Source: an uncultured Lentisphaeria bacterium
GTDB lineage: Bacteria; Verrucomicrobiota; Lentisphaeria; Victivallales; Victivallaceae
Length of the DNA: 64,000 bases
Assembly: GCA_903863035.1 (NCBI GenBank)
Contig: CAIPAT010000428.1
Coordinates: forward strand, 1-64,000
Direction: 5' to 3'
Part shown: positions 1-64,000 of the stretch, piece by piece
Layout of the letters: every line of letters starts with the position of its first letter
Numbering within the stretch: the stretch's first letter is position 1
Position numbers and translations under genes: made by a program
The notes under the pieces: model-generated
Told to the model about the DNA's origin: nothing
Seen by the model: the letters and a program-made list of their open reading frames with translations, nothing else
Databases searched by the model: none

Positions 1-156
1 AAAATGGGCTGGCACTACAAAACTCAGAATAAAATTCTCTCATTGATAATAAAAGACTTACAGATTTTGAGAAAATGTGAAAATCAGATTTTGAGGTAGA
101 AAAAAATCTTCGCACTTTTTAGTCCGCGGAAGTTGGGCTAACTATTCATCTTGTAC

Positions 157-927
157 TCAAAAAGCCGCATATTCAAGAAATAGTTTGCGATATAGCTGAT
201 AGTTGGACAGCGAACATTCCTGAGGCGTCTGGTGATCCACGGTCAGCAGATAGCCGCCAGACTTGATTACAGGCAGCAGGCGCTCGAATTCCAGACGCAC
301 TCCTGCTTCACCTGAGTGCATGGTGGTCTTATCAAATCCGCCAAGCAGCAGAATGTCCGGATACTGCTGACTGATTTTTACCACATCCACTTCCGCCATA
401 CGTTCCAATGGACCCAAACCTTCCGCGCCAACTTCATAAAGCCATGGAATTACCTGCGTAATATCGCCATCCGAATCCATCATCGGATGTACGCCGTAAG
501 ATTTTAACAATTTGGTCAACACTTTATAGTACGGAGCCATAACCCGGTCAAAGCTGGATTTTGACAGCATCGGGCCATGATTATAGGATAAATCTTCGGC
601 AATTAAAAGTATATCCGGCGTGACAATATCAAATAACTGCGGCAACACCCGCTGGTAATAGGCGAGTAAATCCGCATTGATTTCCTCAAGTAATTCCGGC
701 TGATCGTAAAAAGCGTATAGATGCGGTTCAATCCCGAGCAGTTTACGCGGCCCCCAGGTTTTAAACGTCGTGGTTGCCCCGGGTGAGAGCGCCACCGGAC
801 TCAATTCTATACCCCCTTGATCGCCGGAAATAGTGATGGCCGGGGCGACGAGATCCGCGTAGATTGCACCGCAAAAAAGAAGGAGCGTTAAACAAACTAA
901 GAACTGGATACTGTTTCGTTTCATCAT
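157..927 (-). CDS. Exported chimeric uroporphyrinogen-decarboxylase-like protein (C-terminal half only)
   Basis: The 256-residue product starts with a clear signal peptide (basic MMKR, hydrophobic stretch to about residue 22, AYA-like cleavage site near 24). About 28 low-complexity residues follow. From about residue 52 it resembles the C-terminal part of UroD/MtbA-type TIM barrels (AFYDQPELLEEI, an LGGFDKTT strand, a late VDHQTP). The N-terminal half of the barrel is missing, so the usual length of about 340 residues is not reached. UroD-family enzymes are cytoplasmic, so the signal peptide is anomalous. The N-terminus resembles those of the secreted enzymes upstream in the same operon (an AP-rich stretch after the signal). 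I infer an in-frame fusion by deletion, probably without UroD activity. It is the last gene of the glycosidase operon, 110 bp after the GH1-like gene. Confidence 0.6.
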   Translation of the reverse strand: MMKRNSIQFLVCLTLLLFCGAIYADLVAPAITISGDQGGIELSPVALSPGATTTFKTWGPRKLLGIEPHLYAFYDQPELLEEINADLLAYYQRVLPQLFDIVTPDILLIAEDLSYNHGPMLSKSSFDRVMAPYYKVLTKLLKSYGVHPMMDSDGDITQVIPWLYEVGAEGLGPLERMAEVDVVKISQQYPDILLLGGFDKTTMHSGEAGVRLEFERLLPVIKSGGYLLTVDHQTPQECSLSNYQLYRKLFLEYAAF

Positions 928-1037
928 GTTGGTTCACTATATTTATGTTGTTAGTTATTCGACTGATTACAGGAACGTTCTGCCAATTACAGTTTTAGAT
1001 TTATTTTAATGTTATTTTTTTACATCTCTAAGTATGA

Positions 1038-2363
1038 TTATTTTAATAAATTCATACAGCAAACAGGTCCGTCCGGATATTTTTTAATGATATTCCGGTA
1101 GGCATTGATACTTGCAGTAGGCACACGTTTCAGCGTACCATCGAATTCCTCTTCTATCAGATACAAACCATTGTTCCAACCGCACCGGCGGATAGACTCA
1201 AATACAGTTCTCGTATCCTCGCGATACTGCCATAACAGTACTTCAAATAGCGGCCACCAGTTCACGCCGGTTACATCAATTCCATGATCCCGCAATGTAT
1301 TGATTCCATCTACAACGGCATTCATCCATTTGACTTTCTGGGCGTCGTCATTGCCGCCGCTGGTTTCCATCAGGTAAATTGGACGATTCACAAGCTTGGC
1401 ATAGCTGGATATCTGAGTTACCATTTCCAGAATTGAATGGTCAATTGTTTCCTTACTGCCATTGCCCGGTTCTTCAAAGCAGGCGGGATAATAAAAAACT
1501 CCCAGCACATCAGGCAACTGGGCATGTTCACAGAACCAGGCAAGAGAGTTTTCACTCTCGCCGCCACGAATCAATCCGCGTCCGAGCGGGCTTTCTACCG
1601 TGACTTTGCCATAAGCCAAATTGCAGGGGAACTGCATCACTTGCAAGTCAAACTCCTCGCGCTCTCCGTTTGCTATCTTGATGCATAAATCTTGCTCTAC
1701 TTCTGATGGCGGCATTGGAGAGCGGCCATCAGCAGAAATGATTATGCAGTCAGGGAGTTCGGAGCGCAAAGCCTGCGAGACCAGCACCATTCCGCGGGCC
1801 ACATTCACGCCGACTTTGAGCCAGCCATCAACTCCGATAAGATACGGCGGCCAAATTGCCGCATATCCGCCCCAAACGACATTTTGATGAGGTTCGTTGT
1901 GAGGAGTATAGTGATTGACAAGACCTTTGAACTGACGGGCAAAAGCGGCAGCATATTCAGCGAACCTTTGGGGATAGTCGTGATTCAATGTGCTGTTTTG
2001 CATCCACACCGGAGTTCCATAGTGCATAAGGTCGATAATCGGCGTAATCTGCAATTTGTTGACAAGATAATCAAGCGACTTGGATATCCAGTTCCAGTCA
2101 TAGACGCCAGGTTTAGGGTTTGCCCGGTACCAGGGAACAGTATACCGGATTGCATTAACCCCAAGAGCAGCGGCACGATCCAGATCTTCACGCCACATGG
2201 TATAATGCTGCATTAACAAATAGGTATCCAGCAACCGTTTGGGTTGCCGGTTTGCCTTAAAATCGTGCGAAATAGATATCTGCGGTGCCAGACGTTGTTC
2301 ATCATGTTCGGCCATCCAGCAATCCTCAATACCGACGCCCCAGTAGAATGATGGTTTTTTCAT
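1038..2363 (-). CDS. Family 1-like glycoside hydrolase (beta-glycosidase, clan GH-A)
   Basis: A 441-residue (beta/alpha)8 glycosidase without a signal peptide, so probably cytoplasmic. The GH1-type acid/base motif HNEP gives Glu near 157. A putative nucleophile Glu lies in YLMETSGG near 333, in place of the usual TENG. The N-terminal FYWGVGIEDCWMAE and the VNAIRYTVPWYR strand also fit GH1 or closely related retaining GH-A enzymes. The start is set at the ATG at 2363; a GTG five codons upstream is possible but has no better ribosome site. It lies 24 bp after the GH127-like gene (9 bp if the GTG is used), in an operon of glycan-degrading enzymes. Substrate is unknown; a beta-glucoside or beta-galactoside released by the secreted enzymes is likely. 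Confidence 0.75.
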   Translation of the reverse strand: MKKPSFYWGVGIEDCWMAEHDEQRLAPQISISHDFKANRQPKRLLDTYLLMQHYTMWREDLDRAAALGVNAIRYTVPWYRANPKPGVYDWNWISKSLDYLVNKLQITPIIDLMHYGTPVWMQNSTLNHDYPQRFAEYAAAFARQFKGLVNHYTPHNEPHQNVVWGGYAAIWPPYLIGVDGWLKVGVNVARGMVLVSQALRSELPDCIIISADGRSPMPPSEVEQDLCIKIANGEREEFDLQVMQFPCNLAYGKVTVESPLGRGLIRGGESENSLAWFCEHAQLPDVLGVFYYPACFEEPGNGSKETIDHSILEMVTQISSYAKLVNRPIYLMETSGGNDDAQKVKWMNAVVDGINTLRDHGIDVTGVNWWPLFEVLLWQYREDTRTVFESIRRCGWNNGLYLIEEEFDGTLKRVPTASINAYRNIIKKYPDGPVCCMNLLK

Positions 2364-2387
2364 TTTTATATATCTCACAAATTATAT

Positions 2388-4811
2388 TTACTGTATCTTT
2401 TCATAGTTGTCCACGGGGGCACTCCGGCGCGGATTTGTTCTGGAAAATTCTGCGTCCGGACATATAAAACCAACTGGCACCCATGACTGATAATAATTTC
2501 CGGTACCGCCTGCGCTGGAAAAGTCGCAGTAGCGTACCGGATTGCCATCCACATCTTTGCCTTCTACCAATACTAAAGGATTATCAGAGGGAACTTTATC
2601 CCATTCAGGAACTATTTCCAGTTCTGGTTTAATAAGAACAGGGATGTTATATGGAGTATAGTCAGACTCATTGAAACGGGCATCATAGGCAAGAAGCACG
2701 GGCCCGCGGTATATTGATACATAATTCTTAAATGCTGTCTTTGTTCCCGCCTCTTTAGGCATAAACGCCCCTTTGGCTATTGTCAAACTCCAGCCGAACG
2801 CTCCTGCCGTAATCCGGAAGCCGACTAGATTCAGACCGGCTTTCAAAGAAATCACCAGAGAAAATTGCCGTTGTTTAACGCCGAAAAATTCCGCCACCTT
2901 TTCCCCGTTTACCAAACAGGTGGTCCAGTAATCACAACCCAGCATTAATGGAATGTCTCCATCAGCAGGAACATCAATTTCAGTAAAGCACCACGCTGCG
3001 GCATGAGCACCAGCGTTGCCAAAGATATTTTTGAATTCTATCACCCCCAGCGCACTGGTACAATGCAGCGGCTGCGCCTGGCATGATCCGATAATCTCTG
3101 CCATAGTCTTTGCGTTATCAAGCTGTAAATCACCAGGAGAAAGCCCTGCTGGCGACCAGCCTCTATTCTTAACCGGACCGCCCAGCACCCATTCAGTTTC
3201 CCAATCGTTACTTTCAATATATTGAAAAGTTGGCGGATGCTGCCAGAACTGAAGATGGAAATCCATTTCCATTCGGATAGTATCTCCGGTTGTCCATTGT
3301 CGAGCCATCCTGAAATATTCCCCGCTTTTTACATTTTCCTGCCACTCGCGATTTACTTGGATTCTGGTATTGCTGCTCCAATATGGAATACGCAGTGCTA
3401 TGGTAAACGTCTCTGCCTGTTCAGTGGAAATAGAAAGATTGATTATGCCATTCCGCGGATAGTCAGTCTCCTGAATGATGCTGACCATATTGCCTGAAGG
3501 AAGAGACGTCTTAATAGTTCCTGCCCCATAATAGTTGAGCACCAGTCCGTTCCCGGTAAGCAACAATCCCCATTCGCAGAGGAGACCAAGGGCGCGAGGC
3601 CCGGTTGCCGAGCAGCAGCTTAGTTCATTTCCTCCGGGGCGGGCTTGAAAAGCGGTTTCGTCATTCGGACTCGCTATTCTCGTACCGTCCATCGGTGTGT
3701 TATAGGTCACCCAGCAACCTGATGCGCTTATCAGGCCGAGTCCGCTGTTAAGCATGGACAGCTCCAGTTCGTCGGCGACGACAGAATTTCCTGTCAGCCG
3801 CAACATCTCTACTGACATCGTCATCCAGGTCACCGTGCAGCAGGTCTCAATCGATCCGACAGCAAATGGATCTCCTGTAGCCTGTTCCCCTGATGTAAAG
3901 CCGCCATTGTTGTGACGGTCGCCTTTGAGCATACTCCACCAGAGCGCTTCAAAAGCCATCCGGCAGGAGCAGTCACCGGTAAGATAATATAGCTCGACGA
4001 GCCCCATAATCGGATTAAGGCTTTCCCAGCGCGGTTTCGGAGTCTGATAGAACTCTTTCCCGGCAAGCGGTGCATGCATATAATCACCCGCCAAAGGTTT
4101 GCCATCAGCATCCTGAGCAGCGAATTCGCCAAGAATCTGTTTTGCCAGTGACAGATACCTTGGTTCGCCGGTCTTCCGGTAAAGCAGGCAAAGGGAATGG
4201 ATTGGAGCCAGATTCATTTCCGTGCTTCCTGTATCAACTAATCGCTTTTTATTTTCGCCCAGGAATATATTGCAGAATAGGTCGGCAATCTTGATCGCGG
4301 CATGTAATGTCTTATCATCGTCAGAGACTTCGCTCCAGAAAAGCAAGCCGATCATTATGTAGTAATGTGCGAAACAATCCCATGTTGAGTTAATATTTTG
4401 AGATTGAGGAGTGACACGCGAGTTGGGCGGACGATTATTCACAAGACGAAACTCTTTTGGCCAGCAGCCAAGGTATCCATCAATATCCTGACAGGCACAA
4501 AGTTCCTTGACAAACCGTTCAAGATGCGAGCGAAGTCTGCTATCACCGGTTAGCCGGAGGATCTGCACCGCATATGTCAAATATCCCCCGGCGTAAAATC
4601 CGGACCATGCGTTCCAAACCAGGTAAGGTTTGCGGTCGCGATCCCGGAACATGGCAAGCATCGCCGGATTGGCGGCAGGCGCTGGAATGATCCACTGTTC
4701 AGTTACAGCCGCTAGTCTCCGCCCGATCTCGCCGCCCAGCTTGAAGTCAGTATGAAGCGAAGCGGTCATGACCGGTTGATTTTGTTCTTGATTGCCACAG
4801 TTTTGTATCAT
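2388..4811 (-). CDS. Beta-L-arabinofuranosidase-like protein, GH127/DUF1680 family
   Basis: An 807-residue protein with an (alpha/alpha)6 barrel followed by beta domains, as in GH127 HypBA1. Family motifs are visible: SGFYAGGYLTYA (about 70-81), GGFTSGEQ with Glu near 309, ETCCTVTWM (about 322-330) and ELSCCSATGPR with the Cys pair at 399-400. In HypBA1 equivalent Cys residues form the nucleophile and Zn site together with a Glu; all appear to be kept here. No signal peptide is seen, so a cytoplasmic exo-acting enzyme is likely. An AAGGAT site precedes the ATG. It lies third in the operon, 73 bp after the secreted GH-A enzyme. The exact sugar is not certain, since GH127 relatives include other specificities. 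Confidence 0.88.
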   Translation of the reverse strand: MIQNCGNQEQNQPVMTASLHTDFKLGGEIGRRLAAVTEQWIIPAPAANPAMLAMFRDRDRKPYLVWNAWSGFYAGGYLTYAVQILRLTGDSRLRSHLERFVKELCACQDIDGYLGCWPKEFRLVNNRPPNSRVTPQSQNINSTWDCFAHYYIMIGLLFWSEVSDDDKTLHAAIKIADLFCNIFLGENKKRLVDTGSTEMNLAPIHSLCLLYRKTGEPRYLSLAKQILGEFAAQDADGKPLAGDYMHAPLAGKEFYQTPKPRWESLNPIMGLVELYYLTGDCSCRMAFEALWWSMLKGDRHNNGGFTSGEQATGDPFAVGSIETCCTVTWMTMSVEMLRLTGNSVVADELELSMLNSGLGLISASGCWVTYNTPMDGTRIASPNDETAFQARPGGNELSCCSATGPRALGLLCEWGLLLTGNGLVLNYYGAGTIKTSLPSGNMVSIIQETDYPRNGIINLSISTEQAETFTIALRIPYWSSNTRIQVNREWQENVKSGEYFRMARQWTTGDTIRMEMDFHLQFWQHPPTFQYIESNDWETEWVLGGPVKNRGWSPAGLSPGDLQLDNAKTMAEIIGSCQAQPLHCTSALGVIEFKNIFGNAGAHAAAWCFTEIDVPADGDIPLMLGCDYWTTCLVNGEKVAEFFGVKQRQFSLVISLKAGLNLVGFRITAGAFGWSLTIAKGAFMPKEAGTKTAFKNYVSIYRGPVLLAYDARFNESDYTPYNIPVLIKPELEIVPEWDKVPSDNPLVLVEGKDVDGNPVRYCDFSSAGGTGNYYQSWVPVGFICPDAEFSRTNPRRSAPVDNYEKIQ

Positions 4812-4884
4812 CTTATTATCCTTTAAACGCCGCTGGACTTATTTTTGTTAATTCGGAATATTTTCAATAATGTTTTATTAAATA

Positions 4885-7227
4885 TTATTCCGCAACCAGT
4901 TCAAAAAACGGGGTATTGCCATTTTTAAGTGCTGCGGTGTCAATAGTTATTTTCAGCACATCGCCATCAGCAGTAACCGGCAGTTTATCCCGGCGCGTGC
5001 CATCAATCCGCAGGGCATACAGCGCCATTTTTGCAGCGTTCCTGCATTTCAACGTGGCATTCAGTTTGCCCGCACGTAAAAGCACCGGTAATTTTCCCGG
5101 CTTGAATTTGATTGTCCTGTCCCCGGAAAGTTCCATGCCGGTAAATGCCATTTCCGTGTTATAGATTAGCACCATGCGCGAAGAAGACGGCAGCGGCTGA
5201 TTGTCAATGGCGCAGACAGTAACAGCGGCTGGGACGGTTGACGACTCCACGCGGAGCAGGGAAAGCGTTTCCGCTTTGTTCGCCTCCAGCGATACGCCTT
5301 CGGTTTTCGGGGTAATAACTTTGATAAGGTTCTCTTTGGAACGCATTGTAATCTCGCCGGTTTCGTTTTGAAATACTCCTGCATCGGGATCGCTCAGATT
5401 AGATGCCGGCAGTATTCCTTTAGTCTTCAGGTCCGAAACAAATTTATGGAGTGAAAATTTGGTATTTTTTGATTCAATGACGCTGGCCGCCCAGTCCCCG
5501 CCGGCTATTTCCGCGCCGCTTTCCGGCAGGATGGCGAGATCAGGCCGGGGAATAGCTGATTTGAGTGTGGGCGGTCTTTTTATATCAGGAAAGGTGAGAC
5601 TGAAACCGGTCATCAGACCGATCTTGTTTTGCTCACTGCTGACGGCTCTTACACCGTTATTATTACTCTTCAGGAAGGCAGATGGAATTTGCATCTGAAC
5701 CTGATGTGCCGTTTTACGGACATCGCCTCTTTTAAAGAGGCAGGCGGAAATAAATTCATTGGCGCGATTGACCGGATTACGGGCGATCAAGTCAACATAT
5801 TCTGTATTATTGACTTCCAGCGCAACGGCATCTTCATGTAAAAAGAGCGCGGAAAACCCCTGGAAGGCGGAATAAGCCGGAAAGACCAGGCCATTCTCAT
5901 GCTGATATTGATTCCAGAAAAAATGATTATATTCAGTCTGAAGTATCGGACGGTCGGCCAGGCGCGTCGAATTAGCACTTCGCCAGTAACCTGCGGCCTG
6001 CCCGACTGAACTTGCCTGGGTCATTTTTGAAGCGTTTTGACCAGCATCAGACGGGTGGCCAAAGTATGAGTGACTGCCGGCAATGTCAGAATATTCCCAC
6101 CTGATGGCGTTGTCAATCGCTTCATAAGACAAATCTATTCCGCTGGTCAGTCCTTTGTAGCCGGTATTCCGCACGATATTCTCGCACCATGCCATCTGGG
6201 TGGATATAAGTTCGTAAAAGAACAAACCGTAGTCATTGGCTTCCGGTTTTGACCCGTTGCGGGAACCTGGCAATTCTATTTTATCGAACTCGGCAACGTT
6301 CTGGCGGCCCCAGGCTTTGGCGAGTGACGCAGGTGCCTGGTATTTCTTCTGCAGCCAGTCGCGCCAGCATCTATTCAACAGTTCCCGGGTTTTGGGAAGA
6401 TACTTGGAAAATTCGCGGTATCTGATTATTTCCTGTTCGTTGTAAAAATTGACACAAACGATGGCCGGTTCATCCTTCCATGCGGTTTTTGTATAAGGAT
6501 TGACGTGGTTAAGCATTTTTTCGGCAAGCGTCTGCCACCGGGTTCTAGTTTCTGAATCGCCGAGGAACATCTTTAATTTCTCATCATTTTTATCGTTCCA
6601 AGCCTTTTTGCCATCGCCAATACCAAAGCGATATGCCGCGATGTCAAGATAAATATAAACACCGTTCGCTTTAAGCTCCGCAAAAAGCCGGTCAATATTG
6701 TCGAGTTTATCAGGATTAAATTCGCAATCTTTAGTTGATCCTTTCATGATATAACCGTCAAGTGCAAGCGGCCGGACTAAATCATAACCCTGCCGCTTGA
6801 TCAGTTCCGCCAGCTTGGCGAAACGCGACTGCACAACATTCTTATCCGGGTCATCCAGAAACTTGAAAGTGGAGAAAAAACCGTTATAGGCAAAAAAACG
6901 CAGCGGTACAGCCGGGGAATCTTCGAACACAAGTTCCCCGCTAGTGGAAACCGTAAGTCTGCCATGCTTGCCGGCGGGGCCGTTCTCTGAAATAGCTGTC
7001 AGATCAAGCGCGCTTCCTTTTTTCACCTGAATATCGGACATATCAACAATTTTCCATTCGGAATCCGCCTTAAAGACGATCCGGTTATTCCTGCCGGTAG
7101 TCGCTGCTGGATCAGAGTTTACTGCAGCAGTTACCGCAACAACCGGGGCGACAATTTCAGCACAAAGCGCCCCCCCTAAAAGAATGATGGTTAAACTGAA
7201 CAGATAACGCAGGCTTTTTCCTGTCAT
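4885..7227 (-). CDS. Secreted clan GH-A-like glycoside hydrolase, paralog B
   Basis: A 780-residue protein with a signal peptide (MTGKSLRYLF..., cleavage near 24). The start at 7227 is chosen because GAGG precedes it at good spacing and it aligns with its paralog; an ATG at 7260 overlapping the previous stop would add 11 residues. After a short beta region comes a TIM barrel whose candidate catalytic Glu are in FYNEQE (Glu 264) and LQTEYNHFFWNQYQ (Glu 432), placed as in GH-A enzymes such as GH42. A C-terminal beta-sandwich ends in TPFFELVAE. It is a tandem copy of the preceding gene; the last 47 residues are identical between the two. I cannot assign a numbered CAZy family. It probably acts outside the inner membrane on an oligosaccharide. 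Confidence 0.72.
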   Translation of the reverse strand: MTGKSLRYLFSLTIILLGGALCAEIVAPVVAVTAAVNSDPAATTGRNNRIVFKADSEWKIVDMSDIQVKKGSALDLTAISENGPAGKHGRLTVSTSGELVFEDSPAVPLRFFAYNGFFSTFKFLDDPDKNVVQSRFAKLAELIKRQGYDLVRPLALDGYIMKGSTKDCEFNPDKLDNIDRLFAELKANGVYIYLDIAAYRFGIGDGKKAWNDKNDEKLKMFLGDSETRTRWQTLAEKMLNHVNPYTKTAWKDEPAIVCVNFYNEQEIIRYREFSKYLPKTRELLNRCWRDWLQKKYQAPASLAKAWGRQNVAEFDKIELPGSRNGSKPEANDYGLFFYELISTQMAWCENIVRNTGYKGLTSGIDLSYEAIDNAIRWEYSDIAGSHSYFGHPSDAGQNASKMTQASSVGQAAGYWRSANSTRLADRPILQTEYNHFFWNQYQHENGLVFPAYSAFQGFSALFLHEDAVALEVNNTEYVDLIARNPVNRANEFISACLFKRGDVRKTAHQVQMQIPSAFLKSNNNGVRAVSSEQNKIGLMTGFSLTFPDIKRPPTLKSAIPRPDLAILPESGAEIAGGDWAASVIESKNTKFSLHKFVSDLKTKGILPASNLSDPDAGVFQNETGEITMRSKENLIKVITPKTEGVSLEANKAETLSLLRVESSTVPAAVTVCAIDNQPLPSSSRMVLIYNTEMAFTGMELSGDRTIKFKPGKLPVLLRAGKLNATLKCRNAAKMALYALRIDGTRRDKLPVTADGDVLKITIDTAALKNGNTPFFELVAE

Positions 7228-7259
7228 CGGTTTTCCTCGTTTAAATATTATTTTAAGCA

Positions 7260-9644
7260 TTATTCCGCAACCAGTTCAAAAAATGGGGTATTGCCATTTT
7301 TAAGTGCTGCGGTGTCAATAGTTATTTTCAGCACATCGCCGTCAGCAGTAACCGGCAGTTTATCCCGGCGCGTGCCATCAATCCGCAGGGCATACAGCGC
7401 CATTTTTGCCGGATTTTTACATTTCAGCGTGATATTTAATTTTCCGGTACGCATCAGTATCGGCATTTTACCCATATTATACATGGTATTGAACATGGAG
7501 CTATCTATTGCTGAAGTTTCCATTCCGGTAAATGCCATTGCTGTATTATAGACCAATACAATGCGGGAAGCTTGCGCCAATGGATTACCATCAATAGCAA
7601 CTGCAGCAATTGCTGCAGGAACGCTTGAACGTTCAACACTTAAACTGCCAAGCGATTCAGCCTTGTCCGCCAGTAGTGACACTCCTTCGGTTTTTGGTGT
7701 TATTATCTTAATAAGCTTTTCTCCTGTGCGCATGGTAATCTCGCCAGTTTCGCTTTGAAAAACGCCGCGTTCGGGGTTGCTTTGATTTGTTGCCGGAAGA
7801 ATTCCTTTTGACTTTAATTTTACCACAAAATCTTTTATTGAAAAGGATGAATTCTTTGATTCTGAAACGCTGGTTGTCCACTCGCCATCCACGGTTTCCC
7901 CGCCGCTATCCGGCAGTATGACGATATCGGCGGGGGATATATTAACATTGCCTGCCTTGCGACCATGTATTTGCGGGAATGCCACGGCGAATCCGGTCAT
8001 GAGCGCAATCTTATCCTGCTCAGTATTTGCCGCCTTGCGACTATTGCCGTTGGCATTTAAATAGTTATTCGGTATTTGCAATTCCACCCGGCGTGATGCC
8101 TCTTTCACGTCACCTCTTCTGAATAGACAGGCGGAGAGAAAATCATTGGCGCGTGCGACCGGATTGCGCGCACTCCAGTCTGCGTAGATATGGTCTAAGT
8201 CGCAAACTTCCAAAGCCACCGGGTCTTCATGGACAAACATCCCGGAAAACCCCTGAAGCGCGGAATATGGTGCAAAAACTAGCCCTTCTTCATGCTGATA
8301 TTGATTCCAGAAAAAATGATGTGTTTCGGTAACCATAAGCGGGCGGTTAGCGTGGCGCGTGGCGTTGCCGGCACGCCAGTAATTTGCGGCTTGTTCGGTA
8401 GTTCCACCCTGATAGCATTTTGAACCGGGGAAAGGACCGCTAAGCGTTGACCCGCCGGTGTAACAATTTATGATGGATAGTTCTGTATTCTCCCATCTTG
8501 CCACGCTGTCAGTTAATTTTTTTGAAAAATTAAACTGGGCAATAATTCCTTTGTATCCGGAATCCCGGACAATGGCTTCGCACCACTTCACTTCATCCCG
8601 TGCGAGATCGTTGAAAAAGAGACTGAAGTCAGCCATTTTGGGTCCGGTATCCTTATCATCTTTGGGAAGTTCCAATTTTGCAAAAACACCGTGGGAATTA
8701 AGACTGTTATCGCACCATTTTAACGACAATGCCGCGACGTTTTTATATTTTTTCAGCAGCCATTCACGCCACTTTGCGGCAGCAAGATCGCGGGTGTCTT
8801 GCGACAAACGCGCAATCGGTGCTGGAGAACTGTAAATATCCTGCTCATTATAGAATTCGACAACGGCAATAGCCGGATCATCTTTCCAGGCAATGCCGGT
8901 ATACGGGTTGACATGATTGAGTTGTTTTTCGACAAAGGTTTTCCAGCGTGCTCTGGTCTCGGGATCACCGAGATACAATTTAAGTTTATTGTCGTTCCGG
9001 TCATTCCAGGCCTTGCTACCGTCAGAGCGTCCGTTACGATAGGCTGAAATAGTCAGATAGGTATAAACACCATTGGCTTTAAGTTCAGCAATCAGGCGGT
9101 CAACATTGTCAATTCTAACCGGGTCTAATTCACAATCCTTTGCGGGGCTGCTCATATAAGCTTCAAGCGCCAGCGGGCGAACGATATCATAGCCCTGCCG
9201 CTTGACAAGTTGCGCAAATGCGGCAATCTTCTGTCCTAATATTTTCTTGTCACGTTCATTCGGATCCGGTTTCCAAAAATATTTTGAGGTAATCCACATG
9301 CCATTCCAGCCATAAAAGCGTCTGGGCACATCTGGCGAATCCTCAAACGCCAGTTTGGCATTTTTAGAGATAATCAGTCTGCCATGCTTGCCGGCAGGAC
9401 CAGATTCAGAAATGGCTGAAAGGTCAAGCGCACTGCCCGCTTTAACCTGAACATCAGACATATCAACCACTTTCCATTCGGAATTCTCGTTAAAAACGAT
9501 CCGGTTATTCCTGCCGGTAGTCGCTGCTGGATCAGAGTTTACTGCAGCAGAGACCGCAGCGGCCGGGGCGACCTGAGCACTAAGCGCACCTCCGGAAATA
9601 ATGATTATTAAACTGAATAGATAACGTATGCGGTTTCCTGTCAT
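7260..9644 (-). CDS. Secreted clan GH-A-like glycoside hydrolase, paralog A
   Basis: A 794-residue protein and first gene of the operon. The signal peptide runs to about residue 23 (MTGNRIRYLFSLIIII, SA-Q). The motif KRQGYDIVRPLALEAY marks the early barrel. Candidate acid/base is Glu 267 (EFYNEQD) and candidate nucleophile Glu 440 (MVTETHHFFWNQYQ). Both sit in barrel-strand contexts like those of GH42/GH5-type retaining enzymes. AAGGA lies 7 bp before the ATG. Its TAA overlaps an ATG (TAATG) leading toward paralog B, so the pair is probably co-translated. The AraC gene at 9786 is divergent and probably controls it. The CAZy family is not recognised. Confidence 0.72.
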   Translation of the reverse strand: MTGNRIRYLFSLIIIISGGALSAQVAPAAAVSAAVNSDPAATTGRNNRIVFNENSEWKVVDMSDVQVKAGSALDLSAISESGPAGKHGRLIISKNAKLAFEDSPDVPRRFYGWNGMWITSKYFWKPDPNERDKKILGQKIAAFAQLVKRQGYDIVRPLALEAYMSSPAKDCELDPVRIDNVDRLIAELKANGVYTYLTISAYRNGRSDGSKAWNDRNDNKLKLYLGDPETRARWKTFVEKQLNHVNPYTGIAWKDDPAIAVVEFYNEQDIYSSPAPIARLSQDTRDLAAAKWREWLLKKYKNVAALSLKWCDNSLNSHGVFAKLELPKDDKDTGPKMADFSLFFNDLARDEVKWCEAIVRDSGYKGIIAQFNFSKKLTDSVARWENTELSIINCYTGGSTLSGPFPGSKCYQGGTTEQAANYWRAGNATRHANRPLMVTETHHFFWNQYQHEEGLVFAPYSALQGFSGMFVHEDPVALEVCDLDHIYADWSARNPVARANDFLSACLFRRGDVKEASRRVELQIPNNYLNANGNSRKAANTEQDKIALMTGFAVAFPQIHGRKAGNVNISPADIVILPDSGGETVDGEWTTSVSESKNSSFSIKDFVVKLKSKGILPATNQSNPERGVFQSETGEITMRTGEKLIKIITPKTEGVSLLADKAESLGSLSVERSSVPAAIAAVAIDGNPLAQASRIVLVYNTAMAFTGMETSAIDSSMFNTMYNMGKMPILMRTGKLNITLKCKNPAKMALYALRIDGTRRDKLPVTADGDVLKITIDTAALKNGNTPFFELVAE

Positions 9645-9733
9645 TGGAGTTCCTTTATTATATGCTTTATTGACGATAGTGACATTGCTCTATTTGATTA
9701 TTATATCCTGAAATTTAATAATGGAAATGGATT

Positions 9734-9764
9734 TTAATCCAATATTTGTGTATATTAATCCAAT
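9734..9764. promoter_or_regulatory. Candidate AraC-family operator, two direct repeats with 21-bp period
   Basis: In the divergent region between the glycosidase operon and the AraC gene, TTAATCCAAT occurs at 9734-9743 and again at 9755-9764, a 21-bp period (two helical turns). This is typical of tandem half-sites bound by AraC-family proteins. An inverted AATCCAT (read on the minus strand) abuts at 9727-9733. The core AATCCA recurs with the same 21-bp spacing beside the second AraC gene at 50088. Binding is inferred from spacing only. Confidence 0.5.
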
Positions 9765-9785
9765 AAACAGGATTATTAAATATAA

Positions 9786-10589
9786 ATGTTTACAGATATT
9801 AATGTAACTATACACATGTACGACTGCCCGTTGCTGGGCGGCGAACTGCACTGGGACTGGATTCAAAAGAATATTTCCGCGTCTTACTGGCGACTGTATT
9901 GGAATAAGACGCCAGGCGCGTTCGTGAAGATTGGCGACATGGAGCAGGAATTGACTCCTGATTCAGTTTTCCTGATGTCGCCGGGAACTGCTTATTCAAC
10001 CATAGCAGTCAGCGAGGTTGAGCATTTTTACGTTCATTTTTCGGTCGGTGCTCCTTTGGACTGCGTAGCACCGGCGCTGTTTCAATTACGCGAACTTCGT
10101 CTGCTTGCTTTGGCGTCCGAGTCGCTGGCGGCATTTTTTGCGGACCGGTATTCATGGCGCACTGTGATCGCAGTGAAGACTTTGGTGATGTCAGCTTTGT
10201 CAGGTTTGCAGGATGATGTCGTGCCGCAGCTGAAACAGTTTGACCCGAGGATTCAGCAAGCGCTGAATTTGTTAGATGCCATCAGCAATATTTCCAACCG
10301 TGAGCTTGCCAGGCAGGCAGGGATGAGCCTCAACAGTTTTTTGATTCTGTTTCAAAAGGAAACCGGTCTTCCTCCGCAGGAATGGTTCCGCCGCAAACGA
10401 CTTGAACAGGCCTGTAAGCGCCTTCATTTCAGTGAAGCGTCAATTGAGGAAATTGCGGAGACCACCGGGTTTTGTGACCGTTATCACTTCTCCAAGGTAT
10501 TTAAAAAAATATATGCCATCGGGCCGGCGGAGTACCGTCAGCAGGTGCGTCTGCTGCGCGATGCCGGTAAAGTTCTGCGTGGCAATTGA
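9786..10589 (+). CDS. AraC-family transcriptional regulator of the glycosidase operon
   Basis: A 267-residue regulator. Residues 1 to about 150 form a cupin-like sensor domain (LTPDSVFLMSPGTAYS, EHFYVHFSVG). The last 100 residues hold the double helix-turn-helix DNA-binding domain (SNRELARQAGMSLNSFLILFQ, then IEEIAETTGFCDRYHFSKVFKK). It is transcribed away from the 9644-157 operon, the usual layout for a local sugar-responsive activator. The ribosome site before the ATG is weak. The inducer is unknown; a sugar released by the encoded hydrolases is likely. Confidence 0.85.
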   Translation: MFTDINVTIHMYDCPLLGGELHWDWIQKNISASYWRLYWNKTPGAFVKIGDMEQELTPDSVFLMSPGTAYSTIAVSEVEHFYVHFSVGAPLDCVAPALFQLRELRLLALASESLAAFFADRYSWRTVIAVKTLVMSALSGLQDDVVPQLKQFDPRIQQALNLLDAISNISNRELARQAGMSLNSFLILFQKETGLPPQEWFRRKRLEQACKRLHFSEASIEEIAETTGFCDRYHFSKVFKKIYAIGPAEYRQQVRLLRDAGKVLRGN

Positions 10590-10604
10590 AAGACTGCTGA
10601 ATTT

Positions 10605-11129
10605 TTAAATCATATTGCCGGCGTCAAGCTTTGCCTGACGTTTCTGCATCCGTTGCTCATGGCGTTTTTGCTGATATTTCGCGGTAAGGCGGTGCGCGAT
10701 GAAATATCCGGGTATCGCTGAGATAATTCCCAGGAACGCTCCTCCGGCGAAAAAGGCCAGTACCAGATGCATTCCCAGTTGATAAATCGCGTCATAAGAC
10801 GGATTGCGCATAATTTCTTTCAGCGCAGTCTTTATCTGCTCATAAAACAGCGGTTTGCAAATCAGATAACCGCCAATATAACATTGCGCCGGATAGATAA
10901 ACGGAATCGTAAAGTTATTAGAGATGAATGTGCCGACAAACGCGGCAATGCGCGAACCTCTGAACAGGAACGCCAGCGGGATTGCCGCAGCCGCCTGGAA
11001 AAAGCAAGGAACGAAGAAATTGACAAACAGTCCCACCGCCCAGCCGCGGGCGATGAAATCGGGCGTGCCTCGCTCCCGTAATATCTTATAGTACCAGTAT
11101 GCGACTGAACGTTTTTTTAATCTCTTCAT
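10605..11129 (-). CDS. DUF2062 membrane protein
   Basis: A 174-residue membrane protein. The pattern RGTPDFIARGWAVGLFVNFF, then SNNFTIPFIYPAQCYIGG, matches the DUF2062 domain, with about three transmembrane helices (around 30-70, 80-95 and 120-150) and a basic C-terminal tail rich in Lys, Arg and Gln. Its function is unknown; family members often sit near glycosyltransferases or polyamine/lipid genes. AGGAA precedes the ATG. It lies 73 bp after the spermidine-synthase-like membrane gene and is the last of the mtnP cluster. It converges on the AraC gene, with 15 bp between the stops. Confidence 0.72.
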   Translation of the reverse strand: MKRLKKRSVAYWYYKILRERGTPDFIARGWAVGLFVNFFVPCFFQAAAAIPLAFLFRGSRIAAFVGTFISNNFTIPFIYPAQCYIGGYLICKPLFYEQIKTALKEIMRNPSYDAIYQLGMHLVLAFFAGGAFLGIISAIPGYFIAHRLTAKYQQKRHEQRMQKRQAKLDAGNMI

Positions 11130-11202
11130 TGCTATTCCTGAACTGTTTTATGCAATCTGCTTCTATGCATAAAATAGCCCTGAAACGTGATTACTGCAAT
11201 AG

Positions 11203-11811
11203 TCACTCTTTAGAACTTTTTAACTGGAAGAGAACACAGAGCAGCCAGCATGCAATCAGAAACATGCCGAGCAGCAGAAAACATTTGGGAACACTGAGCC
11301 AGCTTATCAGGAAAAATGAAGTGACCAGAGTACCGGTAATACTGCCGGCAGTTGACATGGCGTAAACATCGCCGGCGGCGGATCCGATTTTTTGACTGTC
11401 GACGGCCCGCATTTTCACCAGAATCGGGATCACTGAGCCCAGGAAAATACATGGTATAAAAAATAGAATTATGGAGAGCAGCAGTACACTGGCTCTGGAA
11501 TCAAGTTCTAGCGCGTAGATCAATTTGCAGACGGGCTGTCCGTAAACCGGAAATGTTGTAATCAGCAATGCAGGAATTAGGATTATTTTGCGCAGAACAT
11601 TCAAGTCTGCGATTCTGTCGGCAATTTTGCCGCCCTGCTCATAGCCGAGGGCCAGGCCTGACAGAAAAATTGAGATAATCGCACCCCATACGTAAATCGA
11701 GCTGCCGTAATAAGGCGACAGTACTCTGACTCCCAGTATTTCATAGCTCATCAGAGCAAACCCAATCAGAAAAGCGATTGCATAGAGTATACTCTTATTG
11801 GCAGCATGCAT
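11203..11811 (-). CDS. Integral membrane partner of a spermidine-synthase-like protein
   Basis: A 202-residue hydrophobic protein with about six transmembrane helices. It matches the membrane half of fused 'MFS/spermidine synthase' proteins: GFALMSYEILGVRVLSPYYG near the start, ALGYEQGGKIADR between helices, and MSTAGSITGTLVTSFFLI near the end. In many bacteria this part is fused to the aminopropyltransferase domain. Here it is a separate gene 45 bp downstream of that domain's gene, on the same strand. GGGAGA precedes the ATG. It may export or channel polyamine-like products, but no activity has been established for this family. Confidence 0.7.
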   Translation of the reverse strand: MHAANKSILYAIAFLIGFALMSYEILGVRVLSPYYGSSIYVWGAIISIFLSGLALGYEQGGKIADRIADLNVLRKIILIPALLITTFPVYGQPVCKLIYALELDSRASVLLLSIILFFIPCIFLGSVIPILVKMRAVDSQKIGSAAGDVYAMSTAGSITGTLVTSFFLISWLSVPKCFLLLGMFLIACWLLCVLFQLKSSKE

Positions 11812-11856
11812 ATTACGGTCTCCCTGAATTTACTGACCAGTCATAAAATTAAACCA

Positions 11857-12834
11857 TTATTTCATAGTTTCAACCGGCGCAAAATCGTCTTTCAAAATTA
11901 TAGCTTCGCTGGTCATTGCTTTGAGCTCTTCCTCTTTCAGCCGGGTATTGAACATTGCCTTGAAATCCAATTCCGGGTTTGATGTATTTTCTAAATCAGC
12001 ACACTTGGACATGGTTGCGGTACTGTCAAACTTTCTGTTGACTGGGGCAAACAGAATGTAGTTGGTCTGTTCAGGACAGACAAAAACTGCCAGATTCGGA
12101 AAAATGCTTTGAATGGTTTTAAGCTCACTTGCTATAAACCTGGGTTTGCCGAGATTGGCGATATTGGCGGTCATCAGGCCGCCCGGGGTAAGGGCGGCGC
12201 GTATTTTTCGGTAAAACTCTTCGGTGGTTAGCTGAAAAGGAATATTTTCTGCATTATAGGCATCAATGAAAATGATGTCGTATTGCAACTTATTCCGATT
12301 GATAAAATCACGGCCGTCACCAATGGTTATATTAGTTTTATCATCTTTTTTGAACGCGAAATACTGCTCTGCGATGCCGGGGATCTCGCCGTCGATCTCG
12401 ATGATGTCAATGGTGGTTGCCGGAAAATGTTTCCGGATGAAGCGCGGTATGATGCCGGCGCCGAGCCCGACAAACAGCACCCGCCGTGGATACTGGTCGA
12501 TACATTGCAGGAAAAGCGTTGTGTATTTGCAATAATTGGAAATCAGTTCATCCGGTGATTGCGGGTTCCATATGCCCTGAGAACCGCGATTGGGGTTAAA
12601 TACCAGATGATGCCAGCCATTTTCGCCTTTTTCAACTGTTACCATGAAATAAAGGGTCTGTTTTTCCAGCAATATCTCCCGCTGTTCCGGATGCGGCAGG
12701 AAAAAGTTATTAATGCTCGCCCAGAAGCCGGGTTTGCCGCGGCTGTTTGTGCCGGAAGTTCTCTCCTGTGCCGGGCAGGTGGAAACCAGAGATAAAGTCG
12801 CGATGAAAATCGCGATGCCGATATATTTTTTCAT
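11857..12834 (-). CDS. Exported aminopropyltransferase (spermidine-synthase)-like protein
   Basis: A 325-residue protein with a good signal peptide (MKKYIGIAIFIATLSLV, cleavage near PAQ-E, residue 23) followed by a Rossmann methyltransferase-fold domain of the spermidine synthase family. Visible motifs are LFVGLGAGIIPRF (SAM-type nucleotide loop, about 118-130), DIIEIDGEI, TIGDGRDFI and IIFIDAYNAENIPFQLT followed by EEFY. The active-site Asp corresponds to the D of DAYN. Spermidine synthases are normally cytosolic and use decarboxylated SAM, so the signal peptide is unexpected. It may instead be membrane-anchored through an uncleaved N-terminus beside its membrane partner at 11203. It sits 56 bp after mtnP, which removes methylthioadenosine, the by-product of this reaction. 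Confidence 0.72.
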   Translation of the reverse strand: MKKYIGIAIFIATLSLVSTCPAQERTSGTNSRGKPGFWASINNFFLPHPEQREILLEKQTLYFMVTVEKGENGWHHLVFNPNRGSQGIWNPQSPDELISNYCKYTTLFLQCIDQYPRRVLFVGLGAGIIPRFIRKHFPATTIDIIEIDGEIPGIAEQYFAFKKDDKTNITIGDGRDFINRNKLQYDIIFIDAYNAENIPFQLTTEEFYRKIRAALTPGGLMTANIANLGKPRFIASELKTIQSIFPNLAVFVCPEQTNYILFAPVNRKFDSTATMSKCADLENTSNPELDFKAMFNTRLKEEELKAMTSEAIILKDDFAPVETMK

Positions 12835-12890
12835 AAAGTCCTTAAACAGTACGCGCGATGTGATTCGACGTCATTTTCCGCTAAATTTAT

Positions 12891-13772
12891 TTATTTCACA
12901 TACTTGCCGATGATCGGCTGGAGTTTCTTTCTGGTTTCCGGGTTCATGGCGTCCGGACTGGTGATAATGGCGCAGGCGAGGGCGCTTGGACAGGCGCAGG
13001 CGCGTTTCAAGGTGGCAATTTTTTCTGCAACCCGCCGGATGATATCTTTGGAAATAGCGGTATTGGCAACCAGGTGTCCGATAACCATATCCACTGTTAC
13101 ATGGTCGTGGTCCGGATGCCAGCAGTCATAATCAGTGACCATGGCGACAGTGCAGTAACATATTTCGGCTTCTCTGGCCAGTTTAGCTTCCGCCAGATTG
13201 GTCATGCCGATGACGGACCAGCCCATGGAACGATAAAATTTAGATTCAGCCATAGTGGAAAATGCCGGACCTTCCATGTTAACATAAGTTCCGCTGTCAT
13301 GAACAACCCTGGAGGTGTTATCGGATTTTTTTATGGCTTCGGTTGCCGCCGCGGCCGACAGTATCGCCAGTTCCGGACATACCGGATGCCCGAACGCGAT
13401 ATGGCCGACGATGCCGTTGCCGAAAAAGGTATGCTCAGAGCCGCGTTTGGTGCGGTCAAAATACTGGTCAACAATGACGATGTCACGCGGTTTCATGTTT
13501 TCTTTCAGACTGCCGACCGCTGAAATACTCAGGATATGGGTTACGCCAAGCGTTTTCATGGCATAAATGTTGGCACGGTGGTTAAGTTCTCCTGGCATCA
13601 GCGGATGCCCCTGGGCATGTCGCGGCAGAAAAACTACTTCCACTCCATGGATGCTGCCGCAGACAAATTTGTCGGAAGGAGACCCGAACGGAGTATCTAT
13701 CTGCTGCTGTTTAATGTCTTCCATGCCTTCAATCTGATAAAGCCCGCTGCCGCCGATGACGCCAAGTTTCAT
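12891..13772 (-). CDS. mtnP: S-methyl-5'-thioadenosine phosphorylase
   Basis: Cleaves methylthioadenosine with phosphate to adenine and 5-methylthioribose-1-phosphate in methionine salvage. The 293-residue product has the PNP/MTAP fold: GVIGGSGLY (residues 4-12), FLPRHAQGHPLMPGELNHRANIYA (split here as RHAQGH and ELNHRANIYA, phosphate and purine contacts), YVNMEGPAFSTMAES and IGMTNLAEAKLAREAE, with TDYDCWH late. GMTNLAE and the Ser/Thr pattern fit MTAP rather than inosine phosphorylase. The start at 13772 is preceded by GGGAG at 8 bp; an upstream start at 13796 lacks support. It leads the operon with the aminopropyltransferase-like gene and faces a class II aldolase, a context that supports MTA turnover. 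Confidence 0.92.
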   Translation of the reverse strand: MKLGVIGGSGLYQIEGMEDIKQQQIDTPFGSPSDKFVCGSIHGVEVVFLPRHAQGHPLMPGELNHRANIYAMKTLGVTHILSISAVGSLKENMKPRDIVIVDQYFDRTKRGSEHTFFGNGIVGHIAFGHPVCPELAILSAAAATEAIKKSDNTSRVVHDSGTYVNMEGPAFSTMAESKFYRSMGWSVIGMTNLAEAKLAREAEICYCTVAMVTDYDCWHPDHDHVTVDMVIGHLVANTAISKDIIRRVAEKIATLKRACACPSALACAIITSPDAMNPETRKKLQPIIGKYVK

Positions 13773-13881
13773 TGAATATCTCCCGGTTGTTGTCAATTAT
13801 GCTTTTAATTAGTTATTTTATAAATATATTATCTAAATGGACCAATGTAAAACTGATGAACTTATTTTTACGGAGAACTTC

Positions 13882-14520
13882 ATGTCTGAGATAGATACAA
13901 TACGTGAGGAAGTAGCATATTTTATGCGCCGCCTTTATATCCAGCAGCTCACAACAACTTCCGGAGGCAATATATCGGTAAAATCCGGTGATGTCGTGCT
14001 GATTACGCCTTCAGCTCTGGATAAGGGCAGAATCACCGGCGAACAGATCGGGGTGATGGATATGGACGGCAATATGAAAACGGAAAATCTGAAACCGTCC
14101 ATCGAGACCCGTTTGCATCTGGAAATTTACCGCAAGCGGCCGGATATATCGGCGGTAGTGCATGCGCATCCGCTGGCGGCCAGCGCGTATGCCGCAACAA
14201 CGCGTAAGATCAATACCACTTTGCTGGCGGAATCATATGCCATAGTCGGCGAAATCGCGTATGCCGGATATCATTGCATAGGCACATCCGAATTGGCCTT
14301 TGAAACTGCGGCTGCGGCTGCCGCCGCCAACTGCGTGATTATGAAAAATCACGGTGCGCTGGCCGTCGGTAAAACACTGCTGGAGGCGTTTGACCGGCTG
14401 GAAGTGCTGGAAAACACCGCCAGGATTAACCTGATTTGCGAGTCCGTCCTGAAAGACGGAATTTCGCCGCTTACACCGTCAGAGCTTCGCGGACTTGACG
14501 TATTAATGGGGCGTGTTTAG
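13882..14520 (+). CDS. Class II aldolase family protein, possible 5-methylthioribulose/deoxy-sugar-phosphate aldolase
   Basis: A 212-residue class II aldolase/adducin domain protein. SGGNIS (residues 27-32) forms the phosphate site, and Glu 75 is a likely catalytic residue. His 94 and 96 (VVHAHPLA) and His 157 (MKNHGAL) are the Zn ligands. This family includes fuculose-1-phosphate aldolase, ribulose-5-phosphate epimerase, MtnB dehydratase and the Ald2 aldolase of the DHAP shunt for MTA. Being divergent from mtnP favours an MTA-linked role, but the sequence alone cannot separate these functions. CGGAGAA precedes the ATG at 13882, better than the upstream ATG at 13837. Confidence 0.8.
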   Translation: MSEIDTIREEVAYFMRRLYIQQLTTTSGGNISVKSGDVVLITPSALDKGRITGEQIGVMDMDGNMKTENLKPSIETRLHLEIYRKRPDISAVVHAHPLAASAYAATTRKINTTLLAESYAIVGEIAYAGYHCIGTSELAFETAAAAAAANCVIMKNHGALAVGKTLLEAFDRLEVLENTARINLICESVLKDGISPLTPSELRGLDVLMGRV

Positions 14521-14617
14521 TTTTTAGTATTAAAGAGTTACTAAGCAATTTCTTGCTTTTGCTTTCATTAAGGCTATATTTCAAGAATAAACGTCATTGC
14601 GAGAAAGGTCAGAGGAT

Positions 14618-15166
14618 ATGTTGTGTGACGCCTGTAAAAAAAATGATGCGACTATTCATATTCAGGAAATTATCAGCGGGCAGAAAAAAACTATTCACCT
14701 GTGCGGCGAATGCGCAGCCAAGAAGTCCGGAGATAATCCGGCTATGGAAATCGGAGGTTTTAACATTGCGGAAATGTTATATAATCTGACTGAAAAATTG
14801 AATATTCCCGGTTTTCAGCAGGCATTGCAGCAGGGCGGCATTGCGCCGGTACAGGAAAAAAAGCTGGTTTGTCCTGCCTGCAACTGGACGACCGAAGGAC
14901 TGAGAAACAGCGGACGGCTGGGATGCCCGGAATGTTACAATACCTTCAGGGATATTCTGGAAAGCGCTCTGGAGAATATGCATCGCGGCAAGCTTCATGT
15001 CGGCAAAAAGCCGGGTTCTGACAGCTCTGACGAATCGCCCAGGCTGATGCTTGAACTGATGAACTATCAGAAGGAGCTTGAAGAGCTCATCCAGCGCGAA
15101 GAATACGAAAAGGCCGCTAAGGTACGCGATATGATCAATGAACTGAAGAAAAAAATTAAAAAGTAA
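14618..15166 (+). CDS. mcsA: McsA-like zinc-finger/UVR protein, activator of arginine kinase
   Basis: A 182-residue protein with four CxxC pairs (CDAC at 3-6, CGEC near 30, CPAC and CPEC near 85-110) forming zinc knuckles. A C-terminal UVR (UvrB/UvrC) motif, ELEELIQREEYEKAAKVRDM, lies at about 150-170. This is the layout of McsA, which binds and activates the protein-arginine kinase McsB and links it to ClpC in Firmicutes. The ATG at 14618 follows AAGG; a TTG at 14597 is less likely. It lies 17 bp upstream of the kinase gene, the usual mcsA-mcsB order. No ctsR or clpC is adjacent. Confidence 0.88.
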   Translation: MLCDACKKNDATIHIQEIISGQKKTIHLCGECAAKKSGDNPAMEIGGFNIAEMLYNLTEKLNIPGFQQALQQGGIAPVQEKKLVCPACNWTTEGLRNSGRLGCPECYNTFRDILESALENMHRGKLHVGKKPGSDSSDESPRLMLELMNYQKELEELIQREEYEKAAKVRDMINELKKKIKK

Positions 15167-15183
15167 TTTCAGGATTTACGGCT

Positions 15184-16260
15184 ATGGACAATAAACAGAA
15201 AATAGACAGCCTTCTGAAGCATAAAGTCAGCTGGCTGGAAGACAGCGGTCCTGATGATGATATCGCAATCAGTTCCAGAATCCGGCTGGCCAGAAATATA
15301 AAGGGAACTCCTTTTCCGATAGCGGCTTCTCCCGAACAGTTGAACAACACCAGAGGCGCAATCCAGATGGCGGTGGAGAAATCAAACTGCCTGGGGACGT
15401 CAGCGCTTTGTTTTGAAATGGATAAGCTTTCACGCTGGGAGAAAGAACTGCTGCTGGAAAGACGCCTGGTCAGTAATGAATTTATTGCCCGTGACGGCGG
15501 CGCCGCATTGATCGTGAAACGCAACGAATCCGCCGGCATTATGATCAACGAGGAAGACCATATCAGAATGCAGGCGCTTTCGCCAGGGTTTCAACTGGAG
15601 GAAGTATGGAAGAACATCTCCAGAATTGACTCTTTACTGGAAAAACATCTGCCTTTTGCTTATGATGAAAAACTTGGATATTTGACCTCATGCCCTACTA
15701 ATGTCGGTACCGGCATGCGCGCTTCGGTAATGCTGCATCTGCCGGGACTGGTGCTTTCCGGACAGATCAATGCAGCAATTCAGGGAATCACCAAGCTTGG
15801 ACTGGCCGTCAGAGGCATATTCGGTGAAGGTTCAGACAATCAGGGCAGCCTGTTCCAGGTATCCAATCAAAGTACGCTTGGCGAATCTGAGCAACAGATT
15901 ATGGAACGGCTTTGCGGTGTCATCAAGCAGTTGATCAGTCACGAAAAAAACGCCAGGCTGACGCTGGTTGAGAAAAATCAGTATTTTCTGCTCGATCACG
16001 TCGGCAGGGCCTACGGCATACTCCGGCACGCTTATGTTCTTTCCAGCGAAGAGGCGCTGAATTCGCTGTCCGACATTAGAATCGGAGTGGATATGGGCAT
16101 GTTTTCAACGGTGGATCTGCCTACGGTAAATGAACTTTTCCTGACCATTCATCCGGCGCATCTTCAGAAGTTCGCCGGCAAGGAATTAAATGCTGAAGAG
16201 CGTGATATTTTCCGGGCTGCGATGGTGCGGGACCGGCTTAAAAACCTCAAGAACAGTTAA
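15184..16260 (+). CDS. mcsB: Protein-arginine kinase McsB
   Basis: A 358-residue ATP:guanido phosphotransferase domain protein that phosphorylates arginine side chains of proteins, tagging them for Clp degradation. SSRIRLARNI (30-39) binds ATP. The catalytic loop is LTSCPTNVGTGMRAS with Cys 170. FGEGSDNQG and LGESEQQI belong to the C-lobe. The C-terminal RDIFRA (340-345) matches the RDxxRA motif that binds phospho-arginine allosterically in Bacillus McsB, so both activity and allostery seem intact. It is translated with McsA and followed after 10 bp by a histidine kinase. Confidence 0.93.
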   Translation: MDNKQKIDSLLKHKVSWLEDSGPDDDIAISSRIRLARNIKGTPFPIAASPEQLNNTRGAIQMAVEKSNCLGTSALCFEMDKLSRWEKELLLERRLVSNEFIARDGGAALIVKRNESAGIMINEEDHIRMQALSPGFQLEEVWKNISRIDSLLEKHLPFAYDEKLGYLTSCPTNVGTGMRASVMLHLPGLVLSGQINAAIQGITKLGLAVRGIFGEGSDNQGSLFQVSNQSTLGESEQQIMERLCGVIKQLISHEKNARLTLVEKNQYFLLDHVGRAYGILRHAYVLSSEEALNSLSDIRIGVDMGMFSTVDLPTVNELFLTIHPAHLQKFAGKELNAEERDIFRAAMVRDRLKNLKNS

Positions 16261-16270
16261 GGCATAGTCT

Positions 16271-18253
16271 ATGTTGGAAAGCTTATATGCTGTACTCCTG
16301 ACATTCCTGGAAATGACTTTCATTTTTGTCGGCCTTGCCTTGCTTCACAATCAGCGGAAGGTTATCGGTAGCGCCGCTTTCTATGTAGCAATCGGACTGC
16401 TTTTTGTGTTTACCCAGTTTGTGAGTGCCGCGGAGTTGAGCGTCAATGTTTTTTCCGCAAATCTGAACTTCAGCGTTGGCTCGACGGCGCTTTTTCTGCC
16501 ATATCTTGGCGCGTTGATGCTGGTGTATGCAACCCAGGGAACGCTGGAGGCGCAGCGGATGATTACCGGCGCGGTCGCCGGTTTCGGGCTTTTTATTTAT
16601 TTGAGTACTCTGACCAGTCTGCAATGCAACTGGCTGGGTTTTGCGATTTCACAGGGAACTTCAGCCGACTCGCTTGATTATCTGCTGCAGCAATCCAGGC
16701 GCTCCATGACTGCGTCAACTCTGGCTCAGCTTTTCGACTTGTTCCTGCTGCCGATCTTTTTCCAGCGTCTGCGCAATGCAAACTGCCGCATTTTTTTCTG
16801 TGTTCTTGGCGCAATGCTGTTTACTCAATTGATTGATTCTTTTATCTATTTGTCGGTGACTTACTGGGACCGTCCGCAATGGTGGCTGTATATTAATAAT
16901 TCGTTCCTGATTAAATCTATCGCCACTGTCTGGATCAGCGCACTCATTTCAATCTATCTGTTTCTGGTCGAAAAAGAGGTTGCCAACGAACCGCGCGGCA
17001 CTCTGGATATTATTTTCGCCTTTTTAGGCGGTTACGGCAAGGCTCAGATACTTGAGCGTAATCTTCGTGAGTGGGAAGGACGCTATCGCATGGTCGTTGA
17101 AAATGCCAGTGAAATGATTATGCTGCTGGACCAGCAGGGATGCATTATTGATGCCAATTATGCCGCAATCGGCATGCTTAAAGCCAGAAAAAAACAGGAG
17201 ATTATCGGTGCGAATTTCATGGCGATGCTGCGGGCAGAAAACCGGCTGCCGCTACCGCCGATGCTGCCGCAGGAACCCAAAAATATGCAGGATACTGCCA
17301 CCAGAATCAATACTAATCATTTCAAATGCTATCTGGGGTCTGATAAAGACCAGCTCCGTCTGGATATCTCGATTTCCGCAATTGAATTTAAAGACGTTAA
17401 AATGCATGTGCTGCTGGGGCGGGATATTACCGAAGAAAGCCGGCTGGCCAGTGAGAAAGAAATACTCAGCGAACAGCTTGCCCATTCACAGCGCCTGGAA
17501 GCGGTCGGCCAGCTTGCGGGAGGCGTTGCTCACGACTTCAACAATCACATCCACGCTATTCTCGGCCATCTCGACCTGATCCGGCTGTTTTATAAATTCG
17601 ATGATCCGAAAGTATCCAAGCATCTGGATAAAATCACTCAGATATCTGAACAGGCCGGCCTGCTCACCGAGCAGTTGCTGGGGTTTGCGCGAAAAGGCAA
17701 ATATCAGGAAACTATTCTGGATTTGAACAATTTAATTAGAAAAAGTACTGAACTGTTTCTGCCTAACAGTCAGAAAAGTCTGGATTTGATTATAGAAATC
17801 GCCCCGGGCGAAATGCCGATCAGGGGAGACAAAGTTCAATTACAGCAGGTGATCATCAATCTGCTTATCAATGCCAGAGACGCCATGGAAAGCAATGGCG
17901 ACGAAGACATGCGGCTGATGGTGAGGGTGGATTCCGCCGAAAAATTCAATATCCCATTGAAACCGGCCGGCGTTAAAGTAAAGGTTCACCCGGAAGATTA
18001 CTATTGCATTATGATCGAGGATAACGGATGCGGGATGGACAAGAGCACCATGCTGCGAATTTTCGAACCGTTCTTTACCACTAAACCGATCGGCAAAGGC
18101 ACCGGAATGGGGCTGGCCATGGTTTACGGTACTGTTTCCAACCATCACGGGTGGGTGCAGGTAACCAGCAAAGTAGGCAAAGGCACTGCTTTCTACGTCT
18201 TCCTGCCGAAGACTGTCCGCCGGGTTGATCTGTCCGGAACTGCAACCATATAA
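16271..18253 (+). CDS. Membrane sensor histidine kinase with PAS domain
   Basis: A 660-residue kinase. Residues 1 to about 235 hold about seven transmembrane helices in a pattern that resembles vitamin-uptake-like (VUT/YhhQ-type) sensor modules; this resemblance is tentative. A PAS domain lies at about 265-390 ([19 protein letters not shown]) and a HisKA domain at about 400-480, with His 421 in [10 protein letters not shown]. The HATPase domain has the N box ([14 protein letters not shown]), G1 (IEDNGCGMD) and G2 ([13 protein letters not shown]). The HDFNN form belongs to the NtrB/HPK4-like class. No receiver domain or response regulator gene is present nearby. The 10-bp gap to mcsB suggests cotranscription. 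Confidence 0.88.
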
Positions 18254-18268
18254 CCTGGAAACTGCGTT

Positions 18269-19312
18269 TTACAGGTTGCAGTTGCCCAGTAATCCTTCAT
18301 GGAAAAATACCGGCTTATAGCCTTTTTCCGTAACCATTCTTAACGCGGTTTCCATTCTTTCAAAGTGGTCCGGGATGTACTTGGCGTAGAACGGGTAGCA
18401 GTATTGCTCATGAGTGCCGATGTTGATGGTGTCTTTCCATGGTTTCGATATTAATTCTTCAAGCAGGTCTTTGATTTGTTCAACGGTGCAGAGATTGCAG
18501 AAAAAGTCCGTTGGCATTATGAATAAACCGCTTTCCTGCTCATAAATGATATTGGTCAGGGCTTTTTCGGCGGCTTCCGGGAAGTATCTGACAGATAAGG
18601 CGGTCGTGCCGTTGTCTTTCAGATATTTAAGCGATGCCGGGGATGACACTTCGTAATAGTGGATAATACTTGGCGGGCAGAATGTCCTTTCGCCTGCGAA
18701 GCGGAGTATCTGCTCTTTGACCAGCGCATAGTGCCCGGGCAGTTTTTCCGGGAAATGATCGCTGTACGGCCGGGATGGAAATTCGGAAAAAGCATGGAAC
18801 GTCAGCTTCAGCCAGTCGGCGTTAGCTTCCCATTCCGGTTTATACTTATCGGAAAATTGACTCAAGTCGAACGGTTCATGGTCGTTCCGGAAAAAGATAT
18901 TAAGTACGAATTTAGTGCCGTATCTGGTGTTGAACTCTTTCAGCTTTGCCAGATAAAACGACTCAAAGATTGATTTATAACTTTTTTTATAGATTTCGGT
19001 CAGGCAGAAGATATTATCATCAATGAAGAAATTATAGCGTTTGAATGATTTTTTGTCCCACACTGCGGTAAGATTCTGCTGCTCATTGCCGGAGCTTGCT
19101 TTGATGATATTGAAACGCTCTTTCAGTTCGATATTGGCGTCGAAAGCACCATCGGCGCAGAATGATTTGATCCCGCTTATGTCAATCTCAGTATTGGGCG
19201 CGCCCTTGCCTTTTACCGGGATTTTCAAACGTTTGGCGGTCTCTGAGCCGTGATGTTTGTTCAGCACCGCGCCGTTATAAGGGAACTCAATTGTAAATTC
19301 AGAATTTTTCAC
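18269..19312 (-). CDS. Putative polysaccharide-deacetylase-like protein
   Basis: A 347-residue protein without a signal peptide. I see features of the NodB/polysaccharide deacetylase barrel: an Asp pair in NFFIDDNIF (about 92-100), LKLTFHAFSEFP (about 165-176) and NIGTHEQY with a late His. The metal-binding pattern is not canonical, so the assignment is tentative. It starts with GTG inside a GTGA that overlaps the pepF stop by 4 bp, showing translational coupling to that peptidase. The stop lies 15 bp from the convergent histidine kinase gene. Another protein with a similar Asp pair and paired His is at 29473. Function is unknown; action on a sugar chain or glycopeptide is possible. Confidence 0.5.
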   Translation of the reverse strand: MKNSEFTIEFPYNGAVLNKHHGSETAKRLKIPVKGKGAPNTEIDISGIKSFCADGAFDANIELKERFNIIKASSGNEQQNLTAVWDKKSFKRYNFFIDDNIFCLTEIYKKSYKSIFESFYLAKLKEFNTRYGTKFVLNIFFRNDHEPFDLSQFSDKYKPEWEANADWLKLTFHAFSEFPSRPYSDHFPEKLPGHYALVKEQILRFAGERTFCPPSIIHYYEVSSPASLKYLKDNGTTALSVRYFPEAAEKALTNIIYEQESGLFIMPTDFFCNLCTVEQIKDLLEELISKPWKDTINIGTHEQYCYPFYAKYIPDHFERMETALRMVTEKGYKPVFFHEGLLGNCNL

Positions 19313-21114
19313 AACAGTGCCTTTTCGAGTTGTTTTACGATATTGCCGAATTCATCGAGTGCGTCCATTACCGGTTCCGGCCTGGCAAGGTCAACTCCGG
19401 CGTCTTTCATAATCTCCAGCACATCTCTGGAATCGCCGGCTTTCAGGAAGCCGAGATAGGCCTCCAGCTTTTCACTGGAGCCGCTGAGGATGTTGCTGGA
19501 CAGCTTTACTGCCGCGGACATTCCGGTGGCGTACTTATAAACATAGAAATTGTAATAGAAATGAGGGATTCTTGCCCATTCCATCTCGACCCGCTTATCG
19601 GCTTCGACCACTTTGCCGTAATACTCTTTGTTCAGTTTATAATACTCTTCGGACAGCATATCCGGCGTGAGAGGAACCGAGTTTTCTGATTTTTCATGAA
19701 TCATCTTTTCAAATTCAGCGAACATGGTCTGGCGGTAAACCGTTCCCCGGATTTCGTCCGCCAGATGACACAGCAGATAGGCCTGCATGTTTTTATCGCG
19801 TTTCTGCTTCATCAGATAGTGATGCAGCAGCAGTTCGTTGGTGGTGGAGGCCACTTCCGCGACGAAGATGCTGTAGTCGGCGTAATGGTATTTTTGAGTG
19901 CGGTTGGAATATAACGAATGCATGGAGTGGCCGAGTTCGTGGGCCAGTGTGAAGACTTCATTCAGTGTGCCGTTAAAATTCATCAGGACATAGGGATAGG
20001 AATCGTAGCAGCCGCTGGAATAGGCGCCGGAGCGTTTGCCTTTGCATTCCATGACGTCAATCCAGCGCTGTGAAAATGCTTTTTCCAGAAGAGCACAATA
20101 TTCTTTGCCCAGCGGTTTCAGCGCTTCCCGCACCCAGTGGCAGGCCTGTTCCCAGGTGACTTTGACCCGGCATTCCGGAACTAGCGGGTTGTAGATATCG
20201 TACATATCCAGTTTCTTCAGTTTCAACGCTTTTGACCTTACCGCCAGGTATTTGTGCAGTAACGGCAATTTTGCCTTTACTGCGCAGATCAGATTGTTAT
20301 AGACTTCAACCGGAACATTATCCTCGAAAAGCGATGCTTCCAGCGCGGACGGATAGTTTCGGATTTTGGCGTTGAATACATGCTTTTTGATTGTGCCGTC
20401 CAGTGTTGAGGCCAGAGTGTTACGGTATTTCGCGTAGGTATCGAACATGGCGTTGAATGCACCTTTGCGGACATTGCGGTCATGGCTTTCCAGAAATTCG
20501 ATATAATTGCCGTGGGTGAGCGTAATCAGTTTACCTTCATCATTTTTTACCCGGGGAAACTTCATGTCCGCGTTGTTCAGTTTGGAGAATGTTTTATGCG
20601 GATTGCTGAAAATATCCGAGGCCAGCCCCAGAATGCGCTCTTCCTTTTCTGAAAGTGTATGCGGCCGTTCGCGCAGCAGTTCTTCCAGGCTGCGTTTATA
20701 GAATTTCAAAGCTTTGCTTTTGAGAAATTTATTTATTCTATCCAGCGGGATTGTCATTATTTCCGGATCGAACCAGGCGGTTTCCCCGGAGATTTTTGCG
20801 TATTTGGCGCTGATGCGGTCAACCAGTGCGCTGTTGCGTGAATTGCCGGTGTCTTCATCGGCTCTCAGGTGGGCGTAAGTATAGACTTTCTCTGCCAGCC
20901 GTTCCATGTCATCCATCGCGGCGATGGCTTCGTTCAGGATTTCAGGACTTTCTGCCAGCCGTCCTTTGTAGCTCATGAATTTCGCTACCAGCGGGTCAAC
21001 CGCTTTGAAATCTTTCTCCCATGACTTGAGTTCGGGATATAGCGGAACAAGGTCCCAGGTCAGTTCTATGGGCAGTTCGGCATGCTGCGGCAGTTCATGG
21101 CTTTTTTCCGGCAT
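19309..21114 (-). CDS. pepF: Oligoendopeptidase F, M3B family
   Basis: A 601-residue zinc metallopeptidase that cleaves peptides of about 7 to 17 residues in the cytoplasm. The catalytic site LAHELGHSMHS gives HExxH at 392-396, with the third ligand Glu in VAEVASTTNE (about 420). The N-terminal helical region (DLVPLYPEL, FDPEIMTI) and length match PepF. No signal peptide is present. It is divergent from metG and followed by a coupled gene of unknown function, overlapping by 4 bp. Confidence 0.95.
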   Translation of the reverse strand: MPEKSHELPQHAELPIELTWDLVPLYPELKSWEKDFKAVDPLVAKFMSYKGRLAESPEILNEAIAAMDDMERLAEKVYTYAHLRADEDTGNSRNSALVDRISAKYAKISGETAWFDPEIMTIPLDRINKFLKSKALKFYKRSLEELLRERPHTLSEKEERILGLASDIFSNPHKTFSKLNNADMKFPRVKNDEGKLITLTHGNYIEFLESHDRNVRKGAFNAMFDTYAKYRNTLASTLDGTIKKHVFNAKIRNYPSALEASLFEDNVPVEVYNNLICAVKAKLPLLHKYLAVRSKALKLKKLDMYDIYNPLVPECRVKVTWEQACHWVREALKPLGKEYCALLEKAFSQRWIDVMECKGKRSGAYSSGCYDSYPYVLMNFNGTLNEVFTLAHELGHSMHSLYSNRTQKYHYADYSIFVAEVASTTNELLLHHYLMKQKRDKNMQAYLLCHLADEIRGTVYRQTMFAEFEKMIHEKSENSVPLTPDMLSEEYYKLNKEYYGKVVEADKRVEMEWARIPHFYYNFYVYKYATGMSAAVKLSSNILSGSSEKLEAYLGFLKAGDSRDVLEIMKDAGVDLARPEPVMDALDEFGNIVKQLEKALL

Positions 21115-21259
21115 TATAATTGATCCTTATCTGTAAATCGTTGCTGTTAAAATTTAATAATACTAATATAATCCGTGATTGAGCTTTGAAAAGAGCATGA
21201 TTTGATTTAAATTATTTACCGTAATATTCATAAATCATTTCATGGGGGATCTAATATTT

Positions 21260-23203
21260 ATGGGAAATGGTAATTTTTATATAACGACGCCAATATATTA
21301 TGTCAATGACCGGCCGCATATCGGTCATGCCTATACTACTATTCTGGCGGATGTGCTGGCCAGATATCACCGATCTCTGGACATTCCCACGTTTTTCCTG
21401 ACCGGAACCGATGAACACGGGCAGAAAGTCCAGAAGGCGGCCGAGAAAAATAATCTTCCGCCTCAGGTGCATTGCGACGAAACGGTAATCAGGTTTAAGG
21501 AACTGTGGCAGACGCTGGAGATTACCAACGATAAATTTATCCGCACCACCGATCCGGCACATAAAGCTGTTGTCAGGAAAATACTCCAGGATCTGTATGA
21601 CCGTGACCTGATTTATAGAAATGAGTATAAGGGCAGATACTGCGTTCACTGTGAACGCTTTTTTACCGATAAGGATTTGAGTGGCGTTACCCTGTGTCCG
21701 GAAGACGGCTGCGGCAGAGAAACTTCAGAGATTGTTGAATCCAATTACTTTTTCCGGATGAGTCAGTATCAGGATTGGCTGATAGACTATATCAATACCC
21801 ATCCGGAGTTCATTCAGCCAGCATTTCGGGCTAATGAGACACTTGGTTTTTTGCGGAATCAGCTCGGCGACCTCTGTATCTCCCGTCCTAAATCCCGACT
21901 GCATTGGGGCATTGAACTGCCGTTTGACTCCGAATTCGTCTGTTACGTCTGGTTTGATGCTTTAATCAACTATATTTCCGGTATCGGTTACGGCACCGAC
22001 GAGGCGATGTTCAAAAAATGGTGGCCCGCCTCATATCACTTGATCGGCAAAGATATTCTTACGACCCATACCGTTTACTGGCCGACCATGCTCAAGGCGA
22101 TGGGCGTGGAATTGCCGAAAACTATTTTTGCTCACGGCTGGTGGATGATCGGTGCTGAAAAAATGAGCAAATCCCGCGGCAATGTCGTCAACCCGATAGA
22201 TTTGATCCAGAAGTACGGTGTTGACGCTTTCCGGTATTTCCTGATGGCTGAAATGTCGCTGGGACAGGATGCCGTATTCAGTGAAGACGCCTTTATCAAC
22301 CGGTACAACTGCGATCTGGCCAATGACCTGGGTAATCTGCTCAGCCGTGTGGTCAAGATGACTTTGCGCAATTACGGCGGTATCATTCCGTCTCCGCAGG
22401 TGGAAACCGATCATGAAACTGACTTGAAGGAAATCGTCCGCCGGGCTATTCCGGAGATGGAAGAAGCCATTGTCGGAATGAAACTGGAACACGGCATCGC
22501 GCAAATCATGAATGTCGTCCGGGCAGGTAACCGTTATCTGGAAAAAACCGCACCGTGGACGCTGGCTAAAACCGGCGACAGGGCACGACTGAGTTCTGTC
22601 CTGTATTATACTGCGGAAATATTGCGCAATGTGTCGGTGATGCTTTATCCGGTAATGCCGCAGAAAATGGTTGAAATGCGCAAAGTTCTGGGTATCCCCG
22701 GGAGCGAACTCGAGAATTGCCGCATTTCTGACCTGAATAATCAGCAAAATGTGCTCAGCGGTCTTCAGATGACCGATATTGACGCGCTGTTTCCGCGCAT
22801 CAACACTGAAGAGGAAAAAACGGTGGAACAAAAGCCTGCCGCGAAACCGGCGGAAGCTCCATGCGAAGTTCTGCCTGAAGGTATAATCACCATCGACGAA
22901 TTTTTCAAAACGCAGCTTCGCACCGCGAAAGTGATTAAGGCTGAACGCATTGAAGGTGCGGATAAACTCCTGAAATTGCAGATTGAAATCGGCAGCGAAT
23001 TCCGCCAGCTGGTCGCCGGAGTGGCGCAATACTATACGCCGGAAGAAATCACCGGCAAGACCATTATTGTTGTCGCCAATCTGAAGTCGGCTAAAATCCG
23101 CGGCGTGGAATCGCAGGGTATGCTGCTGGCCGCTAAAGACGGCAAAGAATTGAAGCTGATCACCGTTGACGGCACTTTCGTCAGCGGAGCTTCAGTAGGA
23201 TAA
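21260..23203 (+). CDS. metG: Methionyl-tRNA synthetase with C-terminal tRNA-binding domain
   Basis: A 647-residue class I synthetase that charges tRNA-Met. HIGH is at 20-23, and the zinc knuckle is formed by CVHC and CPEDGCG near 125-150. GAEKMSKSRG (about 290-300) is the KMSKS loop. A Pro/Ala-rich linker near 530 leads to a Trbp111-like domain (LRTAKVIKAERIEGADKL, GVESQGMLLAA) that aids tRNA binding and dimerisation. The ATG at 21260 follows GGGGGA at 10 bp; the upstream ATG at 21242 has no site. A hairpin terminator follows. Confidence 0.96.
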   Translation: MGNGNFYITTPIYYVNDRPHIGHAYTTILADVLARYHRSLDIPTFFLTGTDEHGQKVQKAAEKNNLPPQVHCDETVIRFKELWQTLEITNDKFIRTTDPAHKAVVRKILQDLYDRDLIYRNEYKGRYCVHCERFFTDKDLSGVTLCPEDGCGRETSEIVESNYFFRMSQYQDWLIDYINTHPEFIQPAFRANETLGFLRNQLGDLCISRPKSRLHWGIELPFDSEFVCYVWFDALINYISGIGYGTDEAMFKKWWPASYHLIGKDILTTHTVYWPTMLKAMGVELPKTIFAHGWWMIGAEKMSKSRGNVVNPIDLIQKYGVDAFRYFLMAEMSLGQDAVFSEDAFINRYNCDLANDLGNLLSRVVKMTLRNYGGIIPSPQVETDHETDLKEIVRRAIPEMEEAIVGMKLEHGIAQIMNVVRAGNRYLEKTAPWTLAKTGDRARLSSVLYYTAEILRNVSVMLYPVMPQKMVEMRKVLGIPGSELENCRISDLNNQQNVLSGLQMTDIDALFPRINTEEEKTVEQKPAAKPAEAPCEVLPEGIITIDEFFKTQLRTAKVIKAERIEGADKLLKLQIEIGSEFRQLVAGVAQYYTPEEITGKTIIVVANLKSAKIRGVESQGMLLAAKDGKELKLITVDGTFVSGASVG

Positions 23204-23210
23204 AATCCAG

Positions 23211-23248
23211 AAGTCAGAATTCAAGAGTCAGCGTTTGACTCCTGACTT
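23211..23248. terminator. Bidirectional hairpin terminator between metG and the hydrolase gene
   Basis: GAGTCA (23225-23230) pairs with TGACTC (23236-23241) across a 5-nt loop. An outer AAGTCAG (23211-23217) pairs with CTGACTT (23242-23248) with a 7-nt one-sided bulge. TTTT follows on the plus strand. It sits between convergent genes, so it can end both transcripts. Confidence 0.6.
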
Positions 23249-23875
23249 TTACAGTCTCTTTACAGCTTCGATAAACTCATTCAACTCTTTAATATAAAGA
23301 TATGGGTTTGTCTGCTTTTCCTCGCCAAGAGTTGCGAACGCAACATGTCCGTAATCGTGGCCGGAATATACGATGTTGGAGTCATTCAGCGGATATAATA
23401 CTTCGCGCATGGTTTTGAACATTTTATCCGGTTTGCAATATCCGCAGCAATCAATGAACAGCGTGTCACCGGTGAAGACGGCGGAATCATCCGTCAGATG
23501 GTAACATACGCTGTCCGCCGAATGGCCGGGCGAGAACAGCACCTCGATATCAAGGTTGCCGAACGGCAGTTTTTCCCGGTCATGCAGAGTTCGTTCGTGC
23601 AGAAATGTGCACAGCGGATGCGCCAGGACGGGAGCGTTGAAGAATTCTCTGACCGCGCTTACCCCGGAAGTATGATCGTGGTGGCCGTGTGTCAGCAGAA
23701 TATATTTTGGTTTTACCGTGCTGCAGGCATTAATTGCAGCTGCGATAATTTGAATATCCCCGCAAGGGTCAACCAGCGCGGTATCCCCGCTGCCGGGATG
23801 ATGCAGCAGATAAGATAAATTGTCATCAAATCCCCCAGCCTTCAACTGTTTGACCATGATCTCAGATGTTTTCAT
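23249..23875 (-). CDS. Metallo-beta-lactamase-fold hydrolase, glyoxalase II-like
   Basis: A 208-residue cytoplasmic protein with the dinuclear zinc signature THGHHDH (62-68), then FSPGHSADS, VFTGDTLFI (bridging Asp) and YSGHDYGHV (last His). This order is that of hydroxyacylglutathione hydrolases and persulfide dioxygenases. No rhodanese domain or cognate GloA is adjacent, so the thioester substrate is open. Its stop is in the terminator shared with metG. Confidence 0.82.
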   Translation of the reverse strand: MKTSEIMVKQLKAGGFDDNLSYLLHHPGSGDTALVDPCGDIQIIAAAINACSTVKPKYILLTHGHHDHTSGVSAVREFFNAPVLAHPLCTFLHERTLHDREKLPFGNLDIEVLFSPGHSADSVCYHLTDDSAVFTGDTLFIDCCGYCKPDKMFKTMREVLYPLNDSNIVYSGHDYGHVAFATLGEEKQTNPYLYIKELNEFIEAVKRL

Positions 23876-23964
23876 TTTCTTTATCTTTACCCTATTGATA
23901 TTTTTGATAAAACATTCAGAAAAGGTTCTTTCAGTGTCTTCGAGCCTTTGTGGTTAGCCATGCT

Positions 23965-24756
23965 TTAGTAACTTCCTCCCGCCTTCAAGGTTGCATTGCC
24001 TGTTTTGGTCGCGAATTGTACGGGTAGCGTTTTTTTAGTTTTACCATCTATGGTGTAGTAGACAGAAAAATGCAGATACGGACTTGAAGCGGAACCTCCG
24101 GATAAGCCCAATGGTTCATTGGCCTTTACTTTTTGATTAAGCGCCACCAGTAAACTGTTTTTCTTCAAATTGCAATATTCTGCAAAAGAATTATCCTCAT
24201 GTTTGATGACTACATAGTTTGCCTCATGCTTGTTTTTCTCGCCCTTGCTATCGTCCGAATCCTGCCGCATGCAGGCGACAACACCGCTGCGTGCCGTGCA
24301 AACCGTTGTGCCGTTCGGCATTTCCCAGTTTACGGCATGTTCATTTTTGTCAGCGCTGTCTTTTAACACCTTAAATTCATGATCGACATAGGGCAGGGCA
24401 TAAGTGAACGGTATCGGCGCGAATTGAAGTCTGCGGCCTATTTTATAATGGTATTGATAGCTGTACTTATGTGCTTTTTTAGCCGCCGTCGGATGAATGG
24501 TTGTGAGCAATAAATCCTGCTTCCCAAGCGAATCAACGGTTAGCGGAACTGGAGGCGAAGCCGTCATGTTTTCAAGACTCATGGTCAGTGTGATTGTCGC
24601 TTCAGTACAATCGGTGAGATGCGCGTACAGCGCGACCGTATTGCCATTTTTTTTCGCTTCAATCTGCACATGACGGTCTTTGGTATCAGTATCCGCGGCA
24701 AATCCCGTCAAACCGAAAAGCAAACTGACGAACAGCAATCCGGAAATAATTTTCAT
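23965..24756 (-). CDS. Exported LytM/M23-fold protein with degenerate active site
   Basis: A 263-residue protein with a signal peptide (MKIISGLLFVSLLFGLTGFA, cleavage near 20). An N-terminal beta domain leads to a C-terminal M23 fold from about residue 150. The fold is clear from VNWEMPNGTTVCTARSGVV, NYVVIKHEDNSFAEYCNLKK, KANEPLGLSGGSAS and PYLHFSVYY. The usual zinc ligands are changed: the HxxxD pair is Glu/Asn and the first His of HLH is Tyr. It is therefore probably catalytically dead, like LytM factors that regulate amidases. The start at 24756 follows an AAGGAT site and gives a proper signal peptide; the longer frame to 24843 does not. The next gene upstream is DUF3592-like. Confidence 0.75.
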   Translation of the reverse strand: MKIISGLLFVSLLFGLTGFAADTDTKDRHVQIEAKKNGNTVALYAHLTDCTEATITLTMSLENMTASPPVPLTVDSLGKQDLLLTTIHPTAAKKAHKYSYQYHYKIGRRLQFAPIPFTYALPYVDHEFKVLKDSADKNEHAVNWEMPNGTTVCTARSGVVACMRQDSDDSKGEKNKHEANYVVIKHEDNSFAEYCNLKKNSLLVALNQKVKANEPLGLSGGSASSPYLHFSVYYTIDGKTKKTLPVQFATKTGNATLKAGGSY

Positions 24757-24876
24757 AATAAACTTATCCTTATATTTTATAATAATAAAACGCCATATCT
24801 GCCGAAATATTGTAATACCACAAGGTCTATTTTTAAATTTCAATCGAATTCCAAATTAAGTAAACTTCATAGCATA

Positions 24877-25311
24877 TTATATCCGGCAGCAAATAGAATC
24901 ACAGCAAATGATAATGCCGCGGTTATCATGGCTATGGTAACCCATCTCCAAACATGAATTGCCTGGATTATTTTGAGCATAATAAACGTCGACAACTTTT
25001 CCTCTCGGATATCTTGCCATTACCTTTTTGGCGATAATCCCTGCGGTGTCATAAACTTCAAATGCTGAAATTGAATTATTCCGGAACTTCTTTCCATTCA
25101 CAGCATAAGCATTTTTTTTTTTTGCTGTCACAGTATAAGTAAAGGATGGACCGCCACCGGCAAATTCACATGATTTTCCAGTGCTTAAAATAACCCATTG
25201 CGTTTTGGGCCACCTGTATGACCTGAAAGAGAATACCAGTCCCGTTAAAATCGTTATCAGAATCATAACGCTCAGAATCAGTAACAATAATGAAATTATA
25301 AACGGACTCAT
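24877..25311 (-). CDS. DUF3592-like membrane protein, apparently frameshifted near its end
   Basis: The first helix (residues 3-28, FIISLLLLILSVMILITIL) is followed by a DUF3592 beta region (TYTVTAKKKNAYAVNGKKF, YPRGKVVDVYYAQNNPGNS, CLEMG). Family members end with a second membrane helix. In the frame given the tail is short and Cys-rich. Removing one base from the CCC at 24941-24943 (GGG on the coding strand) gives a continuous hydrophobic helix (VTIAMITAAALSFAVILFAA) ending at a stop at 24867-24869. So the gene carries a one-base insertion, or the base is a sequencing error. Function is unknown; it lies upstream of the LytM-like gene on the same strand. Confidence 0.65.
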   Translation of the reverse strand: MSPFIISLLLLILSVMILITILTGLVFSFRSYRWPKTQWVILSTGKSCEFAGGGPSFTYTVTAKKKNAYAVNGKKFRNNSISAFEVYDTAGIIAKKVMARYPRGKVVDVYYAQNNPGNSCLEMGYHSHDNRGIIICCDSICCRI

Positions 25312-25799
25312 TACAGTGCTTATCCCCGAAAGTTAGATCTCCTGCATAAATGAGAATGCCTCTAACTTACCACATAAAGAAGCGGAGTCAACAGAAACTG
25401 CTATTTTACGGCTTATCCTAAAATGATTTAATTCCTTCTGCGTTTTCTGAATGTTCAGTGGTAAAAAATGAGCTTGTTTTTTTTCGTTTATTGAACTTAA
25501 ATTCACACTTTCTGTTGACAAATATCCTATATATGTAAAGACAAGTGCTGAAGTTTTATTTTTTAAAAGTCCTGATAGTGCGGAAAAACGGGAAAAATTA
25601 AAAGTCTGGAATCTGGAAATGTGATATGAAATGTCTAAGCAGTCCAAAATCATGGAAACGGAAATGTACTCTGCTCAACGGGACTCTAAACACTCCGGAA
25701 TGCGGACAGTTGTCCGGGTTATTCTGCTGGCGCAGGATAAAGCAGCTTATGCTCAAATGCACTCCAAAGTGTCGGAGTGGGAAGGAGCGAGAAAAGTGG
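25312..25799. other. Gene-free AT-rich stretch before the group II intron remnant
   Basis: I see no supportable gene here. Open frames on both strands overlap each other and lack ribosome sites or recognisable motifs. The 3' part (25620-25799) reads openly into the intron as a 124-codon frame, which may be leftover exon sequence. The 5' part is AT-rich and non-repetitive. Confidence 0.5.
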
Positions 25800-26461
25800 G
25801 TGCGCCAAGCGCAGCTAATATAGGCAATCCGGCCAATCCGGCGCGACCAAAGCTTAACCAGCAGATCGGAACAGAACAGGCGCATAAGGAGGTAACGAAT
25901 AATGCGAGGCCTTGGGAAAGGTGTTATGTCAGCCACAACGCAAGTGAAGGTATTGAGCCCCGAAATATCGCTTATTGCACTGGGTCAAGAGTTCCACTTC
26001 TCTGAAGCCAGTACCGGTGCTAGCGGAACAGGTGAGTTCGCAACCGGCGTGCCGGGGTCTAAGTCCGTGGCGGGCGAACGAACGGTCTATATTGGAATTT
26101 GGGAGAACCGGAACGTTCCACAAAGAAGCTTCCAGGAAGCCGAAAAGGCAACGCGGAAGTATGACGTTCCGGTAGTCGGACCGGATCGTATTAGAGGAGT
26201 AGCCGGGGTAATGCCCGGGGGAGGGGACTAAGCCCCGCTCGAAGGGTTCGGCAGGTTAACGCAAAAGAATGGTGGAAGACCCTCGCGGCGAAGCTGCGAG
26301 GTCACTTCCAGTATTACGGCATCAGCGGAAACTCCGCCAAAATAGTGGAGTTTTACCGGATGACGACCAAACTGGTGCATAAATGGCTCAACAGGCGCAG
26401 TCAGAAAGGGAAAATAAATCGGGATGAGTTCACGGAATACCTTAATGGGTACTCGCTATAG
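25800..26461 (+). mobile_element. Decayed group II intron (5' ribozyme part plus reverse-transcriptase tail)
   Basis: From 25800 the sequence begins GTGCGCC, like the GUGYG 5' end of group II introns. It continues through about 430 bp of GC-rich non-coding sequence with the look of ribozyme domains I-III (GAAGCTTCCAGGAAGCC, CCGGGGTAATGCCCGG). It then runs directly into the last 67 codons of an intron reverse transcriptase (26258-26461). Most of the reverse transcriptase is missing. I find no domain V/VI after its stop, so splicing and mobility should be lost. The 5' boundary is a guess from the GUGYG motif; the 3' boundary is taken as the frame's stop. Confidence 0.7.
26258..26461 (+). pseudogene. 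C-terminal fragment of group II intron reverse transcriptase/maturase
   Basis: The frame reads NAKEWWKTLAAKLRGHFQYY, then GISGN, FYRMTTKLVHKWLNRRSQK and a short end EYLNGYSL. This is the conserved maturase end (W...KLRGHYQYYGVSGN...WLNRRSQ) of bacterial group II intron proteins. There is no start codon or ribosome site, and a TAG closes the frame upstream at 26192. The RT domains (about 350 residues) and the usual PRP/HNH tail are absent. The fragment is joined straight to intron RNA-like sequence, indicating an internal deletion. Confidence 0.82.
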
Positions 26462-26491
26462 TTAGAATGTTGATTTTAATCTGGATATTGG

Positions 26492-27433
26492 TCAATCCTT
26501 TAGTTTTGGGTCCAGCGTGTCGCGGAGCGCATCGCCCAGCATATTGAGACATAAGACGAGCAGGAACATGAAACCGGTGGCGGCGGCTACTTCCCACCAG
26601 ATACCGCGCCAGAGGCGTTCCTGGCCGTCTGCGATCATTACACCCCAGCTAGGAACTCTTTGAACGCCGAGTCCAAGGTAACTTACAATTACTTCCGTCA
26701 TAATCGCAAAGGCGAAACGCATGGTAAAGTAGATGATAACCAGATGGAACAGATTTGGAATGATGTGGTGAGTAATGATACGAATGGAATTCTGGCCGGC
26801 GACCTGGGCCGCCTGAACGTAACCGCATTCGCGCAGTTTGAGCGTTTCTCCGCGAACAACACGGCAGAGGCTGACCCAGCCGGTAATTCCGATCCCCAGA
26901 TAAACCGCCATCATGCCGGGATCGGTATTTAGGGCGGACGAAAGAGCCGCGAACGATGCGGCCAGAGGCGGATACAGAAAACCTTTAGATACCAGCAGAG
27001 CGAACGCCAGAATAAAGAGCAACGTCGGCATGGAATCAAACGTACTGTACAGCCAGACGACCAATTCATCGATCCAGCCGCCAAAATATCCGGCAATCGT
27101 CCCCAGCAGAACTCCGATTATAGCGGAAATCAACGAGGCTAGCGCTCCGACTTTGATTGCAGTGGCAGTTCCGGCCAGCGCCCGCATGAAGACGTCACGC
27201 CCCAAATAATCGGTTCCCATGAGATGCCCGGCTGAAGGCGGCTGGAAGCGATCCTCCATTTTTCCAATGTCATAAACCGGCTGAATATTAACTTTTCGGC
27301 AGTAAATACTGTAGCCTTCCACTCCCAGTGCCGTCACAAAATAGGCGGCAACCACAATCAGGCAGAACAGGGACAGCTTTTCCTTGCACAGCCGGCGCAT
27401 TACATCTTTGAAATATAAAATATCAGAATTCAT
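26492..27433 (-). CDS. ABC transporter permease, OppC/DppC type
   Basis: A 313-residue inner-membrane permease of the dipeptide/oligopeptide (or nickel) uptake class. An N-terminal helix (residues 20-42) precedes a periplasmic loop with AGHLMGTDYLGRDVFMRA, the OppC signature. Five more helices form the BPD_transp_1 domain, with the coupling EAA loop around RECGYVQAAQVAG. The C-terminus DTLDPKLKD is complete. Its ATG overlaps the mnmG stop (TAATG), so it is coupled to a tRNA-modification gene rather than to oppB. No oppA, B, D or F gene is in the window; the group II intron remnant lies 30 bp downstream. Confidence 0.88.
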   Translation of the reverse strand: MNSDILYFKDVMRRLCKEKLSLFCLIVVAAYFVTALGVEGYSIYCRKVNIQPVYDIGKMEDRFQPPSAGHLMGTDYLGRDVFMRALAGTATAIKVGALASLISAIIGVLLGTIAGYFGGWIDELVVWLYSTFDSMPTLLFILAFALLVSKGFLYPPLAASFAALSSALNTDPGMMAVYLGIGITGWVSLCRVVRGETLKLRECGYVQAAQVAGQNSIRIITHHIIPNLFHLVIIYFTMRFAFAIMTEVIVSYLGLGVQRVPSWGVMIADGQERLWRGIWWEVAAATGFMFLLVLCLNMLGDALRDTLDPKLKD

Positions 27434-29307
27434 TATTTATCACTGCAATCATCGTTATCTTTTTTGTATAATCTGGTTAAATGCACTTGGAGCAAGGCGA
27501 TTTCCGCTGGTGTGACGCCGTCGATCCGGCCGGCCTGGGCAAGAGTGGATGGTGTTACTTTCTTCAATTTCAGGCGCGATTCATTGCGTAAGCCGTTGAT
27601 GGAATCGTAATTATAATCTTCCGGAATTCGCCAGTTCTCCAGTCTCTGCAATTTGACAATCGAAGAATTTTCACGTTCCAGATAACCCTCATAATGTGCT
27701 TGTACAATCAATTGGCGAAAAACTTTCTTGCCGGTATCAGTTCTCAAATCCAGTCCGATTTCTCCGAGATTGAACGGTATAACTGCTGCTGCGGTATAAA
27801 GGCCTTTGAATTGCTTCAACATATCCCAGACGGTTTTGCCCTGAATACGCAAGGTTTTTACGGCGATCTCACATTTTTCGTAAAGAGACTGGTATGCTTT
27901 GAAACTGCGGTATTTATCTTCCGGCAAAATGCCGTTTTTATAGGCAAATTCACAAAGCCGCATATCGGAATTATCCTGGCGCAGCCGCAGTCTGTATTCG
28001 GCGCGGCTGGTGAACAGACGGTATGGTTCGACAATTTCTTTCGTAACCAAGTCATCAATCATTACGCCAATGTACGAAGAATCCCGCGCCAGTTCGACTG
28101 GTTCCAGGCCGAGCGCCGTACGGGCGGCATTCATGCCGGCAACGAGCCCTTGTCCGGCAGCCTCTTCATAACCGCTGGTGCCGTTAACCTGGCCGGCGGT
28201 AAAAAGATTCGGCCATTTCTTTACACTTAATGCACGGGTAAGTTGATCAGGGAACACAAAATCGTATTCAATAGCATAAGCATACCGGGAAATCTCAGCA
28301 TTTTCCATGCCTGGAATTGAATTTATCAATTGTATCTGTACTTCAGGCGGCAGACTGGTAGAAATGCCGTTGATGTAGTATTCATCGGTAAATTCGCCTT
28401 CCGGCTCCAGATAGAGCAGGTGGCGTTCATGGTGCGGGAAACGGACAACTTTATCCTCGAACGACGGACAATAGCGGGTGCCGATGCCTTTAATCTTACC
28501 TTGGTACATCGGCGACAGGTGCAGATTATTCCGGATGATTTCGGCAGTATTGGCGGTGGAATAAACCATCCAGCAGTTCATATTCCGCTTTTCTGCATGA
28601 GGCAGATAGTCGGCAGGAGCGAAATAGCTGAATTGCTCATCAACTTCATCCGACGCTTGAAATTCCATTTTCGAAAAATCAATAGTTTTAGCCAGGATGC
28701 GGGGAGGTGTGCCGGTCTTCAACCGCCCGAGCCGGATGCCGAGTTGCTCGCGGATAGCTTCTGACAAACTGACGGATGGGGGGTCGCCGGCTCGTCCGCC
28801 GGGAAAACTGTTCATTCCGTAATGAAGGGTGCCGGAAAGAAAAGTTCCGGTAGAAATAACTACGGTACTGGCATAAAATTTGTCGTCAAAATCAGTTTCT
28901 ACCCCAAGCAGTCTGCCGTTCTCGACGATGAACCCTTTGACCATTGCCTGCTTGACTGACAGGTTGGGCTGGCGTTCCAGTACCAGTTTCATGGCTCGTT
29001 GATAACAAACTTTGTCGCACTGGGAACGCGGCGACCAGACCGCCGGGCCTTTCGCCGAGTTCAGCATCCTGAATTGGATAGAGGCAGCGTCAGTAACCAT
29101 CCCCTGCGCTCCTCCGAGGGCGTCAATCTCCCTTACCACCTGGCCTTTGGCAATGCCGCCGACTGCCGGATTGCAGCTCATTTGCGCAATGTGGTCCATA
29201 TTTGCCGTAATAATCAGGGTAACCGCGCCCGCTCTGGCGGAAGCCAGCGCGGCTTCACATCCGGCATGGCCGGCCCCGATTACAATTACATCAAATTCTT
29301 TTTTCAT
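27433..29307 (-). CDS. mnmG: tRNA uridine-5-carboxymethylaminomethyl modification enzyme MnmG (GidA)
   Basis: A 624-residue FAD protein that, with MnmE, builds the cmnm5 group at U34 of several tRNAs. The N-terminal dinucleotide fold is VIVIGAGHAGCEAALASARAG (shown by GAGHAGCEAA, 12-21). CNPAVGGIAKGQVVREIDA, GRLKTGTPPRI and TAGQVNGTSGYEEAAGQG are family signatures. The C-terminal helical domain is complete. No mnmE is nearby. The UUG-anticodon tRNA-Gln at 45797 is a plausible substrate type. The stop overlaps the start of an oppC-like gene. Confidence 0.96.
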   Translation of the reverse strand: MKKEFDVIVIGAGHAGCEAALASARAGAVTLIITANMDHIAQMSCNPAVGGIAKGQVVREIDALGGAQGMVTDAASIQFRMLNSAKGPAVWSPRSQCDKVCYQRAMKLVLERQPNLSVKQAMVKGFIVENGRLLGVETDFDDKFYASTVVISTGTFLSGTLHYGMNSFPGGRAGDPPSVSLSEAIREQLGIRLGRLKTGTPPRILAKTIDFSKMEFQASDEVDEQFSYFAPADYLPHAEKRNMNCWMVYSTANTAEIIRNNLHLSPMYQGKIKGIGTRYCPSFEDKVVRFPHHERHLLYLEPEGEFTDEYYINGISTSLPPEVQIQLINSIPGMENAEISRYAYAIEYDFVFPDQLTRALSVKKWPNLFTAGQVNGTSGYEEAAGQGLVAGMNAARTALGLEPVELARDSSYIGVMIDDLVTKEIVEPYRLFTSRAEYRLRLRQDNSDMRLCEFAYKNGILPEDKYRSFKAYQSLYEKCEIAVKTLRIQGKTVWDMLKQFKGLYTAAAVIPFNLGEIGLDLRTDTGKKVFRQLIVQAHYEGYLERENSSIVKLQRLENWRIPEDYNYDSINGLRNESRLKLKKVTPSTLAQAGRIDGVTPAEIALLQVHLTRLYKKDNDDCSDK

Positions 29308-29472
29308 AAAATAAAACCATTAATTATTCAGATAAAATCAGCAAAACATAATAAAGATTCTTTTCTGTTCAAATCAAATTTTTAAGGATAAAATGGAAAG
29401 TAATTTGCCTTATTTTTATAAGTGAAGTATTCTTTCATATATATATATTATAATAAAATAGGCTGAATTAAG

Positions 29473-30624
29473 ATGCAGGATTTTGAAGTATGCATACCGA
29501 TCCCGCTGCAAATCGTCCTTGACGATGTCGGCTGGTGGTCTGGAGCAGATGATTCACAGCAAAACGGGCCGTATAGGACAGGAATCAAACGCAGACATGT
29601 ACCAGCGGACTATCTGGCTATTGCCGAACTGGGTAGACGGCTCGACATGCGGCCGCAGGCGGCGATGATACTTTGTGAATGGGATCGCAAAAATATTCTC
29701 AAGAAAGTGCCGTCAGCGACCTGGATGGGGAAAAACTGGGATAACAGTGTAAATATTGGACCGCAATTGGATGAAGCCGCTGAAATAATCCGTTCCAACA
29801 GCAAGCATTTTGAAATTACGCTTCATGGACTCGGTCATGAATTCTGGCATAAAGATGGGACTTTCAGCAGGGCGGAATGGGCGGATGAAGCAGGACTCCG
29901 GTCGGAAGAGGAAATTAAGCTTCACCTGGATTATTTTTGCCGGATTATGGAAATGAACGGGCTTGGCGGATTTCCGAAATCATTTGTGCCGTGCGCTTTT
30001 AAATATGTCTTCGGTGGAGATAATATTCTTACCCGCCTGCTTAGAGAATCCGGAATTGAATATGTTTCAACCAGTTTTGGCTGTATGAAAACATTTGAGA
30101 CTCCGCAATTTAAACTATTTGGAAGAGATGATTCGCTGTTTGTGGCTGACCGCGGTAATGAACCGGGAGTTGCCTGGTATGCGATAGGCGGTGATGCCCC
30201 TGAAAAAATGATTGAAGGCTGCATCTGCGGACTGCACTGGCCGAATATTCTGCATGAAAATCCTAAGCGAAACCTGGAGGTAGTTGAGCGCTGGGTTAAA
30301 TACTTTAAAGATAACAATAAAGTTTTTACGAAAATACTGGCGCGGGATACTTTTCATCATCGGTCCCAGCTGGCGTATTGCAATTTAACGGATTTGCAGG
30401 TGAATTGTCAAACGTTGATTTTAGATTTCAGCAGATTCTTCAAACTTTTCGACCATCATTTTCACGAAGGAATGACGCTGCGGATTAAAAATCACAAAGT
30501 CAACGCAATTTCTTCCAGTGATGCCCGGCTTACGGTTCAAAAAAACGAGGATTATAATTTTACCGCAATTAATATAATTTTCGACGATTGCCGGCAGCAC
30601 CAGGTAAAAATAACATTGAAATAA
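29473..30624 (+). CDS. Putative polysaccharide-deacetylase-fold protein
   Basis: A 383-residue protein without signal peptide or membrane segments. An early IVLDDVGWWSGAD (14-26) gives an Asp pair like the NodB-type motif. ITLHGLGHEFW (about 117-127) could supply the two His metal ligands. FVPCAFKYVFGGDNILTRLL and GIEYVSTSFG fit later strands of such a barrel. The last 80 residues look like a beta-rich appended domain. It is distantly reminiscent of the product at 18269. The start ATG has a weak ribosome site. It is divergent from mnmG and may be separate from the recD2 operon, which starts 89 bp later. Confidence 0.5.
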   Translation: MQDFEVCIPIPLQIVLDDVGWWSGADDSQQNGPYRTGIKRRHVPADYLAIAELGRRLDMRPQAAMILCEWDRKNILKKVPSATWMGKNWDNSVNIGPQLDEAAEIIRSNSKHFEITLHGLGHEFWHKDGTFSRAEWADEAGLRSEEEIKLHLDYFCRIMEMNGLGGFPKSFVPCAFKYVFGGDNILTRLLRESGIEYVSTSFGCMKTFETPQFKLFGRDDSLFVADRGNEPGVAWYAIGGDAPEKMIEGCICGLHWPNILHENPKRNLEVVERWVKYFKDNNKVFTKILARDTFHHRSQLAYCNLTDLQVNCQTLILDFSRFFKLFDHHFHEGMTLRIKNHKVNAISSSDARLTVQKNEDYNFTAINIIFDDCRQHQVKITLK

Positions 30625-30713
30625 AACTTCGGTTTAACGGTCAGGCAATTGATTTTTGTGCTTGCCGGAAATAATGTATTTCCGCACAAGAAATAAAGAT
30701 GAAAGAGGAATCA

Positions 30714-32915
30714 ATGGACATTTTCGCCGAAAAAAGCAATTCCGGACCTTTGACCGAGCAGATTTTGCGCGGGGAAATTGATCGTATTGTTTATGAAAAT
30801 GAAGATAATTCCTACATGGTGATGAAGATCCGTGACGCGCAGGGGGTGGAGCATACAGCCATTGGAAATGTTTCCGGCGCTTATCCGGGACACAATATTG
30901 AAGTTGTCGGGCATTGGGAGCAGCATCAGGAATACGGACGGCAGTTGCGGATTGAAAACTTTAAATTTGTGCTGCCTTCAACTCGCGAAGGCATTGTTAA
31001 ATATCTTTCTTCAGGTATAATTCCCGGCATTGGCCCTAAGTTGGCGGAATGTATAGTCAGCCATTTCGGGGATAAAACGCTGGAAGTTTTGAGTCGCTAT
31101 TCCGCACGGTTGAAAGAAATACCCGGCGTCGGCAAAAAAAGAATCGAAATGATCCGTGAAGCCTGGCAAAAGCAGGCTTCACGGAGCGATATATTTATTT
31201 TTATGCAAAGCATCGGGATAACTATGGCGTACTGCCGGAGGTTGTATAAACAGTACGGCGATGCTACTGCAGAGGTGATCAAGACCAATCCCTACCGGCT
31301 GGCCGACGAGATTGACGGTATTGGTTTTATCATGTCTGACCGGATTGCCGCTTCACTTGGTATCGAAAAGAATGATGTCGAACGGCTGGCGGCCGGAGCG
31401 TTTTATACTATGAACCAATTAATTCAAGCAGGACACTGCTGCTATCCGGAACCTGATTTTATCAAGATTTCCGCTGAAACATTGAGTGTCAGTGAAGCTG
31501 AAGCCCGGCTGGGAGTAGCGCGGGCAATCGAAAAGAAACAAATGGTTATAGCCACTGCGCCGGACGGTTCCAGCATGATATACTCGACGATGTTATACAA
31601 TGCGGAAAGGGAATTACCCAGGCATATTGCCGCATTGACCAAAGTATCCCGGCATCGCGGGGAGTTGATATTGAAAGTTCCATCGCGTCCTGACCTAAAA
31701 CTAAGCAATGAGCAACTGACGGCAGTCGAACAGGCCGGACATTCCGCGCTTAATATCATTACAGGCGGACCCGGCGTGGGTAAAACCACTGTTGTCGGGG
31801 AAATTGTCCGCCGGGCAGTTGCCGCCAATCTTAAAGTTTTTCTTGCTGCGCCAACCGGCCGGGCAGCTAAAAAAATGTCAGAAGCAACCAATTTCCCTTC
31901 CAGGACGATTCACCGTCTGCTCAAATGGGAGCCGGTGGAAAAGACTTTTGTTTACGGGCTGAATTATAAACTGCCGTGCGATGTTTTAATTGTGGATGAA
32001 GTTTCGATGCTGGATATTCAACTGGCACTCTGTTTATTCCGTGCTATAAAACCGGGAACCACTGTAATTATGGTCGGCGATTCTGACCAGTTGCCGTCTG
32101 TCGGGCCGGGACAGGTACTGCACAGTTTTCTGAATTGCGGTTTATTTGCAGTGACCCATTTGTCAAAGATATTCCGTCAGGGAGCTGGAAGTCAGATTAT
32201 CACGAATGCGCATAATGTCAATCGCGGCTTGATGCCGGAACTGGAAAACCATCAGAAAGACGTTCTCGGTGATTTTTACTGGATTGAACAGGATGACCCG
32301 GAGAAAACGGTTGAACTTATAGTGAAAATGACCAAAGAGCGCATTCCTGAACGTTTTGGACTGAATCCGGTCAATGATATTCAGATATTAACGCCGATGA
32401 ACCGTGGCACCTGCGGTACGGCTGCAATCAATGAAATCATGCAGAAAGAACTGAATCCCGGCAGTAAACCCCAGTTCAAAGCTGGAGAGCGAACGTTCAA
32501 AGCCGGAGACAAAGTCATGCAGACCAGCAATAATTACGATAAGAATGTTTTTAACGGCGATATGGGACGCATTACGAAAATTGACATGCACGAAAACCGT
32601 TTCTCAGTGATTTATGACTCAATTCGTCTGGTTGAATATGATTTTTTTGAAGCGGACCAGTTGACGTTGTCCTACGCGATAACCGTGCATAAGTCGCAGG
32701 GCAGCGAGTTTCCGGCGGTAATTATTCCGCTGCTGACCCAGCATTATATGATGCTGCAAAGAAATTTATTGTACACCGCGATGACCCGCGCCCGGCAATT
32801 ACTGGTGCTGATAGGTAGCCGCAAAGCCGTGGCGATGGCGGTGAAAAACAGCCGGGTTGAACCGCGCTTTACTTTACTGACAGATTATTTGAGGGAAATT
32901 GCTGCGAGAAAATAG
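30714..32915 (+). CDS. recD2: RecD2-type ATP-dependent DNA helicase
   Basis: A 733-residue superfamily 1B 5'-3' helicase of the RecD2 (YrrC) type. The long N-terminal region has an OB-like segment (EIDRIVYENEDNSYMVMKI) and helix-hairpin-helix repeats (IPGIGPKLAECIV, IPGVGKKRIEMI). Walker A is GGPGVGKTTVV near 350, Walker B DVLIVDEVSML, and the late motif is LSYAITVHKSQGSEF. No recB or recC is nearby, as expected for RecD2. The ATG at 30714 has AGAGGA at 6 bp and is preferred over 30699. It is the first gene of a run extending to 39891. Confidence 0.93.
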   Translation: MDIFAEKSNSGPLTEQILRGEIDRIVYENEDNSYMVMKIRDAQGVEHTAIGNVSGAYPGHNIEVVGHWEQHQEYGRQLRIENFKFVLPSTREGIVKYLSSGIIPGIGPKLAECIVSHFGDKTLEVLSRYSARLKEIPGVGKKRIEMIREAWQKQASRSDIFIFMQSIGITMAYCRRLYKQYGDATAEVIKTNPYRLADEIDGIGFIMSDRIAASLGIEKNDVERLAAGAFYTMNQLIQAGHCCYPEPDFIKISAETLSVSEAEARLGVARAIEKKQMVIATAPDGSSMIYSTMLYNAERELPRHIAALTKVSRHRGELILKVPSRPDLKLSNEQLTAVEQAGHSALNIITGGPGVGKTTVVGEIVRRAVAANLKVFLAAPTGRAAKKMSEATNFPSRTIHRLLKWEPVEKTFVYGLNYKLPCDVLIVDEVSMLDIQLALCLFRAIKPGTTVIMVGDSDQLPSVGPGQVLHSFLNCGLFAVTHLSKIFRQGAGSQIITNAHNVNRGLMPELENHQKDVLGDFYWIEQDDPEKTVELIVKMTKERIPERFGLNPVNDIQILTPMNRGTCGTAAINEIMQKELNPGSKPQFKAGERTFKAGDKVMQTSNNYDKNVFNGDMGRITKIDMHENRFSVIYDSIRLVEYDFFEADQLTLSYAITVHKSQGSEFPAVIIPLLTQHYMMLQRNLLYTAMTRARQLLVLIGSRKAVAMAVKNSRVEPRFTLLTDYLREIAARK

Positions 32916-32947
32916 CGGCGTAAGTTTTTTATGGAAAGATGAAAAAT

Positions 32948-33838
32948 ATGCTGAAAGAAAATATAAATTTACAGACGCCGGTAAAAATTCTGGTATCTCC
33001 GTTTTCTGGATTTACGGCGGCAAGCATTGTCTGCGGAATTGGGTCGTGCTTCGCGGAAAACCTGTTGTCCCTGCTGTATGACTGCGGTTTTAAGGGTATG
33101 CAGAATCCATGCGGTACCGTTTATAATGCAGTATCGCTAACGGAACCCATTGTTCGCATAGCGGAAAATAGATTCTATTCAGCTGATGATTTTTTTGAAT
33201 ACGGCAGGTCATGGCACGGTTGGGAGCATCATGGAGCATTTTCAGCCGGAACATTAGAAATAGCATTGGATAAGGCGAATTCAGAGTTGTCGGGATTCAG
33301 TGAAGCATTAAAGAAGGCTGATTTGTTTGTCGCCACGCCGTCGTCCTCAGTTGTGTATGTTTACAACGGGACAGGCAAAATTACCGCTAATTGCCATAAA
33401 GTTCCCGGCAGTGAATTCACCCGCCGGTTATTGAGTGTGGAAGAAAATCTTGCTGCCTTGCGTCTGATGACAGCGAAAATGTGTGAAATTAATCCGGCAT
33501 GCAAAATAATATTAACTTTATCGCCGGTCCGGCATTACCCCGGAGAACTGATTTTGAATTCAAGAAGCAAAGCTCATCTGCTGACGGCAATTCACGCCTG
33601 TATTGAAGATTTTTCTCAAATATGTTGCTATTTCCCGGCGTATGAAATTGTTATGGACGAATTACGGGACTATCGTTTTTATAAGGAAGACATGCTGCAT
33701 CCGGCAGAGCCGGCGGTACGGATGATTTGCAGTCGCTTTATCAGGACATTTTTCAATGGTAAAGCTATCGGACATATTCAAGAGGAATTAAAACAAATCA
33801 GGTTGAAACGTCATATTGCACTGCACAAGGATAATTAA
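32948..33838 (+). CDS. GSCFA domain protein
   Basis: A 296-residue protein with the family-naming motif GIGSCFAENL at the N-terminus and the rest of the GSCFA pattern: NPCGTVYNAVSL, SWHGWEHHGAFS, ADLFVATPSSSVVY, PACKIILTLSPVRH, and a late DMLHPAEPAV with Asp and His. The family is thought to be SGNH-hydrolase-like (Ser, Asp, His), but no reaction is established. Start: ATG 32948 has GGAAAG at 9 bp; ATG 32939 is directly against it and less likely. Spacing to recD2 is 32 bp. Confidence 0.82.
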   Translation: MLKENINLQTPVKILVSPFSGFTAASIVCGIGSCFAENLLSLLYDCGFKGMQNPCGTVYNAVSLTEPIVRIAENRFYSADDFFEYGRSWHGWEHHGAFSAGTLEIALDKANSELSGFSEALKKADLFVATPSSSVVYVYNGTGKITANCHKVPGSEFTRRLLSVEENLAALRLMTAKMCEINPACKIILTLSPVRHYPGELILNSRSKAHLLTAIHACIEDFSQICCYFPAYEIVMDELRDYRFYKEDMLHPAEPAVRMICSRFIRTFFNGKAIGHIQEELKQIRLKRHIALHKDN

Positions 33839-33896
33839 TCTCCTGTGCATAAAATTAAATTATTGTTTTGAATTGATACTCGCAGGAAAAGAAGTA

Positions 33897-36056
33897 ATGA
33901 AGGCAAAAATATTCAGTTTGAGATTTAAGATTCTGGCAGCACTCTCGCTGCTGACTGGAATTACTTTTTTTATGGTTTCCCACTTGACGATTGAACAGAT
34001 GAAACAATTAGGTAAATATTCCGTTGACGCCTGTTCCACTCTGGGGAAAAGCGTTGTTCTTGACAGTAAAAATGCGCTGATGGAACAGTCGCGGGAAGAA
34101 TTGCAATCACTGGTATTATCACAGGCGCAGCTTATAGACATTCGATTGAAACGGGTAGCCGGCGAAATTAATCTGGTGGCCAATTTATGTTCGCGTTATC
34201 TGGAATCCACCCAGAAGAAACAGGACGACTTGTCCATATATTTCTCAATAGAAAGGCCGGCCAATCCGAATGATTATGCCAGTTACTATTTATCAGACGG
34301 GGTTAATCAGGAGTCGGTAATGGACGAGTTAAAATGTCTTGGCCGGCTTCAGCCGATATTGAAATTTGTCAACTCTAATAATCCGGGTAGCCATATTATC
34401 TATATAGGGACTCCGAGCGGGATATTTATTTCATCACCATGGACTCTTCAACCGGTCGGCTATGATCCGCGCTTGCGTATCTGGTATCAGAGCGCGTCAA
34501 AAAGTCACGAGGCAGTATGGGTCGGTCCATACATTTCCAGTACTGAAAATAAATTGATTCTTACCTGTGCCAAAGCAGCCAGAGACAAAGACGGCAGAGT
34601 TATTTCCGTCTGTGCCATTGATGTCGAAGTGAGCTCTGTAATTAAAAATCTGATAAGCACCCAACTGGAACCGCAGGGCAAGGTATTTATATTGGATCAC
34701 GAAGGCAATGTGCTTGTCCGCAGGGAACTCAGTGAGACAGGATACTCATGGGATAATGAGTATAAGAAGGAAAATCTGTTAAAATCGCCGCATACTGGCA
34801 TCAGCAGTTTAGCGCGAAAAATGACTGATGGAAACCGCGGTTGTGATGACATGACAATTCCCGGCGAACCGGTACATTTTGTAGCATATTATCCGATAAC
34901 AGCAGCAGGATGGAGTATTGGAATTGCCATCCCCAGGAATGTGATTATTGCAGCGGCGCTGAACACTGAGCAGATAATTCAGCAGGATACGCTTAAACAA
35001 AGTTCCTTTATTAATAATTATATCGAAAGCAGCAGAATAGTTTACATTTCTCTGGGTTTTCTTATTCTGCTGCTGATTCTAAGCACCGGGGTGTATTTGT
35101 CTGCGAAGATAGCAGCGCCGATTCTTTTTCTAAAAAAACAGGCGGAGGAAATCGGCCGCGGCAATCTCGACTTGAAAATTGAGTTGAAAACCGGAGATGA
35201 ACTGGAACATCTGGCTGATACATTCAACCTGATGACTGATGATTTGAAGAAATACATTGCCAGTCTGGAAGAGACTATTCATTCCCGTGAAAAAATTGAA
35301 CGGGAGCTGGCGGTGTCCCGGGAAATCCAGGCCTCGCTGCTGCCGATGCCCTGGCAGGAGCAGTCCGACAGTTCCTCAGTCATTGATATACAAGCAATGA
35401 TGGAGCCGGCAAAAGAAATCGGCGGGGATTTTTATGATTATTTCATGGTTAATGAAACGATATTGTTTTTCTGCATTGGCGACGTTTCCAGTAAAGGCAT
35501 TCCCGCGGCATTGTTTATGGCAATGACTAAAACCCTGCTGGCTCATGAAGCGGAATTCAGCCTTTCCCCGATAAAAGTGCTGTTTAACGTCAACAATGTG
35601 CTGGAAAAAGACAATGATGCCAGTATGTTCGCCACGGTATTCTGCGGTTTTCTGGATACAGTAACCGGAACCGTCAATTTCAGTAACGGCGGACATAATC
35701 ATCCGCTGTTCTGCCGGAAGGATGGCAATTTCGAATTCATCCATACCGCCAACGGCATTGCCATCGGGCCGTCCCAAATGAAGGAAAATGTTTGGCAGTT
35801 GGAAAGCCTGCAAATGAATCCGGGAGACAGGTTGTTTTTTTATTCAGACGGTGTATCTGAAGCCTTGAATGAATCAAGGCAGGCTTTCGGAAAAGAAAAA
35901 CTGCTGGAAGCTCTTAATTCTCATAAAGCAGATTCAAGCAGTAAATTTATACCCTGCATACGCGATGAAATCAGCAGTTATGCCGGACAGGAACTGCAAT
36001 CCGATGATATTGCCATGTTATATTTAAGCTATTACGGAACAAAGGCCAATGAGTAA
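33897..36056 (+). CDS. Membrane receptor with dCache-like sensor, HAMP and RsbU/SpoIIE phosphatase domain (copy 1)
   Basis: A 719-residue signalling protein. A first helix (about 11-29) is followed by a periplasmic sensor of about 350 residues. GYDPRLRIWYQSASKSHEAVW and VWVGPYISS are typical of dCache domains. A second helix (about 380-402) leads to HAMP (ISAKIAAPILF, FNLMTDDLKKY) and a short coiled coil. The PP2C-like SpoIIE domain carries metal Asp residues (GGDFYDY, GDVSSKGIPAALFMA, and a late SDDIAML). It should dephosphorylate an anti-sigma-factor antagonist; no such partner is in the window. AGGAAAAGAAG precedes the ATG at 33897. The end overlaps the next copy by 8 bp. Confidence 0.88.
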   Translation: MKAKIFSLRFKILAALSLLTGITFFMVSHLTIEQMKQLGKYSVDACSTLGKSVVLDSKNALMEQSREELQSLVLSQAQLIDIRLKRVAGEINLVANLCSRYLESTQKKQDDLSIYFSIERPANPNDYASYYLSDGVNQESVMDELKCLGRLQPILKFVNSNNPGSHIIYIGTPSGIFISSPWTLQPVGYDPRLRIWYQSASKSHEAVWVGPYISSTENKLILTCAKAARDKDGRVISVCAIDVEVSSVIKNLISTQLEPQGKVFILDHEGNVLVRRELSETGYSWDNEYKKENLLKSPHTGISSLARKMTDGNRGCDDMTIPGEPVHFVAYYPITAAGWSIGIAIPRNVIIAAALNTEQIIQQDTLKQSSFINNYIESSRIVYISLGFLILLLILSTGVYLSAKIAAPILFLKKQAEEIGRGNLDLKIELKTGDELEHLADTFNLMTDDLKKYIASLEETIHSREKIERELAVSREIQASLLPMPWQEQSDSSSVIDIQAMMEPAKEIGGDFYDYFMVNETILFFCIGDVSSKGIPAALFMAMTKTLLAHEAEFSLSPIKVLFNVNNVLEKDNDASMFATVFCGFLDTVTGTVNFSNGGHNHPLFCRKDGNFEFIHTANGIAIGPSQMKENVWQLESLQMNPGDRLFFYSDGVSEALNESRQAFGKEKLLEALNSHKADSSSKFIPCIRDEISSYAGQELQSDDIAMLYLSYYGTKANE

Positions 36057-38157
36057 TTTAAGAATAAAATTAAAAACAAGAATACTGCTGGTGTTTACCC
36101 TTATTCCGGTATGTGCTTTTTTTATTATCAGCCTGCTTGGAGTGATAAACCTGAAGAACATGGCCGGGTTTGCGATCGCTTCCGGCGACACCCTCGGCAA
36201 AAACGCTGTCAGAGACAGTAAACGCGCAATGTATAAAGAATCGAAAGATGAACTGGAGATACTAGCCGCAGAACAGGCCCTGATAACTGATATGCATCTT
36301 AGAAGAATTGCGATAGAAACGCAGAATATTGCCAGCTTGTATTATGACTTGCTGTCGAAGCCGGAAATGAGCCAGAACCCGCTGATGAGAAAAATTAAAA
36401 TTGCCGCAGTTTCTGATGAGTTTTCTCCGTTCAGTATTGCTCCTGGAGCAGATACCGTGCGAGTAAACAAAGATATAGAACTGCTGTCAATGATGTACAA
36501 TTCCATGAAATTTATTTATGTCTGCAACTACAGTGCTGAAGCCATTGGAATAGCTACCGATGCCGGTGTCTATCTGGAGTACGCCTGGTATCCGATGCCG
36601 CGTGATTTCGACCCCCGTCAGCGGGAATGGTATAAAAAAGCCGTGAATAATCCAGGTAAAAATGTATGGCACGGCCCGTACAAATCAGCCTCTACGCAGG
36701 AGGATGTTATTACCTGTTCAAGAGCAGTGATAAAAGATGGCGTCACGGTTGCGGTTGTCATGTCGGATATCTCGCCCAAAACAATATCTGAGGACCTGAT
36801 TGTCGGTTCCGAGAGTGCCGGTAATGCGTTTATTGTAGATCATAACGGCTGTATTATTGCCAGAAACGGCGTATCTGATAAAAAATCACTCTGGAATTCC
36901 GGAGATAAAGCGGAGTGGCGTTACGGCGAAGATTTAATTGATGCCATGACATCCCGGCAAAAAGGCGTCAAACGTTATATCAGGAACGGAAAAGTGTATT
37001 ACATCGGTTTTGTTCCGCTTGCGTCTATTGACTGGAGCGTCGGAGTAATAATGCCTGAAGCTGCGATTCTGGCCTCCACGTTCGCAGCTCAAAGAAACAT
37101 TGAAACTGAAACTAAAAACTATAACTCGCATATCGATGATTATATATACAGAACACGCCTGACCTATTCCGGAATCGGACTGGTGATTTTTATTGTCATC
37201 ACTGCCGTATCCGTCTACATCTCCAGACGGTTGCGCAAGTCTGTCATAATGCTGAATAAGGGAGCAGCAGCGCTTGGCAATGGTCAGCTGGACGTCAAAA
37301 TAAACCTTAAATCCCGGGATGAATTTCAGGAATTGGCGGAAGCGTTCAATACCATGGCCGGCAATCTTAAACAACATATCAACAATATTGAGGCTAACCT
37401 TTCGGAACAACAGCGGATCGAACGGGAATTGGCGGTAGCCGCGCAAATCCAGCAATCAATGCTGCCGCGCAAATTCCCGGCGTTTCCGTACAGAAACGAA
37501 TTTGACATTTTCGCCTCAACCGTTTCCGCACGAGAGGTTGGCGGGGATTTCTATGATTACTTCTTTATTGATGCCAACCGGCTATATTTCTGCATTGGCG
37601 ATGTTTCAGGCAAAGGAATTCCCGCCGCTATGTTTATGGCTAAAGCCAGAGCGCTGTTCCGTTATGAAGCGCTTTCCGGCATTGCCCCCGACCAGATACT
37701 TGCCAATGTCGGCAACGCGCTGGAAAAGAATAATCTCACATGCATGTTCGCTTCTGTAATCTGCGCAATTCTTGACGTTAAAACCGGAGAACTGATCTTT
37801 GCTAACGCCGGACATAATCCGCCGCTGCTTTATGACGGTCAAGCATTTGAATACATCACGCTTGAGAAGGCACTGGTTATAGGCGGTTTCAGACAGGAGA
37901 AAACTGCGTTTAAACTTCAATATCTAAAATTTAAAAAAGGTGATATCCTTTTCATGTATACGGATGGCGTAAACGAAGCGATGGACTGTGCTGATCGTGA
38001 ATACGGAACCGAACAGCTTCAAGCTGATCTGAACGTCATGGCCGGAGCAAACCCGAAGGAGATCATTGACTACATCAGCGGCAAAGTAACTGCCCATGCC
38101 GACGGTGCGGTGCAATCTGACGATATCACCATGCTCTCTTTGAAATTTCAAGGTTAA
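36049..38157 (+). CDS. Membrane receptor with dCache-like sensor, HAMP and RsbU/SpoIIE phosphatase domain (copy 2)
   Basis: A 702-residue paralog of the preceding product with the same order of parts: helix at about 10-32, dCache-like sensor (PRDFDPRQREWYKKAVNNP, VWHGPYKSA), second helix near 375-395, HAMP, then a SpoIIE-type phosphatase (VGGDFYDYFFIDANR, GDVSGKGIPAAMFMAKARA, QSDDITML). The sensor halves differ far more than the phosphatase halves, so the two may sense different ligands and feed one output. The ATG overlaps the end of copy 1 (ATGAGTAA). The radical SAM gene follows after 3 bp. Confidence 0.88.
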   Translation: MSNLRIKLKTRILLVFTLIPVCAFFIISLLGVINLKNMAGFAIASGDTLGKNAVRDSKRAMYKESKDELEILAAEQALITDMHLRRIAIETQNIASLYYDLLSKPEMSQNPLMRKIKIAAVSDEFSPFSIAPGADTVRVNKDIELLSMMYNSMKFIYVCNYSAEAIGIATDAGVYLEYAWYPMPRDFDPRQREWYKKAVNNPGKNVWHGPYKSASTQEDVITCSRAVIKDGVTVAVVMSDISPKTISEDLIVGSESAGNAFIVDHNGCIIARNGVSDKKSLWNSGDKAEWRYGEDLIDAMTSRQKGVKRYIRNGKVYYIGFVPLASIDWSVGVIMPEAAILASTFAAQRNIETETKNYNSHIDDYIYRTRLTYSGIGLVIFIVITAVSVYISRRLRKSVIMLNKGAAALGNGQLDVKINLKSRDEFQELAEAFNTMAGNLKQHINNIEANLSEQQRIERELAVAAQIQQSMLPRKFPAFPYRNEFDIFASTVSAREVGGDFYDYFFIDANRLYFCIGDVSGKGIPAAMFMAKARALFRYEALSGIAPDQILANVGNALEKNNLTCMFASVICAILDVKTGELIFANAGHNPPLLYDGQAFEYITLEKALVIGGFRQEKTAFKLQYLKFKKGDILFMYTDGVNEAMDCADREYGTEQLQADLNVMAGANPKEIIDYISGKVTAHADGAVQSDDITMLSLKFQG

Positions 38158-38160
38158 ACC

Positions 38161-39891
38161 ATGAAGCATGAAGTCCTTTTTCTGGAGATCAACTCTTCTT
38201 ACTCGCACTCAATGCTTTCCTATGGATTATTGCGGTCATTTACCGATAGCATGCTGCCGGAATGGCATTGGCGGCATTTGGACGCTACAATCAAATCTGA
38301 TGAAGACGAATTGCTTAAACAGCTTATTGCACAAACTCCCGATGTAATTGTCGCAACCGGCTATCTCTTCAATATTGAATACCTTTGCCGGATTCTGGAA
38401 AGATATTCAAGGGTGATCCCGGACGCTATGATTTTTCTTGGAGGCCCGGAATTCCTTGGATGCAACACGGAATTTCTAAAGGCTCATCAATTTATCGACG
38501 GGGTTGTACGCGGGGATGAAAGTTCTTTTTATCTGCTGCTCAAAAATCTTCACCGGCGCGAAAGCTGGAGCGCTATTCCGGGACTGTGCTATTTCCGGAA
38601 TAGAACCGGTTTCGATAATGGTGTCGCACTTTATGCCGACAGTCTGGACAACCTGCCGTCACCTTATGCCGCAGGGTATATTCACGCGGGCAAGCCTTTT
38701 TATCAGATTGAAACTTCGCGCGGCTGTATCGGCAGCTGCATTTTCTGCACCAGCGCGAAATCAATTGGGGTCGAATATTATTCTCTGGACAGGATTAAGT
38801 CTGATCTTGAATATATCCGGCAGGCCGGCATCCGGGAAATACGTCTGATAGACCGTACATTCAATGACAACTCAAACCGTGCAATTGCGCTGCTGAGAAT
38901 GTTTTACACAGATTTTTCTGATTTTAAATTCCACCTTGAAATCAACCCGGCAATGCTGACGGAGCCGCTGCTGGCGTGTTTAAAACAGGCCCCGCCTGGC
39001 ATGCTGCATATTGAAATCGGGATACAAACGCTTAACGCGGCTTCGCTCAAGGCATTAAGGCGGCCTGCGTCACGTTCCAAATCCGTGACCGGATTGAAAC
39101 AGCTTGTTAATTGCGGGAATTTTGAAATACACGCGGATTTAATCGCCGGACTTCCCGAACAGACTTTTGATGATGTTTTTGCCGATGTTGAAGAACTGAT
39201 CACGGTCGGGCCGCGAGAAATACAGTTGGAGAAGCTGAAAATGCTGCCAGGGACGGTGATGCGGGAAAACCCTCCGCCCGGAACTGTTTTTAATAAAAAT
39301 CCGCCATATGAGGTAATCCTTACACACGGAATCAGCGAAGCTCAATTCCTTACCATCAAACGGCTCTCTGTCGTACTGGATGCTTGGTACAACTCCAGCC
39401 AGTTGAACAGTCCTTTCGTGCTTGCCTGCCGCAGAATAGACGATTTTATCCGGAAATTCATCATTTTTCTGGAAAATGAAAAGTATTTTGCGGGGCAGGG
39501 CAGGGAGGCGCTGGAGAAACGTTTCGAATTGCTGGAGAAATTCACTGACGCTGACAAGTTACTGTCACAGCATCTGATATTCTGCCGTTTAACGGTCGGC
39601 CTGCCGGTTGCGTCCAAGTATTTGTTGACAATCAAGAGTGAAGCATTCAGGCAGCAGGATAATACTTTAAGTCTGGTCTGGCGCAAGGACATTGACCCTA
39701 AATACCGGATTGGCAAGTATTTTCAAGTAGAATTTGACTTTAATGTCAGTGATTTGTGGTTGAATCCGAGAATCGGGATTAAAGTCGGCAGCAGAATATA
39801 CCTCTTCGGCCTTTACTATGGGCGCAACCCGGCGGAAATATCCGAAATTCGTCACGGTGCGGGTAAAACTGGCCAGGTGTTGGCTGGTTAA
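38161..39891 (+). CDS. B12-binding-domain radical SAM protein with DUF4080-like C-terminus
   Basis: A 576-residue protein. Residues 1-140 form a cobalamin-binding Rossmann domain (VLFLEINSSYSHSMLSYGLL, FLGGPEFLG). The radical SAM cluster motif is SRGCIGSCIFC with Cys 189, 193 and 196. SAM-site strands include IRLIDRTFNDN, FHLEINPAML and ADLIAGLPEQT. The C-terminal 200 residues resemble DUF4080. Enzymes of this class include methyltransferases and ring-contracting enzymes; the substrate is unknown. Its start is 3 bp after the second phosphatase gene, with its AAGG site inside that gene. No precursor peptide gene is apparent. Confidence 0.85.
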   Translation: MKHEVLFLEINSSYSHSMLSYGLLRSFTDSMLPEWHWRHLDATIKSDEDELLKQLIAQTPDVIVATGYLFNIEYLCRILERYSRVIPDAMIFLGGPEFLGCNTEFLKAHQFIDGVVRGDESSFYLLLKNLHRRESWSAIPGLCYFRNRTGFDNGVALYADSLDNLPSPYAAGYIHAGKPFYQIETSRGCIGSCIFCTSAKSIGVEYYSLDRIKSDLEYIRQAGIREIRLIDRTFNDNSNRAIALLRMFYTDFSDFKFHLEINPAMLTEPLLACLKQAPPGMLHIEIGIQTLNAASLKALRRPASRSKSVTGLKQLVNCGNFEIHADLIAGLPEQTFDDVFADVEELITVGPREIQLEKLKMLPGTVMRENPPPGTVFNKNPPYEVILTHGISEAQFLTIKRLSVVLDAWYNSSQLNSPFVLACRRIDDFIRKFIIFLENEKYFAGQGREALEKRFELLEKFTDADKLLSQHLIFCRLTVGLPVASKYLLTIKSEAFRQQDNTLSLVWRKDIDPKYRIGKYFQVEFDFNVSDLWLNPRIGIKVGSRIYLFGLYYGRNPAEISEIRHGAGKTGQVLAG

Positions 39892-39945
39892 AAATGTGCA
39901 ACTAAGAGTATATTTTGTCATTGTAAACGAAACCTTAACCCAATA

Positions 39946-40209
39946 CTGTTCAACCGCAGTTTCAATCTGGTGAAAATTCTTTACTGGGACCGTGACGGCT
40001 ATGCGATCTGGAGCAAGCGTCTGGCGCAGGGACGGTTCAATATTCCGCAGTCCGCCGACGGCAAAATCGAGTTGGACAACCGTGAACTTTGTGCGATTTT
40101 ATCCGGCATCAAATACTTTCAAGATGTACATGGCTGGATGCTTACGGGCAAGCCATTATTTTTGTCCGGCAACCAATTTTTGAGTTTTTTTGAAAAGTCC
40201 AATTTTTAA
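39946..40209 (+). pseudogene. Truncated IS66-family accessory gene (tnpB/Orf2)
   Basis: The frame reads LFNRSFNLVKILYWDRDG, then YAIWSKRLAQGRFNIP. This is the core of the IS66 Orf2 (TnpB) protein, normally about 115 residues. The N-terminal third is missing and no proper start is found; the first usable codon is a GTG at 39970. The C-terminal part diverges and ends in KSNF. No tnpA or tnpC of IS66 follows, so this is debris of an insertion sequence, 54 bp after the radical SAM gene. Confidence 0.75.
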
Positions 40210-40387
40210 CGGATGAATTTCACGATGTCTGCGCACGAACCGCCAGCCGTGAGAAATTCCTGGAACTTGTTTTTGAGGGCAAGCGAAACGATCATTGCGG
40301 ATGGGTATTGCTCTGCGGATAGTCCGAAGCCATGATCCGTAGGAGTTCCTGACCAGCAGTGGAGCCGTCGTGGAGAGCGCAATCATA
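40210..40387. other. Non-coding remnant between IS66 debris and the DUF6788 gene
   Basis: One plus-strand frame stays open from the tnpB end for about 40 codons (ASREKFLELVFEGKRND) and then stops. It has no start and I do not recognise it. It is probably scar sequence from the IS66 event. Confidence 0.35.
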
Positions 40388-40585
40388 ATGCCTTGGGGTA
40401 AAACTTACTGGCACTTGAGTTATTATCATCGCGGACAAGGTCATACAGCTTATGTCAGCGAAGAACAGCTTGAAAGCGTACAGCTGGCATTGCAAAACTA
40501 TCGGAATTTACAGGAGCTGTGCAAAACCTTGATTGACTATTCGCTGGAGCTGGCTAATTTAACTGACAAAGAGAACGGTTCTTGA
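40388..40585 (+). CDS. Small DUF6788-like protein associated with mobile DNA
   Basis: A 65-residue protein: MPWGKTYWHLSYYHRG, then TAYVSEEQLESVQLALQNYR and a Leu-rich helix. The G-KTYWHLSY-x-GQ-x-TAYV beta part followed by a helix resembles DUF6788 proteins, which often lie next to transposases. The ATG at 40388 has GGAG upstream; GTG at 40370 would add six residues. Function is not known. The IS66 debris just upstream agrees with a mobile origin. Confidence 0.5.
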   Translation: MPWGKTYWHLSYYHRGQGHTAYVSEEQLESVQLALQNYRNLQELCKTLIDYSLELANLTDKENGS

Positions 40586-40638
40586 CAGTTGAGGACTCGG
40601 TACTCTCAAGTTATAAACTTAAATGACAGGAATTGTTC

Positions 40639-42465
40639 ATGAGTTTTATACGCAATGTTGTTGCCTGGATGATAATCATTATAACCGTGCTGCTGCCGCT
40701 GAAATTCGGAACTTTGGCCGGGTTGCCGGAAGTATCTTCATATTATCCGCCTGACGGTTTTTCCTGGATGATCATTACCTGGCCGGCGATATCTTTCCCG
40801 ATGGTGTCTGGGGGGCTGCTTCTGTTGGCGCTGGCAGTTTTTCCGGTGCGGTTTCAGAACTCGCGGGTAGCGTTCACCGTGACGACGTTGTGGCTGCTGG
40901 TGGCTTTTGTTTCGATTACCGGTGCGGTCAACGCCAGCACTGTGGATTATGTGATAGTTTATGTGGTGCATATATTCGGGTTCGCTGCTTTTGGCGCGGC
41001 AACCTGGCTGATGTTGTCCAATCTGCCGGAATTCAAACGGGTGCTGCTGTGGAGTATTGTCATCGGGGCCGTACTGACCGCAGTTTTTGGCATTGAACAG
41101 ATGTTTTCCGGATTTGAGGAAACCCGCAAATTTGTTGAAAACCAGGAACAGTTGTACATGAGCAGTGTGAGCGGAGATTTGAAGTCGCGAGTATGGGACA
41201 ACCGGGTTTTTTCCACATTTGCCTCCTGCAACTCGCTGGCCGGATATATGCTGCTGACCATGCCGTTGTGTTTTTTCTTATGCTGGCAGCTTTGCGGGAG
41301 AATTGAGCCCAGCAAAATTACAAGGTCTGTGTTCATGCCGTTGCTGGCGCTGCTGATGGGAATGGTGTTTTTCGCGACTGTCAGCCGCGGAGCGTTTCTG
41401 ATGCTGGTGCTTGCCTGCGTAATTTTTATCATGATCTTTCCGGTGCGCAAAAGTATCCGCATTGCGGTATTTGTGCTGGTGCCGTCGGTGATTATAGTCG
41501 GAGCGCTTTATATTGCCTTTGCCGGACGCGGCTTTAATTCCATGTTAGTCCGTTTCGATTACGTCTACACTTCATTTCTGATGTTTCTCAGCCATCCCTG
41601 GCTGGGGACCGGCTGGGGGGATTTCTTTCATGACCACATGCTGTTGAAGCTGACTGTATCCAGGGAAGCACCGCATACCGCACACAATATTCTGATGGAT
41701 TTTTTGGGGCAGTCCGGAATTGCCGGTTTTGCCGCATGTCTTGCGGCAATTGTTTATCCGTTTATTAAGATTGCGGGTAAAATCTATAATACTGCCAGGA
41801 ATTCGCTGTTTACCTCACTGGACAGTTATGTGATTTACGGTCTGATTGCTTATTTCATTCATTCGCTGATGGATGTGAATCTGCAGATTCCGGCGTCCAT
41901 GGCGACGGCGCTGGCTTTGATGGTGACGATGACGGTGCCGGATGAAAAGACGCAGCCGCCGAACGACAGGAAAAAGTCATCTTCAACGCTGGCGGTCAAT
42001 CTGTTTGCCGCTGCCGCAATGCTGTTTGCCGGGCTGGTTGCCCTCTGCGGCGGTTTTCATCTGCTGAAAGCTGATTATGCGTTTTCCAGACTGAGCGATT
42101 TATGCAGTCCTCAAGGTAAAACCCGTGAAGAGTATTTCAGTGTTACTCCTGAACAGGTCAAGCGCGAACTGGTAAACTGTGTTGAGATCAGACCTTATTC
42201 GCCTTTTCCATGGGCGGCGGCGGCGGATTTCATGCTGTCGCGTGGTTATTCGGACATTGCTGAAGATTTTTACAATAAAGCCCGGGAGCTTTCGCCACAG
42301 CGTTCTTTCATCTATTTCCGGCTCTATATTCTGCAGAAAGCACTAGGCAGAGAAGCCGAAGCGCAACAAAATCTGGAAATGGCCAGGAAACTGTTTCCGC
42401 ATAATTCAGATTACCGGCAGGATAAGCAATTGAAAGATCCGGCGCCGGGTCCGTTAAAAGATTGA
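40639..42465 (+). CDS. O-antigen ligase/polymerase-like membrane protein with C-terminal TPR
   Basis: A 608-residue inner-membrane protein with about 11-12 helices. The Wzy_C region is visible: FATVSRGAFLMLVLACV, then a periplasmic loop with HPWLGTGWGDFFHDH and APHTAHNILMDFLGQSG, matching O-antigen ligase (WaaL) and related polymerases. After a last helix (about 450-470) comes a TPR-like tail (DIAEDFYNKARELSP, EAEAQQNLEMARKLFP). It may join or polymerise a glycan on the periplasmic side; the acceptor is unknown. ATG 40639 follows AGGA; a TTG at 40633 is less likely. Confidence 0.83.
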   Translation: MSFIRNVVAWMIIIITVLLPLKFGTLAGLPEVSSYYPPDGFSWMIITWPAISFPMVSGGLLLLALAVFPVRFQNSRVAFTVTTLWLLVAFVSITGAVNASTVDYVIVYVVHIFGFAAFGAATWLMLSNLPEFKRVLLWSIVIGAVLTAVFGIEQMFSGFEETRKFVENQEQLYMSSVSGDLKSRVWDNRVFSTFASCNSLAGYMLLTMPLCFFLCWQLCGRIEPSKITRSVFMPLLALLMGMVFFATVSRGAFLMLVLACVIFIMIFPVRKSIRIAVFVLVPSVIIVGALYIAFAGRGFNSMLVRFDYVYTSFLMFLSHPWLGTGWGDFFHDHMLLKLTVSREAPHTAHNILMDFLGQSGIAGFAACLAAIVYPFIKIAGKIYNTARNSLFTSLDSYVIYGLIAYFIHSLMDVNLQIPASMATALALMVTMTVPDEKTQPPNDRKKSSSTLAVNLFAAAAMLFAGLVALCGGFHLLKADYAFSRLSDLCSPQGKTREEYFSVTPEQVKRELVNCVEIRPYSPFPWAAAADFMLSRGYSDIAEDFYNKARELSPQRSFIYFRLYILQKALGREAEAQQNLEMARKLFPHNSDYRQDKQLKDPAPGPLKD

Positions 42466-42506
42466 TCCCATGGATTCAACATAAAACATTCAGGAGCTAT
42501 GGGAGG

Positions 42507-43418
42507 TTACTCGCCGATGAATACTGTGCCGGATTCTGTAATCCTTATCCGGCGGTCCGTTCTGACGCTAGCAATCGGCAGACCATGTCCGAATGGAAAT
42601 CCGGTAATGACCGGGCCGTTGACTGCCTCCGCCGCTTTATGAAAAATCAACTGCAACTCATTATTGGTTCCGCAGTCCAGGAAATCACCGAACGCGATTC
42701 CGGCGCATTGGGACAGTATCCCGGCCTGTTTTAGCTGAGTCAGATAACGGTCAATGCGGTAAGGCGGTTCGTTCAAATCTTCAAGAATCAGCACTCTGTC
42801 CGCCACATCCGGAAAATATTCAGTTCCGCATAGCGTCACCATTACCGCGAGGTTGGCGGGGAGCGGCAGCGCTTCGATACTGCCGGGTTTGACAATCCTT
42901 GCCGGATTGCCGCCTTCCGGGTTCTTGATCTCCATCGGCATACCGTGCATGGCCGCGCGGCAGTAACCGGCGGTGTATTCCGCGAACTGATCCTTAATGA
43001 ATGCTTCATGCAATTTTGCCGCCATCGGCGCGGCCACCGGGATTCCCGCGTGCATTTTTAACATAGCCATATGCAGCGCGGTGATGTCGCTGTAACCGAT
43101 CAGCGGAAGCGGACGGGAACGCAGCAGCTTCCAGTCGATTTCAGGCAGCAGATGCGCCGCCCCAAACCCGCCCCTGGCGCAGATTACCAGATCAATGTCG
43201 TCGTCGTTCCAGCAGGCGTGAAGATCGGCAAGTCGTCCGGCGACGGATGCAGAAAGATAGACTTCCAGTGCGCCGCTGAAGACATGCGGCATGACGGTTA
43301 CTTTCAGCCCCCAGCCGTGCAAAAGTGCAACTCCGGACTCGATTAGCGCCCTGTCGGCGGGACCTGCCGGAGATATTATCGCCACATGCTTAATTGTTTT
43401 TGGAAATATGTTGTCCAT
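42507..43418 (-). CDS. LD-carboxypeptidase, peptidase family S66
   Basis: A 303-residue cytoplasmic serine peptidase that removes the terminal D-Ala from murein tetrapeptides during recycling. The catalytic triad can be placed at Ser 110 (IGYSD), Glu 213 (ILEDLNEP) and His 278 (FPFGHG). CARGGFGAAHLLPEIDW and VAIISPAGP are family signatures. The MccF-type role (cleaving microcin-like conjugates) cannot be ruled out. It converges on the O-antigen-ligase-like gene with 41 bp between. Confidence 0.92.
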   Translation of the reverse strand: MDNIFPKTIKHVAIISPAGPADRALIESGVALLHGWGLKVTVMPHVFSGALEVYLSASVAGRLADLHACWNDDDIDLVICARGGFGAAHLLPEIDWKLLRSRPLPLIGYSDITALHMAMLKMHAGIPVAAPMAAKLHEAFIKDQFAEYTAGYCRAAMHGMPMEIKNPEGGNPARIVKPGSIEALPLPANLAVMVTLCGTEYFPDVADRVLILEDLNEPPYRIDRYLTQLKQAGILSQCAGIAFGDFLDCGTNNELQLIFHKAAEAVNGPVITGFPFGHGLPIASVRTDRRIRITESGTVFIGE

Positions 43419-43496
43419 AATGAAAAGTTACTTCAGACTGCGGTAAATTCAAATTGAAAAAATCATTCAGACCATGCATATTCATATAAACTTGTT

Positions 43497-43928
43497 ATGG
43501 AGAGTCAAGTGTCGATCTTTGAGATAAAAACAGTCCGGTCCGGGAATTTTAAAGAATGGCTGAACTGCTGCGGCATTGAGCTGTGCCTGATCCTGATTGC
43601 GGTAATTCTGCTGGCGCTGCTGGCGTTGGGCTGTATTCCGCTGCTCACCGAATGGAAATGCCCTTTTTCGGCATTGACCGGCTGTCCGTGCTTTTCCTGC
43701 GGTATGACCAGAGCGTTGACGGCGCTGCTGCATGGTAATTTACTTGAAGCGTTTAAATTCAACCCGTTTTCGCTGCTGCTGGTTGGATTGTTGTTTTTCA
43801 GGCTGTATCAGCGACTCTCCGCAACTATGTTCAAATCTTACCTGGACTTCCGGAAACCGCGACTGATATGGGGTGGCATGGCGGCACTGGCCTTGCTTTA
43901 CGGCTTGCTCAGGATTGTTTTCAGGTGA
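43497..43928 (+). CDS. DUF2752 membrane protein
   Basis: A 143-residue protein with three likely helices (about 25-48, 85-105 and 120-140). The signature CPFSALTGCPCFSCGMTRAL with three Cys and a GMTRA segment, then NPFSLLLVG, identifies DUF2752. Function is unknown. The ATG at 43497 lacks a site; a GTG at 43509 with GGAG at 6 bp may be the real start. Its last 8 bp overlap the convergent pseudouridine synthase gene. Confidence 0.8.
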   Translation: MESQVSIFEIKTVRSGNFKEWLNCCGIELCLILIAVILLALLALGCIPLLTEWKCPFSALTGCPCFSCGMTRALTALLHGNLLEAFKFNPFSLLLVGLLFFRLYQRLSATMFKSYLDFRKPRLIWGGMAALALLYGLLRIVFR

Positions 43929-44853
43929 TTGAATCCATGACAGCGATAAAGTCGCCGGGGAGGGGGGCTTCGAAAGAGATCATTTTGCCGGTTTCCGGGT
44001 GCGGAATGGATATTTTCCAGGCATGCAGCATCTGTCTTGGCACTTTTAGTTTACGGGTGTCTCCGTACACGGTATCACCCAGCACAGGATGCCCTTTATA
44101 TGCCATATGCACCCGGATCTGATGCGTTCTGCCGGTGAGAATCTTTACACTTAACATGCTGGCCTGAATGCCTTCGATCTGCCCGGATTTAAGCACTTCA
44201 AAAACTGTCACTGCTTCTTTGCCGTTGCGTTCAGTGACAGCCATTTTCTGGCGGTTGACACGATGCCTTCCGATCAGTGTGACAATCGTTTCTGTTTTTC
44301 TGGCGGGAATGCCCTTGACCAGCGCGGCGTATGTTTTTGCGACTTTGCGCTCGGCGAAAGAACGCGATAACTTGAACTGGGCCTGCGGGGTTTTGGCGAT
44401 CACCAGACAGCCGGAGGTATCTTTGTCCAGACGGTGCACTATTCCCGGCCGCGATTCGTCCATATCCAGTTCATCCGCCAGTTCCGGATTGCGGCCCAGC
44501 AAGGCGTTGACCACGGTTCCGGTATGGTTGCCGGCTCCGGGATGCACTACCATGCCCGACGGCTTGTTGATTACCAGCATCGAGTCATCCTCATACAGCA
44601 CCGGCAGGTCGATGTTTTCGCCGACCGGCGCACTGGATTCGGCTTCTTCGATTTCGACGATGATCCGTTCGCCGGTTTTTACCGGCGAACGCTGGGCCGT
44701 GCAGACAACGTCGCCGCAGCGCACTGCGCCGTTTTTAATCAGCTTTTGCAGGTGCGAACGCGAACAGTCCGGAAGTAACGCCGCCAGTAGCAGGTCAAGC
44801 CTTTTGCCGGCGTGCTCCGCCTTAACTTGTAATTTAATTATTTTTTTTGTCAT
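43921..44853 (-). CDS. rluD: RluA/RluD-family pseudouridine synthase
   Basis: A 310-residue enzyme that converts uridine to pseudouridine, probably in 23S rRNA. An S4 RNA-binding domain (GKRLDLLLAALLPDCSRSHLQKLIKNGAV, visible in GKRLDLLLA and SRSHLQKLI) leads into the catalytic domain. The catalytic Asp 143 is in GIVHRLDKDTSG. LTGRTHQIRVHMAYKGHPVLGD (as GRTHQIRVH) is present. The S4 domain and length fit RluD best. ATG 44853 is used; it overlaps the lgt end by 20 bp, so the two are probably one transcript. Confidence 0.9.
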   Translation of the reverse strand: MTKKIIKLQVKAEHAGKRLDLLLAALLPDCSRSHLQKLIKNGAVRCGDVVCTAQRSPVKTGERIIVEIEEAESSAPVGENIDLPVLYEDDSMLVINKPSGMVVHPGAGNHTGTVVNALLGRNPELADELDMDESRPGIVHRLDKDTSGCLVIAKTPQAQFKLSRSFAERKVAKTYAALVKGIPARKTETIVTLIGRHRVNRQKMAVTERNGKEAVTVFEVLKSGQIEGIQASMLSVKILTGRTHQIRVHMAYKGHPVLGDTVYGDTRKLKVPRQMLHAWKISIPHPETGKMISFEAPLPGDFIAVMDSIT

Positions 44854-45604
44854 AGCGTATGAAATAGATGAGCAGAACAATGCCGACAGGAATCAGGATG
44901 ATTCCGATGGCTTGCGCTCTGGTGAAATATCCGGCTATTGAATCAATGTGGTCGCCGCGGAAAAATTCGTCCATGAAACGGAGCATGCCATAGGCGATCA
45001 GATAGGAGGCGGTAGCAATGCCGCGTTTAGTATTTCTTACCAGATAGAACATAAGTCCGAACAGTATCAGATTGGCCGAGGCTTCATATAACTGGACCGG
45101 ATGCACCGGCAGCCCATGGTGCATGTGGTCCGGCGGACTGCCCGGCGGATAGACCACCCCCAGAAAACATTCTGTCGGCTTGCCAAAACAGCAGCCGTTC
45201 AGGAAACAACCGATACGCCCGAACATGTGTCCCATGGCCAGGGCAGGGGCGACGATGTCCAGCACCCGCCACATGTCGAACTTGTTTTTACGACAGTATA
45301 AAATAATGCACAGCATCGCCAGGAAAAAGCCGCCGTAAAAGACCAGCCCCCCGCGGTCGATGCGGAATACTTCCATCAAATTGTTTTTGTAGCTGTCCCA
45401 GAACTGGATGATATAGGCAATTCGCGCTCCGATGATGCCGGCAAATACCCCGATGAACACCAGCGTTGTCGCCTGATCGCGGTTCATCCCTGCAATTTTA
45501 CGATTATAGCTGACAAGTAGAACCGCCGCCAGAAAGCCCAGTGCGGCCATTATGCCGTACCATCTGATGGACAGTGAGCCGATTTCTATAAATATAGGAT
45601 GCAT
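44834..45604 (-). CDS. lgt: Prolipoprotein diacylglyceryl transferase
   Basis: A 256-residue inner-membrane enzyme that moves diacylglycerol from phosphatidylglycerol to the lipobox Cys of prolipoproteins, the first step of lipoprotein maturation. About seven helices are visible. The Lgt signature MFGRIGCFLNGCCFGKPT is present, with HPVQLYEA later and the essential Tyr/His/Arg residues in those motifs. GGAGA precedes the ATG. It fits with LolC/LolD elsewhere in the window. Confidence 0.96.
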   Translation of the reverse strand: MHPIFIEIGSLSIRWYGIMAALGFLAAVLLVSYNRKIAGMNRDQATTLVFIGVFAGIIGARIAYIIQFWDSYKNNLMEVFRIDRGGLVFYGGFFLAMLCIILYCRKNKFDMWRVLDIVAPALAMGHMFGRIGCFLNGCCFGKPTECFLGVVYPPGSPPDHMHHGLPVHPVQLYEASANLILFGLMFYLVRNTKRGIATASYLIAYGMLRFMDEFFRGDHIDSIAGYFTRAQAIGIILIPVGIVLLIYFIRYDKKNN

Positions 45605-45715
45605 TGCGTCTCCGGATTTATTGCCGGTTTACCGCCGGCTGATAGCTATTCAGTTTTAAAAATCAAAACAACAGACTGCAATATACTGCTTTTTCTGACA
45701 ATTTCGCTTATAAAT

Positions 45716-45745
45716 TTGATTTATGAATGGAATTTTTTCTAAAAT
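45716..45745 (+). promoter_or_regulatory. Candidate sigma-70 promoter for tRNA-Gln
   Basis: TTGATT at 45716-45721 and TAAAAT at 45740-45745 are separated by 18 bp, about 50 bp before the tRNA gene. This matches the -35/-10 consensus at five and five of six positions respectively. No other promoter-like pair is as close. Confidence 0.4.
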
Positions 45746-45796
45746 GGATTAACTTTTATACCCAGTTCCGGGTGTTGCTTCTAAATCCCCGGATTT

Positions 45797-45870
45797 TACC
45801 CCGTGGTGTAATGGTAGCACAAGTGGTTTTGGTCCATTTAGTCGAGGTTCAAATCCTTGCGGGGTAGCCA
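45797..45870 (+). tRNA. tRNA-Gln (anticodon UUG), CCA encoded
   Basis: All arms can be folded by eye. The 7-bp acceptor TACCCCG (45797-45803) pairs with CGGGGTA (45860-45866). The D stem GTG/CAC carries a TAATGGTAG loop. The anticodon stem AGTGG/CCATT holds loop TTTTGGT with anticodon TTG at 45829-45831. The T stem CGAGG/CCTTG has loop TTCAAAT. Discriminator G and genomic CCA (45868-45870) end the 74-nt gene. It reads CAA glutamine codons. Confidence 0.93.
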
Positions 45871-46043
45871 CCTTACTGCGTTAGTCGAACCTTTGTAACT
45901 CATTTCTTATGTTTTTACCACAGCTGTCCTACAATTTAATGGCTTCATAGCTGATAGTATTTTCTTACCTGAAAGTTGACTTAAATTTGACTGAACAGAT
46001 ATTAACTCCAGTCGTTCCCGCGACCAGGAGAAAGGAAATAGCA

Positions 46044-46479
46044 ATGAGCATATTTCGTAGATTAACACATACATTATGATTGCCAGTATCATCTCGTCCG
46101 GGTTCCCAAATATCGTTATCGAATATTTGACGGCAAAGTTGGTGATGAGGCCAAGATTTGCATTCGGATGTTTACGGAGCAGTCAAACTGCGACGTTGTG
46201 GAATTGAACGTCCAGTTTGATCATGTACATTTGATTGCAATGATTCCACCTAAATTGTCAATATCTGATTTTGTCGGCAAAGTGAAAGGACGAAGCGCAA
46301 TAAGGATTTTGGGTATGTTCAGCGAGCTTCGGCTCAAGAAGTATTGGGGTAACCACCTGTGGACGCCAGGATATTGCGTTGACACAGTTGGTCTTGATGC
46401 CGAGATGATCCGTAAGTACGTTAAGTACCAAGAAAAGAAAGAGCGTAAACAAGAACAGCACCAGTTTAAATATAACTAA
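46044..46479 (+). pseudogene. tnpA: Frameshifted IS200/IS605-type transposase gene (tnpA, HUH Y1)
   Basis: The normal start is ATG 46044 with AAGGA at 7 bp, giving MSIFRRLTHTL before TGA at 46077. In the next frame, from 46075, the protein continues: YDCQYHLVRVPKYRYRIF, then CDVVELNVQFDHVHLIAMIPP (HUH motif as DHVHL), FVGKVKGRSAIRIL, NHLWTPGYCVDTVG and a C-terminal helix with the likely catalytic Tyr in IRKYVKYQ. One extra T at 46074-46075 breaks an otherwise full-length gene of about 144 residues. Only the part from ATG 46168 is open as it stands, which lacks the N-terminal strands. Probably inactive unless frameshifting occurs. No tnpB is present. Confidence 0.85.
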
Positions 46480-46517
46480 AAATACCTGAATTGGGGAACG
46501 ACTCGCTTGCCCTTCCA

Positions 46518-46534
46518 GGGTAAGCGCATTACCC
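46518..46534 (+). repeat. Perfect hairpin in the IS200-type 3' region
   Basis: GGGTAA (46518-46523) and TTACCC (46529-46534) flank a 5-nt loop, 39 bp after tnpA. It may be part of the right-end structure recognised by the transposase. Confidence 0.45.
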
Positions 46535-46552
46535 GCCTATGGGGGGATTAAG

Positions 46553-46590
46553 CAACACCCCGCCCTTTTGGACGGGGTTGTTTATTTTGT
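46553..46590 (+). terminator. GC-rich hairpin followed by T-rich tract after tnpA
   Basis: ACCCCG (46557-46562) pairs with CGGGGT (46573-46578), continued inside by CC/GG around a TTTT loop and outside by CA/TG. TGTTTATTTTG follows. It could be a transcription terminator or the right-end hairpin of the IS200-type element. Confidence 0.55.
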
Positions 46591-46700
46591 TAGGACAGAT
46601 GTGGTTATAGATGAAGGATATTTTCAGAATGTAAGTTTACTCCATTGAGCGCCGGCTAAGTCATTGCGAAATAAACAAACATGTTTTCCGGATATCGTTC

Positions 46701-49010
46701 TTACTTGCCGGTCTTTTCAGCAATGAACGCATTATCGAGTCCGGCAATTTTCGGGAGCCAGTCGTTGCGAAACACCTCTAAATCAAATTGCGGATTACCG
46801 CAGACCGTATGATTTACTCCGGCTTTACCATCTTTCAACTGCCAGGAAATCAACAATAAGCGTTTGACAGTAGTGCAAACTTTTACTCTGTCTACTACAA
46901 TTTTACCATTACATTTAACAACAAAATCTTTTTCACTGAAAATTTCATTATTACCGCTATTCCAAACTTTATAACGGCCGGTTATCTCTTGATTGGAGTC
47001 ATTTGCAACAATAACATTTTGATGCCAGCTGTCAGCATCACCAACCATTACAACCACATCCTGCTGCACTCGCTTGATGTAATGATAAGCAAGCTTTTTA
47101 CAGTAATAATAATCCACTACGGCATCAGAAAATTGAGGCCAGCAATCAATCAGATTCCACCACAAAATACCGGTCATTTTTGATTTGGAACGGACGAGCT
47201 CGATAAAAAACTTTTTAGCTTCCGCCTGGCAGATTTGACTTGCCAGTGCATAATCTTCAAGATTATCAGGAAGTTTACCAAACATCTCTTTAATCTGGTC
47301 GGCCATCAGATACGTTCTATAGTTCAAAGAAGCGTTATCGCCATGAAATGGATTACTGGCATGGAAATCCCATTCGTCATTGTTATTATACGGCCAAAGT
47401 TTGTCGCTGGATATGAACCTTTTGATCGAACTGGCGCCAGGACAGCCATGGTAGCCGATCTCGCTGGTAAAAGAGGCTTTGGTATTGCGGTAAAAGTCAC
47501 TTTTGAAATAGTCGCGAGGTCCCCATAAGTGTTGTTCCGGCGCTAGAAATGTAGGATCAAATCTTTCATTAATTGCTGCGCCTTTGGCCACTGCTTCAGG
47601 CGAATACCACGGAGAACTTGGCAAAAATACCCGCGTCGGATCATGTCGTAAAATTACTTGCGGCAATACTTTACGGGTTATCAGGTTCCGATTCGGGTCA
47701 AAATTCAACCCCCAAAACGGTACGCAGTCACACTCATTATCCCCAGCCCACAGCGCAATCGAGGGGTGATGCCGCAAACGTTTAACAATTTGTGTCGCTT
47801 CTTCTTCTATAACTTTCAAAAATTCATCATCCTGCGGATAAACTGCGCATCCCATCATAAAATCATGCCAGATCAGGATTCCATTTTGGTCACATAAATC
47901 GTAAAATACCGGCGATTCATAAATCCCGCCGCCCCATAGCCGCAGCATATTGCAATTTAAGTCAGCCGCCAACCCGATAAGTTCCGGCAGCCGCTTAACA
48001 TCGTTGGCATGTAAAGCATCGGCCGGAACATGGTTGCAGCCGTGAATATTAATTGGCGTGAAATTGACATAAAACTGGAAGTCTGGTTGTTCCCCATCAG
48101 TCCAGACCTCGTTCGCTTTTAAAGTTATTTTCCTAATACCGGTAGTAAATTTTTGTACGGCGATTACCGTTTCTCCGTTAAATAGCTCCACAGTTACGTC
48201 GTACAAATTAGCCTTGCCGTAACCGCGCGGCCACCATAACGCCGGATCGGGGATATCAAATCTTATGACTCCGGCAGTTGACCACGCCGGCATTTGAGTA
48301 CTGAAATTAGAGTTTCCGCAAACTCCTGAAACTTTAACAGCCAAATCTTTAATTACCGGTTGATCGGTAACAAAATGATAATTAAGCATCATCGTTGCCG
48401 TATTATTCTCGAGTCGCGCCAGATGCAGCGATATCTCTTTAAAATGTACCGGGGGGATATCCTGTAGATATACTGGCCTGAAGATGCCGCCAAGCGCCAT
48501 TCGCGGCGTGATATCCCATCCCCACGCGTGAGCCGGCTTGCGCACTCGCAGCGATTCATAATTGAACGGGTATGCGCTGAACGCCATTGCATCCAGTTCA
48601 TATTTGCGGAACATGTTATTGGCGCTGTGAATTTTTACGGTTAACTGATTTACGCCTTTCTTCAGCGCATTTGTCGACTCAAACTTTTGAGTGATAAGGG
48701 CATTCTGACAATTTCCAATATCATGTCCGTTCAAGTAGATTGTCGCATAACAGTCCAGCCCATCAAAGACCAGTTCAACTTTACGATTTACTCCGCCATA
48801 TTCGAATGTGCGCGAATACTCCCACTCGAAAAATTCATAATCCCGGAGTTTTTTAGCATTCATTTTGATATACGGGTCTGCAATAATACCGTTAGCAAAC
48901 AAATCAGTCTCAATATTCCCCGGCACCGTTGCAGTTAAATTCTCTACTTTAGCAGACCCTTGTTCTAATTGTCCGCCTAGCAGCCATTGACCATTTAAAT
49001 CGATTTTCAT
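46701..49010 (-). CDS. Family 2 glycoside hydrolase, beta-mannosidase-like
   Basis: A 769-residue retaining enzyme without signal peptide. The N-terminal sugar-binding domain has the LNGQWLLGG start and AHAWGWDITPRMALGGIFRPVYL (as WGWDITPR). An immunoglobulin-like domain follows, then the TIM barrel with MLRLWGGGIYE. The acid/base is Glu 426 in LWAGDNECD and the nucleophile Glu 517 in FTSEIGYHG. The WGWD and WxGxNE patterns are those of beta-mannosidases rather than beta-galactosidases. It is followed upstream by an AraC gene on the same strand, 161 bp away, which is a probable regulator. A GH26 mannanase remnant at 53585 also points to mannan use. Confidence 0.87.
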   Translation of the reverse strand: MKIDLNGQWLLGGQLEQGSAKVENLTATVPGNIETDLFANGIIADPYIKMNAKKLRDYEFFEWEYSRTFEYGGVNRKVELVFDGLDCYATIYLNGHDIGNCQNALITQKFESTNALKKGVNQLTVKIHSANNMFRKYELDAMAFSAYPFNYESLRVRKPAHAWGWDITPRMALGGIFRPVYLQDIPPVHFKEISLHLARLENNTATMMLNYHFVTDQPVIKDLAVKVSGVCGNSNFSTQMPAWSTAGVIRFDIPDPALWWPRGYGKANLYDVTVELFNGETVIAVQKFTTGIRKITLKANEVWTDGEQPDFQFYVNFTPINIHGCNHVPADALHANDVKRLPELIGLAADLNCNMLRLWGGGIYESPVFYDLCDQNGILIWHDFMMGCAVYPQDDEFLKVIEEEATQIVKRLRHHPSIALWAGDNECDCVPFWGLNFDPNRNLITRKVLPQVILRHDPTRVFLPSSPWYSPEAVAKGAAINERFDPTFLAPEQHLWGPRDYFKSDFYRNTKASFTSEIGYHGCPGASSIKRFISSDKLWPYNNNDEWDFHASNPFHGDNASLNYRTYLMADQIKEMFGKLPDNLEDYALASQICQAEAKKFFIELVRSKSKMTGILWWNLIDCWPQFSDAVVDYYYCKKLAYHYIKRVQQDVVVMVGDADSWHQNVIVANDSNQEITGRYKVWNSGNNEIFSEKDFVVKCNGKIVVDRVKVCTTVKRLLLISWQLKDGKAGVNHTVCGNPQFDLEVFRNDWLPKIAGLDNAFIAEKTGK

Positions 49011-49171
49011 GGTTAAATTTTCTATATTTATGGTTCAACACACATTTGTTTCAACGAAATAAAAAAAGATATTCAGTGGTATGTATACACCGGTAAGCCT
49101 GTTCAGTCAAATTTTATCGTAGATTTATTTATTACGCAATTTGTCTGATTCCAGGATTGTTTCATGAATAA

Positions 49172-50041
49172 TTATATTTTTAATGAAGGCGGCTGCCGGG
49201 AACCAGTTTGCAGTGAATGAAAGAACATGGTACTGTTGGCCTGACGGTAGGCGGAGGCGGTTACGCCGGTTTCCAGACGGAAACGGCGGGAGAAATACAA
49301 CTGATCATTGAAGCCGGACTGGGCGGCGACCTCGCCGATACTTAGCGTTGTTTCCGTCAGCAGCCGTCGCGCTTTTCTGATCCTGCGGTCAATCAGAAAT
49401 TCTCCGGGTGGCAGTTGAATATACATCAGCCAGTATCGACGGAAAGTGGCAGTCGATATCCCCATTGCGTTGGCGATTGCGTCAAAATCATGATAATCTT
49501 CGGGATGCAGCGTGATCAGCATTGCTGTTTCATGGATTTGCCGTTCGTATTTGCCGGTATGCAAGCCAGTTCTTTCAATCAGGGTCTCCAGCACCATCCA
49601 TTCGCAAAGGTGATCGATGCGGTCGGCATTGCCGGGGTGATCCGGCTGTATCATCAGCCGCCTGGCGGTTTCAACGGCTTCCGGAATATGCCTGGTTTCG
49701 CTGATATTCCACATGAACAGGCCGTCCTTGAACAGTTTTCTTTCCCTGAGAGCGGTGCCGGCGGATTCCGGATAGATCATGTAGAATTCTTCCCAGGTTG
49801 TTTCCGGACCGTAATCCATCATTTCGCCGGGCCACTGTGTCAGCACACAGGGGGCGTTTACTTCATATAGTTTGCCTTGATAGCGATAATTGCCGTGTCC
49901 GTTGAGAATTAATGAAAAGTTATATGAGTTAAAAATCATGTTGATCCGATTGGTTTTCCGGCTCATCCACCCGACTGAGTTGATTTGCGGCGCAGTATTG
50001 AAACTGCGTTTTATTCCGGCAATATGTTTCGTTAAATTCAC
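49172..50041 (-). CDS. AraC-family transcriptional regulator
   Basis: A 289-residue regulator. The N-terminal half is a cupin-like sensor (LILNGHGNYRYQGKLYEV), and the C-terminal 100 residues form the double HTH (FDAIANAMGISTATFRRYW, then IGEVAAQSGFNDQLYFSRRFR). It starts with GTG, with a strong GGAGG at 4 bp. It lies between the GH2 gene (same strand) and a Gfo/Idh-ThuA operon (divergent) and may control both. The inducer is unknown. Confidence 0.87.
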   Translation of the reverse strand: MNLTKHIAGIKRSFNTAPQINSVGWMSRKTNRINMIFNSYNFSLILNGHGNYRYQGKLYEVNAPCVLTQWPGEMMDYGPETTWEEFYMIYPESAGTALRERKLFKDGLFMWNISETRHIPEAVETARRLMIQPDHPGNADRIDHLCEWMVLETLIERTGLHTGKYERQIHETAMLITLHPEDYHDFDAIANAMGISTATFRRYWLMYIQLPPGEFLIDRRIRKARRLLTETTLSIGEVAAQSGFNDQLYFSRRFRLETGVTASAYRQANSTMFFHSLQTGSRQPPSLKI

Positions 50042-50087
50042 AGAGCCTCCGGTTCGCCTGGTTTGGTACTTATTGTTTTGATTGAAT

Positions 50088-50118
50088 AATCCATATTAAT
50101 GAATATGTAGTCCATTGT
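50088..50118. promoter_or_regulatory. Candidate AraC-family operator, two direct repeats with 21-bp period
   Basis: AATCCATATT (50088-50097) and AGTCCATTGT (50109-50118) share TCCATw/TCCATT with an exact 21-bp period in the region between the AraC gene and the Gfo/Idh gene. The AATCCAT core and period are the same as at 9734-9764, beside the other AraC gene. No footprint can be inferred beyond this. Confidence 0.45.
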
Positions 50119-50206
50119 TATATTCAGTATAAAATATTATATTTAATAAATAGTATATAAATAATATAACGCGACTCAATCTAATTCAATAAACAGGGTT
50201 GTGAAA

Positions 50207-51313
50207 ATGGCTAAAAAAGTAAAAGTCGGGGTTATCGGTTGCGGTAATATCAGCGATGCTTATTTCAAAGCGTCGCAGATATTCAAAATTTTGGAAATTG
50301 TGACTTGTGCTGATCAATGGCGCGAGGCGGCGGAAGCCAAAGCCGTGATTTACGGTTTGAAGATTCTGACAGTCGAAGAATTACTGGCGGATAAATCAAT
50401 TGAAATTGTGTTGAATCTGACCACGCCGCAGGCGCATACTGCTATCAATCTACTCGCGTTGAAGGCCGGAAAACATGCCTACTGTGAAAAGCCGTTCGGT
50501 CTGGATCGTAAATCCGGCAAGGAAGTATTGCAGCTGGCGGCAAAAAAACAGTTATATACCGGCTGTGCTCCGGATACTTTTCTCGGCGGCAGCCATCAGA
50601 CCTGTCGCAAGCTGATTGACGACGGCATCATCGGCACCCCGCTTTCCGGCACGGCATACATGATGTGTCACGGCCATGAATCATGGCATCCCGCTCCTGC
50701 GTTTTATTATCTGAAAGGCGGCGGTCCGCTGTTTGACATGGGCCCATATTATATTACCGCGCTGGTAAATATGCTGGGGCCGGTCAGGAAAGTCGCGGCC
50801 ATCAATACCAGAGGTTTTAACACAAGGCTTGCCACTTCTGAAAAAGCTAAAGGGCGGCGGTTGAAAGTTGAAGTCAATACACATGTTGCCGGACTGCTGG
50901 AATTTGTGTCCGGCGCTGTAATTACCCTGGTTACCAGCTTCGATGTATGGAAGCATACTAACCACAATATCGAGATTCATGGAACTGAAGGCAGTATGCG
51001 CGTTCCCGACCCCAACGGGTTCGGCGGTAAAATCTCGATTTTCAAACCAGGCATGCCGGACTGGGAAGAGGTTGTCCCGGCGTTCGGATATCTGGAAAAC
51101 ATGCGCAGTATCGGACTGGCCGATATGGCGGAGTCCATCCGGCGGCAGATTCCATGCCGCTGTTCCGGAGAACTGGCGTTTCATGTGCTGGATGTCATGT
51201 GCTCGCTGGAGGAGGCATCCGCTGCGGGAAAACATATTACGCTCAAGAGTGTTTGCGCACGGCCGGCGGCATTACAGGCCGGTCTGAAGCACGGCAAGCT
51301 CTTTCTCAACTGA
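50207..51313 (+). CDS. Gfo/Idh/MocA-family NAD(P)-dependent oxidoreductase
   Basis: A 368-residue sugar or inositol dehydrogenase-like enzyme. [16 protein letters not shown] near the N-terminus is the dinucleotide-binding fold, [10 protein letters not shown] carries the EKP motif (Lys for catalysis), and [18 protein letters not shown] is the family HD-type region with Asp replacing the common pattern. No twin-arginine signal is present. ATG 50207 with AGGG at 8 bp is chosen over GTG 50201. The ThuA gene follows after 26 bp; this pair is common in trehalose or other disaccharide catabolism. Confidence 0.9.
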
Positions 51314-51339
51314 AACTACTAATTAGAAAGATGGAAGTT

Positions 51340-51987
51340 ATGAATAAAAAAGTTTTTATGACATGGGGCGGCTGGGACGGGCATGAACCGGAACAGACCG
51401 CAAAATTATTTGCCAAGTTGCTTACGGAACATGGATTAGAGGTGGAAATCAGCAATTCGCTGGAGCCGCTGGCCGACAAAGAAAAAATGGCATCGTTCGC
51501 CTTGATTATTCCAGTCTGGACGATGTCGAAAATCAGCAAAGAACAGGCGGACGGTTTGCTGGAAGCTGTCAAGAATGGCACGGGGATCGGCGGCTGGCAC
51601 GGCGGGATGTGCGATGCTTTCCGCGAACATACTGAATATCAGTGGATGACCGGCGGGCAGTGGGTGGCACACCCCGGCAACATCATTGAATATGAAGTCA
51701 ACATCATTGATCATGATGATCCCATTACTCGCGGCATAAAAGATTTCAAAATACATTCAGAACAATACTATATGCATACTGATCCGGGCAATAAAGTACT
51801 GGCAGTCACCACATTTTCCGGTGAACACGCCGGATGGATTGACGGAACCGTCATGCCGGTTGTCTGGAAAAGAAAATATGGTGAAGGACGCGTCTTTTAC
51901 AGCTCGCTTGGACATGTGGCTGCGGATTTTAACTGTCCTGAAGCAAAAGAAATTGCAATTCGCGGATTGCTCTGGGCCGCCCGGTAA
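51340..51987 (+). CDS. ThuA-domain protein (trehalose-utilization type)
   Basis: A 215-residue protein with the ThuA glutamine-amidotransferase-like fold: [13 protein letters not shown] at the start, [12 protein letters not shown] (the loop that replaces the class I GAT nucleophile elbow), [23 protein letters not shown], and [13 protein letters not shown]. Members act with Gfo/Idh oxidoreductases on keto-sugars, though the reaction is not settled. ATG 51340 is preferred to ATG 51331 because it gives the usual family N-terminus; a GGAAG lies just before it. A strong hairpin follows. Confidence 0.87.
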
Positions 51988-52039
51988 TCTCGTTCATCGT
52001 TCCGTCGTCGGAGCATGTCTCTGTGCGGCGGAATGCAGG

Positions 52040-52065
52040 GTAAATCTTGACCGTTCAAGGTTTAC
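52040..52065 (+). terminator. Strong hairpin downstream of the Gfo/Idh-ThuA operon
   Basis: GTAAATCTTGA (52040-52050) pairs with TCAAGGTTTAC (52055-52065) over 11 bp (one G-U) with a CCGT tetraloop. No T tract follows, so it may stabilise the 3' end of the mRNA or be a weak terminator. Confidence 0.4.
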
Positions 52066-52089
52066 TCTGGTAGATGCCTGAAATCATAA

Positions 52090-52179
52090 TTAAAACTCTT
52101 CTCCGAACTGTTCAACCGGCAGCAAATGATTTAACTGATCGTTTGCGTTGCCGTCCGGTATTGTTAAAACCCGAAACAT
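52090..52179 (-). CDS. Possible 29-residue small ORF of unknown function
   Basis: A short minus-strand frame from ATG 52179 to TAA 52090 encodes MFRVLTIPDGNAND, then QLNHLLPVEQFGEEF. Its acidic, non-random composition suggests coding sequence or the tail of a lost gene. The ribosome site is poor and no family is recognised. The surrounding 280 bp hold no other gene. Confidence 0.2.
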   Translation of the reverse strand: MFRVLTIPDGNANDQLNHLLPVEQFGEEF

Positions 52180-52273
52180 TATCACTTTTTTCGGAACATT
52201 GATTTACAGTTCATGGTTTTCATGCTAATATTAACGTTTATTGTTTTGGCAGATAAATTCATTTAGAAGGTTA

Positions 52274-52828
52274 ATGATTGTGACAGATTATAATATTTAT
52301 TGCTATGGCTTACTAGCTGCTGCCGTAATTGCTGCGGTAATTGGAGTATGGTGCCAGCGGATGGACCAGACCAGTCTTTCGTTTTGGGAGAAATTTCCCA
52401 GGAACCGTACAGCCGGGACGATTATCGGTTTTCTGGCGTTGCTTTGGTGCGTGCCTCATGCCGCGCCGATAGTATGGGACTGGATGCAGGGATGGCTTTA
52501 TCCGCTGGTATTCATCTGTACTGTGCTGGGCTGCCTTTTTCTGGATTATCTTTTTGCGCGTTCACTTGGCGGTATTTTTATCCTCGGCGCTATCTATTTC
52601 CTGCATGAATCCTTCACGTTCCATACTCCGGCAGCATGGATTTTGGTCTTGATCTGCTGGACTATCGGCATTGCCGGGCTTTTTCTGTCCGCCAAACCGC
52701 ATTTACTGCGTGATTTTATCAGGCTGATCGCCAGAGACAAACTATGGCGGGCTGTTGCAACGGGCTTTTTTATGTTTTTTGCCGGATACTCTATGATTGT
52801 CGGAATTATGCACCTGACAAGGGGGTGA
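52274..52828 (+). CDS. Hypothetical membrane protein with about five helices
   Basis: A 184-residue hydrophobic protein with helices near 8-28, 48-66, 74-94, 98-112, 120-138 and 158-178. Charged loops face both sides (QRMDQTSLSFWEKFPRNR, KPHLLRDFIRLIARDK). I do not recognise a family. ATG 52274 has AGAAGG at 3 bp; GTG 52280, at better spacing, is also possible. It ends 3 bp before rsmG, whose ribosome site lies within its end, so the two are cotranscribed. Confidence 0.65.
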   Translation: MIVTDYNIYCYGLLAAAVIAAVIGVWCQRMDQTSLSFWEKFPRNRTAGTIIGFLALLWCVPHAAPIVWDWMQGWLYPLVFICTVLGCLFLDYLFARSLGGIFILGAIYFLHESFTFHTPAAWILVLICWTIGIAGLFLSAKPHLLRDFIRLIARDKLWRAVATGFFMFFAGYSMIVGIMHLTRG

Positions 52829-52831
52829 TCT

Positions 52832-53500
52832 GTGCAGAATATCAATGCACGTTTTGAGCTGGAACTATTTTGCGTTCAATGTCATATTGCTGATTATGAC
52901 GTTTTTATTGAAAAATGCCTTAATCTATACAGTCTGCTTACGGTTGCCAATCAGGACGTTAATCTGACCAGGATTGAAGATGAGTCGGCTTTCTGGGACC
53001 GGCATATTGCAGATTCAATCGCGATAGCCATGTTTTTTCCTGAACTGACGACAGCTTCATTAGCCCTGGCTGACATCGGCTGCGGAGCCGGTTTTCCGGC
53101 AATCCCGCTGGCTATGGCCTTCCCTCAATTAAAGATAACCGCGATTGACTCAATTGCGAAAAAAACTAGATTTGTAGAACTGGCGGCGGAGAAACTTGAA
53201 ATCCGCAATCTAGAAGTAGTTACTGCCCGTTCCAAAGAGTTGCCGCACAAACCGGGATGGTGCGAAAGATTTGATATCGTTTCCGCCCGTGCAGTCGCCG
53301 ACGCCAGGTCGTTGTTCCGCGAGAATCGTCAACTTCTGAAAAAAAATGGAAAGTTCATTTTTTATAAAACCCCGGATCAGATTACTGCAGAAATCGAAGA
53401 GGTTAGAAAAGCCTCGTCGAAATATGGTTTGAACTGGCAGACGACGCCTGCTTTTCAGCTGCCCGGCGGCAGCGGACAGCGGCAATTCCTGTTTACCTGA
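52832..53500 (+). CDS. rsmG: 16S rRNA (guanine-527-N7)-methyltransferase RsmG
   Basis: A 222-residue SAM enzyme that methylates G527 of 16S rRNA. The family pattern is complete: YSLLTVANQDVNLTRIED (early helix), FWDRHIADSI, the SAM loop ALADIGCGAGFPAIPLA (about 78-94), ITAIDSIAKKTRFV, FDIVSARAVADA and YKTPD. It starts with GTG at 52832, with AGGGGG 7 bp upstream inside the preceding gene. Confidence 0.93.
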   Translation: MQNINARFELELFCVQCHIADYDVFIEKCLNLYSLLTVANQDVNLTRIEDESAFWDRHIADSIAIAMFFPELTTASLALADIGCGAGFPAIPLAMAFPQLKITAIDSIAKKTRFVELAAEKLEIRNLEVVTARSKELPHKPGWCERFDIVSARAVADARSLFRENRQLLKKNGKFIFYKTPDQITAEIEEVRKASSKYGLNWQTTPAFQLPGGSGQRQFLFT

Positions 53501-53501
53501 A

Positions 53502-53585
53502 CTATGCCGGCGCTTCTTTCTTTTTACGCCATTCAGTCGTAGAAACTCCGTAGAAATCGAGAAATTGACGGTTGAAGTTAGAATA
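53502..53585 (-). pseudogene. C-terminal remnant of an AraC-family regulator
   Basis: The minus strand reads YSNFNRQFLDFYGVSTTEW followed by RKKKEAPA and a stop. This is the last helix-turn-helix and end of an AraC-family protein. The homology starts abruptly at 53585, where the GH26 remnant begins on the other strand. All of the sensor domain and first HTH are gone. It directly abuts the rsmG stop. Confidence 0.75.
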
Positions 53586-53913
53586 TGTACTACGACACTC
53601 TGGACTCTGCTGCGGAAAGCCTACCATGATTCTCTCCAGACTGGGTAAACCTTTTGCCTTGGCCGAATACGGCCCCGACAACAAGACAACCACCAAGTGC
53701 GGAACCCTGGACCTTACCATGCTGATCAGCCAGATCAAGCAGGTTATGCCGAACGTAATCTATTTTAAATTGTGGTCAGACTATAACGGTCCGGCCGGCA
53801 ACATGTACTGGTCACTCATCAGTAACAAACGCGCTGCTGAACTGTTGAATGACCCGTGGGTTATTACGGCTGAAGAAGTTCCAAAGTTTGGACGCACTCT
53901 GACGGGAAAATAG
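53585..53913 (+). pseudogene. 3' remnant of a GH26 beta-mannanase-like gene, frameshifted
   Basis: From 53585 one frame reads MYYDTLDSAAESLP and stops. From about 53626 the next frame reads MILSRLGKPFALAEYGP, then DLTMLISQIKQVMPNVIYF, KLWSDYNGPAGNMYW and LLNDPWVITAEEVP. This is the C-terminal quarter of a GH26-type mannanase, including the nucleophile-region Glu in ALAEYGP. The catalytic acid region and all N-terminal parts are missing, and a one-base shift separates the two frames. An open frame from 53572 exists but starts in sequence that belongs to the AraC remnant. Confidence 0.72.
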
Positions 53914-53929
53914 AAGCCATCTCAATAGG

Positions 53930-53982
53930 ACCAAAACACGTCAGTTGGGAATAGGCATATAACTTGCGTTTTGGTATTTTTA
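53930..53982 (+). terminator. Possible terminator of the former mannanase gene
   Basis: ACCAAAAC (53930-53937) pairs with GTTTTGGT (53968-53975), with a 30-nt loop and ATTTTTAAG after it. The long loop makes this uncertain. Confidence 0.3.
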
Positions 53983-54109
53983 AGCTTAAAACAATTTATT
54001 GTGTTCTCAAATGACAACGCTAATATCTTGCTCCGCAATCCTGCCCGTCTATTCTTAAATTTTAAGCCGTGTAAAGTATAGCTAACGAATCAAAATAAAA
54101 TTCAATAAA

Positions 54110-56335
54110 TTACATCATACCCAGGTCGAAGTTAAACGTTGCTGTATCCTCTTCGTTCCAGTAGGCGTTCGAGAGGTCGTAGAAGTCTACGGTTCCGGGA
54201 ACGCGGGGGATGGACATTACTGCTTTGGAATAAACATATGTCAGATCGGCTTTAGGGTCATGGCGGACTGAAAAGCTGTTGTGCTTTATGTCGTGAATAT
54301 GGCCGTCGGTCGGAATTGTCGCTCTGGTCGCCAGCAGGACAGGGCGGCCGTAACGGTAGATTTCCACCGGCAGCACTGATTTTGCCACCAAGTTTTCTAT
54401 TTCGCCTCTTTCCAGTTCGATCCAGGCCTGAACGCGGCTGACTCCGAATCTTTCCAGTTCTTTAACCGCCATTGAGTTGCATACCGGCAGTGAAAATGAC
54501 GTAATTAGCTTGATATCCGGATAGTCTTTGAACATCTTAAGCCCGTAAAGCGAGGATATCCTGAAACGTCGGATGCCGATGCGGTAGGCTTCGGCGATGC
54601 GGGACGTCAGACCCTTCAGGCGGTCTTCGGAACAGAAACACGGCAATACAGCTTCGTCAGTTTTTTTGCTGGCGTCAAACACGGAGCAGGCTACATGCCC
54701 GCTGCGTTTGGCCGGAGTGCAGCCGTCAGGACGAACCAGTACGGATTCAGTTTCATGCTGGACAGATGCCTTGTACATGGCCAGATAGTCGCGGCGGAAA
54801 CGTTCCATTGCCACAGCGATATCGCCGAAAGTATCATCAGGTGCGATATTTCCTTCCACCCATTGCCAGAATTCACGGCGGATTTCTTTAAGCACGCTGG
54901 AAGGAGCGAAAAAATTGCCATCAACTTCTGCGGAGATATTCCCGGGGGAAAAAACGTCAGAACGGCTGGCTGCGAATTCTTCAATCAATTGTGCGGTGGT
55001 CAGCGCGTGTTTTGACGGCGGAGCAAGTTGAATATCTTTCGTCCATGTCTTGTTCAAACCATTGGCGACGGTTATCTCAAAACCTGCGGCGGAGACTTTA
55101 ATCTTAAAATCCAGTCTGGCGCGAGCCAGTGGCAGGGCCGCCATTCGCGGCAGCATTTCATCACTGCTTTGACCGATTTTATAAACCATGCCCTGGTCAT
55201 GTATTTCTTTGTCGCAGCAGATAAAACAGATATCGCCGCGACCGGCATATTTTACCGGATGGTTGTCTATCATCATCTTTGTTACCGTAAGGGCAGGACC
55301 TTCATCGCCGGATTGCGGCTGGATGCGGATGCGGTCGCCGATGTGCACCCGGCGCAGGACCTCCATTTTAAACCCGTACTGCCCGACTTCGGAAACATTG
55401 CCGCAAAGCATGCCGGCAGTGCCCAGCGAATCGTGCTGAATAAGGCTGGAAGCAGACTTCGAGGTATAAAAGCCTTCAGACCATTTTCGTCCGTAAGTAC
55501 TGGTCAGGATATTTTTGGCCTTCTTGATCAAATCCTGGTCCGGTTCGCCTTCGGCGTCAAGAATCATGCGGTAAGCAGTAACGACATTCATAACATAATC
55601 CGGCTTGCGGAGGCGTCCTTCTATTTTCAATGACGCCACCCCGATTTCCTTGAGTTGCGGAATCATCTCTAATGTATAAAGATCTTTCGTGGAGAAGAAA
55701 AATCCGTTGCCGGAACGACCGAAGAACCGTCTGCGGCAGGGTTGTTTGCATTTGCCGCGGTTGCCGCTCCAGCCGCCCATCCAGGAGGAGAAGAGGCATT
55801 GGCCGGAAAGCGAACAGCAGAGTGCGCCATGGACAAAAACTTCAAGTTCCAGCGGCGACTTTTTCGCTATTCTCTGCAATTCGTCCAGCGTTACCTGGCG
55901 TTCCATAATTACGCGGGAAGCGCCGAGTTCCGCGGCCAGTTCAATGCCCGGAGAATTGTGAAACCCCATCTGAGTGGATGCATGAATCTTCAATGACGGG
56001 AAATATTCGCGTATTATCCGCAGCACTCCAATATCCTGTACAATGACCGCGTGAGGCTGCAAGCGCGCCAGTTGAGCAAGATACTGCACCAGCTCCGGCA
56101 GTTCGGATTCTTTAATCAGAGTATTCAAGGTAACATAGACTTTTCGGTTGTGAAGCCGGGCATAAGCGATAAGTTTTGACATTTCCTCCAGTGAAAAGTT
56201 TTCGGTGCGTTCCCTGGCGTTGAATTTGCTCAAGCCGGCATAGACAGCATCGGCGCCGCAGTCAAAAGCGGTCAGAGCACAGGCCAGATTTCCGGCAGGC
56301 GCCAGCAGTTCAGGTTTCGTTACGGTCTTTTTCAT
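54110..56335 (-). CDS. U32-family peptidase-like protein with DUF3656
   Basis: A 741-residue protein. The N-terminal TIM-barrel-like U32 domain carries KPELLAPAGNLACALTAFDCGADAVY (as PELLAPAGN and GADAVY). The U32 signature EVFVHGALCCSLSGQC contains the conserved Cys residues, with GNRGKCKQPCRRRF (likely Fe-S ligands) and KIEGRLRKPDYV. The C-terminal half matches DUF3656. Related E. coli RlhA hydroxylates 23S rRNA C2501, and other members modify RNA or ubiquinone; true protease activity is doubtful. ATG 56335 with GGAT at 6 bp is used in place of 56362. Confidence 0.9.
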   Translation of the reverse strand: MKKTVTKPELLAPAGNLACALTAFDCGADAVYAGLSKFNARERTENFSLEEMSKLIAYARLHNRKVYVTLNTLIKESELPELVQYLAQLARLQPHAVIVQDIGVLRIIREYFPSLKIHASTQMGFHNSPGIELAAELGASRVIMERQVTLDELQRIAKKSPLELEVFVHGALCCSLSGQCLFSSWMGGWSGNRGKCKQPCRRRFFGRSGNGFFFSTKDLYTLEMIPQLKEIGVASLKIEGRLRKPDYVMNVVTAYRMILDAEGEPDQDLIKKAKNILTSTYGRKWSEGFYTSKSASSLIQHDSLGTAGMLCGNVSEVGQYGFKMEVLRRVHIGDRIRIQPQSGDEGPALTVTKMMIDNHPVKYAGRGDICFICCDKEIHDQGMVYKIGQSSDEMLPRMAALPLARARLDFKIKVSAAGFEITVANGLNKTWTKDIQLAPPSKHALTTAQLIEEFAASRSDVFSPGNISAEVDGNFFAPSSVLKEIRREFWQWVEGNIAPDDTFGDIAVAMERFRRDYLAMYKASVQHETESVLVRPDGCTPAKRSGHVACSVFDASKKTDEAVLPCFCSEDRLKGLTSRIAEAYRIGIRRFRISSLYGLKMFKDYPDIKLITSFSLPVCNSMAVKELERFGVSRVQAWIELERGEIENLVAKSVLPVEIYRYGRPVLLATRATIPTDGHIHDIKHNSFSVRHDPKADLTYVYSKAVMSIPRVPGTVDFYDLSNAYWNEEDTATFNFDLGMM

Positions 56336-56501
56336 AATGGATCCGTTATTTATCGCTTTCAAAATATCTATGCTCCGAATTCTTATCTATAATAAAAACA
56401 ACTTATAAATATCATGCCAAAAACAGATTTTTCAATAACTGTTTTAAAATATCGTTAAAAGGGTTATATTAAACATTCAATTTAAATAAAGGCTTTTGAA
56501 A

Positions 56502-57770
56502 TTGATTAATAATATCCGGACTGAATTATTTCTGGCGCGGCGCTACCTGAAACCGAAACGCAATACTGTTTCAGTGATTACCTGTATTTCGATTATCGGA
56601 GTTACGCTTGGCGTAGCGGTGCTGATCGTAGTCCTGGCGGTTATGACCGGCTTTACCGACCTGATGCGGGACAAACTGCTGGAAACCCGCGCCCATCTGC
56701 AAATTTATAACGACTTCGGCGGCATCCGGGAACCGGAAATTGTACTCAAAGCTATCAAGTCTGTCGGCGGCGAGGGCGCCGCCATCGTCAATCAGCCGGC
56801 GCTCATTCAGAAAAATAAGGTATTTGTGCCTAAAGCAGTGATCGGATTTAATCCGGATCAGGTCAAAGATTCTTTCAAACTTAAGGATTTTATCGTTGCC
56901 GGGAAATACAGTCTGGCAAAAAATGAAGTAATCCTGAGTTCCTCCATCGCGGATGAACTGCGGGTTGGTATCGGCGACAAAATCCTGATACATTCTCCTT
57001 CCAAACTGGCTAGAATGATTGACGTGAAAAAAGACGGATCGTTTGAGATGGCCAAGAGCAAAGACATCTATCTGCCTGAAGAATTTAAAGTTTCCGCGCT
57101 GTATTCGTTTGGCAAATATGACTTTGACCAGAACATCCTTTTTATGAATCTGGAAGACTCCGATGAACTGTTCGAATTGCCATGGGGCGCGGCAAACTGC
57201 GTTTACGGCTGGGTTAAGGACCCGATGCAGATCGAAGTATCCGCCGAAGCCATCCGCCGGAAAATTCCGTCAATGCGGGTGTATACATGGAAACAGATCA
57301 ACCAGCGTCTGCTCGGTGTGCTGGCGGTAGAAAAAAATATGATGTTTTTTCTGCTGGTTTTCATCGTCCTGGTGGCGGCATTCAGCATCACTAATACATT
57401 GATCACAGTTGTCGTCCAGAAAACCCGTGAAATCGGCTTGCTGAAAGCGATCGGAGCGTCTTCCGGTACCGTCATGCGTCTGTTTGTTATGCAGGGTCTG
57501 CTGGTCGGAATTATCGGCAGCGTTTGCGGTACTATCATGGGCGTCGGGGTGGTTTATTATCGCAATGACATCCTGCGCCTGGTTTCTAAAATTTCCGGAC
57601 AGGAGCTTTTTCCAAAGGAATTTTACTATTTTAATGAGCTTCCGGCGCATATCGTTACCGGCGACATCATTTTTATCGTAGTGGTTTCCATACTGCTGTG
57701 TACGCTAGGCGGGGTGATTCCGGCTTGGCGTGCGGCTAAACTTGACCCTGCAAAAGCTTTGCGTGAATAA
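56502..57770 (+). CDS. lolC: LolC/LolE-type lipoprotein-releasing ABC permease
   Basis: A 422-residue inner-membrane permease of the MacB/LolCE class. One N-terminal helix (about 23-45, ITCISIIGVTLGVAVLIVVLAVMTG in part) is followed by a large periplasmic domain (45-275). Three helices end the protein (about 280-305, 325-350, 385-408), with KTREIGLLKAIGAS between them. It sorts lipoproteins toward the outer membrane with LolD, the next gene. The start codon is TTG (56502, AAAGG at 9 bp; TTG 56496 is possible); no ATG is suitable. Only one permease gene is here, so LolC and LolE roles may be shared by one protein (LolF-like). Confidence 0.87.
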   Translation: MINNIRTELFLARRYLKPKRNTVSVITCISIIGVTLGVAVLIVVLAVMTGFTDLMRDKLLETRAHLQIYNDFGGIREPEIVLKAIKSVGGEGAAIVNQPALIQKNKVFVPKAVIGFNPDQVKDSFKLKDFIVAGKYSLAKNEVILSSSIADELRVGIGDKILIHSPSKLARMIDVKKDGSFEMAKSKDIYLPEEFKVSALYSFGKYDFDQNILFMNLEDSDELFELPWGAANCVYGWVKDPMQIEVSAEAIRRKIPSMRVYTWKQINQRLLGVLAVEKNMMFFLLVFIVLVAAFSITNTLITVVVQKTREIGLLKAIGASSGTVMRLFVMQGLLVGIIGSVCGTIMGVGVVYYRNDILRLVSKISGQELFPKEFYYFNELPAHIVTGDIIFIVVVSILLCTLGGVIPAWRAAKLDPAKALRE

Positions 57771-57779
57771 GGAGCATAA

Positions 57780-58481
57780 ATGACTGAAGAAAATTCCAAA
57801 TATTTCCTCGAAGCGTCGGATGTGCATAAAAGCTACCGGATGGGAAAAAAGACCATCCAAGTGCTGAACGGCATCAATTTACAGGTGAAAAAAGGTTCAT
57901 GGACCGCACTGCTCGGAGCCTCCGGCAGCGGCAAAACCACGCTGCTCAATCTGCTTGGCACCTTGGAACAGCCAGATAAAGGCCGGATTGTCTGCGACAG
58001 TATCGAGTACTCAAAACTTGGCAGCAGGCAGGCTAACCGCTTCCGCAACGAACGCGTCGGATTTATTTTTCAGGCCTATCACATGCTGCCGGAACTTAAT
58101 TTACTGGAAAATGTCTCGCTTCCTGGTATGCTCGGGCGGCTGACTCATGGCGGCTTGGTCGAAAAAGCGGAAGCTCTGCTGGAAAGAGTCGGCTTGAAAG
58201 ACAGGTTGAAACACCATCCGGCGGAACTTTCCGGCGGCGAACAGCAGCGCGCCGCGATTGCGCGGGCACTGATTAACTCTCCTGATATGATCCTGGCCGA
58301 TGAGCCTACCGGCAATCTGGATTCAAAAACCGGGGCTGGAATTCTGCAGATTTTTCAGGAACTGCATAGCGAACAGAATGGCAGAACTATCATTATGATC
58401 ACCCATGACCATAAAATTGCCGCCCTCGCGGATTCAGTAGTACATCTTCAGGACGGCGTAATTGCCGCCCCCCGGCAGTAA
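57780..58481 (+). CDS. lolD: LolD-type ABC transporter ATP-binding protein
   Basis: A 233-residue ATPase. Walker A is [14 protein letters not shown] (45-58), the Q loop [16 protein letters not shown], the signature [15 protein letters not shown], Walker [14 protein letters not shown] and the switch His in IMITHD. All belong to the MacB/LolD group. AAGGAG precedes the ATG, 9 bp after the permease gene. Confidence 0.93.
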
Positions 58482-58575
58482 TGCAGCGTACCGATATTTT
58501 CACATATCGCCGTTGTTGATTTTATGTGTTTTTCAACTTATATTATGCATTCAATAATTAATAATAAGGAGTTTA

Positions 58576-59262
58576 ATGATGGTAACTATTTATGATATTG
58601 TCCTGGTACTGCCGGCTTTTATTTTTGCTATGTATGCTCAATTCAAAGTAAAATCAACATTCAGCCGTTACAGTCAGCAAGGCAATATCAGGGGGCTGAC
58701 CGGTGCTGAAGTCGCACGGATGATTCTCGATGACAACGGGCTGACTGACATTCCGGTGGAAGCGGTGGCCGGTGAGTTGTCCGATCATTATGATCCGTCC
58801 AGCCGTACACTGCGGTTGTCTGAGTCTGTTTACGGCAGCACTTCTGTTGCGGCGCTCGGCGTCGCGGCACATGAGACCGGGCACGCCATTCAGCATAAAG
58901 TCGGTTATGCCGCGCTGGGGCTGCGCGGAGCGCTAATTCCAGTCGCTAATATCGGGTCCACGCTGGGGCCATGGATGGCTATCGGCGGATTCTTTTTTCA
59001 CATACCGGTGCTGATGCATCTGGGGATAATTCTGTTTTCCTGTGCGGTGGCTTTTTATCTGATCACGCTGCCGGTTGAATTTAATGCCAGCAACCGGGCA
59101 CTCAGCCTGCTTGGTTCCTGTAATATTCTGGAGAAAGATGAACTGGAGCCTGCAAGAAAAGTGCTTAATGCCGCCGCCATGACTTATGTCGCATCCGCCG
59201 CTGTAGCCATGGCCCAGTTATTGAGCTTGATTTTGTCGCTGAACAGGCGCAATGACGATTAA
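58576..59262 (+). CDS. YugP-type membrane zinc metallopeptidase
   Basis: A 228-residue protein of the neutral zinc metallopeptidase family PF04298. Helix 1 is near 6-22, and the zinc site VAAHETGHAIQH gives HExxH at 99-103. Three helices follow (about 120-140, 145-168, 200-220), with NRALSLLG near the end of the fold. It is probably a membrane-bound protease; substrates are unknown. AAGGAG precedes the double ATG at 58576/58579. It is 94 bp after lolD, perhaps the same transcript. Confidence 0.88.
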   Translation: MMVTIYDIVLVLPAFIFAMYAQFKVKSTFSRYSQQGNIRGLTGAEVARMILDDNGLTDIPVEAVAGELSDHYDPSSRTLRLSESVYGSTSVAALGVAAHETGHAIQHKVGYAALGLRGALIPVANIGSTLGPWMAIGGFFFHIPVLMHLGIILFSCAVAFYLITLPVEFNASNRALSLLGSCNILEKDELEPARKVLNAAAMTYVASAAVAMAQLLSLILSLNRRNDD

Positions 59263-59281
59263 TTTTCAAGTCTGACTACAG

Positions 59282-60379
59282 TCAGCCGATAATCTGATTA
59301 TCTCCGGCGGAAAGGAAAATACCCTGGAAATTCATTTTCAGCGCTTCCGGATTGTCTGATGATTCCAGCGCGTCTTCTTCCGTAATAATCCCGTTATCCA
59401 CCAGATCATACAGACACTGATTGAATGTAAGCATGCCGTCATTGCGGCCGGCGGCAACCGCCATCGGCAGTTTTTCCAGACGGTTTTCCTGAAGCAGCTT
59501 GGTTATCATCGGAGTGTTAATCATGATTTCACAGGCGGGGGCGCGGCCGGAGCCAATGGCCTTCGGTATCAACCGCTGTGATATGATTGCCGCCAGATTC
59601 AAGGCCAGCGCTTCCCGGATGGCTGGCTGTTCACCCTGATCAAAAAAGTCGAGGATGCGGTTGATAGTCTGCGTGGCATTGGAAGCATGCAGGGTGGTCA
59701 TTACCAGATGGCCGGTATCCGCCGCCTGCAATGCTGCTTCAAAGCTGGTTCTGTCGCGCATTTCACCGACCATGATAATGTCCGGGTCCTGCCGCAGCAC
59801 ATGTTTCAGCGCACTGGGGAAGGAAATCGTGTCCAGCCCGACTTCGCGCTGTTCAAAGAAAGACATTTTGTCTTCAAATTCATATTCTATCGGGTCTTCG
59901 ATGGTAATCACATGGCGGCGCATCGTGCTGTTAATATGCTCCAGCATTGCCGCCATCGATGTTGACTTGCCCGAGCCGGTCGTACCGGTAAGAATAACAA
60001 TGCCGCGCGGATATTCTGAAATCTGCGTGAGTATCGGAGGCAGTCCGAGCTGTTCAAAGGTCATCACTTTATTTTTTACATAACGGAAATTCAGGCATAG
60101 CATGTTCCGCTGACGGTGAGCGTTCACCCTGAAACGCCCGACACCGTCCTCGAAATGAGAGAGATCGAGGTCGCCGGTTTTTTTGAAGTATTCAATCTGA
60201 TCGGGGTTGGCGACCTGGGAAATAAAGCGTTCGAGCATTTCCACATCAGGGATAAAGTCGCTGCTGATCATATCCCCGTCAATGCGGTAGGCAATAGGCG
60301 AATGTTCTTTAATATGAACATCCGACGCATCGGAACTTACGCCTTTTTCAAGAATATTCTGCAACAGTGTAACAGGCAT
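59282..60379 (-). CDS. pilT: Type IV pilus twitching ATPase PilT
   Basis: A 365-residue hexameric ATPase that drives pilus retraction. The N-terminal PAS-like domain has SDASDVHIKEHSPIAYRIDG. Walker A is TGTTGSGKST (131-140), the Asp box IEDPIEYEFED, the His box MTTLHASNATQTINRI and Walker B DPDIIMVGEMRD. The AIRLIR-type end is not exact, so PilU cannot be fully excluded. ATG 60379 with GGGGGG at 5 bp is used. It lies 27 bp after pdxJ; no other pilus gene is in the window. Confidence 0.9.
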   Translation of the reverse strand: MPVTLLQNILEKGVSSDASDVHIKEHSPIAYRIDGDMISSDFIPDVEMLERFISQVANPDQIEYFKKTGDLDLSHFEDGVGRFRVNAHRQRNMLCLNFRYVKNKVMTFEQLGLPPILTQISEYPRGIVILTGTTGSGKSTSMAAMLEHINSTMRRHVITIEDPIEYEFEDKMSFFEQREVGLDTISFPSALKHVLRQDPDIIMVGEMRDRTSFEAALQAADTGHLVMTTLHASNATQTINRILDFFDQGEQPAIREALALNLAAIISQRLIPKAIGSGRAPACEIMINTPMITKLLQENRLEKLPMAVAAGRNDGMLTFNQCLYDLVDNGIITEEDALESSDNPEALKMNFQGIFLSAGDNQIIG

Positions 60380-60406
60380 AATCCCCCCCATTTTTTGCTG
60401 ATATTA

Positions 60407-61126
60407 TTATTTATTATATGGCTTCATCAAATCAAGCATTTCCTTTACCGCCTGGCCGATGCCGACCATAACCGCACGGGCAACAATGCTGTGTCCGATA
60501 TTCAGTTCCTTGAGGTAAGGAATTTCAAGAATACCTTGAATATTGACATAGTCAATACCGTGGCCGGCATTGACGTGCATACCGATGGAGTTTGCCAGTT
60601 CCGCCGCTCTGATCAGACGGTCCACTTCCTTGCGCTGCTCCGCTCCGGCTGTATCGGCAAATCTGCCGGTATGCATTTCAATATACTCTGCGCCGGATGC
60701 TTGCGCGGCTTCGACCTGATGTTTGTCCGGGTCTATAAACAGACTGACGATAATGCCTGACTGATGGAGGATATTAACCGCTTCGGTAATCCTGCCAGAA
60801 TTCCCTGCGACGTCCAGACCGCCTTCAGTCGTCAACTCCTGCCTTTTTTCCGGAACCAGACATGAGCTGTGCGGTTTCAGCGAACAGGCTATTTTGAGCA
60901 TTTCATCAGTTACGGCCATTTCCATGTTCAGTCGTGAAATTTTCTGTTTCAGCAGCACCATATCCTCATCCACCATGTGTCTGCGGTCTTCTCGCAGGTG
61001 CGCGGTGATGCCCCAGGCTCCGGTTTGCTCGCAGATTATCGCGGCTTCGACCGGGCTGGGATATTTTGCTTTTCTGGCCTGACGGACAGTTGCGACATGG
61101 TCAACATTTACACCCAACCTTAACAT
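60407..61126 (-). CDS. pdxJ: Pyridoxine 5'-phosphate synthase
   Basis: A 239-residue TIM barrel that condenses deoxyxylulose-5-phosphate with 1-amino-acetone-3-phosphate to form pyridoxine 5'-phosphate. LGVNVDHVATVRQARKAKYPSP (as GVNVDHVATVRQAR) opens the protein, followed by GAWGITAHLREDRRHM, TTEGGLDVAG, ASGAEYIEMHTGRFAD and GHGIDY. These are typical PdxJ signatures with the catalytic Glu and His. AAGGA precedes the ATG at 7 bp. It lies between pilT and an unknown gene in the ribE cluster. Confidence 0.96.
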   Translation of the reverse strand: MLRLGVNVDHVATVRQARKAKYPSPVEAAIICEQTGAWGITAHLREDRRHMVDEDMVLLKQKISRLNMEMAVTDEMLKIACSLKPHSSCLVPEKRQELTTEGGLDVAGNSGRITEAVNILHQSGIIVSLFIDPDKHQVEAAQASGAEYIEMHTGRFADTAGAEQRKEVDRLIRAAELANSIGMHVNAGHGIDYVNIQGILEIPYLKELNIGHSIVARAVMVGIGQAVKEMLDLMKPYNK

Positions 61127-61160
61127 GACAGGTTCCTTTCAAATATTTTAATCAATTATT

Positions 61161-61943
61161 CTATGCGCCGGATTTACTGTTTTTATTCAATTCACCGACC
61201 AGTTTTTCCAGATATGCTATTTCCGTTTCAAACACATCAACTTTTGAAGAGGCCGGGCACAACAGCACGCAGCCATCAAAAAAAATCTTTTTCAGGCAAT
61301 CCAGCCATGGAGTCAACAGCTTTTCCACCAGCCGGTTTCCGGTTTCCGGCTCATAGAAAAACCTTACAGTCTGAATGTTAAATTTCAACCAGTGAAACAG
61401 TTCATGCAGATTCACGCTCTTGCCGACCAGTTCGTGCGGATGGATATCTATCAGAAAATGAATATCCGGACACATGAGTTCGCGCTTGAGCGAAAGATAG
61501 TCTTCTGTCGTCATTGCCGGCAGCAGAGGGATTCTTACTGGCAGCAGCAATTTTACTTTATGCCGGTATAAATCAGGTTCGATCGTCCGCAGCATACGGA
61601 TCAGTTCCATGCGATAGTTGTCGTCTGTTAAGGCATTTTCAATTCCGAATTCCATCGAAATAGTTCCGGCATTCAAGCCTGCGGCAGTCTTAATCAGCCG
61701 CTGCATTTCCTCTTTGAATCCGGCTTTAATTTTTTCTCCCTGCGCGACAATCGCTCTGGAAACGCCGTTAGGCATCAGTTCGCTGAAATGGATTTTTTTA
61801 AAATTGAGCATGTCCATTCCCTCCGGCCTCATTGCCGGGCTCATCATGCTTTCCGGCAGTTCCGCCCCTGGAAACAGATCGTATCTGAAAGTATGCAGCG
61901 TCGCGCCTGCGGGACAATATAAAAAACTTATTCCGAATTTCAT
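61161..61943 (-). CDS. Hypothetical protein, possibly a sugar-isomerase-like TIM barrel
   Basis: A 260-residue soluble protein that I do not recognise. Segments such as MKFGISFLYCPAG at the start, GTISMEFGIENALTDD and HFLIDIHPHEL alternate strands and helices, reminiscent of the xylose-isomerase/AP-endonuclease-2 barrel. The usual metal-binding Glu/His set is not clear. It lies 14 bp after ribE and 34 bp before pdxJ, so it is part of a cofactor operon. A role tied to vitamins B2 or B6 is only a guess. Confidence 0.6.
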   Translation of the reverse strand: MKFGISFLYCPAGATLHTFRYDLFPGAELPESMMSPAMRPEGMDMLNFKKIHFSELMPNGVSRAIVAQGEKIKAGFKEEMQRLIKTAAGLNAGTISMEFGIENALTDDNYRMELIRMLRTIEPDLYRHKVKLLLPVRIPLLPAMTTEDYLSLKRELMCPDIHFLIDIHPHELVGKSVNLHELFHWLKFNIQTVRFFYEPETGNRLVEKLLTPWLDCLKKIFFDGCVLLCPASSKVDVFETEIAYLEKLVGELNKNSKSGA

Positions 61944-61957
61944 GGTTAAATATCCTG

Positions 61958-62608
61958 TTACCAGCCAGAGTCTTTAAGCATTTTCAGCGTTACTTTTGAC
62001 GGTTTATCAGCAGTCTTCATTATCGAAAGCTGTTTTTGCACATATCTGCCGATCACGTCGGCTTCCAAATTAACCAGATCGCCCTTTTTGCGGAATTTCA
62101 ATGCGGTTTCCTCCAGCGTTACCGGAATGAGATGCACCGAAAAAGCGTCTTCTGTCACATCAACCAGAGTCAGGGAGATGCCGTCTACCGCGATGCTGCC
62201 TTTTTCAACTAGAAACGGCCGCAGCTGTTCCGGCAGGCTGACACGCAATTCATAATCGGAGCCGGTTCTTTTCAGACTGATTACCGGTGAAACAGTATCT
62301 ACGTGACCGCTGACCATATGGCCTCCGAGCCGGTCTCCCAATCTTAACGCCCGTTCCAGGTTTACGATACCGCCGATGGCGGTTTTGCCGAGATTAGTCC
62401 GGTTTAGGGTTTCTTCCAGAGTGTGAAATTCCAGAGAGCCGTCGGCAAGTTCCTGCTCCAGAGTCAGGCAGACGCCGTTGACTGCGATGCTTTCGCCAAA
62501 TTTCAGCTCAGGCAGCGTTTTTTTCGCTTTGACAACCAGTTTTCCAGCGCCGCCGGAAACTGTTCTCGACTTGATTTTACCCGTACTTTCAATTAATCCC
62601 GTAAACAT
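61958..62608 (-). CDS. ribE: Riboflavin synthase, alpha subunit
   Basis: A 216-residue enzyme that dismutates two 6,7-dimethyl-8-ribityllumazine molecules to riboflavin. The universal N-terminus MFTGLIESTGKI is present. Two lumazine-binding repeats follow, seen in SIAVNGVCLTLE and SIAVDGISLTLV, with GDRLGGHMVSGHVD between them. AAGG lies 8 bp before the ATG. No FMN riboswitch is visible upstream, and no ribD, ribBA or ribH is in the window. Confidence 0.95.
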   Translation of the reverse strand: MFTGLIESTGKIKSRTVSGGAGKLVVKAKKTLPELKFGESIAVNGVCLTLEQELADGSLEFHTLEETLNRTNLGKTAIGGIVNLERALRLGDRLGGHMVSGHVDTVSPVISLKRTGSDYELRVSLPEQLRPFLVEKGSIAVDGISLTLVDVTEDAFSVHLIPVTLEETALKFRKKGDLVNLEADVIGRYVQKQLSIMKTADKPSKVTLKMLKDSGW

Positions 62609-62799
62609 TTAACAACCTTTATTTTAATATCTCTTTAATTTTACCCCGTTGCGCTTCAGTTGCAACATGGAAAAATATTTTTGTGCCCTAAAACTTCAGG
62701 CTTTTAAGAAGTTTTCCCGCTGAATCGTTCCATACATTATTCGCAAAACAGCGAGATGAGATTATTTTTACCCAAGAACATTTATTTATTGAGAGCAAA

Positions 62800-64000
62800 A
62801 TGTTTCATTTTAAAAGTAAAATCATTTTCACTGTTTTAAGTATCGCCTTAATGGGAAACGCTGCTGAAAAAATAACACCGGCAATTGCGCCGGCGAGAAT
62901 CCTGATAGAAGCTGAAGCAGGGCATTTCCAGCCGTCACGGCTGGAAATCATTGATCAGCCGAAGTTTTCCAGCGGCAAAGGCATTGCTCTGAAGTCAGGA
63001 CAGCTTGTTGATATTTATAAACCTTCGGCAGTCGCGGACATCGCTTATGAATTTAATATTCCAGCTGCCGGACGTTTTGACTTGTTCAGTTGGGCCGCAA
63101 CCGATGACGCCGCATACTGCTATATATGGATAGCAGTTGACGGTGAAACTCCGCGACAGAAAGTCGTTGTTTCGCCGTGGAAGGATTTAAGCATTTGCAA
63201 AGAGCTTCTGCAAAAGGCTGACTTGACCGCCGGGCGGCATCACATCAAAATCTGGCTTCCGGAAAAAGTAACGCTTGATCGCCTGGAATTGTTGCCGGTC
63301 CGGATTCATGGAATTCCGGACTCGGCGGCAAAATACAACCCGTCGATTGTTCCGCCTGCCACCCGTCCACGCTTAATGGTTACGCAGCAGACTTTAGAAT
63401 CAGTCCGGAAAAATTTGACAGTAGGTGAAAACAAGGAGATATGGGAATCATTAAAAAAAGAGGCATCCAACCCTTATGTTCTCAAAACAGACACGCCGCC
63501 GCCACCTAAATCCAAAGTTAAATCAAAAAAGCCAAGTCCGCAAATAATCGGGGTTTTCGAAGATGAGAAAGCACTGGACATCGCGGTCAAAAAGGCGTTT
63601 GTCTGTCTGATGGAAAATGATAAAGCCAAAGGCAGGGAAGCTGTAAAACTGATTGCTGATTACATTAGCAAAGCGGAATTCGGCAACCAGCTTGATGTCT
63701 GCCGGAAAATTGGTTTTCTCATTTATTCGTCCGCGCTGGTTTATGACTGGTGTTATGAGCTCGCGTCGCTGGATCAAAAACGGATTATCCGTGCTAATAT
63801 GATGCGGCTGGCGGAAGACATGGAAATCGGCTGGCCGCCGTTCAAACAGCAAGTTATTAACGGACATGGCAATGAAGCACAGCTATCCCGCGATTTGCTG
63901 TCCATGAGCATTGCCATTTATAGCGAAGATCCGCAACCGTATAAATTGTGCAGTTACCGGATACTTGAGGAGTTAGTTCCCGGGCATAATAAAGACAACC
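62800..64000 (+). CDS. Secreted heparinase II/III-like protein with N-terminal CBM-like domain (partial)
   Basis: The frame opens at ATG 62800 (AGAG upstream) and runs off the window end; 400 codons are seen. A signal peptide (KSKIIFTVLSIALMGNAA, cleavage near 22) is followed by a beta-sandwich of about 150 residues (RILIEAEAGHF, IAYEFNIPAAGRFDLF, HHIKIWLPEKVTLDRLEL) like CBM6/35-type modules. From about 185 comes PATRPRLMVTQQTLESVRKNL, the usual lead-in to heparinase II/III N-terminal helical domains, then ALVYDWCYELASLDQK and VINGHGNEAQLSRDLLSMSIAIYSE (as NGHGNEAQLSRDLL). It is probably a polysaccharide lyase or related hydrolase; the substrate is unknown. Confidence 0.72.
   Translation, partial: MFHFKSKIIFTVLSIALMGNAAEKITPAIAPARILIEAEAGHFQPSRLEIIDQPKFSSGKGIALKSGQLVDIYKPSAVADIAYEFNIPAAGRFDLFSWAATDDAAYCYIWIAVDGETPRQKVVVSPWKDLSICKELLQKADLTAGRHHIKIWLPEKVTLDRLELLPVRIHGIPDSAAKYNPSIVPPATRPRLMVTQQTLESVRKNLTVGENKEIWESLKKEASNPYVLKTDTPPPPKSKVKSKKPSPQIIGVFEDEKALDIAVKKAFVCLMENDKAKGREAVKLIADYISKAEFGNQLDVCRKIGFLIYSSALVYDWCYELASLDQKRIIRANMMRLAEDMEIGWPPFKQQVINGHGNEAQLSRDLLSMSIAIYSEDPQPYKLCSYRILEELVPGHNKDN

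Follow-up and report, generated by a model that had tools for sequence, protein, structure and literature searches.

A split MFS/spermidine-synthase-type gene pair beside mtnP and a class II aldolase gene in an uncultured Lentisphaeria bacterium

The window, by which we mean the whole stretch of 64,000 nucleotides analysed, carries on its minus strand a run made up of mtnP, P0002, P0001, and a gene for a DUF2062 protein, in this order and spaced by 56, 45, and 73 bp; a class II aldolase gene faces mtnP from a divergent start on the plus strand (Table 1). An initial annotation of positions 11203–14520 had placed mtnP, P0002, P0001, and the aldolase gene in this arrangement, and all four are confirmed. 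An aldolase start at 13882 agrees better with relatives than that at 13837. Same-genus genomes repeat the split between P0001 and P0002 at 85% identity, and the position of the DUF2062 gene is kept in L046, the sole same-genus contig that reaches so far. A search for related loci returned two same-genus loci and otherwise weak matches; the closest named relatives are uncultured Lentisphaeria MAGs. Further along the window, genes for an McsA-like zinc protein and an McsB-like protein-arginine kinase (14597–16260, plus strand), and next after the latter a histidine kinase gene (16271–18253), were recognised by eye.

Table 1. Coordinates, within the window, of the genes in the run and of two segments of P0002.
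Feature	Position	Strand	Basis and remarks
DUF2062 membrane protein	10605–11129	-	PF09835, E 1.5e-31; end of gene run
P0001, six-helix membrane half (half-MFS-like) of split MFS/spermidine-synthase protein	11203–11811	-	202 aa; NF037959 match
P0002, exported spermidine-synthase-fold half (predicted)	11857–12834	-	325 aa; NF037959 and Pfam Spermine_synth
P0002 N-terminal signal sequence, residues 1–22	12769–12834	-	Charge and hydrophobic core kept in orthologues; cleavage site approximate
P0002 GLGAG motif, residues 123–127	12454–12468	-	Alignment with orthologues and with the genome's own speE (GGGDG)
mtnP, S-methyl-5'-thioadenosine phosphorylase	12891–13772	-	ATG start; TIGR01694; PDB 4glf
Class II aldolase, probable DHAP-shunt aldolase	13837–14520	+	PF00596, E 4.8e-47; divergent from mtnP

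P0001 and P0002 cover complementary halves of NCBIfam profile NF037959, P0001 aligning with profile positions 5–182 (E 4.8e-32, 111.3 bits) and P0002 with positions 245–479 (E 5.6e-28, 97.9 bits), both above the curated cut-off of 40 bits, and the module is indeed split, as initially annotated. NF037959 is the model named 'fused MFS/spermidine synthase', whose members are widespread in bacteria and archaea. In contrast to this single-polypeptide family, the locus has two genes separated by the 45-bp gap, with the soluble half first and a signal sequence replacing helix 7, and the halves are separate in relatives too. The accompanying statement that the two parts are usually one polypeptide therefore holds in part: fused relatives exist, but the halves are separate in Pseudoalteromonas, Sphingomonas, and other lineages.

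Helices were predicted by a simple hydropathy scan, backed for P0001 by an AlphaFold2 model. Most fused relatives whose profile is clear have seven helices: seven hydrophobic helices precede the soluble domain in the fused proteins of Cytobacillus, Peribacillus, Halomicrococcus, and three genomes of our set (G093, G101, and G193), with Lys/Arg in the short segment that joins helix 6 to helix 7; G192 and G185 give fewer clear peaks in the scan than these seven-helix relatives. In the split relatives (Pseudoalteromonas, Sphingomonas, G208/G217, G155, G048, and the window's order), helix 6 is the last helix of the membrane half, and a basic hydrophobic stretch opens the soluble half. From these ends, the cut is assigned to the cytoplasmic loop 6–7, with helix 7 apparently retained to serve as the signal sequence of P0002. 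A tree was built from the soluble domains and has several long branches; in it, the split proteins of G208/G217 nest within fused relatives with support of 100/98–100 (100/100 for the group), and from this nesting we conclude that splitting or fusion has, as judged from the sequences, occurred more than once. The same-genus recurrence and the nested G208/G217 also rule out that the split is a unique oddity or an assembly artefact.

Pseudoalteromonas and Sphingomonas have the same kind of split, with both halves named 'fused' in RefSeq; at L111:1328-2828 and L112:1255-2825, the RefSeq label 'fused MFS/spermidine synthase' stands on each of the two separate halves and masks the split. Our literature search returned no study of the bacterial MFS/spermidine synthase family itself beyond its mention in PspA operons, the fused 7TM/spermidine-synthase-like proteins having been found in PspA envelope-stress operons (PMC11237479).

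The AlphaFold2 model of P0001 has six helices (pLDDT 92), in agreement with the six-helix membrane partner described initially. Foldseek detects a weak likeness of this model to MFS halves, with none at E<=0.001, and some long relatives contain two P0001-like units, which fits a half-MFS protein. Both termini of P0001 are modelled as cytoplasmic. The membrane side was judged from hydropathy and charge counts. A signal peptide on P0002 is consistent with the basic, hydrophobic N-terminus found in all 14 order-level sequences, where Lys/Arg ahead of a hydrophobic core gives a predicted N-in/C-out orientation, although these signal peptides are short and differ among orthologues in where cleavage would fall. 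Since the fused forms have seven helices with the N-terminus inside, the soluble domain is predicted to be extracytoplasmic in split and fused forms alike. Anchoring of P0002 as a lipoprotein was considered and rejected, as only part of the orthologues have a Cys close to the site of cleavage.

The AlphaFold2 model of P0002 (mean pLDDT 79.6) has a spermidine-synthase fold, and Foldseek places spermidine synthases (2pt9, 1uir, and others, E ~1e-15) as the closest solved folds. By sequence profile, the best PDB match is instead METTL13 (5wcj; E 6e-17 and 2e-25), which leads by sequence only. Spermidine synthases require Asp or Glu in the dcSAM-binding GxG(D/E)G motif (PMC10349129). P0002 reads GLGAG, and its orthologues have Ala or Gly at the acidic position, compared with GGGDG in the genome's own SpeE; likewise, the D-S-T-D loop of that SpeE is D-A-Y-N in P0002. 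All aminopropyltransferase equivalog cut-offs are missed (PRK04457, 99.6 against 304 bits; speE, 58.7 against 249.55 bits), and a canonical speD-speE pair is present away from the window, on contig C454 of the same genome (G000). Judged from these features, P0002 is not an aminopropyltransferase, and the membrane-linked aminopropyl transfer put forward initially is rejected for it on the strength of the motif, the profile cut-offs, and the separate speE. E146, which matches the SAM-binding Glu of the fungal enzyme NHMT, is invariant or nearly so together with D173 and D191 in 14 sequences with 33–85% identity to P0002, and this suggests a working nucleotide pocket or an active site under selection. 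The speD gene on C454 (L001:452-1303) is a single 283-aa frame with two tandem AdoMet decarboxylase domains, the second of which scores lower and seems devoid of the ESH processing site, a layout that resembles the fusion of an active with a degenerate copy.

Among 149 genomes from the class, 16 have an orthologue of P0002 and 13 a stand-alone homologue of P0001, the 13 all falling within those 16 (Fisher p 3e-16 over the 149 genomes, uncorrected for kinship); in G041 and G047, P0002 is present and no P0001 was seen. Seven genomes have the two genes side by side and six have them on separate contigs, so their co-occurrence across the order does not need linkage. In comparison, mtnP was found in 15 of 16 genomes tested, and adjoins the split pair only in the window's genus, where the gene run of the split pair and mtnP is common to three genomes. 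The aldolase gene and mtnP form a divergent pair in 9 of 15 genomes. These pairing patterns indicate that mtnP goes with the aldolase and P0001 with P0002, and the two units seem merely juxtaposed. A conserved tie of the split pair to mtnP is ruled out by this genus-only adjacency, and the proposed link of the split module to MTA recycling is further disfavoured by the predicted outside location of the P0002 domain and the lack of an export signal in the mtnP product. No gene neighbour of the split pair is conserved and none indicates a substrate.

The mtnP product scores 290 bits for TIGR01694 against a cut-off of 275, and its closest PDB entry is 4glf (E 1.6e-81). The window aldolase reaches no subfamily profile cut-off; it keeps the Glu and the three His typical of class II enzymes (E90, H109, H111, and H172, assigned by reference to FucA). 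The genome (6.7 Mb in 465 contigs) encodes three further class II aldolases, which resemble AraD, RhaD, and a RhaD-type aldolase/dehydrogenase, with no MtnB-type aldolase among them. The initial annotation would have given up its reading in the absence of mtnA and speD; both are present in G000, mtnA on contig C53. MtnK (TIGR01767) and MtnD (PF03079) were not found in this genome, which at 93.6% completeness makes their absence no proof. The MtnP variant of the DHAP shunt comprises MtnP, MtnA, and Ald2 (PMC10986504). The genome resembles it in having mtnP, mtnA, and a class II aldolase while mtnK and mtnD were not found, and differs in that mtnP and the aldolase form a divergent pair with mtnA unlinked. 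Based on this gene content and the conserved divergent pair, a DHAP-shunt reading of mtnP and a putative aldolase branch is supported, and the earlier suggestion of such a branch in place of MtnBCD gains support.

The fungal enzyme NHMT (AN4663), which has a 7TM part and used to carry a spermidine synthase annotation, acts in the ER as N-terminal-histidine methyltransferase of LPMOs; its activity is lost on E340A substitution and on removal of the TM part, and the 7TM architecture has been reported as unique to fungi (PMC10349129). In a residue test for the NHMT/METTL13 type, P0002 shows both features, a nearly invariant E146 in the position of NHMT E340 and Ala/Gly in the motif. Like NHMT, the split pair combines a multi-helix membrane part with a spermidine-synthase-like domain that has a non-acidic residue in the GxG(D/E)G motif, the SAM-binding Glu, and a predicted secretory route. 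Unlike the bacterial pair, NHMT is fused and fungal, with a 7TM part reported from fungi only, and P0002 has no known LPMO-type substrate. The C-terminal domain of METTL13, an eEF1A N-terminal methyltransferase, is the best sequence match in the PDB and has GLGGG without the acidic residue, but METTL13 is cytosolic and eukaryotic and has no membrane part. SpeE and P0002 have the same overall fold, but the acidic residue that binds dcSAM and the second Asp in the D-S-T-D loop are both missing from P0002.

An extracytoplasmic methyltransferase, as in the case of fungal NHMT, is our best guess for P0002. With moderate confidence, we propose that the split pair is an extracytoplasmic SAM-type methyltransferase unit that lies beside an independent, cytosolic mtnP/aldolase salvage of DHAP-shunt type. 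The half-MFS protein P0001 would stay in the membrane with both ends in the cytoplasm, and the signal sequence, in place of helix 7, would take the P0002 domain out of the cytoplasm to face the periplasm. We infer methyl transfer, the kind of substrate, and a route of SAM to the site: P0002 would most likely bind SAM, and its target for methylation would be an exported protein or a part of the envelope, much as NHMT methylates exported enzymes inside the ER. The mtnP gene, the divergent aldolase gene, and the unlinked mtnA would together serve cytosolic salvage of MTA and 5'-deoxyadenosine.

To our knowledge, SAM use is cytosolic, and we know of no established source of SAM in the periplasm, a supply problem that is common to the fungal NHMT precedent. 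Because this is the main objection to the methyltransferase proposal, appreciable weight, if clearly a minority share, is left to an exported domain without catalysis, which might serve the half-MFS protein as a subunit that senses or binds nucleosides or polyamines, be it for transport or for signalling of envelope stress. The PspA operon context of fused relatives (PMC11237479), the resemblance of the membrane half to MFS transporters, and the expectation that SAM is missing outside the cytoplasm would all be accommodated by such a subunit, but the near-invariance of the nucleotide-pocket residues over 14 sequences argues for a selected active site. The supply problem would also disappear if the N-terminus of P0002 only docked to the membrane and the domain were an ordinary SAM methyltransferase in the cytoplasm, where SAM is available. 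The short signal peptides with variable cleavage sites are compatible with docking, which we nevertheless consider improbable in view of the uniform N-in/C-out prediction for the P0002 sequences and the independent prediction of C-out from the helix count of the fused relatives.

A membrane-linked aminopropyltransferase that passes its by-product MTA to a co-transcribed mtnP is in our view very improbable. It would account for the gene run shared with mtnP in the three same-genus genomes and for the spermidine-synthase fold of P0002, and with speD in the genome dcSAM can be made. It is difficult to reconcile with the altered GLGAG and D-A-Y-N segments, the shortfall of about 190 bits or more from the speE-type equivalog cut-offs, and the separate canonical speE, or with a P0002 domain predicted outside the cytoplasm and an mtnP located away from the pair in every relative beyond the genus.

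The locus is of interest because a large family, misnamed at present, probably has its domain outside the cytoplasm and a chemistry other than aminopropyl transfer, and not because of a link to MTA recycling. Members are widely annotated as spermidine synthase. If the domain is extracytoplasmic and unable to use dcSAM, many annotations that invoke polyamines are in error, and bacteria may have periplasmic SAM-type chemistry with an unexplained cofactor supply. Much more tentatively, and with rather low expectation, we extend the methyltransferase proposal to a family, widespread in bacteria and archaea, of extracytoplasmic SAM methyltransferases for exported proteins or envelope parts, in which the half-MFS partner would supply SAM or substrate across the membrane. 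The split form is convenient for testing, since its soluble half is amenable to expression by itself and its signal sequence is directly testable.

Variants of the architecture were noted in passing. A split pair from another family of the class (L077, from G048; about 1450–2577 and 560–2236) has frames that appear to overlap at the junction, and a lipoprotein-like signal may stand at the start of its soluble half. In G000, the genome of the window, two further large membrane proteins contain a spermidine-synthase-like domain: a 977-aa protein (L003:463-3396, contig C128) combines it with many helices and a TPR-like tail, and in a 777-aa protein (L004:394-2727, contig C167) helices flank the domain on both sides.
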